A stretch of DNA of 64,000 nt from Coleofasciculus sp. FACHB-1120 (lineage in GTDB: Bacteria; Cyanobacteriota; Cyanobacteriia; Cyanobacteriales; FACHB-T130): NCBI RefSeq assembly GCF_014698845.1, contig NZ_JACJTV010000005.1, forward strand, positions 1-64,000. The letters run 5' to 3'. The stretch's first letter is position 1, and each line of letters opens with the position of its first letter. The position numbers and the translations under genes were made by a program. The notes beneath the pieces are model-generated. The model was not told where the DNA came from, did no database searches, and worked only from the letters and a program-made list of their open reading frames with translations. Positions 1-64,000 of this stretch are shown here, one piece after another.

Positions 1-1
1 A

Positions 2-100
2 AAACAACGAAATCTAGATTCTCGAAAAATTGATTGGCAATTTACTACCGCTGATGCTCGCATTAAGCTCAAGCGTCTTTACCCATCAATTCAAGCTTGA
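2..100 (+). CDS. IS630-family transposase, C-terminal end only (partial at window edge)
   Basis: Reading from base 2, an open frame of 32 codons ends at TGA 98-100. Its peptide includes WQFTTADARIKLKRLYPSI, the typical C-terminal tail of cyanobacterial IS630/Tc1-type transposases (recalled, not searched). The rest of the gene lies upstream of the window. IS630 elements end very close to the transposase stop and duplicate a TA target. Within a few bases of this stop the sequence becomes cas12k in another frame, with a TA at 106-107, so the insertion-sequence end is probably there. The element therefore appears to have landed inside cas12k. The short length is the main uncertainty. Confidence 0.7.
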   Translation, partial: KQRNLDSRKIDWQFTTADARIKLKRLYPSIQA

Positions 101-104
101 CAAG

Positions 105-395
105 GTACTACCTGACTTGAGAAATATCCGGGAAGCGGCTGAGAGTGAAGTGAAAGCCAGAGCCGAACAAAGATTTCCCGGCTATCAAGAGCTTCAAGAT
201 TGCTATGCCAAGGATTATCGAGCCAGCATTCACCGTTGGAGTTATAACAGGTTAGCCCAGTGTATTCAGGTTAAAGCCCAAAGAGCTGGGATTGCCACAG
301 AAAAAGCACAGCAACCGCATGGGGACACTCCTCAAGAGAAAGCCAGGAATTTAGTCCTAGCTGCTTATGAAAATCGTAAAGTATCAGCTAGCTAG
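105..395 (+). pseudogene. cas12k: cas12k, C-terminal fragment cut off by an IS630 insertion
   Basis: Cas12k is the RNA-guided, cleavage-deficient effector of type V-K CRISPR-associated transposons; it binds target DNA and recruits TniQ/TnsC/TnsB. About 96 codons are present. They align by eye with the last ~97 residues of Scytonema hofmanni Cas12k as I recall it: VLPDLRNIRE against VLPKLGDMRE, AEQRFPGY against AEQKFPGY, and SIHRWSYNRL against NVHRWSYGRL. Upstream of codon 105 the similarity stops and the frame runs antisense to nothing recognisable, while the IS630 transposase tail is read in another frame. The nominal TTG (30) and ATG (54) starts are therefore chance codons inside the insertion sequence. 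tracrRNA and the CRISPR array follow in the normal V-K order. Whether the 5' part survives beyond the IS cannot be seen. Confidence 0.88.
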
Positions 396-426
396 GTCAA
401 CCGATTCTGAACCTTGACAATATAAA

Positions 427-432
427 TATAAT
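427..432 (+). promoter_or_regulatory. Candidate -10 box for the tracrRNA
   Basis: A TATAAT hexamer lies 7-10 bases before the point where similarity to known V-K tracrRNA begins. The TTGACA at 414-419 is too close to act as its -35 box, so a partner -35 is weak or absent. Confidence 0.45.
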
Positions 433-436
433 AAGA

Positions 437-800
437 GATTAATAGCGCCGCTTGTACATGCTTATTGCCTCTGTACAGTGTAAAGTTAGGGTTTGTTTGA
501 CTGTCGGAAGACAGTCCTACTTTCTGAACCCTGGTAGCTACCCGGCCATGATGCTGCCCCTATGAATACCTTCTTCATAGGTCGGGAAATTCCCGTGTAT
601 GAATACTGGAGTATATAGTATACAGGAAAGGTGCGCTCCCAGCAAAATGAGGTGAGGCTGAGGGAGAAGGTAAGTTTTCCCAAAGCCCTAGCCCTTGTTA
701 ACAAAGGTGCAGATTACTCATCCTTGCTAATAAGGGTGCGGATTACCGCAGTGGTGGCTCCGAACTCGTCCCCTTCGGGGGAGCCCTCCCTAATTTTTTT
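437..800 (+). ncRNA. Type V-K tracrRNA
   Basis: This RNA pairs with the CRISPR repeat and forms the scaffold held by Cas12k. The order of blocks matches the S. hofmanni CAST tracrRNA as I remember it. TAATAGCGCCGC begins near 439. A GACTGTC/GACAGTC hairpin (499-516) sits inside AGGGTTTG...GAACCCT. GGTAGCT and the GATGCTG block near 550 follow, then GGTGCGCTCCCAGCAA (about 630-646), AAGGGTGCGGATTACC (about 730-745), GTGGTGGCT, and finally a CCCCTTCGGGG hairpin with the anti-repeat GCCCTCCC at 783-790. The anti-repeat complements the GGGTGGG part of the CRISPR repeat. A run of seven T at 794-800 follows and is a plausible 3' end. Compared with the ShCAST RNA it carries extra sequence near 580-630 and 650-725. 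The exact ends are inferred. Confidence 0.85.
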
Positions 801-843
801 CTGACGGCTGAAAGTGGGATCAATATCCCTGAGTAGCCGTCAG
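801..843. other. Nested stem-loop between tracrRNA and CRISPR array
   Basis: CTGACGGCT (801-809) pairs perfectly with AGCCGTCAG (835-843). Inside it GGGAT (816-820) pairs with ATCCC (825-829). It follows directly on the T-run that ends the tracrRNA-like region, so it could be part of the terminator or a processing signal. Its function is not known. Confidence 0.6.
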
Positions 844-988
844 ACATTTAAAACTCTTGTCCCGTCTTGATTTTAGATGTTCACGGCAGTAATCTTTCTC
901 CTTGGGAAAGAGCTGAAATGACTAATTTAAAATCAGCCGACAAAAATGTATTTGTCAGCTTGTTTAGACAAGGGTTTCAGCGGGCGCG

Positions 989-1310
989 GTTTCATCAACC
1001 CTCCCGCCTTGGGGTGGGTTGAAAGCCTCAGTGGAGCTTTGGATCTGACCTCGCAACGCTTGTTTCATCAACCCTCCCGCCTTGGGGTGGGTTGAAAGAC
1101 AATAGCTAACAAAGCCAAAGCTAATCTGTTTGTGTTTCATCAACCCTCCCGCCTTGGGGTGGGTTGAAAGTCGTCCCATTCGGTTTCTGGAATATTCCGG
1201 CTGGTTTCATCAACCCTCCCGCCTTGGGGTGGGTTGAAAGCTGCCGCATCACTCACCCGGTCAAAGTGGCCTCCGTTTCATCAACCCTCCCGCCTTGGGG
1301 TGGGTTGAAA
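989..1310 (+). CRISPR. Type V-K CRISPR array, five repeats and four spacers
   Basis: The repeat is 37 nt, starts GTTTCATCAACCCTCCCGCC and ends GGGGTGGGTTGAAAG, very like the repeat of S. hofmanni CAST. Copies lie at 989-1025, 1062-1098, 1134-1170, 1204-1240 and 1275-1310. The first four are identical and the fifth has T instead of the final G. Spacers are 36, 35, 33 and 34 nt (1026-1061, 1099-1133, 1171-1203, 1241-1274). The array reads in the same direction as cas12k and the tracrRNA. The targets of the four spacers cannot be determined from this window. Confidence 0.97.
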
Positions 1311-1356
1311 TGTGATGGAGCTGCGCCAGCACTTGGAATAATAATAGTTGTAGATA

Positions 1357-1400
1357 GTGTCACCAACTTAGGGGGGTTGAAAGGAGCGCTGCGATCACAC
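1357..1400 (+). CRISPR. Shortened repeat plus 17-nt homing spacer matching tRNA-Ala
   Basis: A 27-nt degenerate repeat (1357-1383; GTGTCACCAACTTAGGG then GGGTTGAAAG) keeps the 3' half of the array repeat but lacks its 5' part. It is followed by GAGCGCTGCGATCACAC (1384-1400). The tRNA-Ala gene at 1770-1842 contains GAGCGCTGCGATCGCAC on its sense strand (1821 down to 1805), which is 16 of 17 identical; the mismatch is at base 14. The three bases 5' of that protospacer are GTA, fitting the GTN PAM of V-K systems. V-K transposons are known to use such atypical, delocalised short guides to home to tRNA genes. Confidence 0.85.
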
Positions 1401-1424
1401 AAACCGACTGTTCACAATCAACAA

Positions 1425-1546
1425 CGACAATAATTTGCGAACAGATGCTCAAGGGGGGAAAGCGACATCAAACTGCCAATAACGACATGATTGTGCGAAA
1501 AACGACATTAATCTGCAAATCGCGACATTTAATTTGCGAACGTACA
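1425..1546 (+). mobile_element. CAST transposon end 1 (TnsB-type site ladder)
   Basis: Five related sites start at 1425, 1463, 1483, 1503 and 1523. The pattern is CGACA, three bases, then AATTTGC or a variant followed by GAA or CAA. The last four are spaced exactly 20 bp apart. The ladder ends CGTACA at 1541-1546; the terminal ACA fits the TGT...ACA ends of Tn7-like elements. TnsB, the DDE transposase of these elements, binds such repeats at both ends. The end lies next to the CRISPR array, the usual position of the right end, but the homing guide within it resembles what I recall of the ShCAST left end. Confidence 0.75.
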
Positions 1547-1762
1547 GTTATACAGCTGCGCCAGTAATTTGAATAATAATAGTTGTAGATAGTGTGGCAA
1601 ATTTAAGCGAGATTGAAAGGTTCGCCTACTTTGTAATTAAATTCGCTCGACGACATTAATTTGTTAACGGTTGTCGGCACTAATTTAAGGACACGAATTT
1701 GTTAAAAACGACGTTAAGCGACATTAATCTGTTAATGACGACAAATAATGTGTTAATCGACA
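1547..1762 (+). mobile_element. CAST transposon end 2, a tandem remnant of a second element
   Basis: Bases 1556-1595 match 1321-1360 at 37 of 40 positions. They are followed by another degenerate repeat (1592-1619, ending ATTGAAAG) and a different spacer-like 17-mer, GTTCGCCTACTTTGTAA (1620-1636). A second ladder follows, with CGACATTAATTTGTTAA at 1651, degenerate sites near 1673, 1692 and 1709, and sites at 1719 and 1739. It ends TCGACA at 1757-1762. The ladder motif ends in TGTTAA here rather than the TGCGAA of end 1, so the two ends come from diverged elements. ACA at 1760-1762 lies about 60 bp from the GTA PAM in the tRNA gene, where a V-K insertion would fall. Confidence 0.72.
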
Positions 1763-1769
1763 TTTCTAA

Positions 1770-1842
1770 TGGAGAATAGGGAACTCGAATCCCTGACCTC
1801 TGCGGTGCGATCGCAGCGCTCTACCAACTGAGCTAATTCCCC
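1770..1842 (-). tRNA. tRNA-Ala (anticodon CGC)
   Basis: The reverse strand folds as a full cloverleaf. The acceptor arm is GGGGAAT/ATTCTCC with a G-U pair, the D arm GCTC/GAGC, the anticodon arm CTGCG-ATCGCAC-CGCAG, and the T arm AGGGA-TTCGAGT-TCCCT, with discriminator A. The anticodon at positions 34-36 is CGC, reading GCG (Ala). CCA is not encoded. The anticodon arm contains a HIP1 octamer and is the apparent protospacer of the CAST guide at 1384-1400. Confidence 0.97.
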
Positions 1843-2010
1843 AAGCTGCGAGCTAATAGCCATAAGCTATGAGCTGTTTAACTTCAATATTCTAGCATCC
1901 AGTCAGAAACAACTAACTAACGTGAGTTCGGGTTAAGCCACCGACAATTTCTCGCTTCTGAACATCAATGGCTAACCAAACCCACTGCTTGTTTTCTTGA
2001 TTGTCCCTTG

Positions 2011-3588
2011 CTACTGAGCTACTAAAGATGCTGGAGGCAACCCCATTGGCTGTACATCTGTCGGAACCTGACTTGCAGCTTTAATTAAATCTGCTGCCTT
2101 TTCACCAATCATGATGGTGGCTGCGTTGGTATTTCCTGTAGTGAGCGTTGGCATGATTGAGGCATCGACAACTCGTAATCCCTGAATGCCATGTACCCGC
2201 AACTCAGAATCTACGACTGCCATTGAGTCAGTTCCCATCTTGCAAGTGCCAACCGGATGAAAGTTCGTGTCTACCACTTCCCGAACATAAGCTTGAAGTG
2301 CTTCATCACTGGTTACATCAGCACCGGGAGCAACTTCCTCACCTCGAAACTCATCAAATGCATTTGAGTGGAACAGTTGACGGATAATTTTAATGCCTGC
2401 AACCAGCTTTTGCACATCGGACTCACTCTGGAGATAGTTCATCCGAATTACGAGTGAGTCAACAGGGGAAGCAGAACGCAGACTAACACTGCCGCGACTC
2501 TGGGGATGGTTCAGACAGGCTGTAGCAGCAAATCCCGAACCAGAGCGGGCATAAGCAGGAGGTGCCCATAAAACAGGACCCGAGAAAAACTGCAAATCTG
2601 GCGCAATATTCAAATTACTCTCAGTATGTAAGAACAATCCGGCTTCCGCGATGTTGCTGGTTGGGGCGGGTTGCAAATCTTGAGTTGCTTGGTGTGTTAC
2701 TGGGACATTAACGTGATCTTGAAGGTTCTGACCCACACCGGGTAAATTAGCAACGACAGGAATGTTTAGCGATCGCAAGTATTCTGCATTGCCAATACCA
2801 GACAACATCAGCAGTTTAGGCGATTCAAATGTACCTGCTGATAGAATCACTTCCTGATTAACATAAACTTGGTGCAGCGTTCCTTCGTGCAGATACTCGA
2901 CCCCAACCGTGCAAGTTCCCTCAAACAATAGCCGAGTCACTAACGCACCCGTTTGTACGGTTAAATTAGAGCGATCGAGAATCGGCACGAGAAATGCTGC
3001 TGCTACACTGTGTCGCTTTCCATCTTTGATGGTTAATTGATACAGTCCTGCGCCTTCTTGTTGTGCGCCATTGAAATCGGGATTGCGACCATAGCCTAGT
3101 TGCTCTGCGGCTTCAACAAATCGCTCTGAGGTGACGGCAGGCGCTAGAGGCTCGGTGACGCTCAAGAGTCCATCAACACCGTGAAATTCTGATGCGCCTC
3201 GCTGCTGATTTTCTGATTTCTTGAAGTAGGGCAATACATCTTCATAACTCCATCCGGGATTGCCGAGTTCTTGCCAATGATCGAAATTGTGACGATTACC
3301 ACGAATGTAGATCATGGCGTTGATCGAACTGCTGCCACCGACAACTTTTCCGCGTGGCTGAAAGATTTTGCGTCCATTGAGGTGTGGTTCTGGTTCAGTC
3401 CAGTAAGCCCAATCTACTTCAGTTCCCAACAAACTTGTCCAGGCTAGAGGAACTTGGATCTCAGGTTTAGTCGCCCGATTACCTGCTTCGAGCAACAACA
3501 CGGTTGTTTCACCATCTTCTGTCAGGCGATTAGCAACAACACAGCCTGCCGAACCTGCACCAATCACCACATAATCGTATTGAGTCAT
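2011..3588 (-). CDS. GMC-family oxidoreductase (choline/alcohol dehydrogenase-like)
   Basis: This 525-residue flavoprotein probably oxidises an alcohol to an aldehyde or ketone using FAD; the substrate is not predictable. The N-terminus carries the FAD dinucleotide motif GAGSAG (10-15) and the GMC signature RGKVVGGSSSINAMIYIRG. Near the C-terminus are the family's HPVGTCKMG (His about 444) and the GNTNAATIMIGE segment (Asn about 486), the usual catalytic His/Asn pair. The length is typical of the family. No signal peptide is seen, so it is cytoplasmic. AAGGAG lies 7 bases before the ATG and supports this start. It stands alone, with a decayed gene upstream. Confidence 0.93.
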   Translation of the reverse strand: MTQYDYVVIGAGSAGCVVANRLTEDGETTVLLLEAGNRATKPEIQVPLAWTSLLGTEVDWAYWTEPEPHLNGRKIFQPRGKVVGGSSSINAMIYIRGNRHNFDHWQELGNPGWSYEDVLPYFKKSENQQRGASEFHGVDGLLSVTEPLAPAVTSERFVEAAEQLGYGRNPDFNGAQQEGAGLYQLTIKDGKRHSVAAAFLVPILDRSNLTVQTGALVTRLLFEGTCTVGVEYLHEGTLHQVYVNQEVILSAGTFESPKLLMLSGIGNAEYLRSLNIPVVANLPGVGQNLQDHVNVPVTHQATQDLQPAPTSNIAEAGLFLHTESNLNIAPDLQFFSGPVLWAPPAYARSGSGFAATACLNHPQSRGSVSLRSASPVDSLVIRMNYLQSESDVQKLVAGIKIIRQLFHSNAFDEFRGEEVAPGADVTSDEALQAYVREVVDTNFHPVGTCKMGTDSMAVVDSELRVHGIQGLRVVDASIMPTLTTGNTNAATIMIGEKAADLIKAASQVPTDVQPMGLPPASLVAQ

Positions 3589-3618
3589 GATGTACTCCTT
3601 CTATGCAATCTGTTATGT

Positions 3619-4290
3619 TTAGGTCTGCTGTTGCAACGTTGCAGAGATTAATAACGTAAACGCACCAGCAGCATTATAGTCAGCCGTAAAATATTTCAAT
3701 TGATGGTCTGCTGTTCGTTGACCCGCAGCAATCTGAATCGGTTGATCAACCGTTACCATTTCAGGAAGCATTAGAATCATGCCTCCAGGAAGCGAAATCA
3801 TCTTGCGATCTGCGCTAGCCTTCGGCAACGCCAAGGGCGAACGCAGCAGCGCTTCGCTATCGCCACTGAGTTGCTCGAAGGATATTTGGGTTTCCTCTTC
3901 AGGGAAAACGCTCAAATCAGAAATCATGGAGCGTTTTTTCCCAATCCAATTTCCCGAAATTTCTGAAGTTCCTGAACTCGCTGATTCATCAGAGAAACAA
4001 CCCAGATGTTCTCGAATGTGTACGATTCGAGAACATCTGATCATTTTCTCCATACACGATCGCAGCACTCGTTCGCCAGTTGCCATCTCTAAAGAAGAGT
4101 TCTCCACCAAAGGGTTTTTCTGGAATGAACTTCTGCGAAATCCAAGCCGTTGCACCCGCTCCAAACGATAAGGTTCTCATCGAAGGCATGGTAGGGTGAA
4201 CAACACCATCAGGCTGATTCCAGGTTTCTCGATCGATTTGCCAATTTTTTTCATCAACGACATTTCCATCTGCATCAAGGTAGCATTAAA
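3619..4290 (-). pseudogene. DUF3598-like protein, frameshifted remnant
   Basis: Reading on the minus strand from about 4290, the peptide LDADGNVVDEKNWQIDRETW continues through RTLSFGAGATAW and PFGGELFFRDGNWRTSAAIVYG. At about 4020 the frame changes, and the second frame gives IREHLGCFSDESASS, then LPGGMILMLPEMVTVDQPIQ, ending at 3619. This resembles the cyanobacterial DUF3598 (lipocalin-like) family as I recall it; no N-terminal third is readable. The frame change falls at a 15-bp palindrome (4003-4039). A segment near 3815-3880 looks like a dispersed cyanobacterial repeat rather than original coding sequence. The gene is broken at several points. Family identity is moderate; its pseudogene state is clear. 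Confidence 0.6.
4003..4039. repeat. 15-bp perfect inverted repeat at the frameshift of the DUF3598-like pseudogene
   Basis: CAGATGTTCTCGAAT (4003-4017) and ATTCGAGAACATCTG (4025-4039) are perfect inverted copies separated by 7 bases. The position coincides with the change of reading frame, so the palindrome may be the lesion, for example a template-switch event. Confidence 0.85.
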
Positions 4291-4405
4291 ACAGCAACGG
4301 GCAAAGAACGCATAAGCTAGCGCTCTCGGTTGAACCCAAAAGCATCAGTAGAACCCTATTTTTGGATTGGACTCGGATAAAAACTGCTGTAAATACGCAG
4401 ATGTA

Positions 4406-4442
4406 GAAATATAGAGACGCAGCGATCGCGTCTCTATATTTC
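4406..4442. terminator. Palindrome downstream of rtcB, candidate terminator
   Basis: GAAATATAGAGACGC (4406-4420) pairs with GCGTCTCTATATTTC (4428-4442) over 15 bp with a 7-base loop. It lies 13 bases beyond the rtcB stop. The TAGAGACGC core also occurs as palindromes inside menD, menC and menE, so this may be a dispersed repeat serving as a terminator. Confidence 0.55.
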
Positions 4443-4454
4443 TCTGACTATTAC

Positions 4455-5636
4455 TTAACCCTTAATACAGACAACCTGCTTCAGCGTCGCCACAACTTCA
4501 ACCAGATCCGCTTGATTAGCCATGACTTGCTCAATCGGTTTATAAGCGCCAGGAATTTCGTCCAAAACGCCTTCATCCTTGCGGCACTCTACACCATTTG
4601 TTTGCTGAATCAAATCATCCAACGTGTAGACATTCTTTGCCTTATTTCGAGACATCAAACGTCCAGCGCCGTGACTGCAAGAGCAATAACTTTCAGCATT
4701 CCCTTTCCCTTTTACAATGAAGGACTTTGCCCCCATTGAACCGGGAATAATGCCATAATCTTCTTCACGTGCCCGGACTGCACCTTTGCGAGTGACATAT
4801 ACATCTTCGCCAAAATGCACTTCTTTTTCGGCGTAGTTGTGGTGACAGTTCACTGACAACAGTGGCTTAGTCTGCTTACCACCAGCGAGATGCTTTTCGA
4901 CAATCCGCTTAAAACGCGCCATCATCACATCGCGGTTGAAACGTGCGTAGTCTTGCGCCCACTGTAAATCGTGCCAGTAGGTGGCAAATTCTGATGTACC
5001 AGCGACAAAGTAAGCTAAGTCTGGATCGGGTAAGCGATCGCTTGCTAGTTTCGCGAGTTCTTTAGCCGTGCCAATATGGTTTTGTGCCAGCATATTGCCA
5101 ATGTTGCGCGAACCAGAGTGCAGCATTAACCAGACAGCGTTCTCGGTATCCAGACAAACTTCAATAAAATGATTCCCGCCACCAAGAGAACCCATCTGTT
5201 TTATGGCTTTACTTTCCAGGTGTTTCACCCCTGAATGCAATTCCTTGAAATCTCGCCAACCCTGCCAGTTAAGAACGGCTTTTTCAACATCTTTGTTTTC
5301 ATTGAAACCAACCGGAATCGCTGCTTCTAAATCCAGACGAATTTGCTTTAGCTTGCCCTCCAATTTTTCGGCGGTAAATGGTGTTTTAATTGCCATCATC
5401 CCACAACCAATATCCACACCGACAGCAGCTGGCATAATTGCTTCTTTAGTCGCTACTACAGAACCCACCAAGGCACCTTTGCCTAGGTGAACGTCTGGCA
5501 TTAGCGCTACGTGTTTGAATACAAATGGCAGGGAGGCAACATTCTTTGCCATCTTAGTTTCATCGGAACCGAGGGCATGATTTGCCCAAGATAGTACTGG
5601 CACTGGGGTTGAAATTTCTAGCTTTTCGTATGGCAT
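4455..5636 (-). CDS. rtcB: RtcB-family RNA ligase
   Basis: RtcB joins RNA 2',3'-cyclic phosphate or 3'-phosphate ends to 5'-OH ends using GTP and Mn2+, in tRNA and RNA repair. Family motifs are present: MPDVHLGKGALVGSV (Asp48, His50), GVDIGCGM (Asp75, Cys78), GGGNHFIEV, VNCHHNYAEKE, GSMGAKSFIVKGKG, and CSCSHGAGR, whose His (about 322) would carry the guanylate. At 393 residues it is close to E. coli RtcB in length and shorter than archaeal forms. No archease or rtcA gene is adjacent. It is divergent from the methyltransferase at 5890. No strong ribosome-binding site was seen before the ATG. Confidence 0.93.
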   Translation of the reverse strand: MPYEKLEISTPVPVLSWANHALGSDETKMAKNVASLPFVFKHVALMPDVHLGKGALVGSVVATKEAIMPAAVGVDIGCGMMAIKTPFTAEKLEGKLKQIRLDLEAAIPVGFNENKDVEKAVLNWQGWRDFKELHSGVKHLESKAIKQMGSLGGGNHFIEVCLDTENAVWLMLHSGSRNIGNMLAQNHIGTAKELAKLASDRLPDPDLAYFVAGTSEFATYWHDLQWAQDYARFNRDVMMARFKRIVEKHLAGGKQTKPLLSVNCHHNYAEKEVHFGEDVYVTRKGAVRAREEDYGIIPGSMGAKSFIVKGKGNAESYCSCSHGAGRLMSRNKAKNVYTLDDLIQQTNGVECRKDEGVLDEIPGAYKPIEQVMANQADLVEVVATLKQVVCIKG

Positions 5637-5841
5637 AAACGTTTGCCGCTGATATTTGATATTAAAGATCCGTGACGCTGCAAGCCTACTATCGGTCGCG
5701 ATCGCAATCTGCGCTGAGGTAGTTTTGCTAATAATACTTTTGTATTACTTTTATAATACATGAGGCGCTGCGGGTTTGTCATCTCCCAAAGACGCCCGTA
5801 GGAAGAGTTTCTGAGTTATAAATAGCATTAAGATTTGTAAA

Positions 5842-5858
5842 GAGGAGAACGCCTCCTC
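5842..5858. other. Small hairpin in the methyltransferase leader
   Basis: GAGGAG (5842-5847) pairs with CTCCTC (5853-5858). The left arm resembles a ribosome-binding site but is 43 bases from the ATG at 5890, so it may instead mark an upstream start or an RNA structure. Confidence 0.3.
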
Positions 5859-5889
5859 AGGTAATCTACAACAACGCAGAGAAATTCCT

Positions 5890-6795
5890 ATGGCGGTTGG
5901 CAAGAACTCAATCTATGAGCGCTTCTTAGCACCTGTGGTTCGGCTGTTGATTGATGAAGAGAAGCTGCGGAGTTTCTATGAGAGTGTGGATTGGGAGCAA
6001 GAGGGCGATCGCTTCCGTAAACCCAATCTTTCCTATCCTTCCTACTACAGTAGCCAAAACTTCCACGGCATTGAGCGCGGTTATCTTAACTCCGGTGCGG
6101 CGGTTTCCTACGACCCGATTACCCAGTACGCCTTGCCTCCCAACGAAACTTGGGTACGCCAAAGCTTGATTGATGCAATTGGGGGGCAACCGCGACGGAT
6201 TTTAGACTTAGGCTGCGGTACCGGCTCCACAACGCTGATGTTAAAGCAAGCTTTCCCGCAAGCGGAAGTCATTGGTCTAGACTTGTCGCCTTATATGCTG
6301 GTGATGGCTGACTACAAAGCCAAAAAAGCACAGCGAAACATCCAATTTTTGCACGGGAATGCTGAAGAAACTGGCCTTCCCGATGCGTCCTTTGACCTGG
6401 TAACGGCTTCGTTGTTGTTCCACGAGACACCACCCCCAGTATCTCGCGCCATTTTGCGGGAAAGCTTCCGCCTGCTGACCTCTGGGGGAGAGGTATTGAT
6501 TCTCGATGGCAATCAGAAAACGATTCGCCAAGTAGATTGGCTAAGTGATATTTTTGAAGAGCCGTACATTAGGGCTTACGCCAGTGATAGCGTAGATGCC
6601 TGGATGGGAACAGTCGGATTTGAAGCGGTGCAAACTCAGGATGTGTTGTGGATACACCAAGTTACTAGAGGCATCAAACCCATCCCAGTTAAAAACTCTA
6701 ACTCGGTATCAACATCCCGGACAGCGACCAGTAACACGGCAGACAATGAGAATTTGGAGGGCTTTGGTGCCCCAGCTTTTGGCACAATGGCATGA
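5890..6795 (+). CDS. Class I SAM-dependent methyltransferase
   Basis: A 301-residue cytoplasmic protein. The Rossmann-fold motif I (ILDLGCGTGS, Asp-Gly core at 106-112) binds S-adenosylmethionine, followed by the acidic motif VIGLDLSPYM, the post-III region ASFDLVTASLLFHE and GGEVLILDG. The ~100 residues before the fold are family-specific and are predicted to contact the substrate, which I cannot name. The C-terminus (about 265-300) is low-complexity. The gene overlaps the following HAD hydrolase by 4 bases (ATGA), so the two are translationally coupled and may act on related substrates. Confidence 0.88.
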   Translation: MAVGKNSIYERFLAPVVRLLIDEEKLRSFYESVDWEQEGDRFRKPNLSYPSYYSSQNFHGIERGYLNSGAAVSYDPITQYALPPNETWVRQSLIDAIGGQPRRILDLGCGTGSTTLMLKQAFPQAEVIGLDLSPYMLVMADYKAKKAQRNIQFLHGNAEETGLPDASFDLVTASLLFHETPPPVSRAILRESFRLLTSGGEVLILDGNQKTIRQVDWLSDIFEEPYIRAYASDSVDAWMGTVGFEAVQTQDVLWIHQVTRGIKPIPVKNSNSVSTSRTATSNTADNENLEGFGAPAFGTMA

Positions 6796-7505
6796 CTTTG
6801 AAGGCAGTTTTGTTTGATTTTAACGGGGTCATTATTAACGATGAGGCAATCCACCGCGAACTAATTGATGAAGTTCTAATTTCAGAGAATCTGCGGTCGA
6901 AACCAGCAGATTTCCGACAATTTTGTTTAGGCAGGAGCGATCGCGCTTGTCTCAATCAGCTGCTGAAAAATCGCGGTAGGTTTGTTGCCGAAAGCTATTT
7001 AACCGAATTGGTGAATCGCAAGGCGCAAGCCTACCAGCAACGCTTGGAGGCGCTGGAAAAGTTGCCAATTTATCCAGGCTTGGAAGACTTCATTAACCAA
7101 TTGCGGATGCGAGAATTGCAACTGGGTGTAGTGAGTGGCTCCATTCGTTCCGAGGTAGAACTGGTATTAACTCGCGCCGGAGTGGCTGAGTTCTTTAGCG
7201 TCATTGTTGCCGGTGACGACATCACTGCTAGTAAGCCAGAACCGGATGGATATCTTCTAGCAGTGGAACGCCTCAATCAGCAGTATCCTCATCTCCACCT
7301 ACTGCCATCGGAGTGTCTGGCGATTGAAGATACCCCAGCCGGAATTCAAGCTGCAAAGATTGCCGGTATACCAGTCCTGGGAGTGGCGCATACTTACCCG
7401 TTTCATATGCTGCAACGCTGGGCTAACTGGGCTGTCGATGAGTTTTCCGACTTGGAATTAGAGCGGGTGGAACAAGTTTATTCTCAGGTAATGTCCAAGA
7501 TGTAA
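6792..7505 (+). CDS. HAD-superfamily hydrolase (beta-phosphoglucomutase-like)
   Basis: A 237-residue HAD phosphatase with the helical cap typical of subfamily IA. Motif I is FDFNGVIINDE, with nucleophile Asp9 but Asn11 where most phosphatases have the second Asp. Motif II is VVSGS, motif III the Lys in ASKPEPDGY, and motif IV AIEDTPAGI. The Asp-to-Asn change removes the usual general acid/base, so activity or substrate may differ. Its start codon overlaps the methyltransferase stop (ATGA). The substrate is unknown; a sugar phosphate is a reasonable guess. Confidence 0.88.
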   Translation: MTLKAVLFDFNGVIINDEAIHRELIDEVLISENLRSKPADFRQFCLGRSDRACLNQLLKNRGRFVAESYLTELVNRKAQAYQQRLEALEKLPIYPGLEDFINQLRMRELQLGVVSGSIRSEVELVLTRAGVAEFFSVIVAGDDITASKPEPDGYLLAVERLNQQYPHLHLLPSECLAIEDTPAGIQAAKIAGIPVLGVAHTYPFHMLQRWANWAVDEFSDLELERVEQVYSQVMSKM

Positions 7506-8202
7506 TGATGGTGTATTTTTCATTGAAGTAAGGCAAGCAGCCATTGTTCAGAATTGATTGCCAGTTTAACTCTGGCGGTCTTCACACTTATGTCTTGTCC
7601 CTTTTCTCCGATCGCTGCAAATGGATAAAGTCGAGCTTAGCGTAGACGCTGTATATCGAAAAGTTAGATTTGAATCTACTGAGACAAAGGCATCTTGAAG
7701 TATACGCAAAGCGCAATGGGGCTATTACCATTCTCCCTTCGGGCGATCGCATTCTGACACGAGCGATCGCTAATGGTACTTTTTATATATAAAATTACCC
7801 TGAAGGAATTGCTGAAACGCTTGCCTATTATTCCTCTAAAGGCAAAAGGATGCGAACTGACAAGTCAGCGCTAGGCTAACGCCTCGCTTCGCTAACGCTA
7901 TCGCCTTGTTGATGCAATATTTCTTTCTTTACCAGTTTTCGGACAATCTTGGGATTTTGGGCTGTGAGAGTTTCCCCAGAAACTAGACACCGGAGGAAGT
8001 TGCGATCGCTATTTTTCAAACTTCTCCACAATTCCCGAAAATACTCGCTCTAAATGGAGTGAGTCCCTCAGGTGCTACCCCGAAAAACTAATTTGCTGGT
8101 ATTGCCATATCAATAATGCTTCTCAAATTCCCAAAAAAATCTGAACTTGTCACGAACTAAATATACAGACGTGATTAAGCATTCGGATACCAATTGCGGA
8201 AC
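7506..8202. other. Gene-poor stretch with an ATPase relic and cyanobacterial palindromic repeats
   Basis: It holds two HIP1 octamers near 7744-7767 and a palindromic dispersed repeat (about 7868-7905, GCTAACGCC/CGAAGCG type). A relic of a STAND-type ATPase lies at 7920-8064 and is listed separately. No intact gene is visible. Confidence 0.6.
7920..8064 (-). pseudogene. Relic of a STAND/AAA-type ATPase, C-terminal winged-helix part
   Basis: On the minus strand the frame reads SEYFRELWRSLKNSDRNF, then LRCLVSGETL and NPKIVRKLVKKE. The first part matches GEYFRELRKSLTDSDRNL in the open frame at 9231-9419. Both look like the region after the NTPase domain in cyanobacterial STAND-like ATPases. The relic runs into a palindromic dispersed repeat, and nothing before or after it is readable in frame. 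Confidence 0.5.
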
Positions 8203-9120
8203 ATGAAGAAGACATTGGGGACGCGGCTTCAACAAAATCAACTCTCGAAACGACAAAAAATGGCTTTAAACCAAGCATTGTGGGGAGGAGGGGCTTCCCT
8301 TTCTAAAGATACCGTTTTTGCTGCCCGCCTCAAGCAATTGCTGCTGCGGGCTTTTGTCATTCACAAGTATCACCAACACCTACCAGCTAGCACTCTACAA
8401 GAATATCGCTGTGACCTAAAGCGCCGCTTAAAGCAGTGTCTCGGTTCACAAGCGGATAACAAGCTAGGGTGGAGATTGAAAAAGCGCTATTCTGAAGTTC
8501 CTTATTACTTGTTTCTAGTTCTGGACGAAGCTTGTAGTCCGACTCTTTCCAGCACTGACACGCCAACACCAACCACAGGGAAAGTCTCTCAAACTCCCAA
8601 CCGAGTTTGTGCTGACAAGAAACACAAATTTGGTTCATCTGGCGATCGCACTTTCCGAGTTACCTTTGTGAGGTTGTACTTCAGCTATTGCGTAAACAAT
8701 CCCAGAATCGTCAGCCTCAAGAAAATGCTGGGTTGTATCAGCCTAATTCTGGTCAAAATCGGCGATCGGCCTGTCCGAGTCCGAGACAGGTGGATTCACT
8801 ACCACGACTTATACCACCTTGAGGTTAGTCTATTGGAGAGAATTCTGATGGGAAGAGACTGGGTGAGTGGTATTCATGGCATTAACGCTGGTGTGTTCCA
8901 TGAATCTACAATTATTGGGGAGTATGACAGTTTTCTTGATGAAGCCCGAATCGCCATCCATGAGGCGCTAACCCGACCGACACCCTTCAGTCAACTCAAG
9001 GCTCTCTGTTGGATGACTTTGCTATTATTACAGGGAATCAATCCCTTGGCTGTTCTCCTTCGTCATCTCAGAAGCATGAAGAAAAAGCAACAAGAATTAT
9101 GGGATTGGTTAGACATCTGA
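8203..9120 (+). CDS. Hypothetical protein, family not recognised
   Basis: A 305-residue basic protein. The ATG at 8203 (MKKTLG) is preferred over a TTG at 8194. The N-terminal third is rich in Lys, Arg and Gln and may be helical (RLQQNQLSKRQKMALNQALW). A Ser/Thr/Pro-rich linker follows (about 120-145). The C-terminal half has no membrane segments but contains two hydrophobic helices (LLLQGINPLAVLLRHL) before a Lys-rich tail. A GGCGATCGC octamer falls inside the linker region. It sits between two relics of the same ATPase segment (7920-8064 and 9231-9419), so it may have arrived in a rearrangement. No function can be offered. Confidence 0.55.
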   Translation: MKKTLGTRLQQNQLSKRQKMALNQALWGGGASLSKDTVFAARLKQLLLRAFVIHKYHQHLPASTLQEYRCDLKRRLKQCLGSQADNKLGWRLKKRYSEVPYYLFLVLDEACSPTLSSTDTPTPTTGKVSQTPNRVCADKKHKFGSSGDRTFRVTFVRLYFSYCVNNPRIVSLKKMLGCISLILVKIGDRPVRVRDRWIHYHDLYHLEVSLLERILMGRDWVSGIHGINAGVFHESTIIGEYDSFLDEARIAIHEALTRPTPFSQLKALCWMTLLLLQGINPLAVLLRHLRSMKKKQQELWDWLDI

Positions 9121-9230
9121 GATCGTCATCTCAACTATAAGGATGCTGACTTGGCTAGAGGGTTGAGAAGATATCAAATTTCCATCACTACACGTTTGAT
9201 AAACTTCTCCACCAAAAGCGCTTGGAAGCA

Positions 9231-9419
9231 TTAGCCATCCTCTTTTGTCTGCAAAATCATTGTGTCTTGGTGTGCGATCGCTTCTTTGTAAACTAGACTC
9301 TGTAGTAAGTTGCGATCGCTATCTGTTAGACTTTTCCTCAATTCCCGGAAATACTCGCCGCCTCGTTCCAGCACGATGGAAATAACTGTCTCGACTTCTT
9401 TACGTGCTTTGTGGTTCAC
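9231..9419 (-). pseudogene. Fragment of a STAND/AAA-type ATPase
   Basis: An open frame of 62 codons matches the relic at 7920-8064 at EYFREL, SDRN and the following helix. It lacks any NTPase domain and overlaps the last codons of the kinase gene at 9416 by 4 bases. I read it as a leftover of a larger gene rather than a functional small protein, but expression as a short protein cannot be excluded. Confidence 0.45.
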
Positions 9420-11245
9420 TTTAAATATCTGATGCCATTAGGCATAATCGCACCTTTCAGGTTGGCACCTTCGAGATTTACTCCTTCTAGGTTGGCACCT
9501 TTGAGATTGGCACCGCCCAGATTAGCTCCTTTTAGGTTAGCTCCTTCCATGTTGGATCTTCTCAGATGGGCACCTTCCAAGTTGGCACCTTCCAAGTTGG
9601 CTCCTCTCAAGTTGATAGCTGGCAGTGCAGCACCTGCGAGATTGGCACGTTCTAGGTTGGCTTCTCCTAGATCAAAATCGCTCAGATCATCACCTTCTAG
9701 GTTGTTTCTTCCTAAGTAGGCACTGGCACGTTCTAAATTGGCATTTTTCAGGTTGGCTTTTCTCAGGTTAAAAGCTCTTTGTAAGCTGATATGTTCCAAG
9801 TTAGCGCCTTCTAGGTTGGCACCTTCCAGGTTGACATTAGCCAGTGTGGCACCTTTGAGCGTGACACCTCTCAAGTCAGCACCTGCCAAATTGATACCTA
9901 CTAGGACGGCCATTTCGAGGTTAGCACCTAGCAGGTTGGCATTCTCCAGGCGAGTCCACTCCAACCTGGTAGATGCCAGGTTGGCTCCATTCAGCTTGGC
10001 TCCTACGAGGTTAGCTCCATTCAGCTTGGCACTCTTTAGAAAGGCACCTTCCAGATTAGCCTTTTTCAAGTTAGCTCCCCTCAAATCAGCCTCCTCCAGA
10101 TAGGCATCCCTTAAGTTGGCGTTTTGGAGATTACAGGCTACACATTTTTGGGTGTTCAGCAACTGCCTCACATGACGGTTCTGCCAATAAGAAGTGATGC
10201 CTACTCCGACAACAATCAGAGTAGTTCCAATAACTATGGTTTGCTTTCTAGCTTTTGGGGTTTGAGTAGCAACTTTATAGAAACTGACGCCATGTTCTCT
10301 AAGATGGGCGATTAATTTTGGGATTGTGCCATGTTCGCCAACATCACTTGATTGTCCTGTGTTTAGAACCGCATCCGAGAAACTTTCGCTAAGTTTTCTG
10401 AGAGGGATGAGTAGTTTTTGAATAGGGTCTGTGTCTACAACATTAGTTGGTTTTAGTGCTGCTATGGCAGCAACCGCGTTGGGATAGCGCTCTCGGAGAC
10501 TGGGGGCTGTCATTTTTGAGAGCCAGTCAATAAACTGCCGACTCAGCTTGGGGACTAAAGGCTTAAAGTTGATGCGATAATCTTTATCAATCAAATTGCC
10601 AATTTCTGTTGATTTTGTCTTAGTCAGCAAGCAAATGAGTGTCGCGCCCAAGCTATAGAGGTCAGAGGCTTTAGTTAGCTGACGATTAAATAGCTGCTCC
10701 GGTGGCATAAAGCCCAAAGTGCCTTTGACCACACTGCTGGCACCTACATCTCCACCTCCCATCCTGGCAAAGCCAAAATCTACTAGATAGACCTTTATCT
10801 GTCGGGAACGGTCAACCAAGATATTTTCGGGTTTAATATCTCGATGAATCACGGTGAGTCGTTGCCGTTGCAGATATACCAAAATCTCTAGAACAGCAAT
10901 GGCAATTTGCTTAATTTCTTCTGGCGTGAAATGACGCGGTTGAGCGAGGGAGGAAGCTTTTATATATTCCTGAACTAAGCAAAAGCCTGTTGGAGTTTCA
11001 AAGGAATTTAAGTAGCGAGGGATACTGGCATGATTGAGCTGTTGTAGCAATTTAATTTCTGACTCATAAGCGGCATATTCTCCCCAACTGGCTCCAGGTT
11101 GGGCAAACTGAAATTGTTTAATCACCACCGACTGCTGAGTCTTGGTATTAGTCGCTAAGTAGGTGAAGCGTCCGCCTTGGCGATTTTGTCCTAAGGAACG
11201 TTTAATCTGATAGCCATAGCTGCTAAAGTCTGGATAGTTGCTCAT
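9416..11245 (-). CDS. Ser/Thr protein kinase with C-terminal pentapeptide repeats
   Basis: A Hanks-type kinase (609 residues from the ATG at 11245; the frame is open to 11287). The kinase domain (about 10-275) has the ATP lysine in VVIKQF, the catalytic loop HRDIKPEN, DFG in YLVDFGFAR, and the APE-equivalent MPPEQ. A hydrophobic segment at about 345-365 (TIVIGTTLIVVGVG) would anchor the protein in the membrane. The remaining ~220 residues are almost pure A(N/D)LXX pentapeptide repeats, forming a right-handed beta helix outside or below the membrane. The domain order kinase-TM-pentapeptide is known in filamentous cyanobacteria. Substrates are unknown. Confidence 0.93.
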   Translation of the reverse strand: MSNYPDFSSYGYQIKRSLGQNRQGGRFTYLATNTKTQQSVVIKQFQFAQPGASWGEYAAYESEIKLLQQLNHASIPRYLNSFETPTGFCLVQEYIKASSLAQPRHFTPEEIKQIAIAVLEILVYLQRQRLTVIHRDIKPENILVDRSRQIKVYLVDFGFARMGGGDVGASSVVKGTLGFMPPEQLFNRQLTKASDLYSLGATLICLLTKTKSTEIGNLIDKDYRINFKPLVPKLSRQFIDWLSKMTAPSLRERYPNAVAAIAALKPTNVVDTDPIQKLLIPLRKLSESFSDAVLNTGQSSDVGEHGTIPKLIAHLREHGVSFYKVATQTPKARKQTIVIGTTLIVVGVGITSYWQNRHVRQLLNTQKCVACNLQNANLRDAYLEEADLRGANLKKANLEGAFLKSAKLNGANLVGAKLNGANLASTRLEWTRLENANLLGANLEMAVLVGINLAGADLRGVTLKGATLANVNLEGANLEGANLEHISLQRAFNLRKANLKNANLERASAYLGRNNLEGDDLSDFDLGEANLERANLAGAALPAINLRGANLEGANLEGAHLRRSNMEGANLKGANLGGANLKGANLEGVNLEGANLKGAIMPNGIRYLK

Positions 11246-11679
11246 TAAGCTCATTAACTTTATTAGCTTTATCTTTATATAGAACAAATATAAAAAAGCA
11301 TAACTGTCCGACCCAAAAGTAAAATTGGAACTTTACATTTCTACTTGGTACTTCATGGCAAGCTCTCTAGCATTACGCCTATATACTCAGTCACTCAATT
11401 GTCGGCATTTAAAGCTACACAATACGTTACGACAGGTTGGGTGAGGAAATCAGCCTACTCAGTTCTTTGTAGGAGGCTACCACTAGTGACCAACCTACTA
11501 AGCCAATTAGCCATGATATGCAGATGAGAAACCAATCAAGGGGCATACTACTGACCAGGGTGTACGCTGGTTTCACTAGCAGCACAGCAAAGATTGGTAC
11601 TACGGCAGATAGCCATAAAACCTGTCGAGCATAGTTGTGCAGGCGCGGGTTGGTGTGGAACTCAGCCTGCATTTTAAAG

Positions 11680-12849
11680 CAGGGTGCTTTCATACAAAAA
11701 AAGAAAAAACTTTCTGGAGTTGGTTAGCTAAAGCCCGTTGTGCCTGTGGGATAGTGCGGAAACCAAGATATCTGGCAATCGTGATAAAGAAGTTGTGTAA
11801 TATCGCCCAATTGACCGGAGCATTACCGCCCCGTCGTAATGGAAAGTCCTCAGCGAAGGTAACATCCTTGACCCAATGCAGCCGGTTTTCAATCCCCCAG
11901 TGTGCTTGAGTGGCACGGAGAAACTCACTAGCAGTTTGAGACTGACTGCTGATGTAATACTGAGTCTCGATAAACGGCTGACCATCCCGTTGACCGGAAC
12001 GTTCGACGCTCACGAAGCTAGTGAGTCCAGCCCATTGCCGTTGCAGCTTTGGTGGAGCCGGGAACACCTGAACATGGCGCTTGACTCACGCGAGGGTGAG
12101 TATTCTCGACAACTGTTGCCTGGCTGGGGGGCGGTGAGGTGTGTTGTATCTCGGCTGTTTTGCAGAGTGTGGGCTGATTTTGCTTCAAACCAATCAAGTA
12201 GTCATTGCCACTTTCTCGAATCAGTGCCACTGTTTTTTTTGGCAGTGCAAAGCATCTAGGGTAAACATCACCGCATTCCCAGTAAAGGCAGACACCAACT
12301 GCTGCACCACCGTCAGCTCGCTATTTTCTTTGTTGTGCAGCGGTTGCATCCGCAGCACAACACCCCGTTGATGGCTGAACACCGACACGCTGCTGACAAA
12401 GTTTTGATAAGACTGACTATAGTCGGTTAATGTACAACGAATACTTTTGCCATCGATAGCTAGTTGCTCTGCCGGAGTGCAGGGCACAAATTCTGCTGCC
12501 CAGACATTAAACAAGTCGGTCAACGCCTGAAAATCCAGCTTCCGCAGCACTCGTCGGAATGTAGAGTAGGAAGGAAAGCGGACGCTTGGCGGTAAATCTA
12601 ACAGTTCAACCAAGCTCTGCCGATGTACCCGTGTGAAATCTTCTAATGGTCGGTAGCCCCAATATCCCGTCATCGCTCCCAGTAGGATGAGTAACAACAC
12701 TAACCACAATGGATGTCTCCGGCCTCGGATATGACGATAGTCTGGGATTTGCTGTAATTGTTCAATGATATTCATCCGAATCATTGGTTGATTTTCAATC
12801 ACCTTCAAGCATTATTCTCATTTTTCTCTGTTTGTATGAAACCACCCTG
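11680..12849 (-). mobile_element. ISAs1-family insertion sequence, decayed
   Basis: A 1,170-bp element. The terminal inverted repeats are CAGGGTGCTTTCATACAAAA (11680-11699) and, at the other end, CAGGGTGGTTTCATACAAAC (reverse of 12830-12849), 18 of 20 identical. It is flanked by a 19-bp direct repeat, CTCAGCCTGCATTTTAAAG, at 11661-11679 and 12850-12868. That is longer than the 8-10 bp I recall for this family. It carries one transposase gene, which is frameshifted. The insertion splits a membrane-protein gene. Confidence 0.9.
11690..12808 (-). pseudogene. ISAs1-family (H-repeat type) transposase with two frameshifts
   Basis: The DDE transposase is readable in three frames. The first, from 12808, has IPDYRHIRGRRHPLWLVLLL and AIDGKSIRCT (first catalytic Asp) and ends CQKKQWH. 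The second, from about 12230, has ALIRESGNDYLIGLKQNQP. The third, from about 12067, has VERSGQRDGQPFIE and HWGIENRLHWVKDVTFAED, with the catalytic Glu. The first shift falls in a run of eight A (T at 12233-12240 on the plus strand) where nine would restore the frame. The second shift is near 12068. Slippage on the A-run could bridge the first but not the second, so the enzyme is probably dead. Confidence 0.88.
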
Positions 12850-13014
12850 CTCAGCCTGCATTTTAAAGGGGGTTGGTATCAGGCTTCAGTGCTGGATGGA
12901 TATCGCGCAACCAACTGGCGAACGTATAAGGCTTGAAGTAAGTCCAGTAAAGGATACGGACAAATTCAGCCAAATAAGTCCCAAACCCAGGTGCTGGGAT
13001 CTTTTTGCTCATTG

Positions 13015-14082
13015 CTATCTCCTCAAGGCTTGTTGCAGTAAATCCTTCACCTGCTCCCAGCGCAGCGCACCCACCACCAGAACGAGCAAAGTCAGGATGA
13101 CAAAGCCGATAATCCAGTTGGTAACATCATCCACAGTCCCGCCAATGAATTTAGCCATACTACCCAAGCGGGCTGGCAAATCCAAAACTAACCACCGCAA
13201 ACGACGCCACCACTGGCGATTAGATTTAGACTTGAACTGACTAGACTATTGCTCAAACTGCGCTTTCGCCCATCGGATATCCTTATTTTGCTGACGCGCT
13301 TCCCACAAGCAGCTACCAGCTAGCTGTAGAAAGTGAGGATGACGCTTACCCCAGTTCTCGGTATGGTGTTGCTCATCTACACTCAATGCAGGGGGTGTCC
13401 CACTGACAGAACTCGCTGGCAAGCGTGCCAGTTGCATCACCTCATCTGTAGTCAGTTCGCCGAGATTGAGAACGTGACCCAGGTTGAAAAACTGGGAGAC
13501 AAACCGATACTCACTCCCGTAAACACTCAGAGGTTTTCGGGAAGCCACCACCAGCATCAAGGCATTGTCGTTCATTAAAGAGCGCAAGTTATCATAAAAT
13601 CCGTTATCGAATTCCTCAGTCCGTTTCAAAAGACTTTCAAAATCATCCAAGCAGAGAACGGGTAGCACACCCTGCTGTTTCCATCTCTAGATAGCGTCTG
13701 AGAAGGCTTGGCGATGAAGCGGTTTAGCCTTCAAGGGGTTTCTCAAGCCCAGTTTCCATCCAGAAACTGGCTTTACCAACGCTTCGGCTACTGCCTGATA
13801 GAACCCTTCTTCAGTGTGACAATCGGCATCTTGAAGCGAAAGGTAGATTACCACATAGCGGTTAGGGTTCAGCACTCGCTGTTCCCAAGTATGAGAGAAG
13901 TGAGACAGCAAGGAAGATTTACCAATTCGCTTGTCGTCAACAACATTAACACTGGTTAGCTGCACGCCGCTCATCCGGGATGCTATGGTGTGTAATTCAT
14001 CTTTACGACCGACAAATCGCCAAGACTCTTCAATTTTTGAGCCAGCTACAAACGGGCAGGAAGGAGGTGTTCCAGAGGTCAT
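13015..14082 (-). pseudogene. AAA/STAND-type ATPase with two in-frame TAG codons
   Basis: One continuous frame of about 355 codons is interrupted only by TAG at 13687-13689 and 13246-13248. In related cyanobacterial proteins, as I recall them, both positions are Gln (QQWKQQG and AQFEQQ), so each is a single CAG-to-TAG or CAA-type change. Order of parts: FVGRKDEL, a Walker A region DDKRIGKSSLL whose first Gly is Asp, VVIYLSLQD, Walker B VLPVLCLDDFE, the sensor-like LMLVVASRKPL, HPHFLQLAG, and a C-terminal transmembrane helix (WIIGFVILTLLVLVVGA). The damaged Walker A suggests decay. Other relics of the family lie at 7920, 9231 and 14710. Confidence 0.8.
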
Positions 14083-14155
14083 GGAATTTTACACCCAGTC
14101 TAGCTTTGCACTGGCGATACTATGTATGGACATCAACGTATTTCACTAAAGACTC

Positions 14156-14380
14156 ATGGACTACCGCAACATCATTACGATTGAACCGGGTAAGCGCAGC
14201 GGTAAACCCTGCATTCGAGGAATGCGAATCACGGTGTACGACATCTTAGAATATCTCGCAAGCGGAATGACCCAAGAAGAGATTCTAGAAGACTTTTCTG
14301 AACTCACCTCCGAAGACATCAAAGCTTGTCTTGCTTTTGCCGCAGATCGTGAGAAAAAGCTATTCGTGGCATCCTTGTGA
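14156..14380 (+). CDS. DUF433 antitoxin
   Basis: A 74-residue DUF433 protein with the family hallmark PGKRSGKPCIRGMRITVYDI, followed by LASGMTQEEILEDFSELT, a winged-helix DNA-binding fold. It precedes and overlaps (GTGA) a DUF5615 PIN-like gene, the standard antitoxin-toxin order. The antitoxin is expected to neutralise the nuclease and repress the shared promoter. The operon lies between the ATPase pseudogene (13015-14082) and another scrap of the same ATPase (14710-14768). Confidence 0.92.
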   Translation: MDYRNIITIEPGKRSGKPCIRGMRITVYDILEYLASGMTQEEILEDFSELTSEDIKACLAFAADREKKLFVASL

Positions 14381-14709
14381 AACTGCTTTTGGACGAAAAC
14401 CTCTCCGACCGAATCGTTCCCCAGATTGCAGATTTGTATCCCGACTCAGCACACGTTAAAACCCTGGCACTTATCCAAACTGAGGATGTGCTGATTTGGG
14501 AATACACCAAAGCGAATGATTTCGCCATTGTTTCCAAAGACTCTGACTTCCATCAACGGAGTCTTCTCTACGGTCATCCGCCGAAATTCATCTACCTTCG
14601 CATTGGCAATTGTTCAACCTATAGAATCGTGCAAATCTTGCGGGACAATTTCGACATTATCAGCCAATTTGGAGACAGTGAAGCGGAAAGTATTCTGGTG
14701 TTAGCATAA
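14377..14709 (+). CDS. DUF5615 PIN-like toxin (VapC-type)
   Basis: A 110-residue PIN-like domain protein of the DUF5615/Mut7-C type. Acidic residues of the metal site are visible in LLLDENLSD (Asp5, Glu6), TEDVLIWEY and VSKDSDFHQ. The start is GTG at 14377, overlapping the antitoxin stop, so translation is coupled. The predicted activity is ribonuclease, held in check by the DUF433 partner. It is intact and full length. Confidence 0.9.
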   Translation: MKLLLDENLSDRIVPQIADLYPDSAHVKTLALIQTEDVLIWEYTKANDFAIVSKDSDFHQRSLLYGHPPKFIYLRIGNCSTYRIVQILRDNFDIISQFGDSEAESILVLA

Positions 14710-14768
14710 GGCGTTGTCGTTCATGCGCGATCGCAAGTTGTCCTAAAATCCATTATCGAATTCCTCAG
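14710..14768 (-). pseudogene. 59-bp scrap of the AAA/STAND-type ATPase gene
   Basis: This stretch closely resembles 13561-13619 of the ATPase pseudogene (shared blocks TTGTCGTTCAT, GCAAGTT, TAAAATCC and TTATCGAATTCCTCAG) in the same orientation. On the minus strand it encodes EEFDNGF then DNLRS. The DUF433/DUF5615 pair therefore sits between two copies of this sequence. Confidence 0.7.
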
Positions 14769-14801
14769 AAATATCAAGTGGGCAAAAGCCCACAGATATT
14801 C

Positions 14802-15560
14802 CTAATAAGTAATTTGTAGAGTCACCGATGCCTCTACCTGTTGTTCTCCACCAATCACGGGTGTAGACGCCTCTACCTTCCCAGATCGCAAAGCCATGTC
14901 AGCTAGGGGCATTGGGGGTGGCGGCGTCGCAGAAGCACCATTGACTTGGATGTTCACGACTTCCCGGCGGGTGAGATTCAGGGCACTCAAAACAGCATCA
15001 GCTTGCTCTTGGGCATCTTGAGTCGCTTCGCGCAAAGCTTGCTTTTGAGCGGTCGCGATCGCACTATCAGCAGCAATAAAACTAATGCCTTCAATCCTCG
15101 TCGCCCCAGCTTTCACCGCTTCATCCAGAAGCGTTCCGGCTGTTTGATTATTGACTCGAAAGCTAACGATGTTGGTGGCGGTATACCCAGTCAGACGCTG
15201 GACGTTGTTTTCGTAGCTGTAAGTCGGATTCAGGCTAATGCCGGTGGTTTGTAATTTTTCGACATTGCGAGATTTTAGCAACTCCACCACTGCGGTCGAG
15301 CGTCGTGCTGCTTCCTGCTGCACATCTGCCGCCACTTTACCCTGAACCTCAACCCCCAGCCGCACCAGCGTTAACGTTGTCGCAATCGATTCTTCTCCCC
15401 TGCCAGTTACAGTGATGGTTCGCAACATTTTCTCTTGGGCGATCGCTGGATTAGTCATGATTACACTTAAAAGACCCACGGCGAAAGAGAGTGCCTGACG
15501 CTGATACCAGGAACTTGCGGGAAATGGAACGGTTCGATTCATTGGCTCGTGTTTTTTCAT
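14802..15560 (-). CDS. SIMPL-domain (DUF541) periplasmic protein
   Basis: A 252-residue exported protein. An N-terminal signal peptide (hydrophobic FAVGLLSVIMTNPAIAQ, cleavage near residue 41) is followed by the SIMPL domain: ITVTGRGEESIATT, then VQGKVAADVQQEAARRSTAVVELL, GYTATNIVSFRV, and EAVKAGATRIEGISF. Family members such as E. coli YggE/BP26 form periplasmic ring oligomers and are tied to oxidative stress; the biochemical role is not settled. ATGs at codons 1 and 7 are both possible. It appears to be a single-gene unit. Confidence 0.9.
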   Translation of the reverse strand: MKKHEPMNRTVPFPASSWYQRQALSFAVGLLSVIMTNPAIAQEKMLRTITVTGRGEESIATTLTLVRLGVEVQGKVAADVQQEAARRSTAVVELLKSRNVEKLQTTGISLNPTYSYENNVQRLTGYTATNIVSFRVNNQTAGTLLDEAVKAGATRIEGISFIAADSAIATAQKQALREATQDAQEQADAVLSALNLTRREVVNIQVNGASATPPPPMPLADMALRSGKVEASTPVIGGEQQVEASVTLQITY

Positions 15561-16508
15561 ACTAGAACTGCATTAGCAGCTTTTCCGGCATTGCCGGTGG
15601 TATGTTCCTAATCTGCCACTACCGCAGCCAAGAAGTGTAAGCAGTTACCGTTTTAGCAACTCAGAGGATCGAGTGAGTAACAAGGGGAAGCTCGATCCAT
15701 CGCTCTGTCCACTGCCATCTGGGGTATGGTAAGTATTTATACTTTAATTTCAGCGGCTGGATTCAATTGTGCGATCGCGCAGCAAAATTGACCACACTCT
15801 ATCCAACTCCACCCAATCCATCAGATCAACCGATTAGCGATTGGCATCGGGATGATTCTACGAGGCGAAGCTGGGCGAGTCTTTGCCTCTGTTGTTTCTA
15901 CCAGCAGTGCTTTGTCTCCGCAATTATTGATGATGGTCATTTTTACAGGTTTATTTAGCACCTCTGTGATTACGGTTCGTGTTTCAGGAGGCGGCATTGG
16001 TTCCTGCAAGGGAAAGCGATTAGTCATTAGTGGGTAGTGGGTAGTGGTGGTATACAATCAACACCTACTAGCTACTACGTAGTACCTACTGGCAAAAAAC
16101 TAACAGTGAACGGTTTTTGTGAAACTTAAGTCACTTTATCTACGTCCCTTGGGGTTGGTTATTGGATTCAAAAGGTTTCTCTCGCTTTGAGAAAAGTGCT
16201 GACTCGCACGACTTGGGGATAGGCAGCATCAAGACGTCATCATTGCCAAACCCTGGGAGCAAAAATCTCTGATGAGAGACTCCATACACCAGGCATCTTC
16301 CGATGGCAATTGGCTTTTTCCAGCGAAAAAAGTTATGCCTAGTCGATTATTCTGCATTGCGCCCAAAGTCGTGATATTGTTCAACCCAGTCTAAAATCAT
16401 TTACTTTGTTTACTGCAATGCACCGGATGTGAACCGAAAACATCCGAAACAGGTCTACAGCGTACAGGCCGATTATTACGGTCTTTGCCTTTTTCAGGAG
16501 CAACGATA
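15561..16508. other. Long stretch without a convincing gene, upstream of amiC
   Basis: Short open frames exist on both strands at 15821-16057. One on the minus strand (start 16030, MTNRFPLQEPMPPPETRTVI) would encode a 69-residue Pro-rich protein, but no ribosome-binding site was seen and the opposite strand is open too. A 10-bp palindrome ACTACGTAGT lies near 16072-16082. No RNA gene was recognised. Confidence 0.4.
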
Positions 16509-18431
16509 GTGAGATTTTACTGGCTATTACCCAGTTTCTTGAGCATTTTTCTCGTTTCACTTCCCGCTAATGCAGCGAGACTGGTGTATTGGCGTTTTGA
16601 TGCCAATCAGAACCGACTAGACTTTAGAACGGATGATGGAGTTCAACCGCGAGCGCAACTGCTTGCCAACCCGACACGTGTAGTCATCGATCTGCCCGGT
16701 ACCAGCTTGGGACGCCCAACAGCAACTCAGCAGTTGCCTGGATCGCTGCGTTCTCTGCGAGTCGGACAGTTTGAGGGCAATACGACTCGGATGGTAATTG
16801 AATTAGACCCTGGTTATACCCTCGATCCAGAACAAGTGCTAGTTCGAGGAGCTTCCCCCAGCCAGTGGTCGGTGCAATTACCAAGGCCCCAACGAGTGGC
16901 GCAGGGGCCAAATTCTTCACCCCGTCAGCCGATTCCCAATCAATCTCCTAGAAATCCTTCGCCGCCCCCAGTGCTGAGTCGCCCACCGATTCGTCAGACA
17001 CCTCCAAACGTAACAGTTGGGTCGCTTGCTCAAATCGAAGATGTGCAGGTAACGCGAGATGGGTTTTTCCTAAAGACGAATGGGGGTCGCCCGCAGATTA
17101 TTAAGGTGAACCGGAGTAGCGATCGCAAAAACATTACGTTTGACCTACGAGGCGCAACCCTTTCCCGCAGTCTTTCATCGCCTTCTTCGACGGTGAATCG
17201 CTATGGTGTCAGTCGCATCTTATTGTCCCAAGTCGATACTTCACCCTCAATCGTTCGCGTCACGATGAACGTGACGAGAGAAGGTCCAGACTGGCTAGCA
17301 AGTGTTAGCGATTTTGGTGGCATTGTCATCTTGCCGAAGGGTACGAGTGCTGGCGACATTGAAAGTCCGCCACTGGCTGGAAATCAACCCTCTCCCAGTT
17401 CGGGGGGGTCTAGACCGCCTTCAACTCCACCAAACCGACCCGTCCCCACCAACCGTCCGAATAATCAGTTAGCCACGATTCAATCGGTTGAACTCGCTTC
17501 TTCTGGAACCCAGTTATTAATTCGGGCGGATGCGTCTGTCAGGTACACCGGCAGATGGGATGCAAGAGAGGGAGTTTATCGAATTACCATTCCTTCGGCT
17601 CAGTTGGCTGACCGAGTTAGGGGACCTCAATTGGATGCCACCACTTCGGTACGGCGGGTGCGTTTGCAGCAGCAAGACTCGCGGACTGTGGTCATTCTGG
17701 TGCAACCAGCCTCAGGGGTGCAGGTTGGGGAACTCAATCAGGTGAGCGACCAACTTTTAGCACTGCAACTGCAACGAAGTCGCCTTGGATCGGTAATTCC
17801 CCCCACAAGTCCGGTTCGGGTTCCGCCCACGGGGCCTGTTCGCGTGCCGTTGCCAACGACTAATAATCCGCCTTCACCATCACGCCGCCCCCGCATTGGA
17901 CGATTGGTTGTGGTTGTAGACCCCGGACATGGTGGCAAAGACCCTGGAGCCATCGGCTATAGGGGTCTACGAGAGGTCGATGTGATTTTGCCGATTGCAC
18001 AGCAGGTAGCGGCATTGCTGGAGCAACAGGGCATCCAGGCGGTGATGACGCGAAAGGATGACTATTTCGTAGACTTGCAACCGCGAGTAACGATGGCTGA
18101 GCGAGCCAATGCTGATTTATTTGTTAGTATCCACGCCAATGCAATTGGTGGGCGTCCCGATGTACAGGGGCTGGAGACTTACTATTACTCTAGTGGAGCG
18201 CGTTTAGCGCAAACCATTCACAATAGTATTTTGCAAAACGTTGATATCCGAGATCGAAAAGTACGGCAGGCGAGATTTTATGTATTGAGGAAGAGTTCGA
18301 TGCCCGCTGTTTTAGTGGAAGTTGGTTTTGTTACCAGCCCACAAGAGGCTGTTAAGTTGGCTTCGCCAGATTACCAGAGCCAGATGGCAAGAGCGATCGC
18401 TCGCGGGATTCTACAGTACATTCAACAATAA
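16509..18431 (+). CDS. amiC: N-acetylmuramoyl-L-alanine amidase with AMIN domains (AmiC)
   Basis: A 640-residue periplasmic amidase that cuts the amide between MurNAc and the peptide stem. GTG at 16509 is chosen because AGGAG lies 8 bases upstream (16496-16500). Signal peptide residues are 1-25 (LLPSFLSIFLVSLPANA). AMIN domains, which localise the enzyme to septa or the envelope, occupy about 25-125, 185-280 and 320-415, separated by Pro-rich linkers. The Amidase_3 domain covers about 465-640, with zinc and catalytic residues in VDPGHGGKDPGA, REVD, FVSIHAN and LVEVGF. In heterocystous cyanobacteria AmiC drills the septal nanopores for cell-cell exchange. murI follows 40 bases downstream. Confidence 0.94.
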   Translation: MRFYWLLPSFLSIFLVSLPANAARLVYWRFDANQNRLDFRTDDGVQPRAQLLANPTRVVIDLPGTSLGRPTATQQLPGSLRSLRVGQFEGNTTRMVIELDPGYTLDPEQVLVRGASPSQWSVQLPRPQRVAQGPNSSPRQPIPNQSPRNPSPPPVLSRPPIRQTPPNVTVGSLAQIEDVQVTRDGFFLKTNGGRPQIIKVNRSSDRKNITFDLRGATLSRSLSSPSSTVNRYGVSRILLSQVDTSPSIVRVTMNVTREGPDWLASVSDFGGIVILPKGTSAGDIESPPLAGNQPSPSSGGSRPPSTPPNRPVPTNRPNNQLATIQSVELASSGTQLLIRADASVRYTGRWDAREGVYRITIPSAQLADRVRGPQLDATTSVRRVRLQQQDSRTVVILVQPASGVQVGELNQVSDQLLALQLQRSRLGSVIPPTSPVRVPPTGPVRVPLPTTNNPPSPSRRPRIGRLVVVVDPGHGGKDPGAIGYRGLREVDVILPIAQQVAALLEQQGIQAVMTRKDDYFVDLQPRVTMAERANADLFVSIHANAIGGRPDVQGLETYYYSSGARLAQTIHNSILQNVDIRDRKVRQARFYVLRKSSMPAVLVEVGFVTSPQEAVKLASPDYQSQMARAIARGILQYIQQ

Positions 18432-18471
18432 AGTCTCTAAATGTCGGGTTGTGGGGAGTGGTTGATTAATC

Positions 18472-19329
18472 ATGAATCAGGAACAAATAACAAATGAGGC
18501 TCTTCAACGAGCCAGAATTGGGATTTTTGATAGCGGAGTCGGCGGGCTGACGGTATTGAGAGAACTTTACCGGCAGCTGCCATCCGAATCGATTCTTTAC
18601 TTTGGCGATACGGCTCGACTGCCCTACGGCACTCGCTCTCAGGCAGAAATTTTGCACTTTGTGCGCGAAATTCTCATCTGGATGATGCAGCAGGGCGTCA
18701 AAATGGTGATCATGGCGTGCAACACCAGTTCTGCTCTCGCTTTGGAGGCAGTGCGGTCTGAGTTTTCTCTCCCGATTTTGGGAGTGATCTTACCGGGTGC
18801 CCGCGCGGCTGTTGAGCTAGGCAATCGGATTGGGGTCATCGCCACCCCAGCCACTGCCGCTAGCAACGCTTATCGCCGCGCGATTTTAGAAGTTGATGCC
18901 ACTGCCCAGGTTTGGCAAGTGGGCTGCCCAGAGTTTGTGCCGGTGATTGAACAAAACCGCATCCATGACCCTTACACCCAGGAAGTGGCGCGGGAATACC
19001 TGGCACCGTTACTGCACCATCGGATTGACACGCTTGTTTACGGCTGTACCCACTATCCTCACTTAGCCCCCGTCCTCAAGACAATTCTGCCTCGGTCTGT
19101 AAAGCTATGCGATCCGGCAGTTCATGTAGCGGCTGCGGCTGCTCAAGAGCTGGATTTACTCGGACTGAGAAACACCCGCCCCCCTCTAGCCACTCGATTT
19201 GCTGTGAGCGGTTGTCCCGAACAGTTTGCAAAACTTTCAGTACAATGGCTGGGGTGTACGCCTGCGGTAGAAAAAGTTTATTTACCGACAGTACTACATC
19301 GGCAATTACCGCTAGAGCTAAGTGAGTAG
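18472..19329 (+). CDS. murI: Glutamate racemase
   Basis: MurI converts L-glutamate to D-glutamate for peptidoglycan. At 285 residues it is normal length. Motifs are IGIFDSGVGGLTVLREL, YFGDTARLPYG, the catalytic Cys83 in MACNTSSA and Cys192 in YGCTHYPHL. It follows amiC closely, so the two cell-wall genes are probably cotranscribed. Confidence 0.97.
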   Translation: MNQEQITNEALQRARIGIFDSGVGGLTVLRELYRQLPSESILYFGDTARLPYGTRSQAEILHFVREILIWMMQQGVKMVIMACNTSSALALEAVRSEFSLPILGVILPGARAAVELGNRIGVIATPATAASNAYRRAILEVDATAQVWQVGCPEFVPVIEQNRIHDPYTQEVAREYLAPLLHHRIDTLVYGCTHYPHLAPVLKTILPRSVKLCDPAVHVAAAAAQELDLLGLRNTRPPLATRFAVSGCPEQFAKLSVQWLGCTPAVEKVYLPTVLHRQLPLELSE

Positions 19330-19445
19330 CAGTCAATTGAAGAATGGGTTCTTTAATCTAAAATGCCAAATCCCAAATTTGGCTGCTAATCACGGATGGA
19401 TGAGGTGAGCGTGCCGCAAACTGCTAATCATTACTGTCGCGATCG

Positions 19446-19574
19446 CTAGGGTACGGACTTCGTCCTACCCGCACCTTTCACAGTTCGCTGCGCCAGAATC
19501 AACAGCAGGTAAACGGTTAATAAATAACCAGTAGCTAAAACCGGGATAATCAGAGGCATATCATTATACGTCAT
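19446..19574 (-). CDS. Possible small single-helix membrane protein
   Basis: A short frame (42 residues from ATG 19574, 37 from ATG 19559) reads MPLIIPVLATGYLLTVYLLL then ILAQRTVKGAGRTKSVP. It is one clean transmembrane helix followed by a basic tail, the layout of small cyanobacterial photosystem, cytochrome b6f or NDH-1 subunits. I cannot match it to a named subunit. A hairpin (GGTACGGACTTCGTCCTACC, 19450-19469) overlaps its end. Confidence 0.35.
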   Translation of the reverse strand: MTYNDMPLIIPVLATGYLLTVYLLLILAQRTVKGAGRTKSVP

Positions 19575-20195
19575 AGTGTCGCACAATCACAAGTAGCGGA
19601 ATGTAATTTTTTATACGAAGTTTTTTCTCTAAGAGAACGCCCACAAGTCAAAACTTGAGAACATGGCTGGCTTGAGAATAGGGTTATCCATAGGAATGAT
19701 GGAGGTCGCGATCGCCCCCAAAAATCCTGAAATTTAACGAACACCCCAGAAAATTGATAAAAAGAGTCTGGGGATTTTATCAGCAATTCCGTAGATAGCA
19801 AGCTAATCTACAGTGCCTGTTGAAAGTCCTTTATTTTGAGATGGCTAGTTTTCCTAGGGCATTAGCGCTAGAAAAAGATGCAGGAAGCCGGAAATGCTAC
19901 CGCCTACCAAAAATCCGCCATCGTTTGCCAATTTATTACAAACACGTAAGTGTTTTCTGTAATTTTTTGGCTCAGTAAGTTATTAAGCTTTTCAAATCCT
20001 TACATACTAGAGTAACACAAGATCCCCAAGGGGTAGGAGGGATTTTTTTAGATACTTTACAAGTCGATACAATTTCAAAAAAAGGCGATAGGAGCATCTT
20101 CTAAGGAACAAAACTTCCCTGTGGGGGAGCATTAGCTTAAAATAAGGGAAAGGAATGTAAAATTTCGTAACTATTAAGCCAGAGTCAGCTGATCC
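19575..20195. other. Intergenic region upstream of sds
   Basis: No gene was found. It includes a small palindrome AAACACGTAAGTGTTT (about 19940-19955) and CCCCAAGGGG (about 20023-20032). Either could belong to the sds leader or promoter, but no clear -35/-10 pair was identified. Confidence 0.35.
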
Positions 20196-21167
20196 ATGAC
20201 CTCAGTGACCTCCCTCTTTGCCCCTGTTGAATCAGACCTACGTGTTCTGACGGAGAATTTGAAAAAGCTGGTCGGTGCCCGTCACCCCATCCTGTATGCG
20301 GCGGCAGAACACTTATTTGGGGCAGGAGGAAAGCGCGTTAGACCCGCTATCGTCCTGCTGATATCGCGGGCAACCATGCTGGATCAAGACATTACCCCAC
20401 GTCACCGACGTCTCGCAGAAATTACAGAAATGATTCACACCGCTAGTCTGGTACATGACGATGTGGTGGATGAATCCGAAGTAAGACGCGGTATTGCCAC
20501 GGTTCATAGCCGGTTTGGCAATCGCATCGCTGTGTTGGCGGGAGACTTCTTATTTGCCCAATCATCTTGGTATTTGGCAAATTTGGATAACTTAGAAGTA
20601 GTGAAACTGCTCTCAGAAGTGATTATGGATATGGCAGAAGGAGAAATTCAGCAAGGGCTGAATCGCTTTGATGCCAGTATGTCCCTCGAAGCTTACTTAG
20701 AGAAGAGTTACTACAAAACCGCCTCGTTAATTGCTAACAGTGCCAAGGCGGCTGGACTACTCAGTGATGTCTCCCAGGAGACAGCAGAAAATTTATATCG
20801 CTACGGACGTCATCTCGGCTTGGCTTTCCAGATTGTGGATGATATTTTTGACTTCACGGGTTCGACAGAAGCTTTGGGTAAGCCAGCGGGATCGGATCTA
20901 AAAAGTGGCAATCTGACAGCACCCGTGTTATTTGCCTTAAAAGAAAAACCTTACCTGGAGGCGCTCATTGAGCGAGAGTTTACAGAGGCGGGAGATTTAG
21001 AAGCAGCGATCGCCTTGATTGAAGAAAGTCAGGGGATTGAGCGATCGCGCGAATTAGCCGCACATCATGCCCAACTCGCCGTTCAACAATTGGCAGATTT
21101 ACCGCACTCGGAGTGCCGTCAAGCGCTAATTGACATGGCTGAGTATGTGTTAAGTCGTCTTTATTAA
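20196..21167 (+). CDS. sds: Solanesyl (all-trans polyprenyl) diphosphate synthase
   Basis: A 323-residue long-chain prenyl diphosphate synthase that elongates FPP or GGPP with IPP. It makes the side chain of plastoquinone, probably solanesyl (C45). Both Asp-rich motifs are present: DDVVD at 88-92 (FARM) and DDIFD at 215-219 (SARM), with GGKRVRP near 45-50. The product length is inferred from the cyanobacterial context; the residues that set it were not analysed. Confidence 0.93.
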   Translation: MTSVTSLFAPVESDLRVLTENLKKLVGARHPILYAAAEHLFGAGGKRVRPAIVLLISRATMLDQDITPRHRRLAEITEMIHTASLVHDDVVDESEVRRGIATVHSRFGNRIAVLAGDFLFAQSSWYLANLDNLEVVKLLSEVIMDMAEGEIQQGLNRFDASMSLEAYLEKSYYKTASLIANSAKAAGLLSDVSQETAENLYRYGRHLGLAFQIVDDIFDFTGSTEALGKPAGSDLKSGNLTAPVLFALKEKPYLEALIEREFTEAGDLEAAIALIEESQGIERSRELAAHHAQLAVQQLADLPHSECRQALIDMAEYVLSRLY

Positions 21168-21318
21168 GGAGCGTAGATTTATTCACCCCGATTTCTTGCG
21201 TAGGGGCACGTTCTGTAGGGGCATCGCCTTGCTATGCCCCTCAGCCTAAATAAGTGTAGTGTTAAGTTATTTGAGAGACGTTTCTCAGAATGAATCACTG
21301 CCAAGAAGCCATTCGCCA

Positions 21319-22758
21319 TTAGCAAATTTTACACTTGGCTAGTCTTGCCACCAGAGAAGAACATACCAAATCCCAGCGACCCAATCCAGTCTCTTCTAAT
21401 CCCCCAGCGGGAAGATGACCCGATGGGGCAGAATTTCCGGAGAAAGTGAGATCCGAGTAATTTAACCAATTGCCTTTGACACGCCAACCCACTTGGTCGC
21501 CAAAACGACACCAAGTGGCATAGTCAAAGTTAGGTTTTCCGCCAATCTTTTCCCAAATGCGCTTCTGGACAGTAAAGCCAAAGCGCCCGTCGCTGTGATT
21601 TACCCAGAGTCGATCGATTGTACTGAGGTGTTCGCAGGGAAATTTTTGAAAATCTTCAACTCTCAGCCAGCCTTCTGGTTCTCGATGGGAAATTTTAAGC
21701 AGGAGCATTCGTGTTTCCCGATCTGCTTCCTTCCAGTTCCGGGCGGTAAGGAAATCCCGCAGTTTGCTGTAATTTATGCCCGATGTCCTGAGAGGAGCGG
21801 GGGAGGAAGCCATCGTGGGTACAGTCGTGACCCTAACATCCGAAGGTTTAGCAAGTGTAGAGTTAAAGGCTTGCAGAACCTCGGAGGCAGATTTATAGCG
21901 ATCCTTCGGTAAAGGCTGAAGCAGTTTATCCAAGATTTGCCCTAACTCTTGACTAACAGTTGTGCCATCTGGCAGACGCTCGCGCCACATCCAGCGACAC
22001 TCTAGCGGTTCATAAAGACCATCAGAACCATCTAATTTTGGAAGAGATTGGGTAAGCAGACAAATGCAAGTAACGCCGAAACTATAGAGATCGCTAGCAG
22101 GGTAGGCGTGACCGTGCATTTGTTCCATCGGCGTATATCCTAGCGTACCGACCGTTGTCCCCACTTTTCCCATCGTTGTTTCTGTCACCAGTTTGGAGAC
22201 GCCAAAATCAATCAAGACTAATTTGCCGTTTCGGTGACGACGCATAATATTCTCTAGCTTGATATCCCGGTGAATCACCCCACGTTCGTGAATAAATTTG
22301 AGGATGGGCAGGAACTCAGCCAAAAGCCGTCTAATTTTTTGTTCGCTAAAAGCTCCCTGAGTTGCTAATTCTTGACGTAAAGTGAGTCCCGCAATCAACT
22401 CTTGCACCAGATACAGGCGTTTCTCTTCTTCAAAGTGAGCCAGCAGTCTGGGAATTTGGGGATGTTCTCCCAGTTGAAACAATCGCAGTGCCTCCTGGTT
22501 AAACATTGCGGTTGCTTTTTCCAGCGCCTTCGGATTGGCTTGAATCTCTGAGGAGGGTAAAAATTGCTTTACCACGCAGGGCGCATTCATACAGTCAGTA
22601 TCTACTGCCTGATAGGTTCTGCCAAAGCCGCCACTGCCAATCGGTTTGAGGATGCGGTAGCGTTTTCTCAGTAATAGTACAGAGCCACATCTTTGGCAAA
22701 ATTTATAATCGTCTGGATTCTGGCGATCGCGGCAATTAGGATTGAGACAGTAGATCAT
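21319..22758 (-). CDS. Ser/Thr protein kinase fused to a GUN4 domain
   Basis: A 479-residue protein. It opens with a zinc ribbon (Cys4, Cys9, Cys21, Cys24). A Hanks-type kinase domain follows (about 33-295), with GSGGFGRTY, VVKQF, HRDIKLEN, DFGVSK and the TPMEQ activation segment. The C-terminal ~150 residues are a GUN4 domain: YSKLRDFLTARNWKEAD, LSTIDRLWVNHSDGRFGF, and YATWCRFGDQVGWR. GUN4 binds porphyrins and stimulates Mg-chelatase, so this protein may link tetrapyrrole status to phosphorylation. Such fusions occur in cyanobacteria; the signal and targets are unknown. It stands alone, convergent with sds. Confidence 0.95.
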   Translation of the reverse strand: MIYCLNPNCRDRQNPDDYKFCQRCGSVLLLRKRYRILKPIGSGGFGRTYQAVDTDCMNAPCVVKQFLPSSEIQANPKALEKATAMFNQEALRLFQLGEHPQIPRLLAHFEEEKRLYLVQELIAGLTLRQELATQGAFSEQKIRRLLAEFLPILKFIHERGVIHRDIKLENIMRRHRNGKLVLIDFGVSKLVTETTMGKVGTTVGTLGYTPMEQMHGHAYPASDLYSFGVTCICLLTQSLPKLDGSDGLYEPLECRWMWRERLPDGTTVSQELGQILDKLLQPLPKDRYKSASEVLQAFNSTLAKPSDVRVTTVPTMASSPAPLRTSGINYSKLRDFLTARNWKEADRETRMLLLKISHREPEGWLRVEDFQKFPCEHLSTIDRLWVNHSDGRFGFTVQKRIWEKIGGKPNFDYATWCRFGDQVGWRVKGNWLNYSDLTFSGNSAPSGHLPAGGLEETGLGRWDLVCSSLVARLAKCKIC

Positions 22759-22841
22759 ACCCAGGCAGGATTCAGCAGGTTGAGTCTATCCTAGTTCTTC
22801 CCAGAAGGGTGACACAGGGGAAGTGGCTGCGACAACTGCGG

Positions 22842-24773
22842 CTATTGTTTGGGGAATTTCTTGCCGACTTCTCTCAAGTCGCCTCTGGATTCTGCGATCA
22901 TTCGATTGGCATCTGCGTCATAGCGGACTCGCACCTTGCCCACGTCCAGCACAGCTGCCATCCCCGTCCCCGTGATAGTTGCCACAGGCGGGATTCCCCT
23001 GCCGACAAAGGTAGCGATCCAGATTTCGGTATTTGCGCCGGAAATACTGACTTGCAACGGATCGCCAGTAGTCACTAGCGCCGCCTTCGGGTGCAGCACC
23101 CAGCCTTTGAGGTAACTGTCTCGATCGCCGCGCAGCAAAAAAGTTGGCAAACCGCCTTCCATTCCAACCGTTGCAGAGACACCACCATCGCCTTTCTCGT
23201 CTCCAAGGTTGAGCTGCCAGGTATAGGTATGCTTCTGTTTATCCCGAATTCGATCGAGTGTTGCCAGTACCGCTGTACCATCAGTTTTAGAATCAGTTTT
23301 AGAAAAGTTGACCAGGAGGTGGCGCTTGACGCTGCTTAAGCCCAAACTGGCGTATTTCTCCCCACCGTCGATGATGACGTAACCGCCATCTGGGGTGGAA
23401 TTGAAAAATTCACTTTTTCCAGTTGTACCGCGATCGCGCTGCGCTTTTCCGTCCACTAAGAGGGTGCTAAAAGTAGCAGGGTTGCCAGAAACTTTGGCAG
23501 GTCCTCCGATGAAATGAGTATTGTAGGCAAGTAAGCCAAGTTGGAAGGCTTCTGACTGATCCCAAGCATTCTGGTGGCGATCGGTATCTGCCATCACCGA
23601 CACGAGGATATCGTTCTCATCTTGCCAGCGATCGCGGAAAAAGTAAGCTCCTCTTTTGTCATCCCCCACAGACGAGGGAAACACACCTGTTGGATTAAAG
23701 GAAGGGGCGCTTTCTGGGTAATAGATTAGCGACCAGATCGTTGCGCCCCTCTGTTTGTCAAATTTCTCGGCTGGGGTACCTGGGGCATCTATTCCCATGT
23801 GCCGATCGTAAAAGTAGCGGTAGAAAGGCAATAAGCGTGGGGGTACCGATCCCAGGAGGAGACTCGTCCAGCCTTCGTCACCGATGCCTGCACCGGATAC
23901 GCCAGATTGAAGAAAGTAGCGATCGCCCGATTCATTCATCATAAATCCACCGGCGTACATGACCAGTTTCCAGAAATGTCGCGCGGCAAAATCGGCGTCA
24001 AGGTCAGCATCCCCAACACTCCGGAGGGCATAAACAGCTGGAACTAAAAAAATCCCTGCATAACTGTCATAACCAATCCCTTCCTGACTTAAGCCCAACT
24101 GACCGTAAGCGTTGAGTAAGTGAGTTTTTAGCCACCCCTTGAGCTGACTGTATCGCTTGGCGCGGTTGCCTTCCTCGTACACAGCCAGCATCATCACCAG
24201 TTCCCCACCCCGACAGACTGCTACCCAGTTAGAAGCCATTGCTGGATTACTGAGGTTGGGGTGGCGGAAATTCTCCCAAGTATCGAGGGCGATGTTAATT
24301 TTGTCTTTAATGTAATCTCGCTGCTGTGGAGTCCAACCGCGATACGCCCAATCATAGGCGATCGCAAAATTTTGTCCCACCGTCGCCCTAGATAGCCCAT
24401 ACTGCGCTTCCGGCAGGCGGTTATCCGGGTCTGGATCTCGGTGGATGAGGTAGAGGGCTTGGTAGGCAATCTGTGCATACTCATTTTCATTTGTCAATAA
24501 GTACAACAGCGCTGCTTCCCGTGCCAGATAGGAACGGGCATAGTTCCAGTTGCCGTCATTCGGGTTGCCATCATAAATGCGCCAGTTGTTCTGGGTTACT
24601 CGCGCTTTCAGGGCATCGAATGCTTGCTGATGATGCGATCGCGGCACCCGAATTGCCGATCGGATTTGTTCGAGCCGTCTTTGAGTTAGAAATAAACGTG
24701 GGTGTGCTTCGTCAGCTAGCACCTTGAAGGGCGCTAGAACTATTAGCAAACCGATGAAGATACGGCTTTTCAC
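22842..24773 (-). CDS. Heparinase II/III-like or alginate lyase-like exported protein
   Basis: A 643-residue secreted protein. The signal peptide is residues 1-20 (IFIGLLIVLAPFKVLA). The helical domain (about 25-340) has HPRLFLTQRRLEQIR and an (alpha/alpha) toroid-type pattern with GQNFAIAYDWAYRG and NWVAVCRGGELVM. The C-terminal half is beta-rich, with WQDENDILVSVMADTDRHQN and GGYVIIDGGEKY, like the heparinase II/III C-terminal sheets. Such proteins degrade uronic-acid polysaccharides by beta-elimination. The substrate is not predictable and the catalytic Tyr/His were not confirmed. No polysaccharide genes are adjacent. Confidence 0.72.
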   Translation of the reverse strand: MKSRIFIGLLIVLAPFKVLADEAHPRLFLTQRRLEQIRSAIRVPRSHHQQAFDALKARVTQNNWRIYDGNPNDGNWNYARSYLAREAALLYLLTNENEYAQIAYQALYLIHRDPDPDNRLPEAQYGLSRATVGQNFAIAYDWAYRGWTPQQRDYIKDKINIALDTWENFRHPNLSNPAMASNWVAVCRGGELVMMLAVYEEGNRAKRYSQLKGWLKTHLLNAYGQLGLSQEGIGYDSYAGIFLVPAVYALRSVGDADLDADFAARHFWKLVMYAGGFMMNESGDRYFLQSGVSGAGIGDEGWTSLLLGSVPPRLLPFYRYFYDRHMGIDAPGTPAEKFDKQRGATIWSLIYYPESAPSFNPTGVFPSSVGDDKRGAYFFRDRWQDENDILVSVMADTDRHQNAWDQSEAFQLGLLAYNTHFIGGPAKVSGNPATFSTLLVDGKAQRDRGTTGKSEFFNSTPDGGYVIIDGGEKYASLGLSSVKRHLLVNFSKTDSKTDGTAVLATLDRIRDKQKHTYTWQLNLGDEKGDGGVSATVGMEGGLPTFLLRGDRDSYLKGWVLHPKAALVTTGDPLQVSISGANTEIWIATFVGRGIPPVATITGTGMAAVLDVGKVRVRYDADANRMIAESRGDLREVGKKFPKQ

Positions 24774-24952
24774 CTCTTTCGTCCTCTACGGTTTAAATTT
24801 TGTCTACAGCAATCCTCTTTGATTTGTAAGATATTTTTTTAACGAACCGCCAAGGACGCAGAGGACGCGAAGTAAGAGAGGGAGAGAAAGCAGAGGATTT
24901 CATGAATCACTTAAGATTGCTATTGAAATCAGGGTGAATCGCTTTTGGCATT

Positions 24953-26914
24953 TCAAGCCGGATGGAAATAATCGTAGATTTCCTGGGCTAACTTAGGGCC
25001 AACACCAGGAGCCTCAGTTAGCTGCTTTGGAGTTGCTTCGCGGATATAATCAATGGAACGAAAATGCGCTAAAAGTTGTTTCTGTCGCTGAAAGCCCAAT
25101 CCGGGGATTTCATCTAAACGCGATCGCCTCAGTTTATCGCTGCGCTGCTGACGGTGGAAACTGACTGCAAATCGGTGCGCCTCATCCCGCAGTCGCCGCA
25201 ACAACTGTACCCCTGGTTGTTCTGCATCTGTCTGTAACGGTGAAGACTCACCGGGTACAAAAATCTCCTCTCTCTGCTTGGCAAGACTAACAACTCGCAA
25301 GTCTTCCATTAAATTCATCTCTTGCAGTACGGCGACAACCGATGAAAGCTGACCTTTCCCGCCGTCAATCATTACTAAATCGGGCCAATCGGGATTCCCA
25401 ACTCGCTGCATTTGCGGATCTTCGGCATACTTGCGGAAACGTCGCTGGATAACTTCCGCAAGACTGGCAAAGTCGTCCGAGTGACCGGCAGTAACGGTGG
25501 GATTTTTAATTTTATAGTGGCGATAGTGCTGCTTTGCAGGTATAGCGTCAATGAAGACTACCTGAGACGCGACAGCATTGGCTCCCTGAATGTGGGAGAT
25601 ATCGTAACCTTCAATCCGGTGGGGTAAGTCGGGTAGGTCAACAATGGCGGCTAAATCTTCCATTGCTTGGGTATTGCGATCGCCTAATCGTTGCATCCGC
25701 ACTAGTTCATACTGAGCGTTGCGCTCTACCATCTCAATCAATTCTGCCTTGGTTTGCCGTTGGGGAGCAAGTAGCGTTACTTTTCGCCCTTTTCGCTCAG
25801 TTAAAAATTCTGTGAGCATTTCCCCTTCTGGCAACTCGTGCTGCACTAGAATTTCTATCGGGATTTCTACGGACTCCGCATTTGCGTAATGTTCCTCTAA
25901 CACCCGCTGCAAAATCGCTCCCGGCGTCCCCGATTGAGCTTCCGCCACAAAGCCTAAACGACCAACCAGTTTTCCCGCACGCATTTGGAATAATTGAATG
26001 CAGGCGTGTTGGGCGTCAGCCGCGAGAGCGATCGCATCCCGCGAAACGGTGTCATCTGGCAAAGACACTTTCTGATCTGCACTCAAAGACTTTAACCCGG
26101 CAATTTGGTCGCGCATCCGAGCTGCTGCCTCAAAGTTTAGCTCTTCAGCTGCCTTTTCCATATTCGCCGTTAAAATATCAATCAGTTCTCCAGCTCGTCC
26201 TTGGAAAACCATCGCGATTTTTTGGATTGTTTTGCGGTATTCTTCTGGTGAAATCAACTTTTGACATACGCCTGGACACCGCCCTAAATCGTAGTTCAGA
26301 CAAGGACGATCTTTAAATAAAGGTTGCGGACGCTGGCGGATTGGAAAGAGCCGTTTTGCGATTCGTAACGTGTTTCTCAGCAAACCTGCATCGACAAATG
26401 GACCGTAATATTTATCTTTCTCTTTTCCCAGACGCCGATTGCGAGTAATGAAAATGCGGGGATATTCTTCCGACCAAGTAACCAGGACATAGGGATATTT
26501 CTTATCATCTTTGAGCAGCACGTTAAAGTAGGGTTGATGCTGCTTAACTAGGTTGGCTTCTAGGGCGAGTGCTTCGGCTTCAGTGTCGGTGACGATAAAT
26601 TCAATTTCTGCGATTTGCCGCACCATCATCATAATGCGATCGCTCAATTTTTGAGAGTCGCGGAAATAAGAGCGAACTCGCGATCGCAATTTTTTCGACT
26701 TGCCAATGTAGAGGATGCGATCGCTCACATCCTTCATAAAATAGACCCCTGGTTCTGGCGGAATCTCTTTCAGACGGCTTTCCAGGCGCTCTGGCTCTTT
26801 GAGAAGCGGCAGAATTTTTGTAGATGCGATCGCTCCTTCAGCCGATAGATAGCCAGCTTGATTTGTGGTGGGAAATAATTCGTTCCCATTTCTTAGGATT
26901 TGCGGATCTGTCAT
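24953..26914 (-). CDS. uvrC: Excinuclease ABC subunit C
   Basis: UvrC makes both incisions in UvrABC nucleotide excision repair. At 653 residues it is full length. The GIY-YIG domain (about 50-130) includes [20 protein letters not shown]; the UVR motif (about 240-275) has [17 protein letters not shown]; the UvrC/RNase H-like domain has [10 protein letters not shown] and [13 protein letters not shown]; and a helix-hairpin-helix pair ends the protein ([19 protein letters not shown]). An N-terminal extension of about 45 residues precedes the nuclease domain. AAGGAG lies 12 bases before the ATG. Confidence 0.97.
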
Positions 26915-27275
26915 CCTATATACACTCCTTGACAGCAGCAGTTGTTAATTTTTAGATCACGCCCTTGAACAAACAGTAACGGATTTCCTGCCTCGTAAAA
27001 TTTCGTAACAACCATTTTTATTTAATTTCAAATATCAGTGTAAATCCGTACTTCATGTTTTTATCGACTTCCCGACTCAGTAAAAATTCGCATTATTTTT
27101 TATTCTTAAAAGCTGCATATCTTTCCGGAAATTAGTTAAGCTTTGTTGAAGTCATTACCAGGTTAGATAAAGTTATAACGAATAATGCCAATCTTTCAAC
27201 TTTTAGGTTGAGATTGGTTTTAAAATGCTGCTACAACAACATTTTTTGCTAAGTCACCTCCCCTTGGTTCAAATT

Positions 27276-27455
27276 ATGAAAATGGAAGAGTTTGAGACTC
27301 AATATCGGAACGCTATGGATGACACGCTCAACCAACTCCAAACAGTGATTTTGTTATTGGCACAAGTAGAATCTCAGGTTAGGGGAATCAGTTCTTCTGT
27401 GCAAAATCTAAGCCTCACTGTGGAAAAATATATTAACGAAAATAAAAGTAAATAA
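27276..27455 (+). CDS. Small coiled-coil protein, function unknown
   Basis: A 59-residue protein from ATG 27276 (MKMEEFETQYRN); the frame is open back to 27225. The body is one long amphipathic helix with heptad-like Leu/Ile spacing (LNQLQTVILLLAQVESQV, SSSVQNLSLTVEKYI), suggesting a coiled coil. It resembles small conserved cyanobacterial proteins, but I cannot name a family. It is convergent with the response regulator. Confidence 0.5.
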   Translation: MKMEEFETQYRNAMDDTLNQLQTVILLLAQVESQVRGISSSVQNLSLTVEKYINENKSK

Positions 27456-27489
27456 CGATTGATTTAATTCCCAGAAGTTTACGAAGTCG

Positions 27490-27975
27490 TTAACGAATTT
27501 CTTCTGCAATCGCTTGTCTCAAAGAAACTAGATTGACAGGTTTCACAAAGAACTGACGTGCCCCCAAACTAATGGCACGCTCTTCATCTGCTTGAAAAGC
27601 ATAAGCGGAAACGACAAACACGGGAATGTGGAGCCAGTCTGACCCTTGTTGGATTTGCTGGAGTAGCGTATAGCCATCAATGTCTGGTAACTTTAAGTCT
27701 AGCAAAACTAAGTGAGGCTGAAAGTCAGCCATCGTCTGAAAAAAATCAGCCCCCCCTGCTAGGGAGAAAACTTGGTATCCCAGATAACCAAGATAGTCGC
27801 TTAGCAGCTGTCGATTCGTTTGGTTATCCTCAACGAGCAAAATTCGTTTAGGAGACGATTCAGCACTGAAGTCTGAATTCGAGTTGAATTTTGAGCGTTC
27901 AGTCTCACCGCTCCCGTTAAATCTGCCTGGGAAGATAGTTAAAATTGATACGATCATTAAGTGAATCCGTTGCAC
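27490..27975 (-). CDS. Single-domain response regulator (CheY-like)
   Basis: The receiver domain spans about residues 43-161 (KRILLVEDNQTNRQ, phosphoacceptor Asp93 in LLDLKLPDID, Ser/Thr site FVVSAYA, Lys in FFVKPVN). There is no output domain, so it would act through protein contact with a kinase or effector. The first 40 residues are non-conserved; GTG at 27975 or ATG at 27957 may be the start. No partner kinase is adjacent. Confidence 0.9.
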   Translation of the reverse strand: MQRIHLMIVSILTIFPGRFNGSGETERSKFNSNSDFSAESSPKRILLVEDNQTNRQLLSDYLGYLGYQVFSLAGGADFFQTMADFQPHLVLLDLKLPDIDGYTLLQQIQQGSDWLHIPVFVVSAYAFQADEERAISLGARQFFVKPVNLVSLRQAIAEEIR

Positions 27976-29156
27976 TCAGTGTAGCTACAACTTTATTAAT
28001 AAGTTATTCGATTAACAATAGATCAAAGTTGAATGGCACTTAACTTTTGCCCCGAGAGACTGTCTGAGAAGTGTCAAAATTCGTTTTTGTCCCCCCAGCC
28101 CCCCGAAGAGAGCGCCACTACGCTAGAAAAAAGGCGGACAATCAACTCATGAGTTCACCTTTTGAAGGGGGATTTAGAGGGAGCGAAGGTGCCGCAACGT
28201 AGCAATAGAAACTTTTCAGACATCCTCTGAACTAAAGTACCCTACCATTCGCGAACGCTAACGGGAACGCGAATGGTAACCTTCTTGGGCAACGGGCTAA
28301 GAGCTAAAGTCAGTTAAAACTGACCCAAATACTGCCAAAGCAAAAGCTTTCAACCTGTTTTAACAGGCTGAAAGCTTAAGGTGAGAGATTTACCTCAAGG
28401 CTCTTATTTTAGTTCCATTCGATCAAAGTTCAGGTTTAGGCGAACTTAAAAATCGACGTGCTGGGGTATTAGCAGGATACTTATCTTTTCAGTATGGCTT
28501 AGGGTATGTCAGGCTAAGGGAATTCCTAGTGTCTGAAAAAGTTTCAGCAACGTTGTAATATATAGCACTCCCAGCAAAGTCAGAATGAATTCAGATAAGC
28601 GAGTAGTTTGCCAAGACAATTTTGATGATTTGTTCCAGAGGTCATGAATGGCGTCTTTATGGTAAACAAACCCTTCAGATCAAGCCGGACATAGTGCGAG
28701 ACGAGTGACGCCTGAAAAGCATCTTTTCATCCCTCAGTTGTTCAAATTAGACTCCTAAACAAGTTAGCTGTTTCGTTCCCATGATGCTCCAGAAGCTCCA
28801 AGACCAAGGATTCTAGGAACACTGCCTTCGGGCGCATCTCGTTTTTAAAAACATTATTTACCATTGAGAACTCTACTCCAACCCTCATGAATCAGAATTC
28901 TTCCTTATCTTTGCTCCGAAAAGCGAGGAGATTGAAGGGGGTACGGGGAGAGTGAATCTTGCCTTGTTCCGTGAACCGGGGATTGAGGGGGTTCCTCCAT
29001 TACAGAAGTATCTGTTTGAGGTAATTGGTGAAATGGTATCACTTGGAAAAATGCCTAAAAGAAGTGGGTAAAAATGGAATTTATCTCTTACCGTAAACAG
29101 TGAGAAATGAGGTGGTATTCCGGATTGCAAGCAACGCTTAAATTACAACAAAAAAA
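27976..29156. other. Long intergenic region without a clear gene
   Basis: About 1.2 kb with no convincing coding frame. It holds the strong hairpin at 28344-28377 and several short palindromes with inverted gene-fragment character (for example GCGAACGCTAACGGGAACGCGAATGG near 28248-28272). It is probably a repeat-rich spacer. Confidence 0.45.
28344..28377. repeat. 16-bp hairpin (AAGCTTTCA...TGAAAGCTT)
   Basis: AAGCTTTCAACCTGTT (28344-28359) pairs with AACAGGCTGAAAGCTT (28362-28377) with one mismatch and a 2-base spacer. It has no T-run and no adjacent gene end, so it looks like a dispersed palindromic repeat rather than a terminator. Confidence 0.7.
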
Positions 29157-29180
29157 GGGAGCAGATAGCTCCCTTTTTTT
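29157..29180. terminator. Bidirectional Rho-independent terminator
   Basis: GGGAGC (29157-29162) pairs with GCTCCC (29168-29173), with seven A before and seven T after. It lies 28 bases beyond the stop of the PEP-CTERM gene at 29208 and would end that transcript on the minus strand. Confidence 0.88.
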
Positions 29181-29207
29181 AGCCTAAGACTGTGAAAAGT
29201 GCAAAAT

Positions 29208-29858
29208 TTATGCTGCTTTTTGCAACTTGCGCTTAGCAGCAAAGAACCCACCCAAACCAATTAAACCCAACAATGCGGAAGGTTCGGGTACGTCGAGGGG
29301 TGTTGCCGTCTGGGAAACCTTGAAATTCACAGATGCCTGAACAGGTATAGATCCAAAAGCAGTACCCGATGCAGAACCTTCACCAGAAATATTACAGGTA
29401 CCACTTAGGCACACTTTAATCTTATCGAACTCATAGTCTTTGACAGTCAAGATATCGGTAATCTTGTTGTAAGAGAAATTAAATGTAGAAAGAAAATCGG
29501 TTTGACTATAGCTTAAACCCTTGAAGATGGAGCCAAAACCGCTAAAAGAATTGATGGAACCATTATTACTGAGGTAACTACCAAAATAATTTCCTAAATA
29601 ACTGAAAGGATTATCTATGGTTAGTTCTGAATCTCCTTCATCTTGCAGCCTACCGCTGAGATTATCGATAATGTAGCTCTTGTCTACATCTAGAGTGAAA
29701 GGTATTGTCCCAAGGAATGAAGAAACAGTGGCATCAACCTGCCCAACATAATCGAGTTTTGTCAACTGGGCTGCCTCAACAGGAGACATACCAATTGTGC
29801 CAAAAGTGACAACGGCTGGTCCCGCAGTAGCGATTGATAACTTTACATTCTTAAACAT
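29208..29858 (-). CDS. PEP-CTERM sorting-signal protein 1
   Basis: A 216-residue exported protein. A signal-like N-terminus (LSIATAGPAVVTFGTIGMSPVEAA) is followed by a Ser/Gly-rich beta-type body. The C-terminal tripartite signal is VPEPSALLGLIGLGGFFAAKRK: a VPEP motif, a hydrophobic helix and a basic tail. Exosortase is thought to process such signals and send the protein to the envelope or extracellular matrix. GGAGA lies before the ATG. The neighbour at 30180 has the same signal and the two share an upstream palindrome. The body matches no family I know. Confidence 0.9.
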   Translation of the reverse strand: MFKNVKLSIATAGPAVVTFGTIGMSPVEAAQLTKLDYVGQVDATVSSFLGTIPFTLDVDKSYIIDNLSGRLQDEGDSELTIDNPFSYLGNYFGSYLSNNGSINSFSGFGSIFKGLSYSQTDFLSTFNFSYNKITDILTVKDYEFDKIKVCLSGTCNISGEGSASGTAFGSIPVQASVNFKVSQTATPLDVPEPSALLGLIGLGGFFAAKRKLQKAA

Positions 29859-30042
29859 TTTGACGTCTCCATCAGTTCTAGGATTGTGCTTTTCTACAGC
29901 AACCGCAACCAGACATTCAGGCGTATTTTCGGTTTCCTATTTCTGGTGCGACTGAACTTCTTGGCACCCTCAGTATATTTGTCTATTTTTTTACTGTATC
30001 TGTCATAACTTAGTTGAATTTACGGGGAAGTTGGTAAAGATA

Positions 30043-30057
30043 CCGTAAATTTACTGT
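30043..30057. promoter_or_regulatory. Palindrome CCGTAAATTTACTGT upstream of PEP-CTERM gene 1
   Basis: The site lies 185 bases before the start at 29858. The same 15-bp motif (CCGTAAATTTAC then C/G/T, GT) occurs twice upstream of PEP-CTERM gene 2. This suggests one regulator binds upstream of both genes. Confidence 0.5.
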
Positions 30058-30179
30058 GATGTTTGTATAAAGAAAAAATCGGCCCGCCTCTTTCTAGTGA
30101 CGGTGCCGATAAATTTACGATTCTTAGCGAACCATTGACACTGCTAGCTTTTTATATAGAACCGCAGTGACTGCAGAAT

Positions 30180-31055
30180 TTAGGCTTTTTTCAGCATCTT
30201 GCGCTTGGCAGCAAAGAAACCACCTACACTTAGCAGACCCAGCATCGCTGAGGGTTCGGGAACTGATTCTGTTGTGGGTGGAACCCCATCAATTGTCAGT
30301 TCGTAGTTGCCGGTGTGTGAGGACTTTTTGCCTGTTTTGTCAAACTCACCTTTTTCATACAGTCCAGAGTTTGTGGCAAAGAAGTTGTATTTATATTCAG
30401 TCTTCCCCTCATAGGTGACTTTGACAACTTCGCTGGCTTGGAAGCCCTTTGGCACAAAAGAATAAAGGGTACTTAAATCGCTGTGACCCGCTAGCCCAAA
30501 GCTAATCTTGCCAGTAGCATCGTCTTGGTTGACATAAGAGATATTGGCGTCACTTGATTTTTGGAATCCGCCGCTGCTCAAAAAGACGTTATACAACAAT
30601 GCGTTTGCAGTTTGCCCGGCCTTGCTGACGAATTCGCTAAACCACTTGTTAGCAAGGTTTGACGCTCCATAGGCTGTAGTATAACCCGTGTCAGTTGTAA
30701 ACCAGTCTAGCCCTGTCAGACTGCTGAAGGTAATATTTTTGCCGCCAATCATTCCGCTCAAGCTAGTTACCGGAGCGTTTTTAAAGGCGGTCAGGCTTTT
30801 ATATGTGTTATTTTCGCTGCTGGAAAATAGCTCTACGTTTCCAGTGGGATTGCTGCTATCGCCACTCAAGATATTGGTCAAATCAGCGGATGGATTGGCA
30901 TAGGTATAACCATCCTTCGAGTCATATTTGATGATGTCAGTTCCCGTGATGGTTGCGCCTGTGAGGGTTCCAGCAAATGCTGGGGCGCTAGCGATCGCAC
31001 TGAGGCTTGCCAACACTGAAGCGCTGAGCAAAATTTTCTTGATAGTACCTGTCAT
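30180..31055 (-). CDS. PEP-CTERM sorting-signal protein 2
   Basis: A 291-residue exported protein. ATG 31055 is preferred over an in-frame GTG at 31070 because GGAG lies about 8 bases before it. The signal peptide has hydrophobic ILLSASVLASLSAIASAPAFA (about 8-28). The body is Gly/Ser/Thr-rich with NSFFATNSGLYEKGEF-type strands. The C-terminus carries SVPEPSAMLGLLSVGGFFAAKRK, the same VPEP-helix-basic signal as the neighbour. It has no recognised catalytic domain and may be a surface or matrix protein. No exosortase gene is in the window. Confidence 0.9.
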   Translation of the reverse strand: MTGTIKKILLSASVLASLSAIASAPAFAGTLTGATITGTDIIKYDSKDGYTYANPSADLTNILSGDSSNPTGNVELFSSSENNTYKSLTAFKNAPVTSLSGMIGGKNITFSSLTGLDWFTTDTGYTTAYGASNLANKWFSEFVSKAGQTANALLYNVFLSSGGFQKSSDANISYVNQDDATGKISFGLAGHSDLSTLYSFVPKGFQASEVVKVTYEGKTEYKYNFFATNSGLYEKGEFDKTGKKSSHTGNYELTIDGVPPTTESVPEPSAMLGLLSVGGFFAAKRKMLKKA

Positions 31056-31665
31056 TTTGTGTGTCTCCACAAGTTTTCTGTCTAGATGAGTTTTGCTTGA
31101 TAACGCGCACAGTAGCTAGGGCGCGGTCAGTTTTAGATCGGGGTTCACAGTTCTAAATAAGCAGGAACTATGATAAATAGCCCGTTTTTTTAGCCTGGTC
31201 TTGTTATTTGCCTGTCTGTATCTAATATATTCAAATAATCTGTCTTAATTAGTAAACTTTTGATGATCTCTAGTAAAGTTTGAGTAAAAGATTGGAGGGG
31301 AAAAACGATTTGATTTCCCCGTATACTGACCGTAAGAATACAGGTAAATCACAGACATAAGCCTAAAATCAGGAAGATATCTAAAATTGAAATTCTGTCA
31401 AGAGTAGTTTCCAGGAGCATAAGCTATTCGGCATTTAAGCTACATAACCTTTAGGGGCATTGCCAGTCTTTAGTTGTTCCAGAGGCAAGCGATCGCCTCT
31501 GTCCGTCTGGTGCTACCGCTTTCTGATAAGGCTGAGTGCTGAAGACAAAGCATCTATTTGAATCTAGGCTGCATTAACTGCCTAAAAACTTACTGTTTCT
31601 AACTAGATTTTGTACTTCCAGTTATTTCTTATTTCGCGAAATTTATAGAGATTTCAAAGAACTGA

Positions 31666-31691
31666 CCGTAAATTTACCGTAAATTTACGGT
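31666..31691. promoter_or_regulatory. Two overlapping CCGTAAATTTAC(C/G)GT palindromes
   Basis: Sites at 31666-31680 and 31677-31691 overlap by 4 bases. They lie about 610 bases before PEP-CTERM gene 2 and are near-identical to the site at 30043-30057. A partial GACCGTAA is also found near 31326. The distance from the gene is large, so an operator role is not established. Confidence 0.45.
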
Positions 31692-31859
31692 TATGTTGAA
31701 CGCTTCAAAAAAATAGCTCCGCTCTCTTTTTGAGGTGAAGCTAATCAGCTATTGTGCATTTAATTTGACTATTTACTTGGCACCGAGGGGCAGGCGTTAA
31801 GTCTTGTCAGGCGCAAGTCTTATACTTGCAGATGTTTTAGGCAGCGATCGCTATCATTT

Positions 31860-33029
31860 TCACTTAGACATTACTGGGGATATCTTTTCAACCGCCATTT
31901 CTAATACCTCTGGATCGTGTACCAACGCAAACCGTACATATCCTTCTCCAGATTTACCAAAACCGGCACCGGGTGAGGCAGCAACGCCAGTAGTTTCTAC
32001 CAGATGGGTGCAAAAGCCGATGGAGTCCTGTGCCCACGGTTCTGGCAATTTAGCCCAAACATACATGGTGGCAGATGGGGTAGGAACCTCCCAGCCAATT
32101 CTGTGAAGCGCTTTGACAAAGGCATCCCGGCGTTGGCGGAAGGTTTCAACTGCCGCCTTAACACCCTCTTGAGAGCCACTCAGGGCAGCGATCGCTCCAT
32201 TCAAAATTCCTTGGTATTGGTTGAAATCAACTGCCGCTTTCACCTGGCGCAAGGCGCGGATCAGATTTGCATTCCCAATTGCGTAGCCAATGCGAAAGCC
32301 GCCCATGTTATAAGACTTCGATAAAGTAAAAAACTCGATCGAGACGCTTTTTTCGGGGTCGGCTTGTAAAATCGAGGGAACCGCAACGTCTTCAAATACG
32401 AGATCGGCGTAGGGAAAATCGTGAACCAGCACTAGATTATGACGCTGGCAAAAATCAACCGCTGTCTGGAAAAAAGATAAGGGCGCGATCGCAGTTGTGG
32501 GATTGTGAGGATAGCTCAGTACCATCATCCGTGACTGAGCCAAAACCGGCAAGGGGATCTCCTCAAACACCGGCAAAAACCCATTTTCCGCCCGTAGTGG
32601 CATCGGGCAAATTTGACCACCGGCTAGGTAAACTCCTCCCGCATGGGATGGATAACCTGGATCAAGCAGTAAGGCAAAATCCCCTGGATTCAGCACTGCC
32701 AAGGGTAAATGAGCGGTGCCTTCCTGGGAACCAATCAGGGTCAGCACTTCGGTTTCCGGGTCAACCGGAATCCCGTATTTCTGGGTGTACCAGCGAGCGG
32801 CAGCTTGACGAAAAGCTTGAGTGCCGTGAAACAGCAAATAGCCGTGGGTTTTGGGGTCAGATAAAGATTGGGCGATCGCGTCGATAACCCGATCTGACGC
32901 CGGTAAATCGGAGGAACCCAGCGATAGATCGATGATGTTTTGTCCCGCTGTCCTGGCTGTTGCCTTTGCCCGATCCATATCGGCAAACACATTGGTTTGC
33001 AGGGGTTGTAAACGCTTGGCGAACTGCAT
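31860..33029 (-). CDS. PLP-dependent aminotransferase, class I/II (LL-DAP aminotransferase-like)
   Basis: A 389-residue fold-type I aminotransferase. The PLP lysine lies in FFTLSKSYNMGGFRIGY, with substrate and phosphate contacts in LSLGSSDLPASD, IGSQEGTAHL, and DPGYPSHAGG. The family includes LL-diaminopimelate and alanine/glutamate aminotransferases. In cyanobacteria a DapL-like function in lysine and peptidoglycan synthesis is possible, but the exact substrate cannot be told. Confidence 0.88.
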   Translation of the reverse strand: MQFAKRLQPLQTNVFADMDRAKATARTAGQNIIDLSLGSSDLPASDRVIDAIAQSLSDPKTHGYLLFHGTQAFRQAAARWYTQKYGIPVDPETEVLTLIGSQEGTAHLPLAVLNPGDFALLLDPGYPSHAGGVYLAGGQICPMPLRAENGFLPVFEEIPLPVLAQSRMMVLSYPHNPTTAIAPLSFFQTAVDFCQRHNLVLVHDFPYADLVFEDVAVPSILQADPEKSVSIEFFTLSKSYNMGGFRIGYAIGNANLIRALRQVKAAVDFNQYQGILNGAIAALSGSQEGVKAAVETFRQRRDAFVKALHRIGWEVPTPSATMYVWAKLPEPWAQDSIGFCTHLVETTGVAASPGAGFGKSGEGYVRFALVHDPEVLEMAVEKISPVMSK

Positions 33030-33030
33030 A

Positions 33031-33075
33031 TTTAGTCTTTAGTCCTTAGTCCTTAGTCGCTAGTCCTTAGTCTGT
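33031..33075. repeat. Heptanucleotide tandem repeat (TTAGTCC)
   Basis: At least five imperfect TTAGTCC/TTAGTCT/TAGTCGC units run head to tail just upstream of the aminotransferase start. Short tandemly repeated heptamers are a known feature of filamentous cyanobacteria. Confidence 0.75.
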
Positions 33076-33134
33076 TGTCCGGTGTTTTTTGTCTCTCACC
33101 GAGCGATGACTAATGACGAATGACTACTGACTGT

Positions 33135-33458
33135 TTACAGGTGAGTTTCCAGGATACTCATTAATTTCTGCTTCCCAATCGCTCCCTCATAAGATTCAAT
33201 CACCTCACTGTCCTTAAACAGCCTGAGAGCTGGAAGACCTTCTACTTTGTACTTTGCCACAGTTTCGGGATTGGGGTCGCTTTCCATTTTCACGACCTTG
33301 AGGCGATCGCCATAAGTTTCCGCAGCGGCTTGCACGGCTGGTGCTACGAGGCGGCAAGGGCCGCACCAAGACGCCCAGAAGTACACTAATACTGGCTGAG
33401 TGGCTTTCAGGACTTCTGTTTCAAACTCTGCATCATTAATTGAGATTGTGCTGCTCAT
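33135..33458 (-). CDS. Thioredoxin
   Basis: A thioredoxin of 107 residues from the ATG at 33458 (an ATG at 33476 is also open). The active site WCGPC lies at 31-35 in YFWASWCGPCR, and the cis-Pro is in EGLPALRLF. It reduces protein disulfides in the cytoplasm. The sequence departs from classic TrxA (VESDPNPETVAKYKV), so it may be one of the minor cyanobacterial types. GGGGGTGAC precedes the chosen start. Confidence 0.93.
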   Translation of the reverse strand: MSSTISINDAEFETEVLKATQPVLVYFWASWCGPCRLVAPAVQAAAETYGDRLKVVKMESDPNPETVAKYKVEGLPALRLFKDSEVIESYEGAIGKQKLMSILETHL

Positions 33459-33476
33459 GTCACCCCCGATTGACAT

Positions 33477-34272
33477 TTATATTATTGCTTCACCTACTTA
33501 ACACGGTATTCAAAACCGTTGCCAGTGGGCAGGAAAGCAATCAAGGTTTACGCCTTATTGATTGTAATACAGTACCTCAGGCGGTTCGTTGGGAATGGGG
33601 GTACATCAAGGAAATTTGCGATCGCACTTGATGAGTACAAAAGCTTTATTCAGAGCTGTAATCTGGACAGTTGTATCTGTATTTTCTTATTTCAAGTAGT
33701 TTGAAGTTTATTTTTTAAGCGAACTTATGTCTAATTACTAACAACTGATTCACGGCTTTGTCAAAATTAAATCACCGACTTGGGCATGCTCGGCATCACC
33801 AATCTTTACCCCTATGGCATCAATGATGCTCACTTTAGCTAAAATGCACGCCAGCAAGCGAAAAGTCATCCTAAAATCTTCAACTTGCCATGCTCCTCAA
33901 CGCAGAAAACACACCCGAACGCAGGTAGTTCAACCTACAAAAATCTTCAATTTAATTGCATTCGCCTACTTCAGTCGAATGGCACTAACTTAAGAGGAAT
34001 GTCGCTGACTTCAGCCCTAAACTAAAGTTTTGTCTATCTAAAAGCTAAAATCCGTTTCAATGGGTTCAAAGACTTACAAGTAAGCTAAAGCTTAGTTTAG
34101 CTTTAAGCCGGAAATTTATTTTCAGGGTGCTTGCCTCAGTGTAATTTGCCTTAAGTCATTCAATTATGGCAAGATAGACGCTCCAAATCCCATCACCAAT
34201 GAGTGTCAAATGGATGCAGAGCGGTCTATCAGAGCTTTGATTCGTAGATAAATTATCGAAAAGTGCAGGAGC
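33477..34272. other. Intergenic stretch, no gene seen
   Basis: No coding frame of convincing composition. A cluster of short inverted AGCTAAAGCTTAGTTTAGCTTT-type repeats lies at 34080-34105. No RNA gene was recognised. Confidence 0.4.
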
Positions 34273-35049
34273 CTACAGGTTATCCAATTGCTTTTTCAGG
34301 TCTTCTAATTCGTTGTCAACTGCGGAATTAGATTTAGGGGTAGAGGAAGTGGTTGGGTTTCCTGCCGGTAGTTGCGCTTGAGTGGTGGAAGAACCAGCCA
34401 ACTGCGCTTTCATTGCTGCCAATTCGTCATCAACATCGTTGCCAGATTCGAGCATGGCAAATTGCTGATCTAAATCATTCCCTACCAACTCTCCAACCGC
34501 CGTGGAACGAGCTTCTAGTTCCAAAACTTTTTCTTCCATCCGCTCAAAAGCACCCATCGCGTTGCTGGTATTCAGCCGTCCGACTGCGCCTTGCAACTGC
34601 TCCTGAGCCTTGGCAGCTTGTGCCCGTGCCTTGAGCATATCTTTCTTGGTCTTGGCTTCGGAAATTTTACTTTCTAGGGCAATTAGGTTGCGCTTGAGGG
34701 TGTCCACCTGAGTGGTTTGCTGATCCAAGCTAGCTTTTAGGGTAGCGGCAGTGTCAGCGTTTGACTTCTTGCGTATCAGCGCTTCTTTAGCGAGATGTTC
34801 ATCGCCTTTTTGTAGAGCTAACTGGGCACGTTGTTGCCAGTTGTTTGCTTCAGTTTGGTTTTGGTTGTATTGTTGCTGAGTCCGTTTTTGGCTGGCAATG
34901 GATCTGGCAACAGCCTGACGCAACTGCACCAGGTCTTCCTGCATATCGATGATGGACTGTTCCAGAATTTTTTCTGGGTCTTCAGCCTTGCTGACCACAT
35001 CGTTAAGATTGGCTCGGACGACTCGGCTAATGCGATCGAATAATCCCAT
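34273..35049 (-). CDS. vipp1: Vipp1/IM30, PspA family, membrane-remodelling protein
   Basis: A 258-residue PspA/IM30 protein that forms rings and rods on membranes and supports thylakoid biogenesis and repair. The amphipathic helix MGLFDRISRVVRANLNDVV is followed by the long coiled-coil helical core (VSKAEDPEKILEQ, QEDLVQLRQAVA, EAKTKKDMLKARAQAAKAQ, AFERMEEKVLELEA). A C-terminal extension of about 35 residues ends DNELEDLKKQLDNL, the Vipp1-specific tail. It closely resembles the neighbour at 35294, so they are tandem paralogues. Confidence 0.93.
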   Translation of the reverse strand: MGLFDRISRVVRANLNDVVSKAEDPEKILEQSIIDMQEDLVQLRQAVARSIASQKRTQQQYNQNQTEANNWQQRAQLALQKGDEHLAKEALIRKKSNADTAATLKASLDQQTTQVDTLKRNLIALESKISEAKTKKDMLKARAQAAKAQEQLQGAVGRLNTSNAMGAFERMEEKVLELEARSTAVGELVGNDLDQQFAMLESGNDVDDELAAMKAQLAGSSTTQAQLPAGNPTTSSTPKSNSAVDNELEDLKKQLDNL

Positions 35050-35293
35050 GACGCTGTTTATCCTCTTGGCGTGTACTAATGTAGGTATTTCCAGGCTCTC
35101 TTCGTAGCCTTGAGCAAGTTCAATTTAGGAGGTCAGATTTTCCATCGGTGCAGTAGTCGGCAATTGTTCCAAACCCCATTTCTAGTCTAGGGCGCTAGGC
35201 AAGAGTGACTTGGGCAACCTTCAGGAATCGTTAAAGACCCAACACTTTTCTTCCTAGTCTAGAAACTTCTAGTCCAAAGCGGTAGTTTCCAGA

Positions 35294-36049
35294 TCAAGAA
35301 CTTTCCAGTTGGGATCGGATTTTTTGTAATTCGGCATCTTGGCTAGGGTCAAGTGCCTGCTGACTAGACGGCAGTTGCGGTGCTTCGGTGCCTTGGCTCA
35401 GCTGAGCTTTCATAGTAGCTAATTCGGTATCAATATCCCCAGCATCTTCCAGGGAGAGAAATTGCTTTTGCAGGTCATCGCTTCCGAGTTCAGCGATCGC
35501 TTCTGACTGTGCTTCCAGTTGCAAGACTTTCTCTTCCATGCGCTCGAAGGCGGTCAGGGAACTGGCAGTGTTGACACCACCTAGCATCTCGTTAATTTTC
35601 GCAGATGCTTGAGCTGAACGAGCGCGGACGATATACATATCTTTTTTCGTCTTGGCTTCAGAGATTTTGCTTTCTAGCGATCGCATATCTTGCTTGAGCC
35701 TGCCGACGACTTGATTTTGCTGATCGATCTGCGCCTGCATTGCCTCTGCGGTTTCCTGATAGGATTTGCGCTTGGTGAGGGCTTGACGAGCTAAGTTTTC
35801 GTCACCTTTTTGCAGTGCTAGTTGGGCGCGATTGTACCATTCTTGGGAAGTAGACTGCGCTTGGTTGCATTGTCGCTCAGTCCGTTTTTGGGTAGCGATC
35901 GCTTGAGCTACCGCCTGTCGCAGTTGAATCAAATTCTCCTGCATTTCCATGACCGTTTCTTCCAGGATTTTTTCTGGATCTTCCGCTTGTCCAATCAGAC
36001 TGTTGATGTTGGCTCGAATTACTCGCAAGATGCGGTCGATCAATCCCAT
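35294..36049 (-). CDS. pspA: PspA/IM30-family protein, tandem paralogue
   Basis: A 251-residue PspA-family protein with the start at ATG 36049 (GGAGAA lies 5 bases before it; the frame is open to 36073). The amphipathic helix MGLIDRILRVIRANINSLI and the core QENLIQLRQAVAQAIA and FERMEEKVLQLEAQSEAI match its neighbour. The C-terminal tail is shorter and differs from the Vipp1 type, which is why I call it PspA-like. PspA stabilises stressed membranes. It lies upstream of vipp1 on the same strand with a 244-base gap. Confidence 0.88.
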   Translation of the reverse strand: MGLIDRILRVIRANINSLIGQAEDPEKILEETVMEMQENLIQLRQAVAQAIATQKRTERQCNQAQSTSQEWYNRAQLALQKGDENLARQALTKRKSYQETAEAMQAQIDQQNQVVGRLKQDMRSLESKISEAKTKKDMYIVRARSAQASAKINEMLGGVNTASSLTAFERMEEKVLQLEAQSEAIAELGSDDLQKQFLSLEDAGDIDTELATMKAQLSQGTEAPQLPSSQQALDPSQDAELQKIRSQLESS

Positions 36050-36210
36050 GTCAGTTCTCCATTCACAACGCACGGGTTCAGTAGAGCGCGGTCACGCGAT
36101 CGTGAAAACGGCAGCGAACCCCTAAAAGCAGTCGCCCTCTTAGGGCATCGCAGTCCCAGTAGCAACGTTAACAGAATGCTAGGTTACTTTCCAACTCAAC
36201 CACCTCCAGC

Positions 36211-37614
36211 TTAAGGCTGATCGACCGCCGCAGAAATCCCCTGTGTCTGAAGCTCTTTGACTAATGTTTGAGCCTGAGACTCTTTCTTAAACGCACCGAG
36301 ATAAATTTGAGTGCCTTCTGGTGATAAATAGGCATCGGGAACCACCTTTCGCGCCTGTTGCAAGGAGCTTTCGCCATTGTATTTTACAAACACATAGTAG
36401 AAGCCCTCTGGATTCGGCGCAGGAGTTGCCGCAGCAGTCGGGGAGGGTTTCACACTCGGTTGTACGCTCGGTTGTCCAGAGCGGAGCCGTTGTGGCAATC
36501 CTGGCAGAGGGCTGGCGGGTGTAAGGGGCACTGTCGCCGCTGGCGGCAGACCTGGGAGCGGCACCGAGCCAGATTGCCCAGCCGAGGAGTTGCCGGGGGT
36601 AGGTGAACTGGGTAACGGGGAAATTGTTGGCACCGCTACTTGGGTTTTGGGTAAGCCTGCCACATTGGATCTTGGAGGTGGACTGGAAGATGGCAAAGTG
36701 CTTAGGGTATCCAAATTTACGTCCACAAATTCGTCAGTCGCCAGGTTTGGACCGCTTGGCGCAGCTCCGGCTGCTGGGGCATTGGTGGTTGGAGTTGTTG
36801 CAGTTGGAGTTGTTGCAGTTGGATTTTGAGTAACAGTGGGCGTCTCTGACTCCCCGAAGCGATCAAAACCCAGAAAACTGAGGCTGCCCGGATTCGTCAC
36901 CAAATAGCCTAAGGTGGCAGTTGAAAATAGCAACAACAACATGGAACCAACCCCTAGGGGAGTCAGCAGGCTATCCAGAAAACTGCGTTCTGAGCGACGA
37001 GGCGTTGACGCCTCTTCTTCCACCAAACTTCGCAGAAGTTGTTCGGAAGATTCCAGATAGTCATTTGGAGGGACGTGGGTTGCAGTTGGATTAACGAACT
37101 CCGGTGGATTTGCTGCGGGTTCTGGATGCCAATCTGGCTCCTGGGGCGGCGTGGTGAGGGTTGCTAGTTCCGCCGAGGGAGCCGATAAGTCAAAAGATGA
37201 CGCAGGTCCGGGCGGTGTATACCATGTTTGATTCTGGTTTTGATTCTGGATGGTTGTCTCAACTCCTTTGCCTTCCAGATTGGCTGCCTGTGGTGGAACG
37301 CTGGCTGGCGGCGGGGGTGGTGGGGCAGCTGGTGGTGGGGCAGCTGGCGACGGGGGTGGTGGCGGTGGGGTGGGCGATTGATTCCTGCCACCTGTAGCCG
37401 TCACAGAAATTAAATCGATAGGTTTGTTGCGAACCCGATCGTGATTCATGCGAGGGGCAGGCGACGTCCCACGTCCCCCTCGTTCGCGTCGGTATCGAGA
37501 TAATTCTTCTTCTAGCTGTACGTCGAGACTGCCCAGAGCTGCCTGCAAGGCTGGGTTGATGGACTGGGCGGGGGAGGGGCGGGTAGAAGACTCAACCGAA
37601 TGACCTTGACTCAT
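36211..37614 (-). CDS. Pro-rich membrane protein with C-terminal SPOR-like domain
   Basis: A 467-residue protein. The cytoplasmic N-terminal half is very Pro-rich, with runs of Pro near 85-110. One transmembrane helix follows (LTPLGVGSMLLLLFSTATLGYLV, about 210-232). A second Pro/Thr/Ser-rich linker leads to a C-terminal domain (FYYVFVKYNGESSLQQARKV, QIYLGAFKKESQAQTLVKEL) that looks like SPOR, which binds denuded septal peptidoglycan. The topology suits a division or envelope protein. The extreme Pro content is typical of cyanobacterial SPOR proteins. Confidence 0.82.
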   Translation of the reverse strand: MSQGHSVESSTRPSPAQSINPALQAALGSLDVQLEEELSRYRRERGGRGTSPAPRMNHDRVRNKPIDLISVTATGGRNQSPTPPPPPPSPAAPPPAAPPPPPPASVPPQAANLEGKGVETTIQNQNQNQTWYTPPGPASSFDLSAPSAELATLTTPPQEPDWHPEPAANPPEFVNPTATHVPPNDYLESSEQLLRSLVEEEASTPRRSERSFLDSLLTPLGVGSMLLLLFSTATLGYLVTNPGSLSFLGFDRFGESETPTVTQNPTATTPTATTPTTNAPAAGAAPSGPNLATDEFVDVNLDTLSTLPSSSPPPRSNVAGLPKTQVAVPTISPLPSSPTPGNSSAGQSGSVPLPGLPPAATVPLTPASPLPGLPQRLRSGQPSVQPSVKPSPTAAATPAPNPEGFYYVFVKYNGESSLQQARKVVPDAYLSPEGTQIYLGAFKKESQAQTLVKELQTQGISAAVDQP

Positions 37615-37772
37615 AGCTTTAGCTACTGACGAATCTTCGAGAGCTGACGGATCTCTTTATTACACGCTGTTTTTTGCTTCAAGGCAACCGTAACCCGAAT
37701 CTGCTGTCTTGGTTTTGAGTACGATCGAGCATGAGGACGGATCGTTCTGCCATTTAGCGGGGGATTTGTAGG

Positions 37773-38342
37773 ATGTCTTTTAAATCTCTTCATCATATCT
37801 TAGGGTCTATCGAAAATCAGGCGGCGTGGCAGGCTGGTCAAGAATTTCAGCGGTTACTTCAGTGTTGGCCTTCGGTGGTGGGAGTGGCGGTACAAGCTCA
37901 GACGCGACCGATTTCCATATCGAGAGGCGTTTTGTCGGTTGCTACATCCAGCGCTGCTTGGGCACAAACGCTGACTTTTGAGCGTCAGCGGATCTTGCAA
38001 AAGTTGAATGCCCATCTAGGTAGCAATTTGGTTGATATTCGCTTTTCGACGGCTCAGTGGCAGAAGAAGTCTGGTTCGAGTCGTTCCGGGTATGCACAGG
38101 AACAATTGTTGGCGTGGCAAGAGCATCCTAGTCGAGTTGCTGAGGGAACCTCTTCACCGTCGTTGAGCCAGAAGACGAAACCGAAAGAACCCCACGAAGC
38201 TTTTCAACGCTGGGCGGAGGGAGTGCGAGAGCGATCGCAACATTCACCGCTTTGCCCCCAGTGCCAGTGTCCCACCCCTCCAGGAGAACTCCAACGCTGG
38301 GCTGTGTGTGCCCTGTGTGCGATCAGGCAATGGAAAGGCTAG
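37773..38342 (+). CDS. DciA-like (DUF721) protein with C-terminal zinc ribbon
   Basis: A 189-residue protein with a DUF721 domain (about 5-100): SLHHILGSIENQAAW, LLQCWPSVVGVAVQAQTRPI, GVLSVATSSAAWAQTLTF, and LNAHLG. DUF721/DciA proteins load the replicative helicase DnaB in most bacteria. The C-terminus adds a four-Cys motif (CPQCQCPTPPGELQRWAVC, then ALC), a feature of cyanobacterial members as I recall. AGGATG covers the ATG region. It is a single-gene unit. Confidence 0.85.
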   Translation: MSFKSLHHILGSIENQAAWQAGQEFQRLLQCWPSVVGVAVQAQTRPISISRGVLSVATSSAAWAQTLTFERQRILQKLNAHLGSNLVDIRFSTAQWQKKSGSSRSGYAQEQLLAWQEHPSRVAEGTSSPSLSQKTKPKEPHEAFQRWAEGVRERSQHSPLCPQCQCPTPPGELQRWAVCALCAIRQWKG

Positions 38343-39134
38343 CTTTCAGTAGATTCGGTGCAATTGAGCCGAAACAGGGATTGGTCGTAGGTCGCGGGAA
38401 ACACTTGCTTTCTGTAGTGGCACCCCTCATACCCTACGAATCCTCTGCATTGCTTGATTTTATTCAGGTTTAGCTGCTTAGTCCCTCATTCAAATCGGAA
38501 TGTGAAGTTGTTTTGTAGCTTACGTAACAGATGTCAGTTTCCTCCCCGTTACATCTTGTAACTTAGACCGCTGTGTAGCCTTCTGTGCGAAAGCCTTCTC
38601 AGGCAAAGCGTTTGTGCCCTTGCCCTGGATTTATAGCGTCACTTTATTTCCTGATGGCTTCGCCCGTACTCTGACGTGCTTACTTGCCCTTTTCTTCCCC
38701 AGTAGTGGCAGGCAATGTAATGATTTTATTTACCCGACTCAGGCTGACTCAGAGAATTTTCGGAGAAAAAATCTAGATTTAGTTGAGAAATGCAAAGTTT
38801 GCCATTTAAATCAAGAGATAAAAGACTGAATTAAAGAGCTAAATTTATTTTTTTTGAGAACGAATACCTTCAATGTTTCTCTTGATCCCCATAGGGTTTT
38901 GTTAAAAAATAGTATTGTTCGTGAGACTAAACGCTTTAGATAAATGTGTCTGTTTTTAATGCTCTATGTATCTGTCTATGACCAAAAGCTAAAGAAAATC
39001 TAAATCAGTATTTATACTTGGGGATCGCTAGAACATAGACGGGGAATATAGATTACCTAATTCCTAACACTACAACCGCTAATCGGGAATTTTAAGATTA
39101 GGCATAGATAAAAATTCTCCTCAAGAGGACTCCC
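38343..39134. other. Intergenic stretch, no gene seen
   Basis: About 790 bases, AT-rich from 38750 on. A short frame at 38614-38829 is open, but its start and codon use are unconvincing. GATCCCCATAGGG lies near 38884-38896. Nothing else is recognised. Confidence 0.4.
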
Positions 39135-39452
39135 ATGAAGACCTTAAATACTGTAACTTCTGCTTGTCGGTATTGTCGGTTTTATAACCCGGAAGGGCGT
39201 CGTGGTGGTCTTTGTCAACAACTTGGCGTGCCCGTTCGAGGCGGTTGGGGAGCCTGTTCTTTAGCACTTCCAGCATTCGCGCCTTCTTGGGAACGTCTCG
39301 AAGTAATGATGCGCTGGCAGGATGAAACGGTGAAAATACCGGAAGCGCTGCCATTCAAATGTTCTGTGAATTCTTCTCAAGAATCTGTGTCCCAGGAAGA
39401 GAATGTCCCTACTGCCCAACAGCCAGTAGAAGAAAAGGCACTGCTTGTATGA
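39135..39452 (+). CDS. Small Cys-containing cyanobacterial protein, function unknown
   Basis: A 105-residue protein with four conserved-looking Cys in its first third (CRYCRFYNPEGRRGGLC then GGWGACSLALP), a possible metal or redox site. Motif WERLEVMMRWQDE follows. The C-terminal 40 residues are Glu/Gln-rich and disordered. GAGGA precedes the ATG. A terminator follows at 39539. I recall relatives in cyanobacteria but no function. Confidence 0.72.
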   Translation: MKTLNTVTSACRYCRFYNPEGRRGGLCQQLGVPVRGGWGACSLALPAFAPSWERLEVMMRWQDETVKIPEALPFKCSVNSSQESVSQEENVPTAQQPVEEKALLV

Positions 39453-39538
39453 ATAAAATAAACGGTAGCAAGCTTACCTTGCAGTTTGTTAAGGCAACTT
39501 GCGGAAACCTTTAAAAAAATAAAGATTTTCTTTAGAAT

Positions 39539-39569
39539 CGCACCTTATTTAAGGCAAGGTGCGATTTTT
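39539..39569 (+). terminator. Rho-independent terminator after the 39135 gene
   Basis: CGCACCTT (39539-39546) pairs with AAGGTGCG (39556-39563), followed by ATTTTTG. Confidence 0.85.
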
Positions 39570-39615
39570 GATTTAAGAGCCTCGTGGGATACTTTTTTAT
39601 AAAAGATGACTCTTT

Positions 39616-39645
39616 AAACCCGTTTTTTTCAGAAAACGGGTTTTT
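39616..39645. terminator. Terminator between the 39135 gene and menB
   Basis: AAACCCGTTTT (39616-39626) pairs with AAAACGGGTTT (39633-39643), with T-runs on both sides. It lies 28 bases beyond the menB stop and can serve both directions. Confidence 0.8.
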
Positions 39646-39673
39646 CTAATTGCGAACGACTAATTGCGAACGG

Positions 39674-40507
39674 CTAAGGTAGCCAAGGGTATTGACGGAA
39701 ATCGGGTGGACGTTTTTCCAAAAATGCCTGCTTGCCTTCGGCTCCTTCCTCAGTCATGTAATAAAGCAAGGTGGCGTTACCGGCGAGTTCTTGCAAACCA
39801 GCTTGTCCATCGCAATCGGCGTTGAAAGCAGCTTTTAGACACCGGATGGCAATCGGGCTTTTTTCTAAAATTTCATTAGCCCACTGGATGCCTTCTTGTT
39901 CCAGCTGTTCTACAGGCACGACGCAATTCACTAAGCCCATTTCTAGTGCTTGCTGTGCGCTGTACTGGCGGCAGAGAAACCAAATTTCTCGCGCCTTTTT
40001 TTGCCCAACAATCCGGGCAAGATAGCTGGCACCAAATCCCCCGTCGAAGCTGCCGACTTTAGGGCCAGTTTGCCCGAAAATAGCATTCTCTGCGGCAATA
40101 GTGAGGTCACAAATCAGGTGCAGAACGTGTCCGCCACCGATGGCATAACCTGCCACAAGCGCAATCACGACTTTGGGCATGGAACGAATTAGGCGTTGCA
40201 AATCTAGGACATTTAGGCGGGGGATGCCCTCATCGTCTACATACCCAGCTTGTCCCCGCACACTTTGATCGCCGCCAGAACAAAAGGCGTATTTACCATC
40301 GGTGTGAGGACCAGCGCCAGTAAATAATACGACGCCAATACTGGTATCTTCACGAACATCACAGAAAGCGTTGTAAAGTTCAAAGACGGTTTTGGGACGG
40401 AAAGCGTTGCGTTTGTGCGGGCGATTAATCGTAATTTTGGCGATGCCGTCGCCTTTGTGATAGAGGATGTCTTCGTAGGTTTTGGCAGTTTGCCAGTTGA
40501 TTTGCAT
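39674..40507 (-). CDS. menB: 1,4-dihydroxy-2-naphthoyl-CoA synthase
   Basis: MenB closes the naphthoquinone ring by Dieckmann condensation of o-succinylbenzoyl-CoA, in phylloquinone synthesis. It is 277 residues, of crotonase fold, with [16 protein letters not shown], the oxyanion-hole segment [11 protein letters not shown], and [16 protein letters not shown]. The ending [11 protein letters not shown] is typical of MenB. Other men genes follow from 42874. Confidence 0.97.
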
Positions 40508-40660
40508 AGAGAGTTGTGCTGTATTTCGAGTTGTACAGTGTTTCAGCTTGAGAATTTTAACCCAGCGTCAAAGTTACAGTGACTAGGTAGAACCTCAAGA
40601 GAGAGGAGGCTTGAGCGATCGCTGTGTCATCATGACGATTGGGGTAAAACAAGGCATTTT

Positions 40661-42844
40661 ATGGGACAGACTGAGAAGAATTCCGAAGTCGAATCTGAGA
40701 ATTTTAATGCTTTATCGTCAGATAACGCTTTAACCAATCCGAAAGCAGATCGATTAGGATATGCGACCTTTGCAAGATATCTAGCAGACAGTATTTGCAA
40801 AATGAGCTTTCCGGAAGGCTTCGTGATTGCAGTCTACGGTTCCTGGGGTTCTGGCAAATCAACACTGTTGAATTTTTTAGTTCACTACCTAAAGGAAAAA
40901 CCAGAGAACGAGCAACCAATTATCGTACCCTTTAATCCCTGGTTATTTTCCGGGCACGAAGATATCACAAGGAGCTTCATTGACCAATTACAGGCTGTTT
41001 TGAGTGAATTCAAATCTGTACCGAAGGGCTTAAAAGATCGACTAGCTGATTTTGGTAAACTGTTTGCTGAAATTCCTATTCCTTACGCTCCAGCAGGTAA
41101 GGTAGTAGAAAAAATATTTGACGATAAGCAAAAGGATACTTCCGACTTAAAAGAAGAAGTCGAAGACACACTGCTAAAGCAGCATCCGCGAATCGTGGTA
41201 ACAATTGACGATATTGACAGGCTTGCCACTGACGAAATTAGACAGTTGTTTCGCGTTGTCAAAGCCATCCCAAATTTTACAAATGTTGTCTATGTCCTAG
41301 TCTGCGATAAAGAAATTGCCCTTAAAGCACTTGCAGGCACGCAGGGGACAACTGGAGAAGCCTATCTTGAAAAACTTGTTCAAGTTCCTTTTGAGCTACC
41401 GATTCCCAATAAAATTTTACTCCGCAGGCTACTTTTTGAAAAACTGAATAGCGTACTTTCTGACACCCCAACGCAGCTATTAGATAGAAATTATTGGGGC
41501 AATATTTACTATCAAGGGATAGACCACTTTATTACCAACACTCGCGATATTACTCGTTTGACCAACACCTTAAGCATGACGTACCCGGCAGTTCAAGGTG
41601 AAGTAAATTCAGTGGATTTCATTGCTGTTGAGTCGTTGCGAGTCTTTTGCCCAACGATATATGACAAAATTCGCAAAAATCCTAAAGCTTTTGCAGGAGA
41701 CATCAATACCACCAGTTTTCTAAGCGCTAAAGTAGGCGAACTAAAACCCCTTTACAATTCTTGGATTGCCCAGCTTCAAGATGAGGATAAAGAGCCAGTC
41801 AAACGGCTGCTATTAAGCCTCTTTCCTAAGTTATCAGCCATTTGGGGTAATTCTAACTACGTAGCACAACAGCAGTTAACATGGCGCAGACAACTCCGGG
41901 TATGCAGCTTAGAAATGTTTCCAGTTTACTTCCGTCTGGCGTTACCAGAAGGTGAACTATCGAATACTGAGATGAAAGCTATCCTTGCTTTGTCAGACGA
42001 TGCGAAGGAATTTGGAGAAACTCTTGTAGAACTCGCTAATCAAAAACGTCCTGAGGGTACGACGCAAGTTCGGACATTTTTGGAACAACTTGAAGATTAC
42101 ACTGAAAAAGAAATTCCTTTAAATAGCATTCCTTCAATTGTGCAAGCTTTATTTGATGTGGGCGATCGCCTTTTGCGTCCTGAAGACGAACCGTGCGGAA
42201 TGTTTGATTTTGGAAATGATATCAGAATCGAGCGCATCATCTCACAGATGTTGCGTCGTCTTGAGGAACCAGCACGGTTTGAGGTGTTGAAACAGGCGAT
42301 GTCAAAGGGTAAGGCAGTTTTAACAATTGTGGGCAAAGTAGTCGCCCTAGGTCAACAATACGGTAAGTTTGGAGCTAGTGAATCAAATCCAGAAGAAGAA
42401 AGACTTGTCAGCGCACAACACCTTGATGAGCTTGAAGAAGTTGCCTTAAATAAGGTGCAAAACGCTGTGCAGCAAAACTCCCTATTACAAACGCCAGGTT
42501 TAGCACATATCCTGTATTATTGGCGGGAGCAAACAAGCGAGGATGAAGTTAAACAGTGGGTTGAAGAGGCGATTAAAAACGACGAAGGGCTGATTAATTT
42601 TTTTGAGAAGTTTTTTGAGAAAGCATTTAGAAAATCTGAGTCTAATGTGGGTCAAACCACAGGCTACGGGTTTGAGTCGAATTTACTTGAACCCTACGTT
42701 GACCTATCTTTAGTGATTAACCGGCTTAGGAACCTTCTTGAAAAGGATTGTTTAACAGAAGAACAGAAAAATGCGATCGCTCAATTTATTGAAGAATATG
42801 ACAGGAGACAGCAGGAGAAAGATTCTGACGATCCGTTAGAATGA
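40661..42844 (+). CDS. KAP-family P-loop NTPase
   Basis: A 727-residue KAP NTPase. Walker A is VYGSWGSGKSTLL (GSWGSGKST at 60-68), with the KAP signature IIVPFNPWLFSGHEDITRSF. Walker B is IVVTIDDIDRLATDEI, followed by the sensor-like NVVYVLVCDKEI and the RDITRLTNTL region. Unlike many KAP members it has no clear transmembrane insertion; the C-terminal 400 residues are helical. KAP NTPases are common in defence and plasmid-maintenance loci. Here it is divergent from menB and sits between men genes without other defence genes, so its role is open. Confidence 0.92.
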   Translation: MGQTEKNSEVESENFNALSSDNALTNPKADRLGYATFARYLADSICKMSFPEGFVIAVYGSWGSGKSTLLNFLVHYLKEKPENEQPIIVPFNPWLFSGHEDITRSFIDQLQAVLSEFKSVPKGLKDRLADFGKLFAEIPIPYAPAGKVVEKIFDDKQKDTSDLKEEVEDTLLKQHPRIVVTIDDIDRLATDEIRQLFRVVKAIPNFTNVVYVLVCDKEIALKALAGTQGTTGEAYLEKLVQVPFELPIPNKILLRRLLFEKLNSVLSDTPTQLLDRNYWGNIYYQGIDHFITNTRDITRLTNTLSMTYPAVQGEVNSVDFIAVESLRVFCPTIYDKIRKNPKAFAGDINTTSFLSAKVGELKPLYNSWIAQLQDEDKEPVKRLLLSLFPKLSAIWGNSNYVAQQQLTWRRQLRVCSLEMFPVYFRLALPEGELSNTEMKAILALSDDAKEFGETLVELANQKRPEGTTQVRTFLEQLEDYTEKEIPLNSIPSIVQALFDVGDRLLRPEDEPCGMFDFGNDIRIERIISQMLRRLEEPARFEVLKQAMSKGKAVLTIVGKVVALGQQYGKFGASESNPEEERLVSAQHLDELEEVALNKVQNAVQQNSLLQTPGLAHILYYWREQTSEDEVKQWVEEAIKNDEGLINFFEKFFEKAFRKSESNVGQTTGYGFESNLLEPYVDLSLVINRLRNLLEKDCLTEEQKNAIAQFIEEYDRRQQEKDSDDPLE

Positions 42845-42873
42845 AAGGCTCAATGATTCGCTAGAGTTAACGT

Positions 42874-44631
42874 TCACAGGATATCCGCTGCAAATTTTCC
42901 TAAATTCTCCTTGCGCCACTTGGCATCTACCTTGCGATTGGTTGGCAACTCCAGAACCCGGATTCCTTGAGATGGCAATGGATTTAATCGTTGCTTCAGG
43001 TGTTCCCAGGATGTAATCAATTCATGCTCTACATTGTAAGTAGCACAAAGCTGAGCAAAATTTATATCCTGTGGGGTGACAAAAAATTCTTCAAAGGGTG
43101 GGTTAAATTTGGAAATCGGCAACATTTCAAAGATACCGCCGCCATTGTTGTTAATCAAAATTATGGTCAAATGTCCTATAAATTTATTTCTCAGTAGAAA
43201 GCCGTTAGTATCGTGCAATAAAGCTAAGTCACCCGTCAGCATCACAGCGCTTTGATTGCGATGTGCAATTCCCAAAGCAGTTGATAAGGTGCCATCAATG
43301 CCATTTGCGCCTCGATTAAAAAAGGGCTGAATTCCAAAATTGTTGGGTGCCCAGAAAAACTCTACATCTCGCACCGGCATACTATTAGAAATAAACAGAG
43401 GAGTGCCCGGTGGTAGCGTCTTGGAAAGTAACCAAGCGGCTTTTCCTTCAAAAAGTACGTCTATTGTTGCCATCGTTAGGTCGATGGCTTTCCTCACCTT
43501 TGATTCGGCTTCACACCAACTGCTGAGATAAGACGCGATCGCTTGCGTTTCTACAAGTTCATTTGGGTAGGTTTGAGATAGCTGTTCTACAGAGATTCGC
43601 AGGTGGGTTGTCTTGCCGTGCAAGGGATCTAAATTGTGGTGGCTGGGGTCAATTACCCATCGGCGCGGTTGAGTTTTCTCTAGCCAGTTTCGCAGTTCTT
43701 TACTCGTGGGTAATTCACCGATTTGAATGACCATTTCTGGTGTTAGTTTTTGCGCCAACTGCTGATTACGCAGGATTAAGTCATAGGTAGAAATTAGATA
43801 AGGGTTCAGTTGACGATAGTTCCTTAACGGAGATAGCGCCTCAGCTAATACAGGCCATTTTAAAGATTTGGAGAGGTGCGCGATCGCGATCGCATACTCT
43901 TCCGGTATTTTCGGTTGTGCAGTCCCAGCGATAATAATTCCTTTATCACATTCCATCCACTCCTGTAGGGTGTTGAAAGTGGTAGGTTGCAGGTTGAAAG
44001 TTGCTCCTAATGGCTGACAATTTGCAAAGAAATCTTCTTCTAGTAGAGACGCACCATTTCGCATCTCTACAGCACCGTCAGGAATTGGGGCGAGAGGGTC
44101 GCGGAAGGGGATGTTAAGATGAACGGAGCCTGGAGTTGGAAAGAGCGTTCTTTCCCACGCATACATCACTGTCTGCCGCAGATAACCCAGCATTCCCATC
44201 TCTAGAGAAGGCAACGCTAACTCAGCTTGCCAGTTGGGATAATTGCCAAATAATTTCACCTGATCGATCGTCTGTCCAGAATGACAATCTCGCAATTCTG
44301 GGGGGCGATCGGCGGTTAAAACTAAAAGCGGGATTCGACTTTCCCTGGCTTCAATTACGGCTGGGTAAAAATTTGCCCCGGCAGTTCCAGAAGTGCAAAC
44401 TAATGCCACCGGCAATCCAGATTTTTTCGCAATTCCTAATGCCAAAAATGCAGCGGATCGTTCGTCCAAAACAGGAATGGCTTCTATCTCATCAGTTTGA
44501 GCGAAAGCAACCGTAAGAGGTGTTGAACGAGAACCCGGACAAATAACGGCTGTGGTTAATCCTAGTCGTTTTAAGGTTTCGGTTAGGATTGAAGCCCAAA
44601 GGGAGTTGGTGTTACGAAAATCAACAGGCAT
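42874..44631 (-). CDS. menD: SEPHCHC synthase
   Basis: MenD is a ThDP-dependent enzyme that joins 2-oxoglutarate to isochorismate. At 585 residues it is full length, with VICPGSRSTPLTVAF and VCTSGTAGANFYPAVIEA in the N-terminal domain. The C-terminal ThDP site includes RGANGIDGTLSTALGIA, MLTGDLALLHD and NNNGGGIFEMLP. An in-frame palindrome (44043-44070) adds residues around RNGASLLEE. It is followed downstream, and preceded upstream, by other men genes on the same strand (menF at 44727). Confidence 0.97.
   Translation of the reverse strand: MPVDFRNTNSLWASILTETLKRLGLTTAVICPGSRSTPLTVAFAQTDEIEAIPVLDERSAAFLALGIAKKSGLPVALVCTSGTAGANFYPAVIEARESRIPLLVLTADRPPELRDCHSGQTIDQVKLFGNYPNWQAELALPSLEMGMLGYLRQTVMYAWERTLFPTPGSVHLNIPFRDPLAPIPDGAVEMRNGASLLEEDFFANCQPLGATFNLQPTTFNTLQEWMECDKGIIIAGTAQPKIPEEYAIAIAHLSKSLKWPVLAEALSPLRNYRQLNPYLISTYDLILRNQQLAQKLTPEMVIQIGELPTSKELRNWLEKTQPRRWVIDPSHHNLDPLHGKTTHLRISVEQLSQTYPNELVETQAIASYLSSWCEAESKVRKAIDLTMATIDVLFEGKAAWLLSKTLPPGTPLFISNSMPVRDVEFFWAPNNFGIQPFFNRGANGIDGTLSTALGIAHRNQSAVMLTGDLALLHDTNGFLLRNKFIGHLTIILINNNGGGIFEMLPISKFNPPFEEFFVTPQDINFAQLCATYNVEHELITSWEHLKQRLNPLPSQGIRVLELPTNRKVDAKWRKENLGKFAADIL
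44043..44070. repeat. TAGAGACGC palindrome inside menD
   Basis: GTAGAGACGC (44043-44052) pairs with GCATCTCTAC (44061-44070), with one G-T mismatch. It is related to the palindromes in menC, menE and after rtcB, and keeps the reading frame. Confidence 0.8.
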
Positions 44632-44726
44632 TTAAAAGAAGAATGAACCGCAAAGACGCTCTAGCAAAGCCATGCGCGTTAGCGCTATAGGAAGCAAAGG
44701 AAGAAAGAGAGAATAGAGAGTTTCGC

Positions 44727-46166
44727 CTAGACTAAGGCTTTTAGAAGTGCCTGGAGTTTAAGTTGAATTTCTGCTAATTCTTTGTCTGGATCGGAACCAG
44801 CAACGATACCGGCACCGGCGTAGAGTCTGGCACGACAGCCATCTATGAGTGCTGAGCGAATTCCCACAACAAATTCACTGTTTCCTTGGCGATCTATCCA
44901 ACCGAGCGGCGCGGCATATAATGACCTATTGAAGGTTTCATAGCGGCAAATTTCTTTCTGGGCACTCTCACTGGGGACGCCAGCAACGGCTGGTGTTGGA
45001 TGGAGTTCAGCCAGGATTTCTAAGGGATGAACGCCTGCCGGTATTTTCGCCTGAATGGGTGTCCATAAATGCTGAATATTTAAGAGTTTCAATAGCTGTG
45101 GTTGGGACAATACTTGAGGATTTAAACCTAGCTGGAAGAGGCGATCGCGAATGAAATCAATGACTACTCGATGTTCGCGTCTTTCTTTTTCACTGGTTAG
45201 TAACCGATTCGCTAATTCCGCATCTTCACTGGCTATTTTCCCTCTGGGTGCTGAACCTGCCAGAGCGTCCGTTACTAATTCATGGTTATGAATACTAATT
45301 AAACGTTCGGGACTTGCACCAATAAAACTTTGTCCCTTGCCGTTACTGGTGGAAAAAATATTGCAATCAGGATTGCGAGTTCGTAAATGATTGACGGAGG
45401 GAATTAACTGGAAAGGAATGGGAGAGATAACATCAAGGGCATGAGCCAAAACAATTTTATGAATTTTTTCTGCATGAATTGATGATAAAGCCTTAACCAC
45501 CGATGATTTAAAATGGTTTACATCTGCAACATCGTGTTTCTTAAATAGTTTTCTGGCATCAATTGCAATATCGAGAAAAGATGCACTATGAAACCTTTCT
45601 AAACCAGTAACTCTGATTGCCTGAAATGTACGCCATAAGCTTTCAGTTAAATTTTGAACATTGATTTCGGTATCAATTGGAATATTTGCGACGACTACCG
45701 CAGTCTGATTTTTTAGTGAAATTTGCCATCGGGGTAGGAATACGGTGGCGGAAGGAAAAGGAGAATCCGATTCTAGATTTTTATTAAAAAATGTAAAAGC
45801 ACAGAAAAAATGAGCGCCCGAAAAAGGTAGAGTAAGTTCGCCAATACTCGTGGTATTGGCAAGGCAAGATTGAATAAACTCCTGGGATTTGTCAAACCGA
45901 TTGGGGCTTTCTAGTGTTAGCGCCGCTGCGGTGTCGATGGCTGCGATCGCTTCTCCTTGTGCTGGTTTTTCAAAGTAAAAGTGTAATTGGTCGGGTCTCG
46001 CGATCGCCTGAAGGACAACCAACGGATCGACTGCTGGAATTTCTTGAGAAATACTCAGGATCTGTGTCTGTTCTTTTTGTACGGCGGTCTGCTTAAAGGC
46101 TAAAAGAAACTGATGCAGTTCGTGAGTGTCTAGAAAAAGATTTTTAAGAGAGGGTGTGACTAGCAT
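44727..46166 (-). CDS. menF: Isochorismate synthase
   Basis: MenF converts chorismate to isochorismate, the entry to the phylloquinone branch. It is 479 residues. The chorismate-binding domain occupies the C-terminal 270, with IHKIVLAHALDV, FIGASPERLISIHNHELVTDALAGSAPRG, LHPTPAVAGVPSE, and GWIDRQGNSEFVVGIRSAL. It lies upstream of menD on the same strand, with 95 bases between, so they are probably cotranscribed. Confidence 0.96.
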   Translation of the reverse strand: MLVTPSLKNLFLDTHELHQFLLAFKQTAVQKEQTQILSISQEIPAVDPLVVLQAIARPDQLHFYFEKPAQGEAIAAIDTAAALTLESPNRFDKSQEFIQSCLANTTSIGELTLPFSGAHFFCAFTFFNKNLESDSPFPSATVFLPRWQISLKNQTAVVVANIPIDTEINVQNLTESLWRTFQAIRVTGLERFHSASFLDIAIDARKLFKKHDVADVNHFKSSVVKALSSIHAEKIHKIVLAHALDVISPIPFQLIPSVNHLRTRNPDCNIFSTSNGKGQSFIGASPERLISIHNHELVTDALAGSAPRGKIASEDAELANRLLTSEKERREHRVVIDFIRDRLFQLGLNPQVLSQPQLLKLLNIQHLWTPIQAKIPAGVHPLEILAELHPTPAVAGVPSESAQKEICRYETFNRSLYAAPLGWIDRQGNSEFVVGIRSALIDGCRARLYAGAGIVAGSDPDKELAEIQLKLQALLKALV

Positions 46167-46233
46167 GGAAGGGAGGATAGGTTGGCAATTTGATGTTAAT
46201 ACAACTGATTAGCTGTGGCTCCTGGTTTATTGT

Positions 46234-46473
46234 TTAGTAATCGAACAGACCTATCCTAAGAGCCAATAGAATAATAGCAGTCCGTTGAAAACTGGTCGTA
46301 TCTGCCAGCCTTCCCCTCTTTTCTAAAAGTAAGGTTTGCTTACTAATAACCTTATTTAAATTCTTAATAATCCCCCAAAAATATTTTTTGAAAAATAAGG
46401 CTAAGCCTATGTATTGGTTGCTGTGTTGGATTTCTATTCTACAACTTTCGCCTGCTTTTAAGCTTGTCGTCAT
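46234..46473 (-). CDS. Doubtful small protein upstream of menF
   Basis: A 79-residue frame (MTTSLKAGESCRIEIQHSN...) with no recognised domain and no transmembrane helix except a weak C-terminal hydrophobic stretch (AIILLALRIGLF). AAGGA lies about 15 bases before the ATG, too far for a good ribosome-binding site. I cannot support a function and it may not be a gene. Confidence 0.22.
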   Translation of the reverse strand: MTTSLKAGESCRIEIQHSNQYIGLALFFKKYFWGIIKNLNKVISKQTLLLEKRGRLADTTSFQRTAIILLALRIGLFDY

Positions 46474-46815
46474 ACTTTCAATGATTCCTTAACTTGAATT
46501 TCAGGATGATTACCGCAGGGGTATCTTCATTGATTAGATTTTAAAAACTCTTAAACATTGTATCTAAATCTACACTGTTTAGATAGAATGTGTGATTTGA
46601 CCGAGCCGAATATGCGGGAGGTCATAACGAGGAGCTAGTTTTGAAAGAACCTGCTTAAAATTTGACATAGGCTAGTCTTCCATAGGTCAAGACACAACTG
46701 GAAACCTCTGTCACCCTACTAAAGGGCTTGTAACAAAGTCTGTAGCAAATATCCTATCACGGCTTTAGAGTTGTAAAATCTGGTAGCTTCTTGGTAATAA
46801 CATAAATTGAGACTA

Positions 46816-47742
46816 ATGGATACGAAATTGATTAATCATCCCAACAGTGGAGGGGCAAACATCAGCGACACCGGGCTTTGGATGGCAGCGATTAAGCCGC
46901 CCATGTACAGCGTTGCTATTATTCCAATTTGGGTGGGAACATCTGTTGCTTTTGCTGAAACTCAAGTGCTTCAGGGAGCAATATTTTCTACATTTTTAAT
47001 GTCAGCAATTTTGATTATTGCATGGCTGAATCTCAGCAATGATGTGTTTGATTCGGAGACGGGTATTGATAAGAACAAAGCCCACTCTCTAGTTAACTTA
47101 ACAGGTAACAAATCTTTAATTTTTTGGCTGGCAAATCTATTTTTAGGGGTTGGTGTACTGGGAATCTTAGCGATCGCATGGTGGCAACAAGACCTCACAG
47201 TCATCGGATTGGTACTCCTGAGCTGTGCATTGGGCTACAGCTATCAGGGGCCTCCCTTTCGCTTAGGCTATCAGGGTTTGGGGGAAATTATCTGCTTTAT
47301 TTGCTTTGGCCCCCTAGCAGTGGCGGCAGCTTATTATAGTCAAACCGGCACCTGGTCGATGACCAGCCTCGCAGCGTCTATTATTGTAGGGATTGCCACG
47401 AGTTTAATTTTGTTTTGCTCTCATTTTCACCAGGTTGCGGACGATTTGGCAGCCGGGAAGCGATCGCCTATTGTCCGATTGGGCACTAAAACAGGATCGC
47501 AGCTGCTGTCTTGGTTTAGCGGCAGCATTTATGCGCTAACCGGGCTATTTGTCGTTTTGCAAATTTTCCCCGTTTGGACGTTGCTAAGCTTTGCGAGTTT
47601 GCCTTTCGCCATCAAATTATGCCGCCACGTCCATCAGTATCACGATCAACCGCAGAAGGTCAGTAACAGCAAATTCATCGCAGTAGCCCTACATTTTTGG
47701 AGTGGACTGCTGTTGGGATTGGGATTTGTACTGCCGTTATAG
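46816..47742 (+). CDS. menA: 1,4-dihydroxy-2-naphthoate phytyltransferase
   Basis: A UbiA-family prenyltransferase that attaches the phytyl chain to DHNA. It is 308 residues from ATG 46816; an upstream TTG at 46807 is also open. About eight transmembrane helices are visible. The Asp-rich motif is LNLSNDVFDSETGIDKNK (NDxxD), and the second is HFHQVADDLAAGKRSP. menC follows with 3 bases between the stop and the ATG, so the genes form an operon with menC and menE. Confidence 0.95.
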   Translation: MDTKLINHPNSGGANISDTGLWMAAIKPPMYSVAIIPIWVGTSVAFAETQVLQGAIFSTFLMSAILIIAWLNLSNDVFDSETGIDKNKAHSLVNLTGNKSLIFWLANLFLGVGVLGILAIAWWQQDLTVIGLVLLSCALGYSYQGPPFRLGYQGLGEIICFICFGPLAVAAAYYSQTGTWSMTSLAASIIVGIATSLILFCSHFHQVADDLAAGKRSPIVRLGTKTGSQLLSWFSGSIYALTGLFVVLQIFPVWTLLSFASLPFAIKLCRHVHQYHDQPQKVSNSKFIAVALHFWSGLLLGLGFVLPL

Positions 47743-47745
47743 CTC

Positions 47746-48834
47746 ATGCAATATCGGTTTGAGTTTCGTCCTTACCGGCGGAGGTTTGTGCGATCGCTCT
47801 CTACCAGTCACGGCAACTGGGACATTCGAGACGGCATCATCCTCCGCCTCACTGATGAGAACGGGCAAGTCGGCTGGGGCGAAATCGCCCCCCTGAGCTG
47901 GTTTGGTTCCGAAACCTTAGAGCAAGCCCTGTCATTTTGTCGCCAGCTGCCGGAGGAAATTACCGATGAGATGATTTTCTCCATCCCATCTGCCCTTCCC
48001 GCCTGTCAATTTGGCTTCGAGTCCGCTTGGGAAGATACCTGCCGAGTAAAGTCGCAGCTATACGAACCAAACCTGCCAGAATTTAGCTTTGAGCAAAGCG
48101 AAGGGCAATTTTCAAATCTATCAAATCTATTTGTAGAGACGCAAAGTTTCGCATCTCTACAGTCTGCGAAGGCGGACTTCGTTTGTGTAGCCGCGAATTC
48201 ATTCGCCAAGTCTATTTCCTACAGCGGCTTATTACCTGCTGGCGAAGCTGCCTTAAGCCAATGGCAGACGCTTTGGAACCAGGGATATCGCACCTTCAAA
48301 TGGAAAATTGGCGTTTATCCAATTGCCAACGAACTAGAAATTTTCCAACAACTTATCCAAACACTGCCAGCATCGGCAAAACTGCGCTTGGATGCGAATG
48401 GAGGACTCAGTTACGAGGAAGCAAACCTGTGGCTGTGGACTTGCGACAATGTTAAGGCGGAGGAATTACCTGTAGAAATTGAATTTCTCGAACAACCGCT
48501 GTCTGTGGCTCAATTTCAGGGGATGGCGGAATTAAGTATGTGCTACGCCACTGCGATCGCCTTAGATGAATCCGTGGCTACAATTGACCAGATGGAAGCT
48601 GCGTACCATGAGGGTTGGCGGGGAATTTTTGTGATTAAGCCGTGCATCGCCGGTTCCTCATCCCGTTTGCGCCAATTTTGCCAACAACATGAAATTGATG
48701 CCGTCTTCTCCTCCGTCTTTGAAACCGCGATTGGTAGACAGGCAGCATTAAAGCTAGCAGCAGAATTATCTCGTCACAATCGAGCCGTTGGTTTTGGCAT
48801 CAACCACTGGTTTGACGAAGATGAAGAAATCTGA
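47746..48834 (+). CDS. menC: o-succinylbenzoate synthase
   Basis: A 362-residue enolase-superfamily enzyme that dehydrates SHCHC to o-succinylbenzoate. Motifs are the catalytic KxK (FKWKIGVYP), the metal ligands LRLDANGG, EFLEQPL and ALDES, and the second lysine in VIKPCIAG. An in-frame palindrome (48133-48160) inserts FVETQSFASLQ between the capping domain and the barrel. It is tightly packed between menA and menE. Confidence 0.95.
   Translation: MQYRFEFRPYRRRFVRSLSTSHGNWDIRDGIILRLTDENGQVGWGEIAPLSWFGSETLEQALSFCRQLPEEITDEMIFSIPSALPACQFGFESAWEDTCRVKSQLYEPNLPEFSFEQSEGQFSNLSNLFVETQSFASLQSAKADFVCVAANSFAKSISYSGLLPAGEAALSQWQTLWNQGYRTFKWKIGVYPIANELEIFQQLIQTLPASAKLRLDANGGLSYEEANLWLWTCDNVKAEELPVEIEFLEQPLSVAQFQGMAELSMCYATAIALDESVATIDQMEAAYHEGWRGIFVIKPCIAGSSSRLRQFCQQHEIDAVFSSVFETAIGRQAALKLAAELSRHNRAVGFGINHWFDEDEEI
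48133..48160. repeat. TAGAGACGC palindrome inside menC
   Basis: GTAGAGACGC (48133-48142) pairs with GCATCTCTAC (48151-48160). It has the same arms and near-identical loop as the menD copy and keeps the frame. Confidence 0.8.
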
Positions 48835-48845
48835 TTGAAGAACTT

Positions 48846-50228
48846 ATGGAATCGCCGCTAGACTATCTTAAAAAGCGTGCTAACGATGATTGGCTGATTG
48901 GTTACGACAGTCGCAAATTTATTAATATTGCCGAGCAATTATTTAATCAATTAACCCCGCTTGCGAACTCGGAAAATAAACCAAAAATATTACTAGCAGA
49001 GCGAGAACCAATCCAATTTATTGCCAGCTTCATCGCTGCCTGTGCCGCTGGTTGCCCAGTTTTTCTTTGTAATCCCAATTGGGTTAAACACGAATGGCAA
49101 CAAGTTTTTGATTTAGTCCAACCAGACCTAATTTGGGGAGATTGCCCTTATCCTTTAACCTCCTCATCTTGTAGAGACAAAAATCGCGTCTCTACAACTA
49201 TCAACAACTGGATTATGATTCCCACTGGAGGTTCATCAGGGCAGATTCGATTTGCTATCCACACCTGGGAAACCTTAATGGCATCCGTACAAGGTTTTAA
49301 ACAGTATTTTCAAATAAATCAAGTAAATTCTTTTTGTGTATTGCCCCTGTATCATGTCAGCGGTTTGATGCAATTTATGCGTTCTTTCACCTCTGGCGGA
49401 AGATTGGCAATTGTGCCATTCAAAGAATTAGAATTTAGGGAACAATGCGAGATTGAGCCATCTAATTTCTTTCTATCATTAGTACCCACTCAACTGCAAC
49501 GTCTCCTCCACAATCCAGATTTAACCGCCTGGTTATCCGGATTTCAGACAGTGCTTTTGGGAGGTGCCCCCGCGTGGATAGAACTTCTGGAAGAGGCGAG
49601 AAGCCACAGCATCCGCTTAGCACCCACTTATGGCATGACAGAAACCGCCTCGCAAATTGCCACCCTCAAACCAGAATATTTTCTCAACGGTACTAACAAT
49701 TGCGGTCAGATTCTCCCCCATGCCAAAGTAACAATTTGTAGTTCTAGCAGCGAGATATTAGAAATCAACCAAGTAGGAACTATTACTATTCAATCTGGTT
49801 CTTTGGCACTTGGTTACTATCCCGAAAAATTTCCTAACCAACAATATTTCCAAGTAGATGACTTAGGTTTTATTGACGAACAAGGTAATTTAAATATTAT
49901 CGGTCGTAGCAGTAACAAAATAATCACGGGTGGCGAAAACGTCTTCCCCTCTGAAGTAGAAGCCGCAATTCGAGCTACAGGTTTAGTTGATGATGTCTGC
50001 GTAATTGGTTTAGCTGACTCTAACTGGGGGCAAGTTGTAACAGCCGTTTATGTTCCCAGTAAATCAGACATTTCTACTTATACTCTACAAATAGAAATTG
50101 AAGATAAATTGAGCAAATTTAAACGCCCTAAATATTGGGTGCCAGTAGAAACATTACCAAGAAACGCTCAGGGAAAAGCAAACCGTGAACAGCTACAAAA
50201 AATTGCTTATAGTCAGGTATTTGAGTGA
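48846..50228 (+). CDS. menE: o-succinylbenzoate-CoA ligase
   Basis: An acyl-adenylate-forming ligase of 460 residues that activates o-succinylbenzoate with ATP and CoA. The P-loop is MIPTGGSSGQIRFA, the A5 motif is APTYGMTETAS, and the A7/A8 region is LGFIDEQGNLNIIGRSSNKIITGGENVFP. The C-terminal PRNAQGKANRE holds the catalytic Lys. An in-frame palindrome (49171-49195) encodes CRDKNRVST. Its start is 11 bases after the menC stop. Confidence 0.95.
   Translation: MESPLDYLKKRANDDWLIGYDSRKFINIAEQLFNQLTPLANSENKPKILLAEREPIQFIASFIAACAAGCPVFLCNPNWVKHEWQQVFDLVQPDLIWGDCPYPLTSSSCRDKNRVSTTINNWIMIPTGGSSGQIRFAIHTWETLMASVQGFKQYFQINQVNSFCVLPLYHVSGLMQFMRSFTSGGRLAIVPFKELEFREQCEIEPSNFFLSLVPTQLQRLLHNPDLTAWLSGFQTVLLGGAPAWIELLEEARSHSIRLAPTYGMTETASQIATLKPEYFLNGTNNCGQILPHAKVTICSSSSEILEINQVGTITIQSGSLALGYYPEKFPNQQYFQVDDLGFIDEQGNLNIIGRSSNKIITGGENVFPSEVEAAIRATGLVDDVCVIGLADSNWGQVVTAVYVPSKSDISTYTLQIEIEDKLSKFKRPKYWVPVETLPRNAQGKANREQLQKIAYSQVFE
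49171..49195. repeat. TAGAGACGC-type palindrome inside menE
   Basis: GTAGAGAC (49171-49178) pairs with GTCTCTAC (49188-49195). It is the third copy in the men cluster. Confidence 0.8.
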
Positions 50229-50303
50229 CAGCATAATGAAGTGTAACGCACTCTATAAACTCTCTCTTATACTGTCTCTTCGCGTCCTTTGCCTCTTTGC
50301 GGT

Positions 50304-50717
50304 TTATGCCTCTTCTTCCTTCCATTGCTGGAGCCATCGAATCATCTCCGCCGGAATTTCTTTTCGACTTCTAGTAGCTGAATCAATGCAAACGTGCCGA
50401 GTAATTGCTTGCGCGACTACCCGATTCTCTGCAATAAACTGGTAATTAACTTCAACTTTTTCAGACGAAAGATGTTGAGGAATTAACTGAATAATTACCT
50501 TGTCCCCGCAAAACATCGGACTGAAAAAATCAACGCTGGCATGAACAATAGGAATCGCAACATTTGGGTTGCCGAAAAATAACTTGAGATTAATATCCGA
50601 CGCTATCAGCGATTCTTCATAAGCTTCATGACACATTGCCAAGACATTGGCAAAGTAGACAACACCAGCGGCGTCGGTATCCTGAAAACGAATTGTTCGG
50701 GTATAAGTAAATGACAT
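50304..50717 (-). CDS. Hotdog thioesterase, probable DHNA-CoA thioesterase
   Basis: A 137-residue 4-hydroxybenzoyl-CoA thioesterase-type hotdog protein. [30 protein letters not shown] has the catalytic Asp, and [17 protein letters not shown] follows. The cyanobacterial homologue (Slr0204) hydrolyses DHNA-CoA to DHNA, the step between MenB and MenA. Its place at the end of the men cluster supports that role, although it is on the opposite strand to menE. Confidence 0.9.
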
Positions 50718-50787
50718 TTATAGATAGATGCGATCGCTTCGCCTTAAACTTTGTTCTACGTGTTCTTTAGCCTTTCTATTCTCCCAT

Positions 50788-52971
50788 TTACCAGCCACTA
50801 ATAATGTTTTTCAGTTCTCCAACATCTAGACAATCGAAAGCAAAAGCTTTGCGAAGCAGGTTGCTAGGAATAAACTCATCATACTTTTGCATTTTTAAAG
50901 GTTCTTCAACAGCAACTAAATCTAGCGCTGTAATCCTTTTATTGCAAAATGTCAGGATTTCCGAGCCAAGCTCTTCAACCCCATCTTTTCCAAGTTTAAC
51001 CGTCATAAAGTATGGAGCTTGCCCCCCAATTTTCTTGATATCCAGAGACTCTCTACCAAAGAAATTTAGAAACCTTTCCAGGGTGCGGTAAGCGACAGTC
51101 CCCATCCAAGGAAAAATGCAGCAAGTTTTGCTTCCTAATGAAACGATGTTATTTCTTTCAAGTTCCCAAAATCGAGCTAATTGACGAGCTTCATTCAGGC
51201 GCTTTTTAGCATTACTTTGCAAATAGCTATACTGCGTATCCTCAAAAAGAACCTTTCGCATCCGTTCAAGAACTTTTGTATGAATATTGCTACTTCCACC
51301 ATGCCACGAAATTTTCGCTTGACCTTGCGCTTGCTTGACAAAAACTGTTTTTGTTTTAACATCGCTATCCAAAACTTCCCACGTTCTCCCTGCCAAGGCA
51401 AAGCAATTGCCAACAGGCGGAGGCATCAGGATACTGCCAATTTCCATCGATTCGTCCCTGACAGCATACTCAATTGTGTCAGAAAAAACGGCGTAGAAAT
51501 GGAAATTTTTTACAATTTTCTCCCCCGCTAATCCGATAATTAATTTGTCTCCCTCAGTCTGCTGAATATGGTCAAGCCCTACCAAGTTTCGTAGCAATTG
51601 CCTAAAATCATCTTTAGATATAGCCGCAAAAGGTGGTAAAGCTAAAACTTGCTGAGCTAAAGCTACAGGGGAGAGTTCCTCCATCGCTGCTAAAATACTC
51701 ATTGTTTGGTGGTATAAAAGGCTAAAAGGATATTTAACCGGCTTGATTGGCTCAATCCAACGTTCTTCCAAGTAAAGTTGGATAATCGCGATAGATTGCA
51801 ACAGTTGCCAAGGAATTTGATTAGGAAGTGATTCCTCTGTTGATAGCTCCTCTTCCGCGCAAACAAACCGCATATCTGCCGCACTTCCTCGCCTTCCCGA
51901 ACGTCCCAATCTCTGCAAGAAACTGGATACCGAAAGAGGCGCATCTAATTGAATGACTCGCTCTAATTGACCGAGATCGATTCCTAATTCAAGCGTGATA
52001 GTTGCAGCAGTAACCGATGGAACTTTTGTATCGCGCATCGCATCCTCAGCCGCTTCCCTTAACGAGGTAGAAATACTGCCATGATGGACGTGATAAATAT
52101 CTGGTAATCCTTCAGTTTCAGCTATTTCACGCAGACTGGCAATCACTGATTCTGTATCTGAGCGATTGTTAGCAAAAATCAGGCTTTTTCGAGATTTCGT
52201 GATATTAAAGATATGCCTGTAGTAAGGACTAAAAACTAAATCATCAGTCTCATCTGGTTCAACGGGAGAAACAAAAAAATGCTCTAAAGCCAGATTGATT
52301 TTTCGTTTTCCTCCCTCGATATCCGGAGTAATGACTGGCGTTTCGGTTCCCAGTCGCAGCCAGTCTTCAGCGAGTGAGTAATCGCCAAGGGTAGCCGATA
52401 AACCAATCCGACGGGTGGGATTTTTTACAAATTTTGAAAGGCGTGCCAACTGGCAGAGAATTTGGCAACCCCGTTCGGAACCCATAAAGGCATGGATTTC
52501 ATCAATAATGACAAAACGTAAGTCTCCGAACAAGCGAAACAGTTGAGTATTTTTATTAATTAAGAGACTTTCTAAAGATTCTGGTGTTATTTGCAGAATC
52601 CCTTTCGGGTCTTTTAGAAGTTGTTTCTTCCGAGTCTGGGAAACATCACCGTGCCAGTGCCAGACTGGAATATCTGCTTCTTTTAAAAGGTCATTTAGAC
52701 GCTCAAATTGGTCGTTAATTAACGCTTTTATCGGGCTAATATAAAGTGCCCCAATCGTTGTAGATGGGTTTTGATGTAATAAGGTTAAAACGGGAAGAAA
52801 AGCTGCTTCTGTTTTCCCGGAGGCGGTTCCAGCGGCGATTAACAAGTGAGCATCTGTGTCAAAAATAACTCTACAGGCTTCAATTTGAACGTCTCTTAAT
52901 TCAGTCCAATCTTGGGTGTAGATATATTCTTGAATAAAAGGTGCTAATTTATCAAAAGCCTGTTCGCTCAT
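50788..52971 (-). CDS. Lhr/BrxHI-like DEAD/DEAH-box helicase
   Basis: A 727-residue superfamily 2 helicase. Walker A is AAGTASGKT (46-54), motif Ib ISPIKALINDQ, motif II DEIH (157-160) and motif VI QRLGRSGRRG, followed by an Lhr-type C-terminal region (about 440-727). Such helicases appear in type 2 BREX as BrxHI and with DUF2791 ATPases in predicted Ter-linked systems. Its ATG overlaps the stop of the DUF2791 ATPase (ATGA), so they are translationally coupled. The helicase is full length with no frameshift. The predicted substrate is duplex nucleic acid; the trigger is unknown. Confidence 0.93.
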   Translation of the reverse strand: MSEQAFDKLAPFIQEYIYTQDWTELRDVQIEACRVIFDTDAHLLIAAGTASGKTEAAFLPVLTLLHQNPSTTIGALYISPIKALINDQFERLNDLLKEADIPVWHWHGDVSQTRKKQLLKDPKGILQITPESLESLLINKNTQLFRLFGDLRFVIIDEIHAFMGSERGCQILCQLARLSKFVKNPTRRIGLSATLGDYSLAEDWLRLGTETPVITPDIEGGKRKINLALEHFFVSPVEPDETDDLVFSPYYRHIFNITKSRKSLIFANNRSDTESVIASLREIAETEGLPDIYHVHHGSISTSLREAAEDAMRDTKVPSVTAATITLELGIDLGQLERVIQLDAPLSVSSFLQRLGRSGRRGSAADMRFVCAEEELSTEESLPNQIPWQLLQSIAIIQLYLEERWIEPIKPVKYPFSLLYHQTMSILAAMEELSPVALAQQVLALPPFAAISKDDFRQLLRNLVGLDHIQQTEGDKLIIGLAGEKIVKNFHFYAVFSDTIEYAVRDESMEIGSILMPPPVGNCFALAGRTWEVLDSDVKTKTVFVKQAQGQAKISWHGGSSNIHTKVLERMRKVLFEDTQYSYLQSNAKKRLNEARQLARFWELERNNIVSLGSKTCCIFPWMGTVAYRTLERFLNFFGRESLDIKKIGGQAPYFMTVKLGKDGVEELGSEILTFCNKRITALDLVAVEEPLKMQKYDEFIPSNLLRKAFAFDCLDVGELKNIISGW

Positions 52972-54290
52972 AGGGTAAATTCTGCAAATTCGGTATTCCC
53001 ATCTACCTCTGGGTTTTTGTCGGGAGAAGTCGGTTTAAAATTAGAACCATGAATAAGTTCTCTAAAAGAGATGCTGGGGTTTTGCTGGAGGATATTCAAA
53101 ATACTGATAAAGTCGCGGACAACTTCACGTGGGGTCAAGAATTTGTCTGCACCTAAGCGATTGACAACTTCTTGCATAAACTCTTGCAAGTCACTCGGTT
53201 TCAGAGTTTTATTATAGTTGTAATGGGTAGCATGAATATCTACCAATCGGTGCAAAAGCTCGGATATATTTTGCTGGGTTAATATTTCTAGCTGGATGAC
53301 GGGTGCTGAGGTATCCTGATGACCTCCTTTGACACGGCTGCTTAAGCGCGATCGCAATGCTTCATCACTATACAACCCCCGGCGTTTGTCTTCCACAAAT
53401 TCGGGCGTTCCTCCGATAAAAATGCCGAGATTTTCTGCTCTTCCCTGCATCGTATCGTTGAACATTGCCAATAGCTTATCGTAGTTTTTTTGACGGGAAG
53501 CGGTATGAGTAATTTTATATAGATGAACAGCTTCATCCACTAAAATCAAAAGTCCTTTATAGCCAATATCGGCAACAAACTTGGCAACTAGCTTAATGTA
53601 GTCATACCAAGTCTCATCGTCAATGATGACACGCACTCCCAGCGCGGTTTTTGCCTCAGTTTTAGTCCCAAATTCTCCCCGCAACCAACGCAGCGCCGCC
53701 TCCTTTTTATCATCGTCATCAGAACGATAGCCGCGCCAATAGGCGATGATGACATTTGCAAAGTCAAACCCGTGAACTAAGCCTTCTATATCCTTAACGA
53801 CTTCCCGAATTTTCTCTTCCACTTGATCGTCAAAACCAGTGTCGTTGGGTCGCATCCCGCTTTCTTGTGCAACTTGGTTTTGAATATTATTAATCCATCC
53901 TTCCAAAATCGGCGTGAAAGCGCCACCTTCTGGGCGAATTTTGGTGGAAAGATTCTGCATTAATTCTCGATAAGTTGCAACCCCTTTTCCGTCAGTTCCT
54001 GCGAGTCGCCTTTCCGGAGATAAATCAGCGTCAGCTACTACGAAACCTCTTTCCATCGCGTGGTTACGAATCAGTTGTAGCATAAAGCTTTTACCGGAAC
54101 CATAGCGTCCTACAACGAAGCGAAATCCGGCACCGCCTTCGCCAATATTCTCGAAATCCTGTAAAATAGCTTTGACTTCTTTTTCTCGTCCGACAGCAAT
54201 ATGTTCCAGACCAATTCTAGGAACAACACCTGCACCAAGAGAACTGATTAAAGCATTCGATATTCTTTTGGTAATTTTGAGTTTTGTCAT
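52968..54290 (-). CDS. DUF2791/BrxD-like P-loop ATPase
   Basis: A 440-residue ATP-binding protein. Walker A is VVGRYGSGKSFML (GRYGSGKS at 61-68), with the family N-terminus ISSLGAGVVPRIGLEHIAVGREKE. Walker B is GLLILVDEAVHLYK, followed by the sensor FIGGTPEFVED. The C-terminal helical domain includes FLTPREVVRDFISILNIL. Family members include BrxD of type 2 BREX and the ATPase of Ter-linked predicted systems. It lies between a TerB-C membrane protein (147 bases upstream) and the helicase (overlapping), in one operon direction. Confidence 0.92.
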   Translation of the reverse strand: MTKLKITKRISNALISSLGAGVVPRIGLEHIAVGREKEVKAILQDFENIGEGGAGFRFVVGRYGSGKSFMLQLIRNHAMERGFVVADADLSPERRLAGTDGKGVATYRELMQNLSTKIRPEGGAFTPILEGWINNIQNQVAQESGMRPNDTGFDDQVEEKIREVVKDIEGLVHGFDFANVIIAYWRGYRSDDDDKKEAALRWLRGEFGTKTEAKTALGVRVIIDDETWYDYIKLVAKFVADIGYKGLLILVDEAVHLYKITHTASRQKNYDKLLAMFNDTMQGRAENLGIFIGGTPEFVEDKRRGLYSDEALRSRLSSRVKGGHQDTSAPVIQLEILTQQNISELLHRLVDIHATHYNYNKTLKPSDLQEFMQEVVNRLGADKFLTPREVVRDFISILNILQQNPSISFRELIHGSNFKPTSPDKNPEVDGNTEFAEFTL

Positions 54291-54436
54291 TTTTTAAAAT
54301 AGTTTATTTGTTGCTAAGGCGAGCAAAGCTTTGACGTTTCTCATTCCGTCTCACCGACGGGGAATGAAGTAAGGTTTTTGATTTGGTTTATTTAGGTTTT
54401 TATAATAAATTTTGATAAATCGTTCGTTTTATAAAA

Positions 54437-55534
54437 CTAAGTTTCGAGCATCTTCTTCACTTTTGTCAAGTGTTCTTCTGCAATCTCAGGCGGAATCGAT
54501 GCCGAACCTGGTTCAATAATAAAATCGCCAATGGTATTTATAGCATGTTCGTTTATTGCATCTATCAATAGTTGAGGCATAGTTATATTTGTCTCAGCAA
54601 TTTTCTTGAGCGTTGTACCTGGATTTTTTTGCTCTACTATGGCTTTGATTATCTGAATATCATCATTTGTAAGTTTTGTTTTTAGAGCAATCCATTCCGC
54701 TGATAAATTTTCTGATGATTGTTTTTTTTGTATTTCTATAAAAGGGATTGCCTGGGATTGCCCTTTTTGAGCTTTTTGGGAATTCAAATTCCAACTTTTT
54801 AACTGCTTGTATTCCAACTTCAAAGAGGATACTTGCCCTTGCAATTGACCTAATTCTACTTTCAAAGACACCAGAGATTGATTCAACGCTGTTCTCTGTG
54901 CTTCCAGCGTCTGAATCTGAGCTTGCAGATTATCTACTTCTGATTGTAAAGGGCGTTTTTGTTTTTTAAGGTTAGTGATTTCTTGCTCAAGAATTGTTTT
55001 TTGATTCTGATTATCTGTAACTTGCTCTTGCAGTTTCTTGAGTTCTGTTTTTAGGGAATTTAAGCTAGTTTCTATTTTCTGTTTTTCCGCTGTTGCAGCC
55101 AACAAGGATTCATTAAGTTCTGTTTTTTGTCTTTCCAGAACCTCAAGTTGAGTTTGGAGAATAAACCCTTGTTCTTCTAGTTGGTATCTATAGGCTCCTA
55201 AAGTGGATACTTCCCGATTAATGACCTCTCTTCGGTTATAGCTTTCTGCTATTTGTCCGTGCAATTGGTTTAGGCTTGACTCCAAATAATAGAGATCATC
55301 TTCTAAATTTTGTCTTTCGTCAGAAATCGCTCGAATTTCATTTTGTAGAAAAAACTTCTGCTTTCTTTGTTTAATTTGTACAACAATAGCTCCTGCATAG
55401 GTCGCAGGTACAGTAATTAAACCTGTAACCAAGGCTTTTGGGAAATCTCGGTTAGTAATAAGGCTCAGGAAAAAACTCACACCGAAGGCAATTAAACCCA
55501 GTAAAATCCGATTGCTTACCTTAACCGATCGCAT
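54437..55534 (-). CDS. Membrane-anchored coiled-coil protein with TerB-C domain
   Basis: A 365-residue protein. Two transmembrane helices (about 9-25, LLGLIAFGVSFFLSLI; about 34-52, ALVTGLITVPATYAGAIVV) make an N-terminal hairpin. A coiled coil of ~190 residues follows (about 60-250; LEEQGFILQTQLEVLERQK, LKKLQEQV, LQAQIQTLEAQRTALNQSL). The C-terminal ~85 residues resemble TerB-C, with IKAIVEQKNPGTTLKKIAE, then LLIDAINEHAINTIGDFIIE. TerB-C domains mark tellurite-resistance-type stress and defence systems. It could be the membrane sensor for the ATPase-helicase pair downstream. The TerB-C call rests on the C-terminal motif only. Confidence 0.75.
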   Translation of the reverse strand: MRSVKVSNRILLGLIAFGVSFFLSLITNRDFPKALVTGLITVPATYAGAIVVQIKQRKQKFFLQNEIRAISDERQNLEDDLYYLESSLNQLHGQIAESYNRREVINREVSTLGAYRYQLEEQGFILQTQLEVLERQKTELNESLLAATAEKQKIETSLNSLKTELKKLQEQVTDNQNQKTILEQEITNLKKQKRPLQSEVDNLQAQIQTLEAQRTALNQSLVSLKVELGQLQGQVSSLKLEYKQLKSWNLNSQKAQKGQSQAIPFIEIQKKQSSENLSAEWIALKTKLTNDDIQIIKAIVEQKNPGTTLKKIAETNITMPQLLIDAINEHAINTIGDFIIEPGSASIPPEIAEEHLTKVKKMLET

Positions 55535-55597
55535 ATCATTTTTGGTGAGATAAAGTCAGCGGTTCCTAAGTTCTAATTCATACGAACAGGATTCTAA

Positions 55598-56923
55598 TTA
55601 TGTGTTTAATCTACGAGATTCTGAACCAGTAACGGCTAAATCTGCCCTGAGAAAGTCAATGAATTGCCGTGCTGTACGTCCAGAACGCCCGTTGTGGCGA
55701 GTTGCCCACTGTAAGGCACGATACTCTAAATCTTCTTGGGAGAGGGAAATATTGGCTTGAGCTGCGAGATGGCGAATAATACTTAAGTAGGTGTTCTGAT
55801 CGGCAGGTTCAAAGGTTAACGTCAGACCAAAGCGATCGCTAAACGATAGCTTTTCCTGAACCGTATCCCAGGCGTGAATTTCTTCATTGTTCTTGGGACG
55901 AGGGCGATCGCTAAAAAATTCTCGAATCAGATGCCGTCGATTGGAAGTCGCATAAACTACCACATTTTGAGGACGGGCGGTTAAATTCCCCTCCAGCACC
56001 ACTTTAAGAGCTTTGAAAGCATCGTCATCCTCCCCAAAGGAGAGATCGTCAACAAAAATGATGAACTTCTGAGGAACCCCCCGCAACTGGTCTACAATTG
56101 CCGGTAAATCTTTCAAGTCAGATTTGGCAACTTCGACGAGGCGGAGGTTGACGGTATCAGGCTCATTTAATAACCCCTTCACTAAAGAAGATTTGCCACT
56201 CCCACGACTGCCGTAGAGCAAAACGTGCAAAGCTGGATAACCAGCAAGTAAAAATTTTGTATTCTTCAGCAAAGAGTCTTTCTGCGATTCGTAGCCGACT
56301 AATTCTGGAAGCTGCACGGGATCGGCATAGGAAATGCCTACCAACTGCCCAGATTGCCACCGTAAAGCCCGATAGACGGAAAACAACCCTGTTCCATATT
56401 GTTGATAATGAGCGGCTAAAGATTCCAGCACATCTACCCAATTTTCTGACATTTGGAATTTCTCCCAGATGGGCAATTCATGAATCGCGCCTACCCTATC
56501 CTGCTGCTGGTTCCAGGCAACTGGTGCCGCCAGTAACTTAGCTGCGGTTTGCACCCACCGGCTCAACTGGTCGCTACTGCAATTGTAGAGGCTCTGCAAG
56601 GCTTGTAAATCTTGCTGGGCAGCAGCTACCAGCGCTGGAGACAGTAAAGACGTTTGCTGGACTTGCTTGCTAAAAGGATTGTCAGTTCTGAGAATCTGGG
56701 TAATCAGGTAGTCTTGCCAACCCTGATTTCTGGCGGCTAAAGCTTGAAACCAAGTGCCGTAAGCTTGCAGGCAAGCCAGTCCATTAGTGTTGCTGCTGCT
56801 TAAAACTTGTAGCAGATTCAGGAAAGCCGTGCCAACTTCGCCACGGAGGACGGATTGATAAAGTAACAGAGAAGCAGCTTGACGTTGCAGAAATTCGATT
56901 GAGGCGATCGCTTGAGTATCCAT
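55598..56923 (-). CDS. DUF815-family ATPase
   Basis: A 441-residue protein with a DUF815 AAA-type domain in its C-terminal half. Walker A is LLYGSRGSGKSSLVKGLL (about 235-250), Walker B is KFIIFVDDLSFGEDD, followed by NVVVYATSNRRHLIREFF and the Arg-rich NGRSGRTARQFIDFL. The N-terminal ~200 residues are helical and family-specific. Function in bacteria is unknown. It lies 64 bases upstream of the TerB-C gene on the same strand, so it could be part of that operon or an ordinary neighbour; DUF815 genes are widespread in cyanobacteria. Confidence 0.9.
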   Translation of the reverse strand: MDTQAIASIEFLQRQAASLLLYQSVLRGEVGTAFLNLLQVLSSSNTNGLACLQAYGTWFQALAARNQGWQDYLITQILRTDNPFSKQVQQTSLLSPALVAAAQQDLQALQSLYNCSSDQLSRWVQTAAKLLAAPVAWNQQQDRVGAIHELPIWEKFQMSENWVDVLESLAAHYQQYGTGLFSVYRALRWQSGQLVGISYADPVQLPELVGYESQKDSLLKNTKFLLAGYPALHVLLYGSRGSGKSSLVKGLLNEPDTVNLRLVEVAKSDLKDLPAIVDQLRGVPQKFIIFVDDLSFGEDDDAFKALKVVLEGNLTARPQNVVVYATSNRRHLIREFFSDRPRPKNNEEIHAWDTVQEKLSFSDRFGLTLTFEPADQNTYLSIIRHLAAQANISLSQEDLEYRALQWATRHNGRSGRTARQFIDFLRADLAVTGSESRRLNT

Positions 56924-57016
56924 TAATGAACTGAACTGAGTAGTGTATCTCAGCTATGGTAAATTGTCTTCCGACGTTAGAAATGAGTTCTACTCAAGCA
57001 ATGAGGTTTTAACTAG

Positions 57017-57337
57017 ATGAATTCGGGTACTATCGCTGCGATCGCTTATGGAATTCTAGCCATTGTAGGCGGCATCATGGGCTACGCTCAAGCTAAAAGC
57101 AAAGCGTCGCTGATTTCTGGTAGCATCAGCGGCTTATTACTCATTCTCGGCGGCGTGATGCTATTGCAGGGAAAAGCCTGGGGGCTAGTTTTAGCAACCG
57201 TTGTCACCGCTGTTCTCATCATTGTCTTTGCCATCCGGTTGTTTAAAACTCGCAAATTTATGCCTGCGGGATTGATGACTCTTTTAGGTTTGATAACGCT
57301 GGCGGTGATGATTCAACAACTGGTTGCGATAGTGTAG
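57017..57337 (+). CDS. TMEM14/FAX-family membrane protein
   Basis: A 106-residue protein of four transmembrane helices (GTIAAIAYGILAIVGGIMGY, SLISGSISGLLLILGGVML, GLVLATVVTAVLIIVFAI, GLMTLLGLITLAVMIQQL) with the family motif AYGILAIVGGIMGYAQAKSKASLISG. Plant FAX relatives export fatty acids from plastids; the bacterial role is unproven. It is divergent from the DUF815 gene. Confidence 0.93.
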   Translation: MNSGTIAAIAYGILAIVGGIMGYAQAKSKASLISGSISGLLLILGGVMLLQGKAWGLVLATVVTAVLIIVFAIRLFKTRKFMPAGLMTLLGLITLAVMIQQLVAIV

Positions 57338-57546
57338 CGATCGCGCACCTCTAGCTTTCTGCATCTATCCCAAGCGATCGCGTCTGTTTTATTGCCACGA
57401 CCGCCAAAATTCACACCCTTCATTCCTAAATCAACCAAGCCATCAAAAAACTTAACCAATCTGGCAGCATTTCAATTTAGTAGCGACGGCAGGGAACACT
57501 AACCTTAGCGAAACATTTGCCAACATAGTCGCTCAAGGAGCTACCC

Positions 57547-59226
57547 ATGAGTACCGTCAAAATTCAAGCTACTGAATATCCTATTCAGAAAGTATTTAGC
57601 AATGATTTTGTCTTCACCATTCCCCTGTACCAGCGTCCCTATGCCTGGACTACTGAGCAAGCTGGAGAATTGTTTCAAGACCTAATTGTATCCTTGGGTG
57701 ACGGTAACGAGCCAATTGATGATATAAATCCCTACTTCCTAGGCAGCATTGTACTAATAAAGGCAGATAAACCAGACGCTCAAGTTGTTGATGGTCAACA
57801 ACGTCTGTCTACGCTAACTATACTACTTTCAGCTCTGCGGATGTTAGTACAGCCCAAATATGCCAATGCCTTAACTAAGTTGCTCTATGAAGAAAGCGAC
57901 CCAATCCTTGGCCACCCTAACCGTTACCGTTTGACCTTGGCAAAGCGAGATGCAGATTTCTTCAAGGAATACATTCAGGATGAAGGCGGTATTAGCAAGC
58001 TGGAATCCTCTACTGCGCTTTCAGATAGTCGTAAAAATATTAAAGAAAACGCGCTGTTATTCCTGAAAAAGTTAGAGGAACTTTCCGAATCTCAGCGAGT
58101 TCGGCTCGTGCAATTCATTATTACAAGATGTTTTCTGGTAGTAGTTTCAACACCAGACTTAGAATCTGCATATCGGATATTTTCTGTGTTGAACGGTCGG
58201 GGTCTAGACCTGTCACTTCCCGATATTTTAAAAGCTGAGATTATCGGGCAAATTCCTGATGCTCAAAAGGAAGCATACACTTGCAAATGGGAAGATATCC
58301 AAGAGAAACTAGGTCGGGAGACGTTTGAAAACCTTTTTTCATACATTCGCATGATTAATCGTAAGGCAAAACTCACTGGTAGCATCCTCAAGGAATACCG
58401 CGAACATATTAAACCTTGGAATAATTCTCAGGAGTTTATCAAGACAACTTTATGTCCTTTAGCTGATGCTTTCTACGAAATTAAGAATACAAGCTATGTA
58501 AGCGATAAACACGCCGAAGAAGTAAATAAACTGTTTAAGCAGTTAAATGATATCGATAATTCCGACTGGATACCTCCAGCTATTCTCTATCTCTCTCGTA
58601 ACCACAGCCATCCTGAGCGATTGGTGAAATTCTTTACTGAATTAGAACGTCTTGCGGCGGGTTTGATGATTAAACGGGCAAATATTAACGAACGCATTGA
58701 ACGCTATCGTCGCTTGCTAACTGCCATTGAGCATGAGGAAGATTTATATACACCCGATTCACCACTCCAAATTACATCAGAAGAAAAGAATGATATTCTC
58801 AAAATGTTGGATGGCGACCTCTACCTGACTCAAAAAATTCGTTTATTTGTATTGCTACGTCTAGATGCGGCTCTGTCAGAAGGTGAAGCCTCATACAACT
58901 TCTCCACCATTACTGTCGAGCATATATTACCGCAAAATCCTGCCCATGATAGTCTGTGGGTGAAGTCCTTTACAAGCTTGGAAGAACGCGAAAAATATGT
59001 GCATCGTTTAGGAAATCTGGCTTTACTCTCTTGTTATAAAAACAGTGAAGCGCAAAACTATGACTTTGATGTGAAAAAGCAAAAGTATTTCACCACTAAA
59101 AAAGGTATTTCTCCTTTTGCGCTAACAACTCAAGTGCTAATGGAACAGGAATGGACACCCGAAGTCATTGAAGCGCGGCAGAAAAAGCTTATCGGCGTTC
59201 TCCAGAAAGTCTGGCGCTTAGAGTAG
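57547..59226 (+). CDS. DUF262/DUF1524 (GmrSD-like) nuclease
   Basis: A 559-residue single-chain GmrSD-type protein. The N-terminal DUF262 domain has IPLYQRPYAW (25-34) and the nucleotidase-type DGQQRLST motif (DGQQR at 82-86). The C-terminal DUF1524 has an HNH-like site: VEHILPQNP, then LGNLALLSCYKNSEAQNYDF. GmrSD enzymes are type IV restriction systems that use NTP and cut modified (glucosylated) phage DNA. AAGGAG before the ATG supports the start. It stands alone, next to the predicted defence operon at 50788-55534. Confidence 0.93.
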   Translation: MSTVKIQATEYPIQKVFSNDFVFTIPLYQRPYAWTTEQAGELFQDLIVSLGDGNEPIDDINPYFLGSIVLIKADKPDAQVVDGQQRLSTLTILLSALRMLVQPKYANALTKLLYEESDPILGHPNRYRLTLAKRDADFFKEYIQDEGGISKLESSTALSDSRKNIKENALLFLKKLEELSESQRVRLVQFIITRCFLVVVSTPDLESAYRIFSVLNGRGLDLSLPDILKAEIIGQIPDAQKEAYTCKWEDIQEKLGRETFENLFSYIRMINRKAKLTGSILKEYREHIKPWNNSQEFIKTTLCPLADAFYEIKNTSYVSDKHAEEVNKLFKQLNDIDNSDWIPPAILYLSRNHSHPERLVKFFTELERLAAGLMIKRANINERIERYRRLLTAIEHEEDLYTPDSPLQITSEEKNDILKMLDGDLYLTQKIRLFVLLRLDAALSEGEASYNFSTITVEHILPQNPAHDSLWVKSFTSLEEREKYVHRLGNLALLSCYKNSEAQNYDFDVKKQKYFTTKKGISPFALTTQVLMEQEWTPEVIEARQKKLIGVLQKVWRLE

Positions 59227-59310
59227 TAGGCTAACGCCAAGGCGATCGCTTCCTCATTTTCTCTAGTCCAGAGTGCGATCGCTCCTACTTTTTCTGAAGT
59301 TTAGATGTGC

Positions 59311-62004
59311 CTAAACCATCTGCCGAAGTGGAATCTCAATAATAAACTCTGCTCCTCCACCTGGTGCTGAGAGACATTGCAATTGACCATTGTGCTTTTC
59401 TACAACAATCTGGTAGCTAATTGCCAAACCCAGTCCAGTGCCTTTGCCAATGGCTTTGGTAGTAAAAAAGGGATTAAATAACTGTTGTCTCACCGCCTCT
59501 GTCATTCCAGAGCCATTATCCGCAATTTTGATAACGACGCGATCGCAGTCTAGTACCTCAGTGCGAATTTTGATCCAGCTGGGATTTGCCTTGATTTCGG
59601 AAAGCGATCGCTGTTTGTTATACTCATCCGACGCATCAATGGCATTCGCGATCAGATTCATAAACACTTGATTGAGCTGTCCTGCGTAGCACTCGACTTT
59701 AGGTAAGTGCCCGTACTCCTTAATTATCTGAATGTTGGGATGATCCGGTTTTGCTTTCAGGCGGTTATGCAGAATCATTAGGGTACTATCAATTCCTTCG
59801 TGAATATCAACCGCCTTCATTTCAGCTTCGTCAATTCGCGAAAAATTCCGCAAGCTAAGAACAATCTCCCGGATGCGATCTGCCCCCACCTTCATTGATG
59901 ACAACAGGTTAGGAAAATCTTCCATCATAAAATCCAGGTCAATCGCTTCTATCTCCTCCTGAATTTCTGGCGTTGAATTCGGATACTGCTGATGATAAAG
60001 TCGCAATAGATTTAATAAGTCTTGGGTGTATTCTCTGACATGGGTGAGATTCCCAAAGATAAAGTTAACTGGGTTATTAATTTCGTGAGCAATCCCTGCA
60101 ACCAATTGTCCTAAACTGGACATTTTTTCGCTTTGAATTAATTGACCTTGAGTACGTTGGAGTTCTTGGAGAGTATGTTCTAGCTGCTGATTTTTTTCTT
60201 TTAACTGAACTTCTTTCTCCTGACGGGCTTCCTCAGCTTGTTTGCGAGCAGTAATATCCATCACGGTGGCACCAAGAGCCATCGGCTTGCCATCTTCTCC
60301 AGGTATGGGAAATTGAGAAGTCAACCAGTGCATCAGGACGCCTGGATTGCCAGGTAATTCACCGCACGTCTCCATGTTGAGAATCGCTTCGCCTGTCGTC
60401 AGTACTTTGCGTAATGTCGATTCGATCACTTGTGCAGCGTCGGGCAAGACTTCAGCCAGGGATCTTCCTAAATGTTCTTCTACAGACACGCCATTGAAGT
60501 GTGCTAGCGCTTCGTTGATTTGCAGATATCGCATCTGGTCGTCAAGAATACAGAGTCCGACCGGCGCAACGTTAATAAATGAGTTCAAAAGCTGCTCGCG
60601 CCGCGCTAATTCTTTTTCCAACGCCCTCCGATCGCTAATGTCTCGCGACATCCCAATCAAACCGATAACGTTTCCTTGGGGATCGCGGTAGATATTTTTT
60701 GTTGAGAGATACGTTACCGCGATGTCATTGATATAGACGATTTCCTCTAACGTCTGAGTTGTCCCAGAAGCCATAATTCTGCGGTCAGTCTCCATAAGTT
60801 GAGGGGCGACTTCAGGAAATACCTGGGAGTCATCCTTCCCAATCATCTCCTCTACAGACTTGCCAAGTATCTTGGCACCAATGGAGTTGACCATCAAGTA
60901 GCGACCCTGAAGATCCTTGATAAAAATGATATCAGTCGTTCCCTCAATGACTGCATTCAAGAGGTTATAGCTTACTTGGAGCGCCTCCTCTGTCTCCTGG
61001 TGTTCGGCAATTCGCTGGTGTAATTGCTTGTTCAGTTGACTCAGCTCGATCGTGCGCTCCTCAACTCTATCTTCTAGCTCTTGATTCACCTGTTTCAGTG
61101 CTGCTTCTGCTCGGTGGCGCTGGCTGTCAACCGCATTCAGGAATCTGGCATTCCACCAAATTAAAAAGGCAAAAATAACTACGTTGAAAACGCCAAAAAG
61201 AGCCAGCCCAAGTTCGCTGTCATAAATCTGAGATTGGTAGCCGCATAATATGAACCAGCCCAGCACTGAGGGAATGCCAATCGCGGCTGGCGACATCCGC
61301 CGCACCATCAATCCGCCTGCTTTGTCGCTTGTAACAACTGTCATTAGTCCTCGATCTGGACAAGCAAACAGGACTCCGGTGGAAAGCAGGATGAATGCGA
61401 TCGCTGTGTGCAACGCCACACCTGTGTTGTAACTCTTGCCGTACAACGAGGTGATGCCGTAGATATAGCCCAAAAGACCCAAAAAACCAATCAAAAATCC
61501 GCCTAAGCTAATGCAATGAGCCAGACGATACACCTTTTTTGATAACAGCCAAAGGGCAGAGCCAAGCATCAGAAAACTTAGGGCGCTATTGGGAGACATT
61601 CGCCCTGGTGCAGAGGTGCCAACAGCACCTGCTGGGTCTTTAAACAGCAGTTCGTCAATTCCTACATTCCATCCAAACCCATACTCAATTAGTGTCAATA
61701 GACTGATTAAAATGACGATAATTGCCAACACTTGAGAAAGGTCAAACGAAGACTTTCTCCGCTTATCTTTTGCGTTTTGTCTTTTGTGTTCCGCGTCGTG
61801 CCACAAACACAAAGACAATCCACCCAGAATAAAGGCTATGCTTGTGTTAGCTTTCATGCTTACCAGCCCTGGTAAAATGCTTTTAAGGGCTGTAATATCT
61901 AATATCCAGCCCAAGAAAACAACACAGCCAATTACAGTGACAATAATACCGGCTTTTTTGGAGTAGGATTGTAGAAGTTCGAGAAATCCCGTCTTTTTAA
62001 TCAT
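59311..62004 (-). CDS. Membrane sensor histidine kinase with PAS domains
   Basis: An 897-residue hybrid-input histidine kinase. The N-terminal ~290 residues make about eight transmembrane helices, a MASE-like sensor not matched to a named type. A coiled coil (about 295-340) leads to two PAS domains (about 345-460, NLLNAVIEGTTDIIFIKD; about 465-585, LLNSFINVAPVGLCILDD), then another coiled coil and the HisKA box (QSEKMSSLGQLVAGIAHEIN). The HATPase domain has a long insertion before ADNGSGM and GTGLGLAISYQIV. There is no receiver domain. The cognate response regulator is not adjacent. Confidence 0.93.
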   Translation of the reverse strand: MIKKTGFLELLQSYSKKAGIIVTVIGCVVFLGWILDITALKSILPGLVSMKANTSIAFILGGLSLCLWHDAEHKRQNAKDKRRKSSFDLSQVLAIIVILISLLTLIEYGFGWNVGIDELLFKDPAGAVGTSAPGRMSPNSALSFLMLGSALWLLSKKVYRLAHCISLGGFLIGFLGLLGYIYGITSLYGKSYNTGVALHTAIAFILLSTGVLFACPDRGLMTVVTSDKAGGLMVRRMSPAAIGIPSVLGWFILCGYQSQIYDSELGLALFGVFNVVIFAFLIWWNARFLNAVDSQRHRAEAALKQVNQELEDRVEERTIELSQLNKQLHQRIAEHQETEEALQVSYNLLNAVIEGTTDIIFIKDLQGRYLMVNSIGAKILGKSVEEMIGKDDSQVFPEVAPQLMETDRRIMASGTTQTLEEIVYINDIAVTYLSTKNIYRDPQGNVIGLIGMSRDISDRRALEKELARREQLLNSFINVAPVGLCILDDQMRYLQINEALAHFNGVSVEEHLGRSLAEVLPDAAQVIESTLRKVLTTGEAILNMETCGELPGNPGVLMHWLTSQFPIPGEDGKPMALGATVMDITARKQAEEARQEKEVQLKEKNQQLEHTLQELQRTQGQLIQSEKMSSLGQLVAGIAHEINNPVNFIFGNLTHVREYTQDLLNLLRLYHQQYPNSTPEIQEEIEAIDLDFMMEDFPNLLSSMKVGADRIREIVLSLRNFSRIDEAEMKAVDIHEGIDSTLMILHNRLKAKPDHPNIQIIKEYGHLPKVECYAGQLNQVFMNLIANAIDASDEYNKQRSLSEIKANPSWIKIRTEVLDCDRVVIKIADNGSGMTEAVRQQLFNPFFTTKAIGKGTGLGLAISYQIVVEKHNGQLQCLSAPGGGAEFIIEIPLRQMV

Positions 62005-62465
62005 AAGAAGCGGACTCTTCTAAATATCAATGACTGACTAATTGTTAACTATTAGCATTAAAAAAACTTAAGCTTTGCTAGATGAATTTATACAAATTAT
62101 AAAAGTAATACGATTCATCGTTTATGCGTAAAAATAGGCTAAATATAAATTTATTCCTAATGAAGATAGGATATATTTACTAAGGATAAAACCGTATTTA
62201 TATTGACTATTGGTCTGTTTCTTATAAAAAAGTCAGTAAATTTACAGATAAATGTCCTGAACTATTGTAAAAAGAACAATCTAGCGATCGCTTTTGTATT
62301 TATCGCAAGCACGGTAGCGAATCGAGAAGCCTATAACCCAGCCCAGTCAAGCAATCTTGAAACCATTTAATCAATTCTTTTGCTTTCGTCCCTGATTCAG
62401 GCGGGAAGGCAACAAATAGCATCTCTGAGCTATCCTGGAATCGCCAGATAGCAAGAGTTGACAGA
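62005..62465. other. AT-rich intergenic region, divergent promoters expected
   Basis: No gene is seen. The region holds long A/T runs and a HIP1 octamer near 62284. Promoters of the histidine kinase and the metallophosphoesterase should lie here. Confidence 0.4.
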
Positions 62466-63299
62466 ATGCACTGGATATTAACCGAACCTTTAAGCGTAGA
62501 AAATGTGACAGTAGCGATCGCGGGTTTACCAGCATCGTTGCAAGGCACAAAGCTAGTACAACTGTCCGATTTGCACTACGATGGCAAGCGGTTATCCGAA
62601 ACGCTACTCGCAGAGGCAATTGAAGCCAGCAATCAACTCGAACCCGACCTCGTTGTATTGACTGGCGACTTCGTAACGGATGACCCATCTCCCATTCATG
62701 CCCTAGTAAAACGGCTAAAACACTTGCAAGGTCGCGCTGGTGTCTATGCTGTACTGGGCAACCACGATAATTATTATCGCCATTCAAAAAAAGAGGTGCA
62801 AGACGCCCTGACTAGCATTGGGATTCATGTCCTCTGGAATGAAATTGCATATCCATTTGGAAAAGAATTACCCTTAGTCGGACTGGCTGATTTTTGGTCG
62901 CGGGAATTTAATCCAGCGCCAGTGATGAATCAACTCGATCGGGATACACCCCGAATCGTCTTATCTCACAACCCAGATACCGCCGAGATTTTGCAAGAAT
63001 GGCGAGTGGATTTGCAACTGTCGGGTCATACTCACGGCGGTCAAGTGGTAATTCCTGGAGTTGGCCCAGCAGCGCAACTGCTGCAAAACATCCGTCACCT
63101 GATTCCCAAACCGCTCCAGCGTTGGGTGCCTTTTATGAAGGAATGCAATAAAGTGGTAGAGCGTTGGGAATGGGCGCAGGGGTGGCATCAGGTGGGAAAA
63201 AACCAGCTATATGTGAATCGAGGGCTGGGAACCTATTGGCCCGGACGCCTATTTTGTCCGCCAGAAGTCACGGCGATCGCGCTGGTGGATCAAAAATAG
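62466..63299 (+). CDS. Calcineurin-like metallophosphoesterase (YkuE/YaeI type)
   Basis: A 277-residue metallophosphoesterase. Metal ligands are visible in LVQLSDLHYDG, LVVLTGDFVTDD, LGNHDNYY, VLSHNPD and LSGHTHGGQ. Members of this group act on phospho-esters; YaeI hydrolyses lipid A pyrophosphate bonds. No signal peptide is obvious, but the N-terminal IAGLPASLQGTKLV is mildly hydrophobic. The start at ATG 62466 is supported by length only. It precedes hisC by 25 bases. Confidence 0.92.
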   Translation: MHWILTEPLSVENVTVAIAGLPASLQGTKLVQLSDLHYDGKRLSETLLAEAIEASNQLEPDLVVLTGDFVTDDPSPIHALVKRLKHLQGRAGVYAVLGNHDNYYRHSKKEVQDALTSIGIHVLWNEIAYPFGKELPLVGLADFWSREFNPAPVMNQLDRDTPRIVLSHNPDTAEILQEWRVDLQLSGHTHGGQVVIPGVGPAAQLLQNIRHLIPKPLQRWVPFMKECNKVVERWEWAQGWHQVGKNQLYVNRGLGTYWPGRLFCPPEVTAIALVDQK

Positions 63300-63324
63300 T
63301 TTTTAGTTGTTAGATCAAGAATTT

Positions 63325-64000
63325 ATGTTCTCGTTCATCCGGTCAGATTTATCTCAGTTACGCGCCTATATGCCCCACCCAGGCGGCGCATCAGGAAGTC
63401 CAGTCACTGGTTCAATTCCGATCGATCGGCTGGATACCAATGAATGCCCTTTTGATTTGCCAAAAGAATTAAAAGAAAAGTTGGCATGGACTTATCAGCA
63501 GCTAATTGAGACGAATCGCTATCCTGATGGCAGTCACGCCGAACTCAAAGAAGCGATCGCCCAATACGCGAACGAATCCTTAGATGCCGCTATTACCCCA
63601 ACCAACATCTCTGTAGGTAACGGTTCCGATGAACTCATTCGTTCCCTCCTGATTGCCACCTGTTTAGGCAACGAAGGCTCGATTTTGGTAGCCGATCCCA
63701 CCTTCTCCATGTACGCGATTCTGGCTCATACCCTAGGCATTCCTGTGGTGAGTGTCGGGCGCAAGGAAGCGAATTTTGAAATGGATCTTGCCGCTGCCCA
63801 AAAAGCCATTGAGGAAACCCAGAATCCACCAATCCGGGTGGTATTTGTCGTTCATCCCAACTCCCCCACCGCTAACGCCTTAACTGCTGCTGAGTTGGAA
63901 TGGCTGCGGAGTTTGCCAGAGCATATTTTGGTGGTCATTGACGAAGCTTATTTTGAATTTAGCCAGACAACCGTGGTTGGGGAATTGTCGCAGCATCCAA
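63325..64000 (+). CDS. hisC: Histidinol-phosphate aminotransferase (partial, runs off the window)
   Basis: An open frame from ATG 63325 continues to the end of the window with no stop (225 codons). It is a fold-type I aminotransferase N-terminal half, with [46 protein letters not shown], the PLP contacts [14 protein letters not shown] and DPTFSMYAI, and DEAYFEF with PNSPTAN. These match HisC, the seventh step of histidine synthesis. It follows the metallophosphoesterase at 25 bases, so they may be cotranscribed. The PLP lysine is beyond the window. Confidence 0.88.

Follow-up and report, generated by a model that had tools for sequence, protein, structure and literature searches.

The first 1,843 nt of the window, a 64,000-nt stretch at the start of a 298-kb contig (C5) in the 6.2-Mb, 79-contig genome of Coleofasciculus sp. 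FACHB-1120 (G000), carry the left part of a type V-K CAST in which two left ends are stacked. We regard it as probable that this is a hybrid left end, in which the guide and Cas12k of one CAST lineage (A) led the ends and transposase of another (B) to tRNA-Ala(CGC). This interpretation draws on what is legible in the DNA: the match and spacing of spacer, PAM and target, the mosaic ancestry of the element, the stacked left ends, a near-perfect putative target-site duplication, and an apparently reciprocal hybrid in another genome (G219). The homing spacer is a real feature of a known kind; new is that it forms the inner half of a left end that is both stacked and hybrid. The main relatives compared were the sister species G001, which holds two CASTs (element A and CAST2), and the same-family Trichocoleus sp. 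FACHB-40 (G005), which holds a lineage B element.

1..104, plus strand: end of a multi-copy IS that splits cas12k and breaks the assembly; six further identical copies
105..395, plus strand: 3' part of cas12k, profile positions 542-629 (NF038191); 94.8% amino acid identity to G001 element A over 96 residues
G000:C7:198807-200450: cas12k positions 1-545 (NF038191)
989..1311, plus strand: CRISPR array of five 37-nt repeats, lineage A (five matches to Rfam CRISPR-DR15)
1312..1370, plus strand: leader-like stretch, copy 1, resembling lineage B (83% to 1547-1605; 81% to the G005 B leader)
1371..1383, plus strand: truncated repeat (R*) of homing unit 1, from the sequence, with R* anatomy as in the available text of PMC9938897
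1384..1400, plus strand: homing spacer of unit 1, target tRNA-Ala(CGC), 16/17, from tRNA and genome matching
1401..1546, plus strand: vestigial lineage A left end, tip CGTACA; 146/146 identical to the left end of G001 element A
1547..1606, plus strand: leader-like stretch, copy 2, lineage B (85% to G005)
1607..1619, plus strand: truncated repeat (R*) of homing unit 2, from the sequence, with the spacer register of other homing units
1620..1636, plus strand: decayed homing spacer of unit 2; 13/17 to tRNA-Ala(TGC), next 12/17; position homologous to the G005 homing spacer
1637..1762, plus strand: lineage B left end, the outer mobile end, tip ATCGACA; 89.6% to the G005 left end over 125 positions
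1763..1766, plus strand: right copy of the putative target-site duplication, TTTC; the left copy, CTTTC, lies before G000:C7:166629, so the pair is one base short
1769..1843, minus strand: tRNA-Ala(CGC), intact, the attachment site (ARAGORN, Rfam)
1805..1821, minus strand: anchor protospacer in tRNA-Ala(CGC), 16/17 to the spacer of unit 1
1822..1824, minus strand: PAM GTA, directly 5' of the protospacer

The homing spacer and its tRNA target

A sequence-only reading of this stretch had proposed that a 17-nt homing spacer behind a shortened repeat targets the neighbouring tRNA gene, and the core of this proposal was borne out. The spacer, GAGCGCTGCGATCACAC, lies at 1384-1400, is preceded by a short repeat, and matches tRNA-Ala(CGC) on the minus strand at 16 of 17 positions with GTA directly 5' of the protospacer; the sole mismatch is at position 14. 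The tRNA gene was called intact by both ARAGORN and Rfam (64.6 bits).

Genome-wide, the spacer occurred at 17 places with up to three mismatches: the spacer itself, tRNA-Ala(CGC) with one mismatch, none with two and 15 with three. The proposed uniqueness of the target thus held, no other place having fewer than three mismatches. GCGATCGC was present in nine of the 15 three-mismatch places, and the spacer pattern run backwards as a control gave eight places at the same threshold. Among the genome's tRNAs (a panel of 80 distinct ARAGORN sequences, with 51 loci covering the 73 Rfam tRNA places), the expected best match was also found: the next best after tRNA-Ala(CGC) scored 12/17, as did the best non-target behind a GTN PAM, tRNA-Val(CAC). 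Shuffled spacers scored above 13 against the tRNAs in none of 500 trials, and a clean rerun gave 14 once in 500. Within the 64-kb window, two places had up to three mismatches, one being the spacer itself; shuffles averaged 0.13 places, and two of 100 gave at least two. As a separate observation, 30 of the 73 Rfam tRNA matches, many of them low scoring, fall in one cluster of about 5.6 kb (G000:C10:126000-131800), which may be a cryptic tRNA array like that of Anabaena.

Between the PAM and the outer end at 1762 there are 59 bp, in agreement with the 60 bp or so given by the sequence-only reading. Published V-K PAM-to-left-end distances are 46-82 nt with one exception of 147 (available text of PMC9938897), and nine of nine other measured elements with a B-like left end had a PAM-to-tip distance of 57-61 bp. 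The observed 59 bp agrees with what is expected for a B-like left end, and the lineage A tip at 1546, the spacer's own left end, falls outside at 275 bp. With a truncated repeat, a 17-nt spacer and a GTN-PAM protospacer outside the left end (GTA, 16/17), the layout of spacer, PAM, target and outer end corresponds to the homing anatomy already known for type V-K CASTs. The target had been called unusual, which it is not: homing spacers to tRNA-Ala(CGC) were also found in L131, L149, L189 and L222 and in both G001 CASTs, and CAST end scars adjoin this tRNA in G002 (by eye), G004 and G005.

Two stacked left ends of mixed ancestry

Between the CRISPR array and the outer end, 1312-1762 consists of two successive units of leader, R*, spacer and left end. 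The left-end tip at 1546 and the second repeat-spacer unit at 1607-1636 had gone unnoticed in the sequence-only reading, and its picture of one spacer serving one end was not supported. The native left end of spacer 1384-1400 is the one that ends at 1546; the outer end, at 1762, comes from a different CAST lineage, whose own homing unit here has decayed. For this reason, we infer rather than observe that spacer 1384-1400 drove the insertion. In G001, element A has tips TGTACGTTCGC at both ends with TCAAT on both sides, and the G005 B element has B-type tips with TAAGG on both sides. A single homing unit and a single left end are usual in V-K elements, though this is not a strict definition; here there are two of each.

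Could this be just one ordinary V-K CAST whose left end is long and repetitive, the tip at 1546 and the second unit being degenerate TnsB-site repeats? V-K left ends do consist of repeats, and the spacer-to-tRNA distance exceeded 350 bp in four of 43 survey loci. Yet 1401-1546 is identical at all 146 positions to a complete G001 left end bordered by a target duplication, leader, R* and spacer each occur twice, and TnsB and Cas12k differ in their closest relatives, so we consider this explanation highly improbable.

The spacer of unit 2, GTTCGCCTACTTTGTAA, is in register behind its R*, and its best tRNA match is tRNA-Ala(TGC) at 13/17. Shuffled versions reached at least 13 in three of 500 trials (rerun 0/500; wider panel 3/300), and 13/17 matches besides the homing unit occurred in five of the 43 survey loci. 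As this score is weak, the identity of unit 2 as a homing spacer rests on its position and its homology with the G005 unit, not on the score. B left-end scars beside tRNA-Ala(TGC) in G000 (C72) and G001 (C46) fit an earlier B attachment site at that tRNA; the spacer also resembles one to tRNA-Val(TAC), at which the homologous spacer of G005 is aimed. A decayed spacer to tRNA-Ala(CGC) was rejected, the best match being tRNA-Ala(TGC).

On C72 (L007, 2772-2985), the B left-end scar lies 59 bp from the PAM of tRNA-Ala(TGC) and is followed by a 34-bp remnant with both A-type tips and AATG on both sides. Beside tRNA-Val(TAC) on G000:C16 (L009, 2484-2531) we found by eye a left-end scar, which we take to be like the ShCAST end. 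A second homing unit in G005 was considered and rejected by eye: an IS inside the truncated repeat of its homing unit (G005:C75, L082, 10071-11547), with the 9-bp duplication GGTTGAAAG, imitates one. The homing spacer behind this IS is doubled as a 22-bp tandem.

The remainder of the element was traced through cas12k, which is in two pieces covering NF038191 positions 1-545 (691 bits) and 542-629 (119 bits). The stretch 105-395 encodes just the last 88 profile positions, and genome-wide just one other piece was found, where contig C7 ends. Both pieces abut the end of one IS, an end present in seven identical copies including this one; copies with determinable placement sit at the start or end of a contig (C66, C63, C7), and the other IS end closes C7 and lies at one extremity of six further contigs. 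Most likely, C7 and C5 flank one collapsed IS inside cas12k, and the C7-C5 join crosses this unassembled IS. Since cas12k is now split, this copy of the element is probably immobile.

The C7 part begins at 166629 with TGTCGATTAACACATTATTTGTCG, a tip identical to that at 1762, followed inward by V-K tnsB, tnsC and tniQ and about 28 kb of cargo. PADLOC assigned the three transposition genes to type V-K (TnsB_0_V-K 2.8e-219, TnsC_0_V-K 2.9e-63, TniQ_0_V-K 1.4e-82), and the Cas12k effector of a type V-K CAST is present, in the gene split by the IS. The right end on C7 is of B type and pairs with the left end at 1762; no A-type right-end tip was found on the C7 part of the element. The cargo at C7:170323-187866 (L040 4324 to L041 2866) includes a BREX-like set of BrxA, BrxB (a weak call, E 5e-5), BrxC/PglY, PglX, PglZ and BrxL, and Fic, GmrSD-type and HEPN proteins are also encoded in the cargo; beyond these on C7 come another GmrSD-type protein and a WD40/NTPase pair.

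An element split over two contigs at a multi-copy IS, in an assembly of 79 contigs, could reflect a chimera in which C5 or C7 wrongly joins pieces of two CASTs. We judge this very unlikely, since both left ends and the tRNA lie within one 298-kb contig, just two cas12k pieces were found and these are complementary, and B ends at both extremities together with same-family synteny fit one element.

TnsB shared 94.7% amino acid identity with G005, 59.9% with G001 CAST2 and 40.5% with G001 element A. The N part of Cas12k was 94.7% identical to G001 element A, 46.4% to the G005 B element and 41.3% to CAST2, and the C part was 94.8% identical to G001 element A. TnsC and TniQ were about 94% identical to G005, and the first 3.6 kb of the element on C7 were 94% G005-like. 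In the window, 105-1313 was 89.7% identical to G001 element A, from whose leader copy 1 (1312-1370) differs. By these identities the element is a hybrid of B ends and transposase with A effector and guide. Most of the C7 cargo had no match in the three relatives compared; further along C7, about 4 kb at 80% and then 4.3 kb at 96% were A-like, and about 1 kb of G005-like cargo (93.5%) lies before and overlaps the 96% stretch. G005 also contains an A-type cas12k relic and array within its B element, so the A/B fusion may predate G000 or have occurred twice.

A hybrid tniQ with an internal breakpoint was considered and rejected, as the part that could be matched, 165 of 172 residues, was G005-like (94% amino acid identity). 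It is the tniQ of G001 element A (G001:C50), not that of G000, whose 3' part looks exchanged: its last 224 bp are 92% identical to G000 tniQ and the rest 53-69%, marking a possible recombination spot.

Insertion site, possible origins of the hybrid and an apparently reciprocal element

The flank of the right end and that of the tRNA lie on one contig in the same orientation 1.47 kb apart in G002 and G005 and 2.4 kb apart in G004. In the sister species G001 they are 55.6 kb apart with CASTs between, and in G003 they are on different contigs. We take the flank left of C7:166629 to be a ribD-like gene and its neighbours. This synteny and the matching tips place the end of the mobile unit at 1762, where the sequence-only reading had put it. 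The exact empty site that it had asked for in close genomes did not turn up among four same-family genomes (G002-G005): the flanks come within 1.5-2.4 kb of each other in G002, G004 and G005, but a scar tip sits at the site, and none of the four held a pristine one.

The putative target duplication of the window element reads CTTTC at its left copy and TTTC at its right copy, one base short. G001 CAST2, the older CAST at the same tRNA, has CTTGC on both sides followed by TAATG, as in G000; this suggests that the two elements share an insertion point and that one base was lost in G000. Duplications of 5 bp in relatives (TAAGG, ACAAC, TCAAT, CTTGC, AATGT), with pairs in G005, G320, G001 and G219, led us to reject a 4-bp duplication as the rule; in G153 and G329 none was found between the tips tried.

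Under the hybrid interpretation, lineage B would have given both outer ends, TnsB, TnsC and TniQ, and lineage A would have given Cas12k, the CRISPR array, the homing spacer at 1384-1400 and the A left end, now an internal relic. Unit 1 would be transcribed, and the 17-nt A crRNA with Cas12k would bind the anticodon arm of tRNA-Ala(CGC) behind the GTA PAM. If this hybrid machinery worked, the B transposase would have joined the B left end 59 bp away at 1762, just past the tRNA gene, after which B's old homing unit (1607-1636), left without a job, would decay. The order of events may have run through (i) array-array recombination setting the A effector before the B leader, the last array repeat ending in GAAAT in both G000 and G005, (ii) insertion of an A element at the leader, and (iii) a crossover at R* deleting the body of the A element. 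Because the leader before unit 1 is B-like, a simple nested insertion with one deletion would not suffice, and step (ii), at 275 bp from the PAM, is left unexplained by homing to tRNA-Ala(CGC). The short duplication, the unassembled IS at the C7-C5 join and the weak 13/17 match of unit 2 also count against the hybrid interpretation.

Alternatively, the hybrid formed in place: a B element already at tRNA-Ala(CGC) through another guide would have been invaded in its left end by an A CAST, and deletions would have fused the two, so that spacer 1384-1400 would have arrived together with A without being the cause of the insertion at 1762. Such an invasion is seen in G001, where element A (TCAAT) sits 10 bp inside the tip of the CAST2 left end (CTTGC) at the same tRNA. 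The spacers of A and CAST2 match tRNA-Ala(CGC) at 17/17 and 16/17, with distances of 76 and 66 bp from the PAM; a CAST was thus inserted at homing distance into a site held by a CAST of another lineage, and target immunity evidently did not protect it. A-type tips remain as scars at tRNA-Ala(CGC) in G002 and G005, and L189, with a B-like left end, reaches this tRNA with its own guide. Against formation in place, B's homing unit here resembles one to tRNA-Ala(TGC) or tRNA-Val(TAC), not CGC, an A element homing there is expected 46-82 bp from the PAM (76 bp in G001) and not at 275 bp, and G219 has the same architecture with a matching duplication for its outer ends. We therefore think formation in place unlikely, though it deserves to be taken seriously, and favour delivery of the B ends by the A guide.

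The G219 element, on a 6.8-Mb contig, has A-type outer tips at both ends, a TnsB with 73% identity to A and 42% to B, and AATGT on both sides; its outer left tip lies 63 bp from the PAM of the inner guide. Its interior holds a non-A Cas12k (59% to the G005 B element, 46% to A), a tRNA-Lys guide and a decayed B-like left end. It is apparently the reciprocal hybrid of the window element, and it is the best evidence here that the guide of one lineage can lead the ends of another. With A-type outer ends, matching 5-bp duplications and a 63-bp distance from the PAM, such hybrids probably move. Read together, its outer flanks form a short A-type tip scar (L221, L223; G219:C3, beside tRNA-Lys), and the insertion seems to have occurred 3 bp into the tip of an earlier A-type end. 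This fits the nesting in G001, but it makes the AATGT pair less independent than one in virgin DNA, as two pieces of A-type tip could agree in sequence without any duplication having taken place.

Across 388 genomes of the order, the B left end had matches in 50 and unit 1 with the A left end in 29; both left-end types within 1 kb were found, besides the window, in G219 only (lists compared by eye). In a survey of 73 V-K loci, spanning at most 10 kb each side of cas12k and mostly not reaching the right end, 43 had a spacer to the adjacent tRNA with a GTN PAM and at most two mismatches (one of them, L120, lacking a clear R*); among the remaining 30 are truncated contigs, loci with no nearby tRNA and loci with a non-matching neighbour tRNA. 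No credible second homing unit was found in the 43 by a scan, which more decayed units would escape, for a TTGAAAG-like repeat followed by a match of at least 13/17 to a panel of 717 GTN protospacers. In L097, tip-like sequences stand at both 54 and 179 bp from the PAM. The long spacer-to-tRNA distance of L127 was rejected as a case of stacked ends, since by eye array repeats lie between R* and the left end. This position of the CRISPR repeats in L127, and their position behind the homing unit in L136 (by eye), are unlike the usual order. In L116, L136 and L143, a second CAST follows cas12k of the first in the same orientation, with its TnsB at 1.3-3.8 kb and its TnsB and TnsC together at 1.3-6 kb behind that gene.

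Stacking and known V-K CASTs

More generally, we tentatively propose, as an idea with somewhat less than even prospects, that V-K CASTs switch attachment sites by left-end stacking and that the window records a switch of this kind in which the old guide can still be read. A CAST would acquire another CAST's effector, array, homing guide and left end while keeping its own outer ends and transposase; the new guide would then lead it to the other element's tRNA, and the captured left end and its own old guide would remain as relics. V-K CASTs are described as using their attachment sites more dynamically than I-F3, 'for unknown reasons' (available text of the 2024 review PMC11406308), and stacked left ends, if true, would give a readable mechanism for this dynamics. 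The window would preserve both guides and both ends, old and new, in some 450 bp, and it also suggests that Cas12k-guide and TnsB-end modules from lineages just 40-50% alike can be combined naturally, which bears on CAST engineering. Among the matches listed in literature searches (titles and abstract openings, for example the best 12 of 166), none concerned hybrid or stacked V-K CASTs.

The element shares with V-K homing, as given in the available text of PMC9938897, the Cas12k effector, TnsB-TnsC-TniQ near the right end, an array facing the left end, an R* of about 12 nt, a 17-nt spacer, a GTN PAM, a tRNA target and a left end at 46-82 nt. It differs in having two R*-spacer units and two left ends, and in a transposase and effector from different lineages. 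Gene order and left-end logic are also like those of ShCAST and AnCAST (Scytonema hofmannii, Anabaena 7120), for which one left end and one homing unit, and no hybrid origin, are described in the text available. Tandem V-K CASTs (G001; L116, L136, L143) likewise consist of two CASTs that follow each other in the same orientation. The G001 pair, beside tRNA-Ala(CGC), is nested, one CAST lying within the other's left end, and each keeps its own TnsB and ends, whereas in the window the two are fused into one mobile unit. The G219 element beside tRNA-Lys likewise combines stacked left ends, a foreign effector and guide inside, and a matching 5-bp pair outside, but in reverse: the A lineage is outside, the B-like left end is inside, and there is one homing unit.
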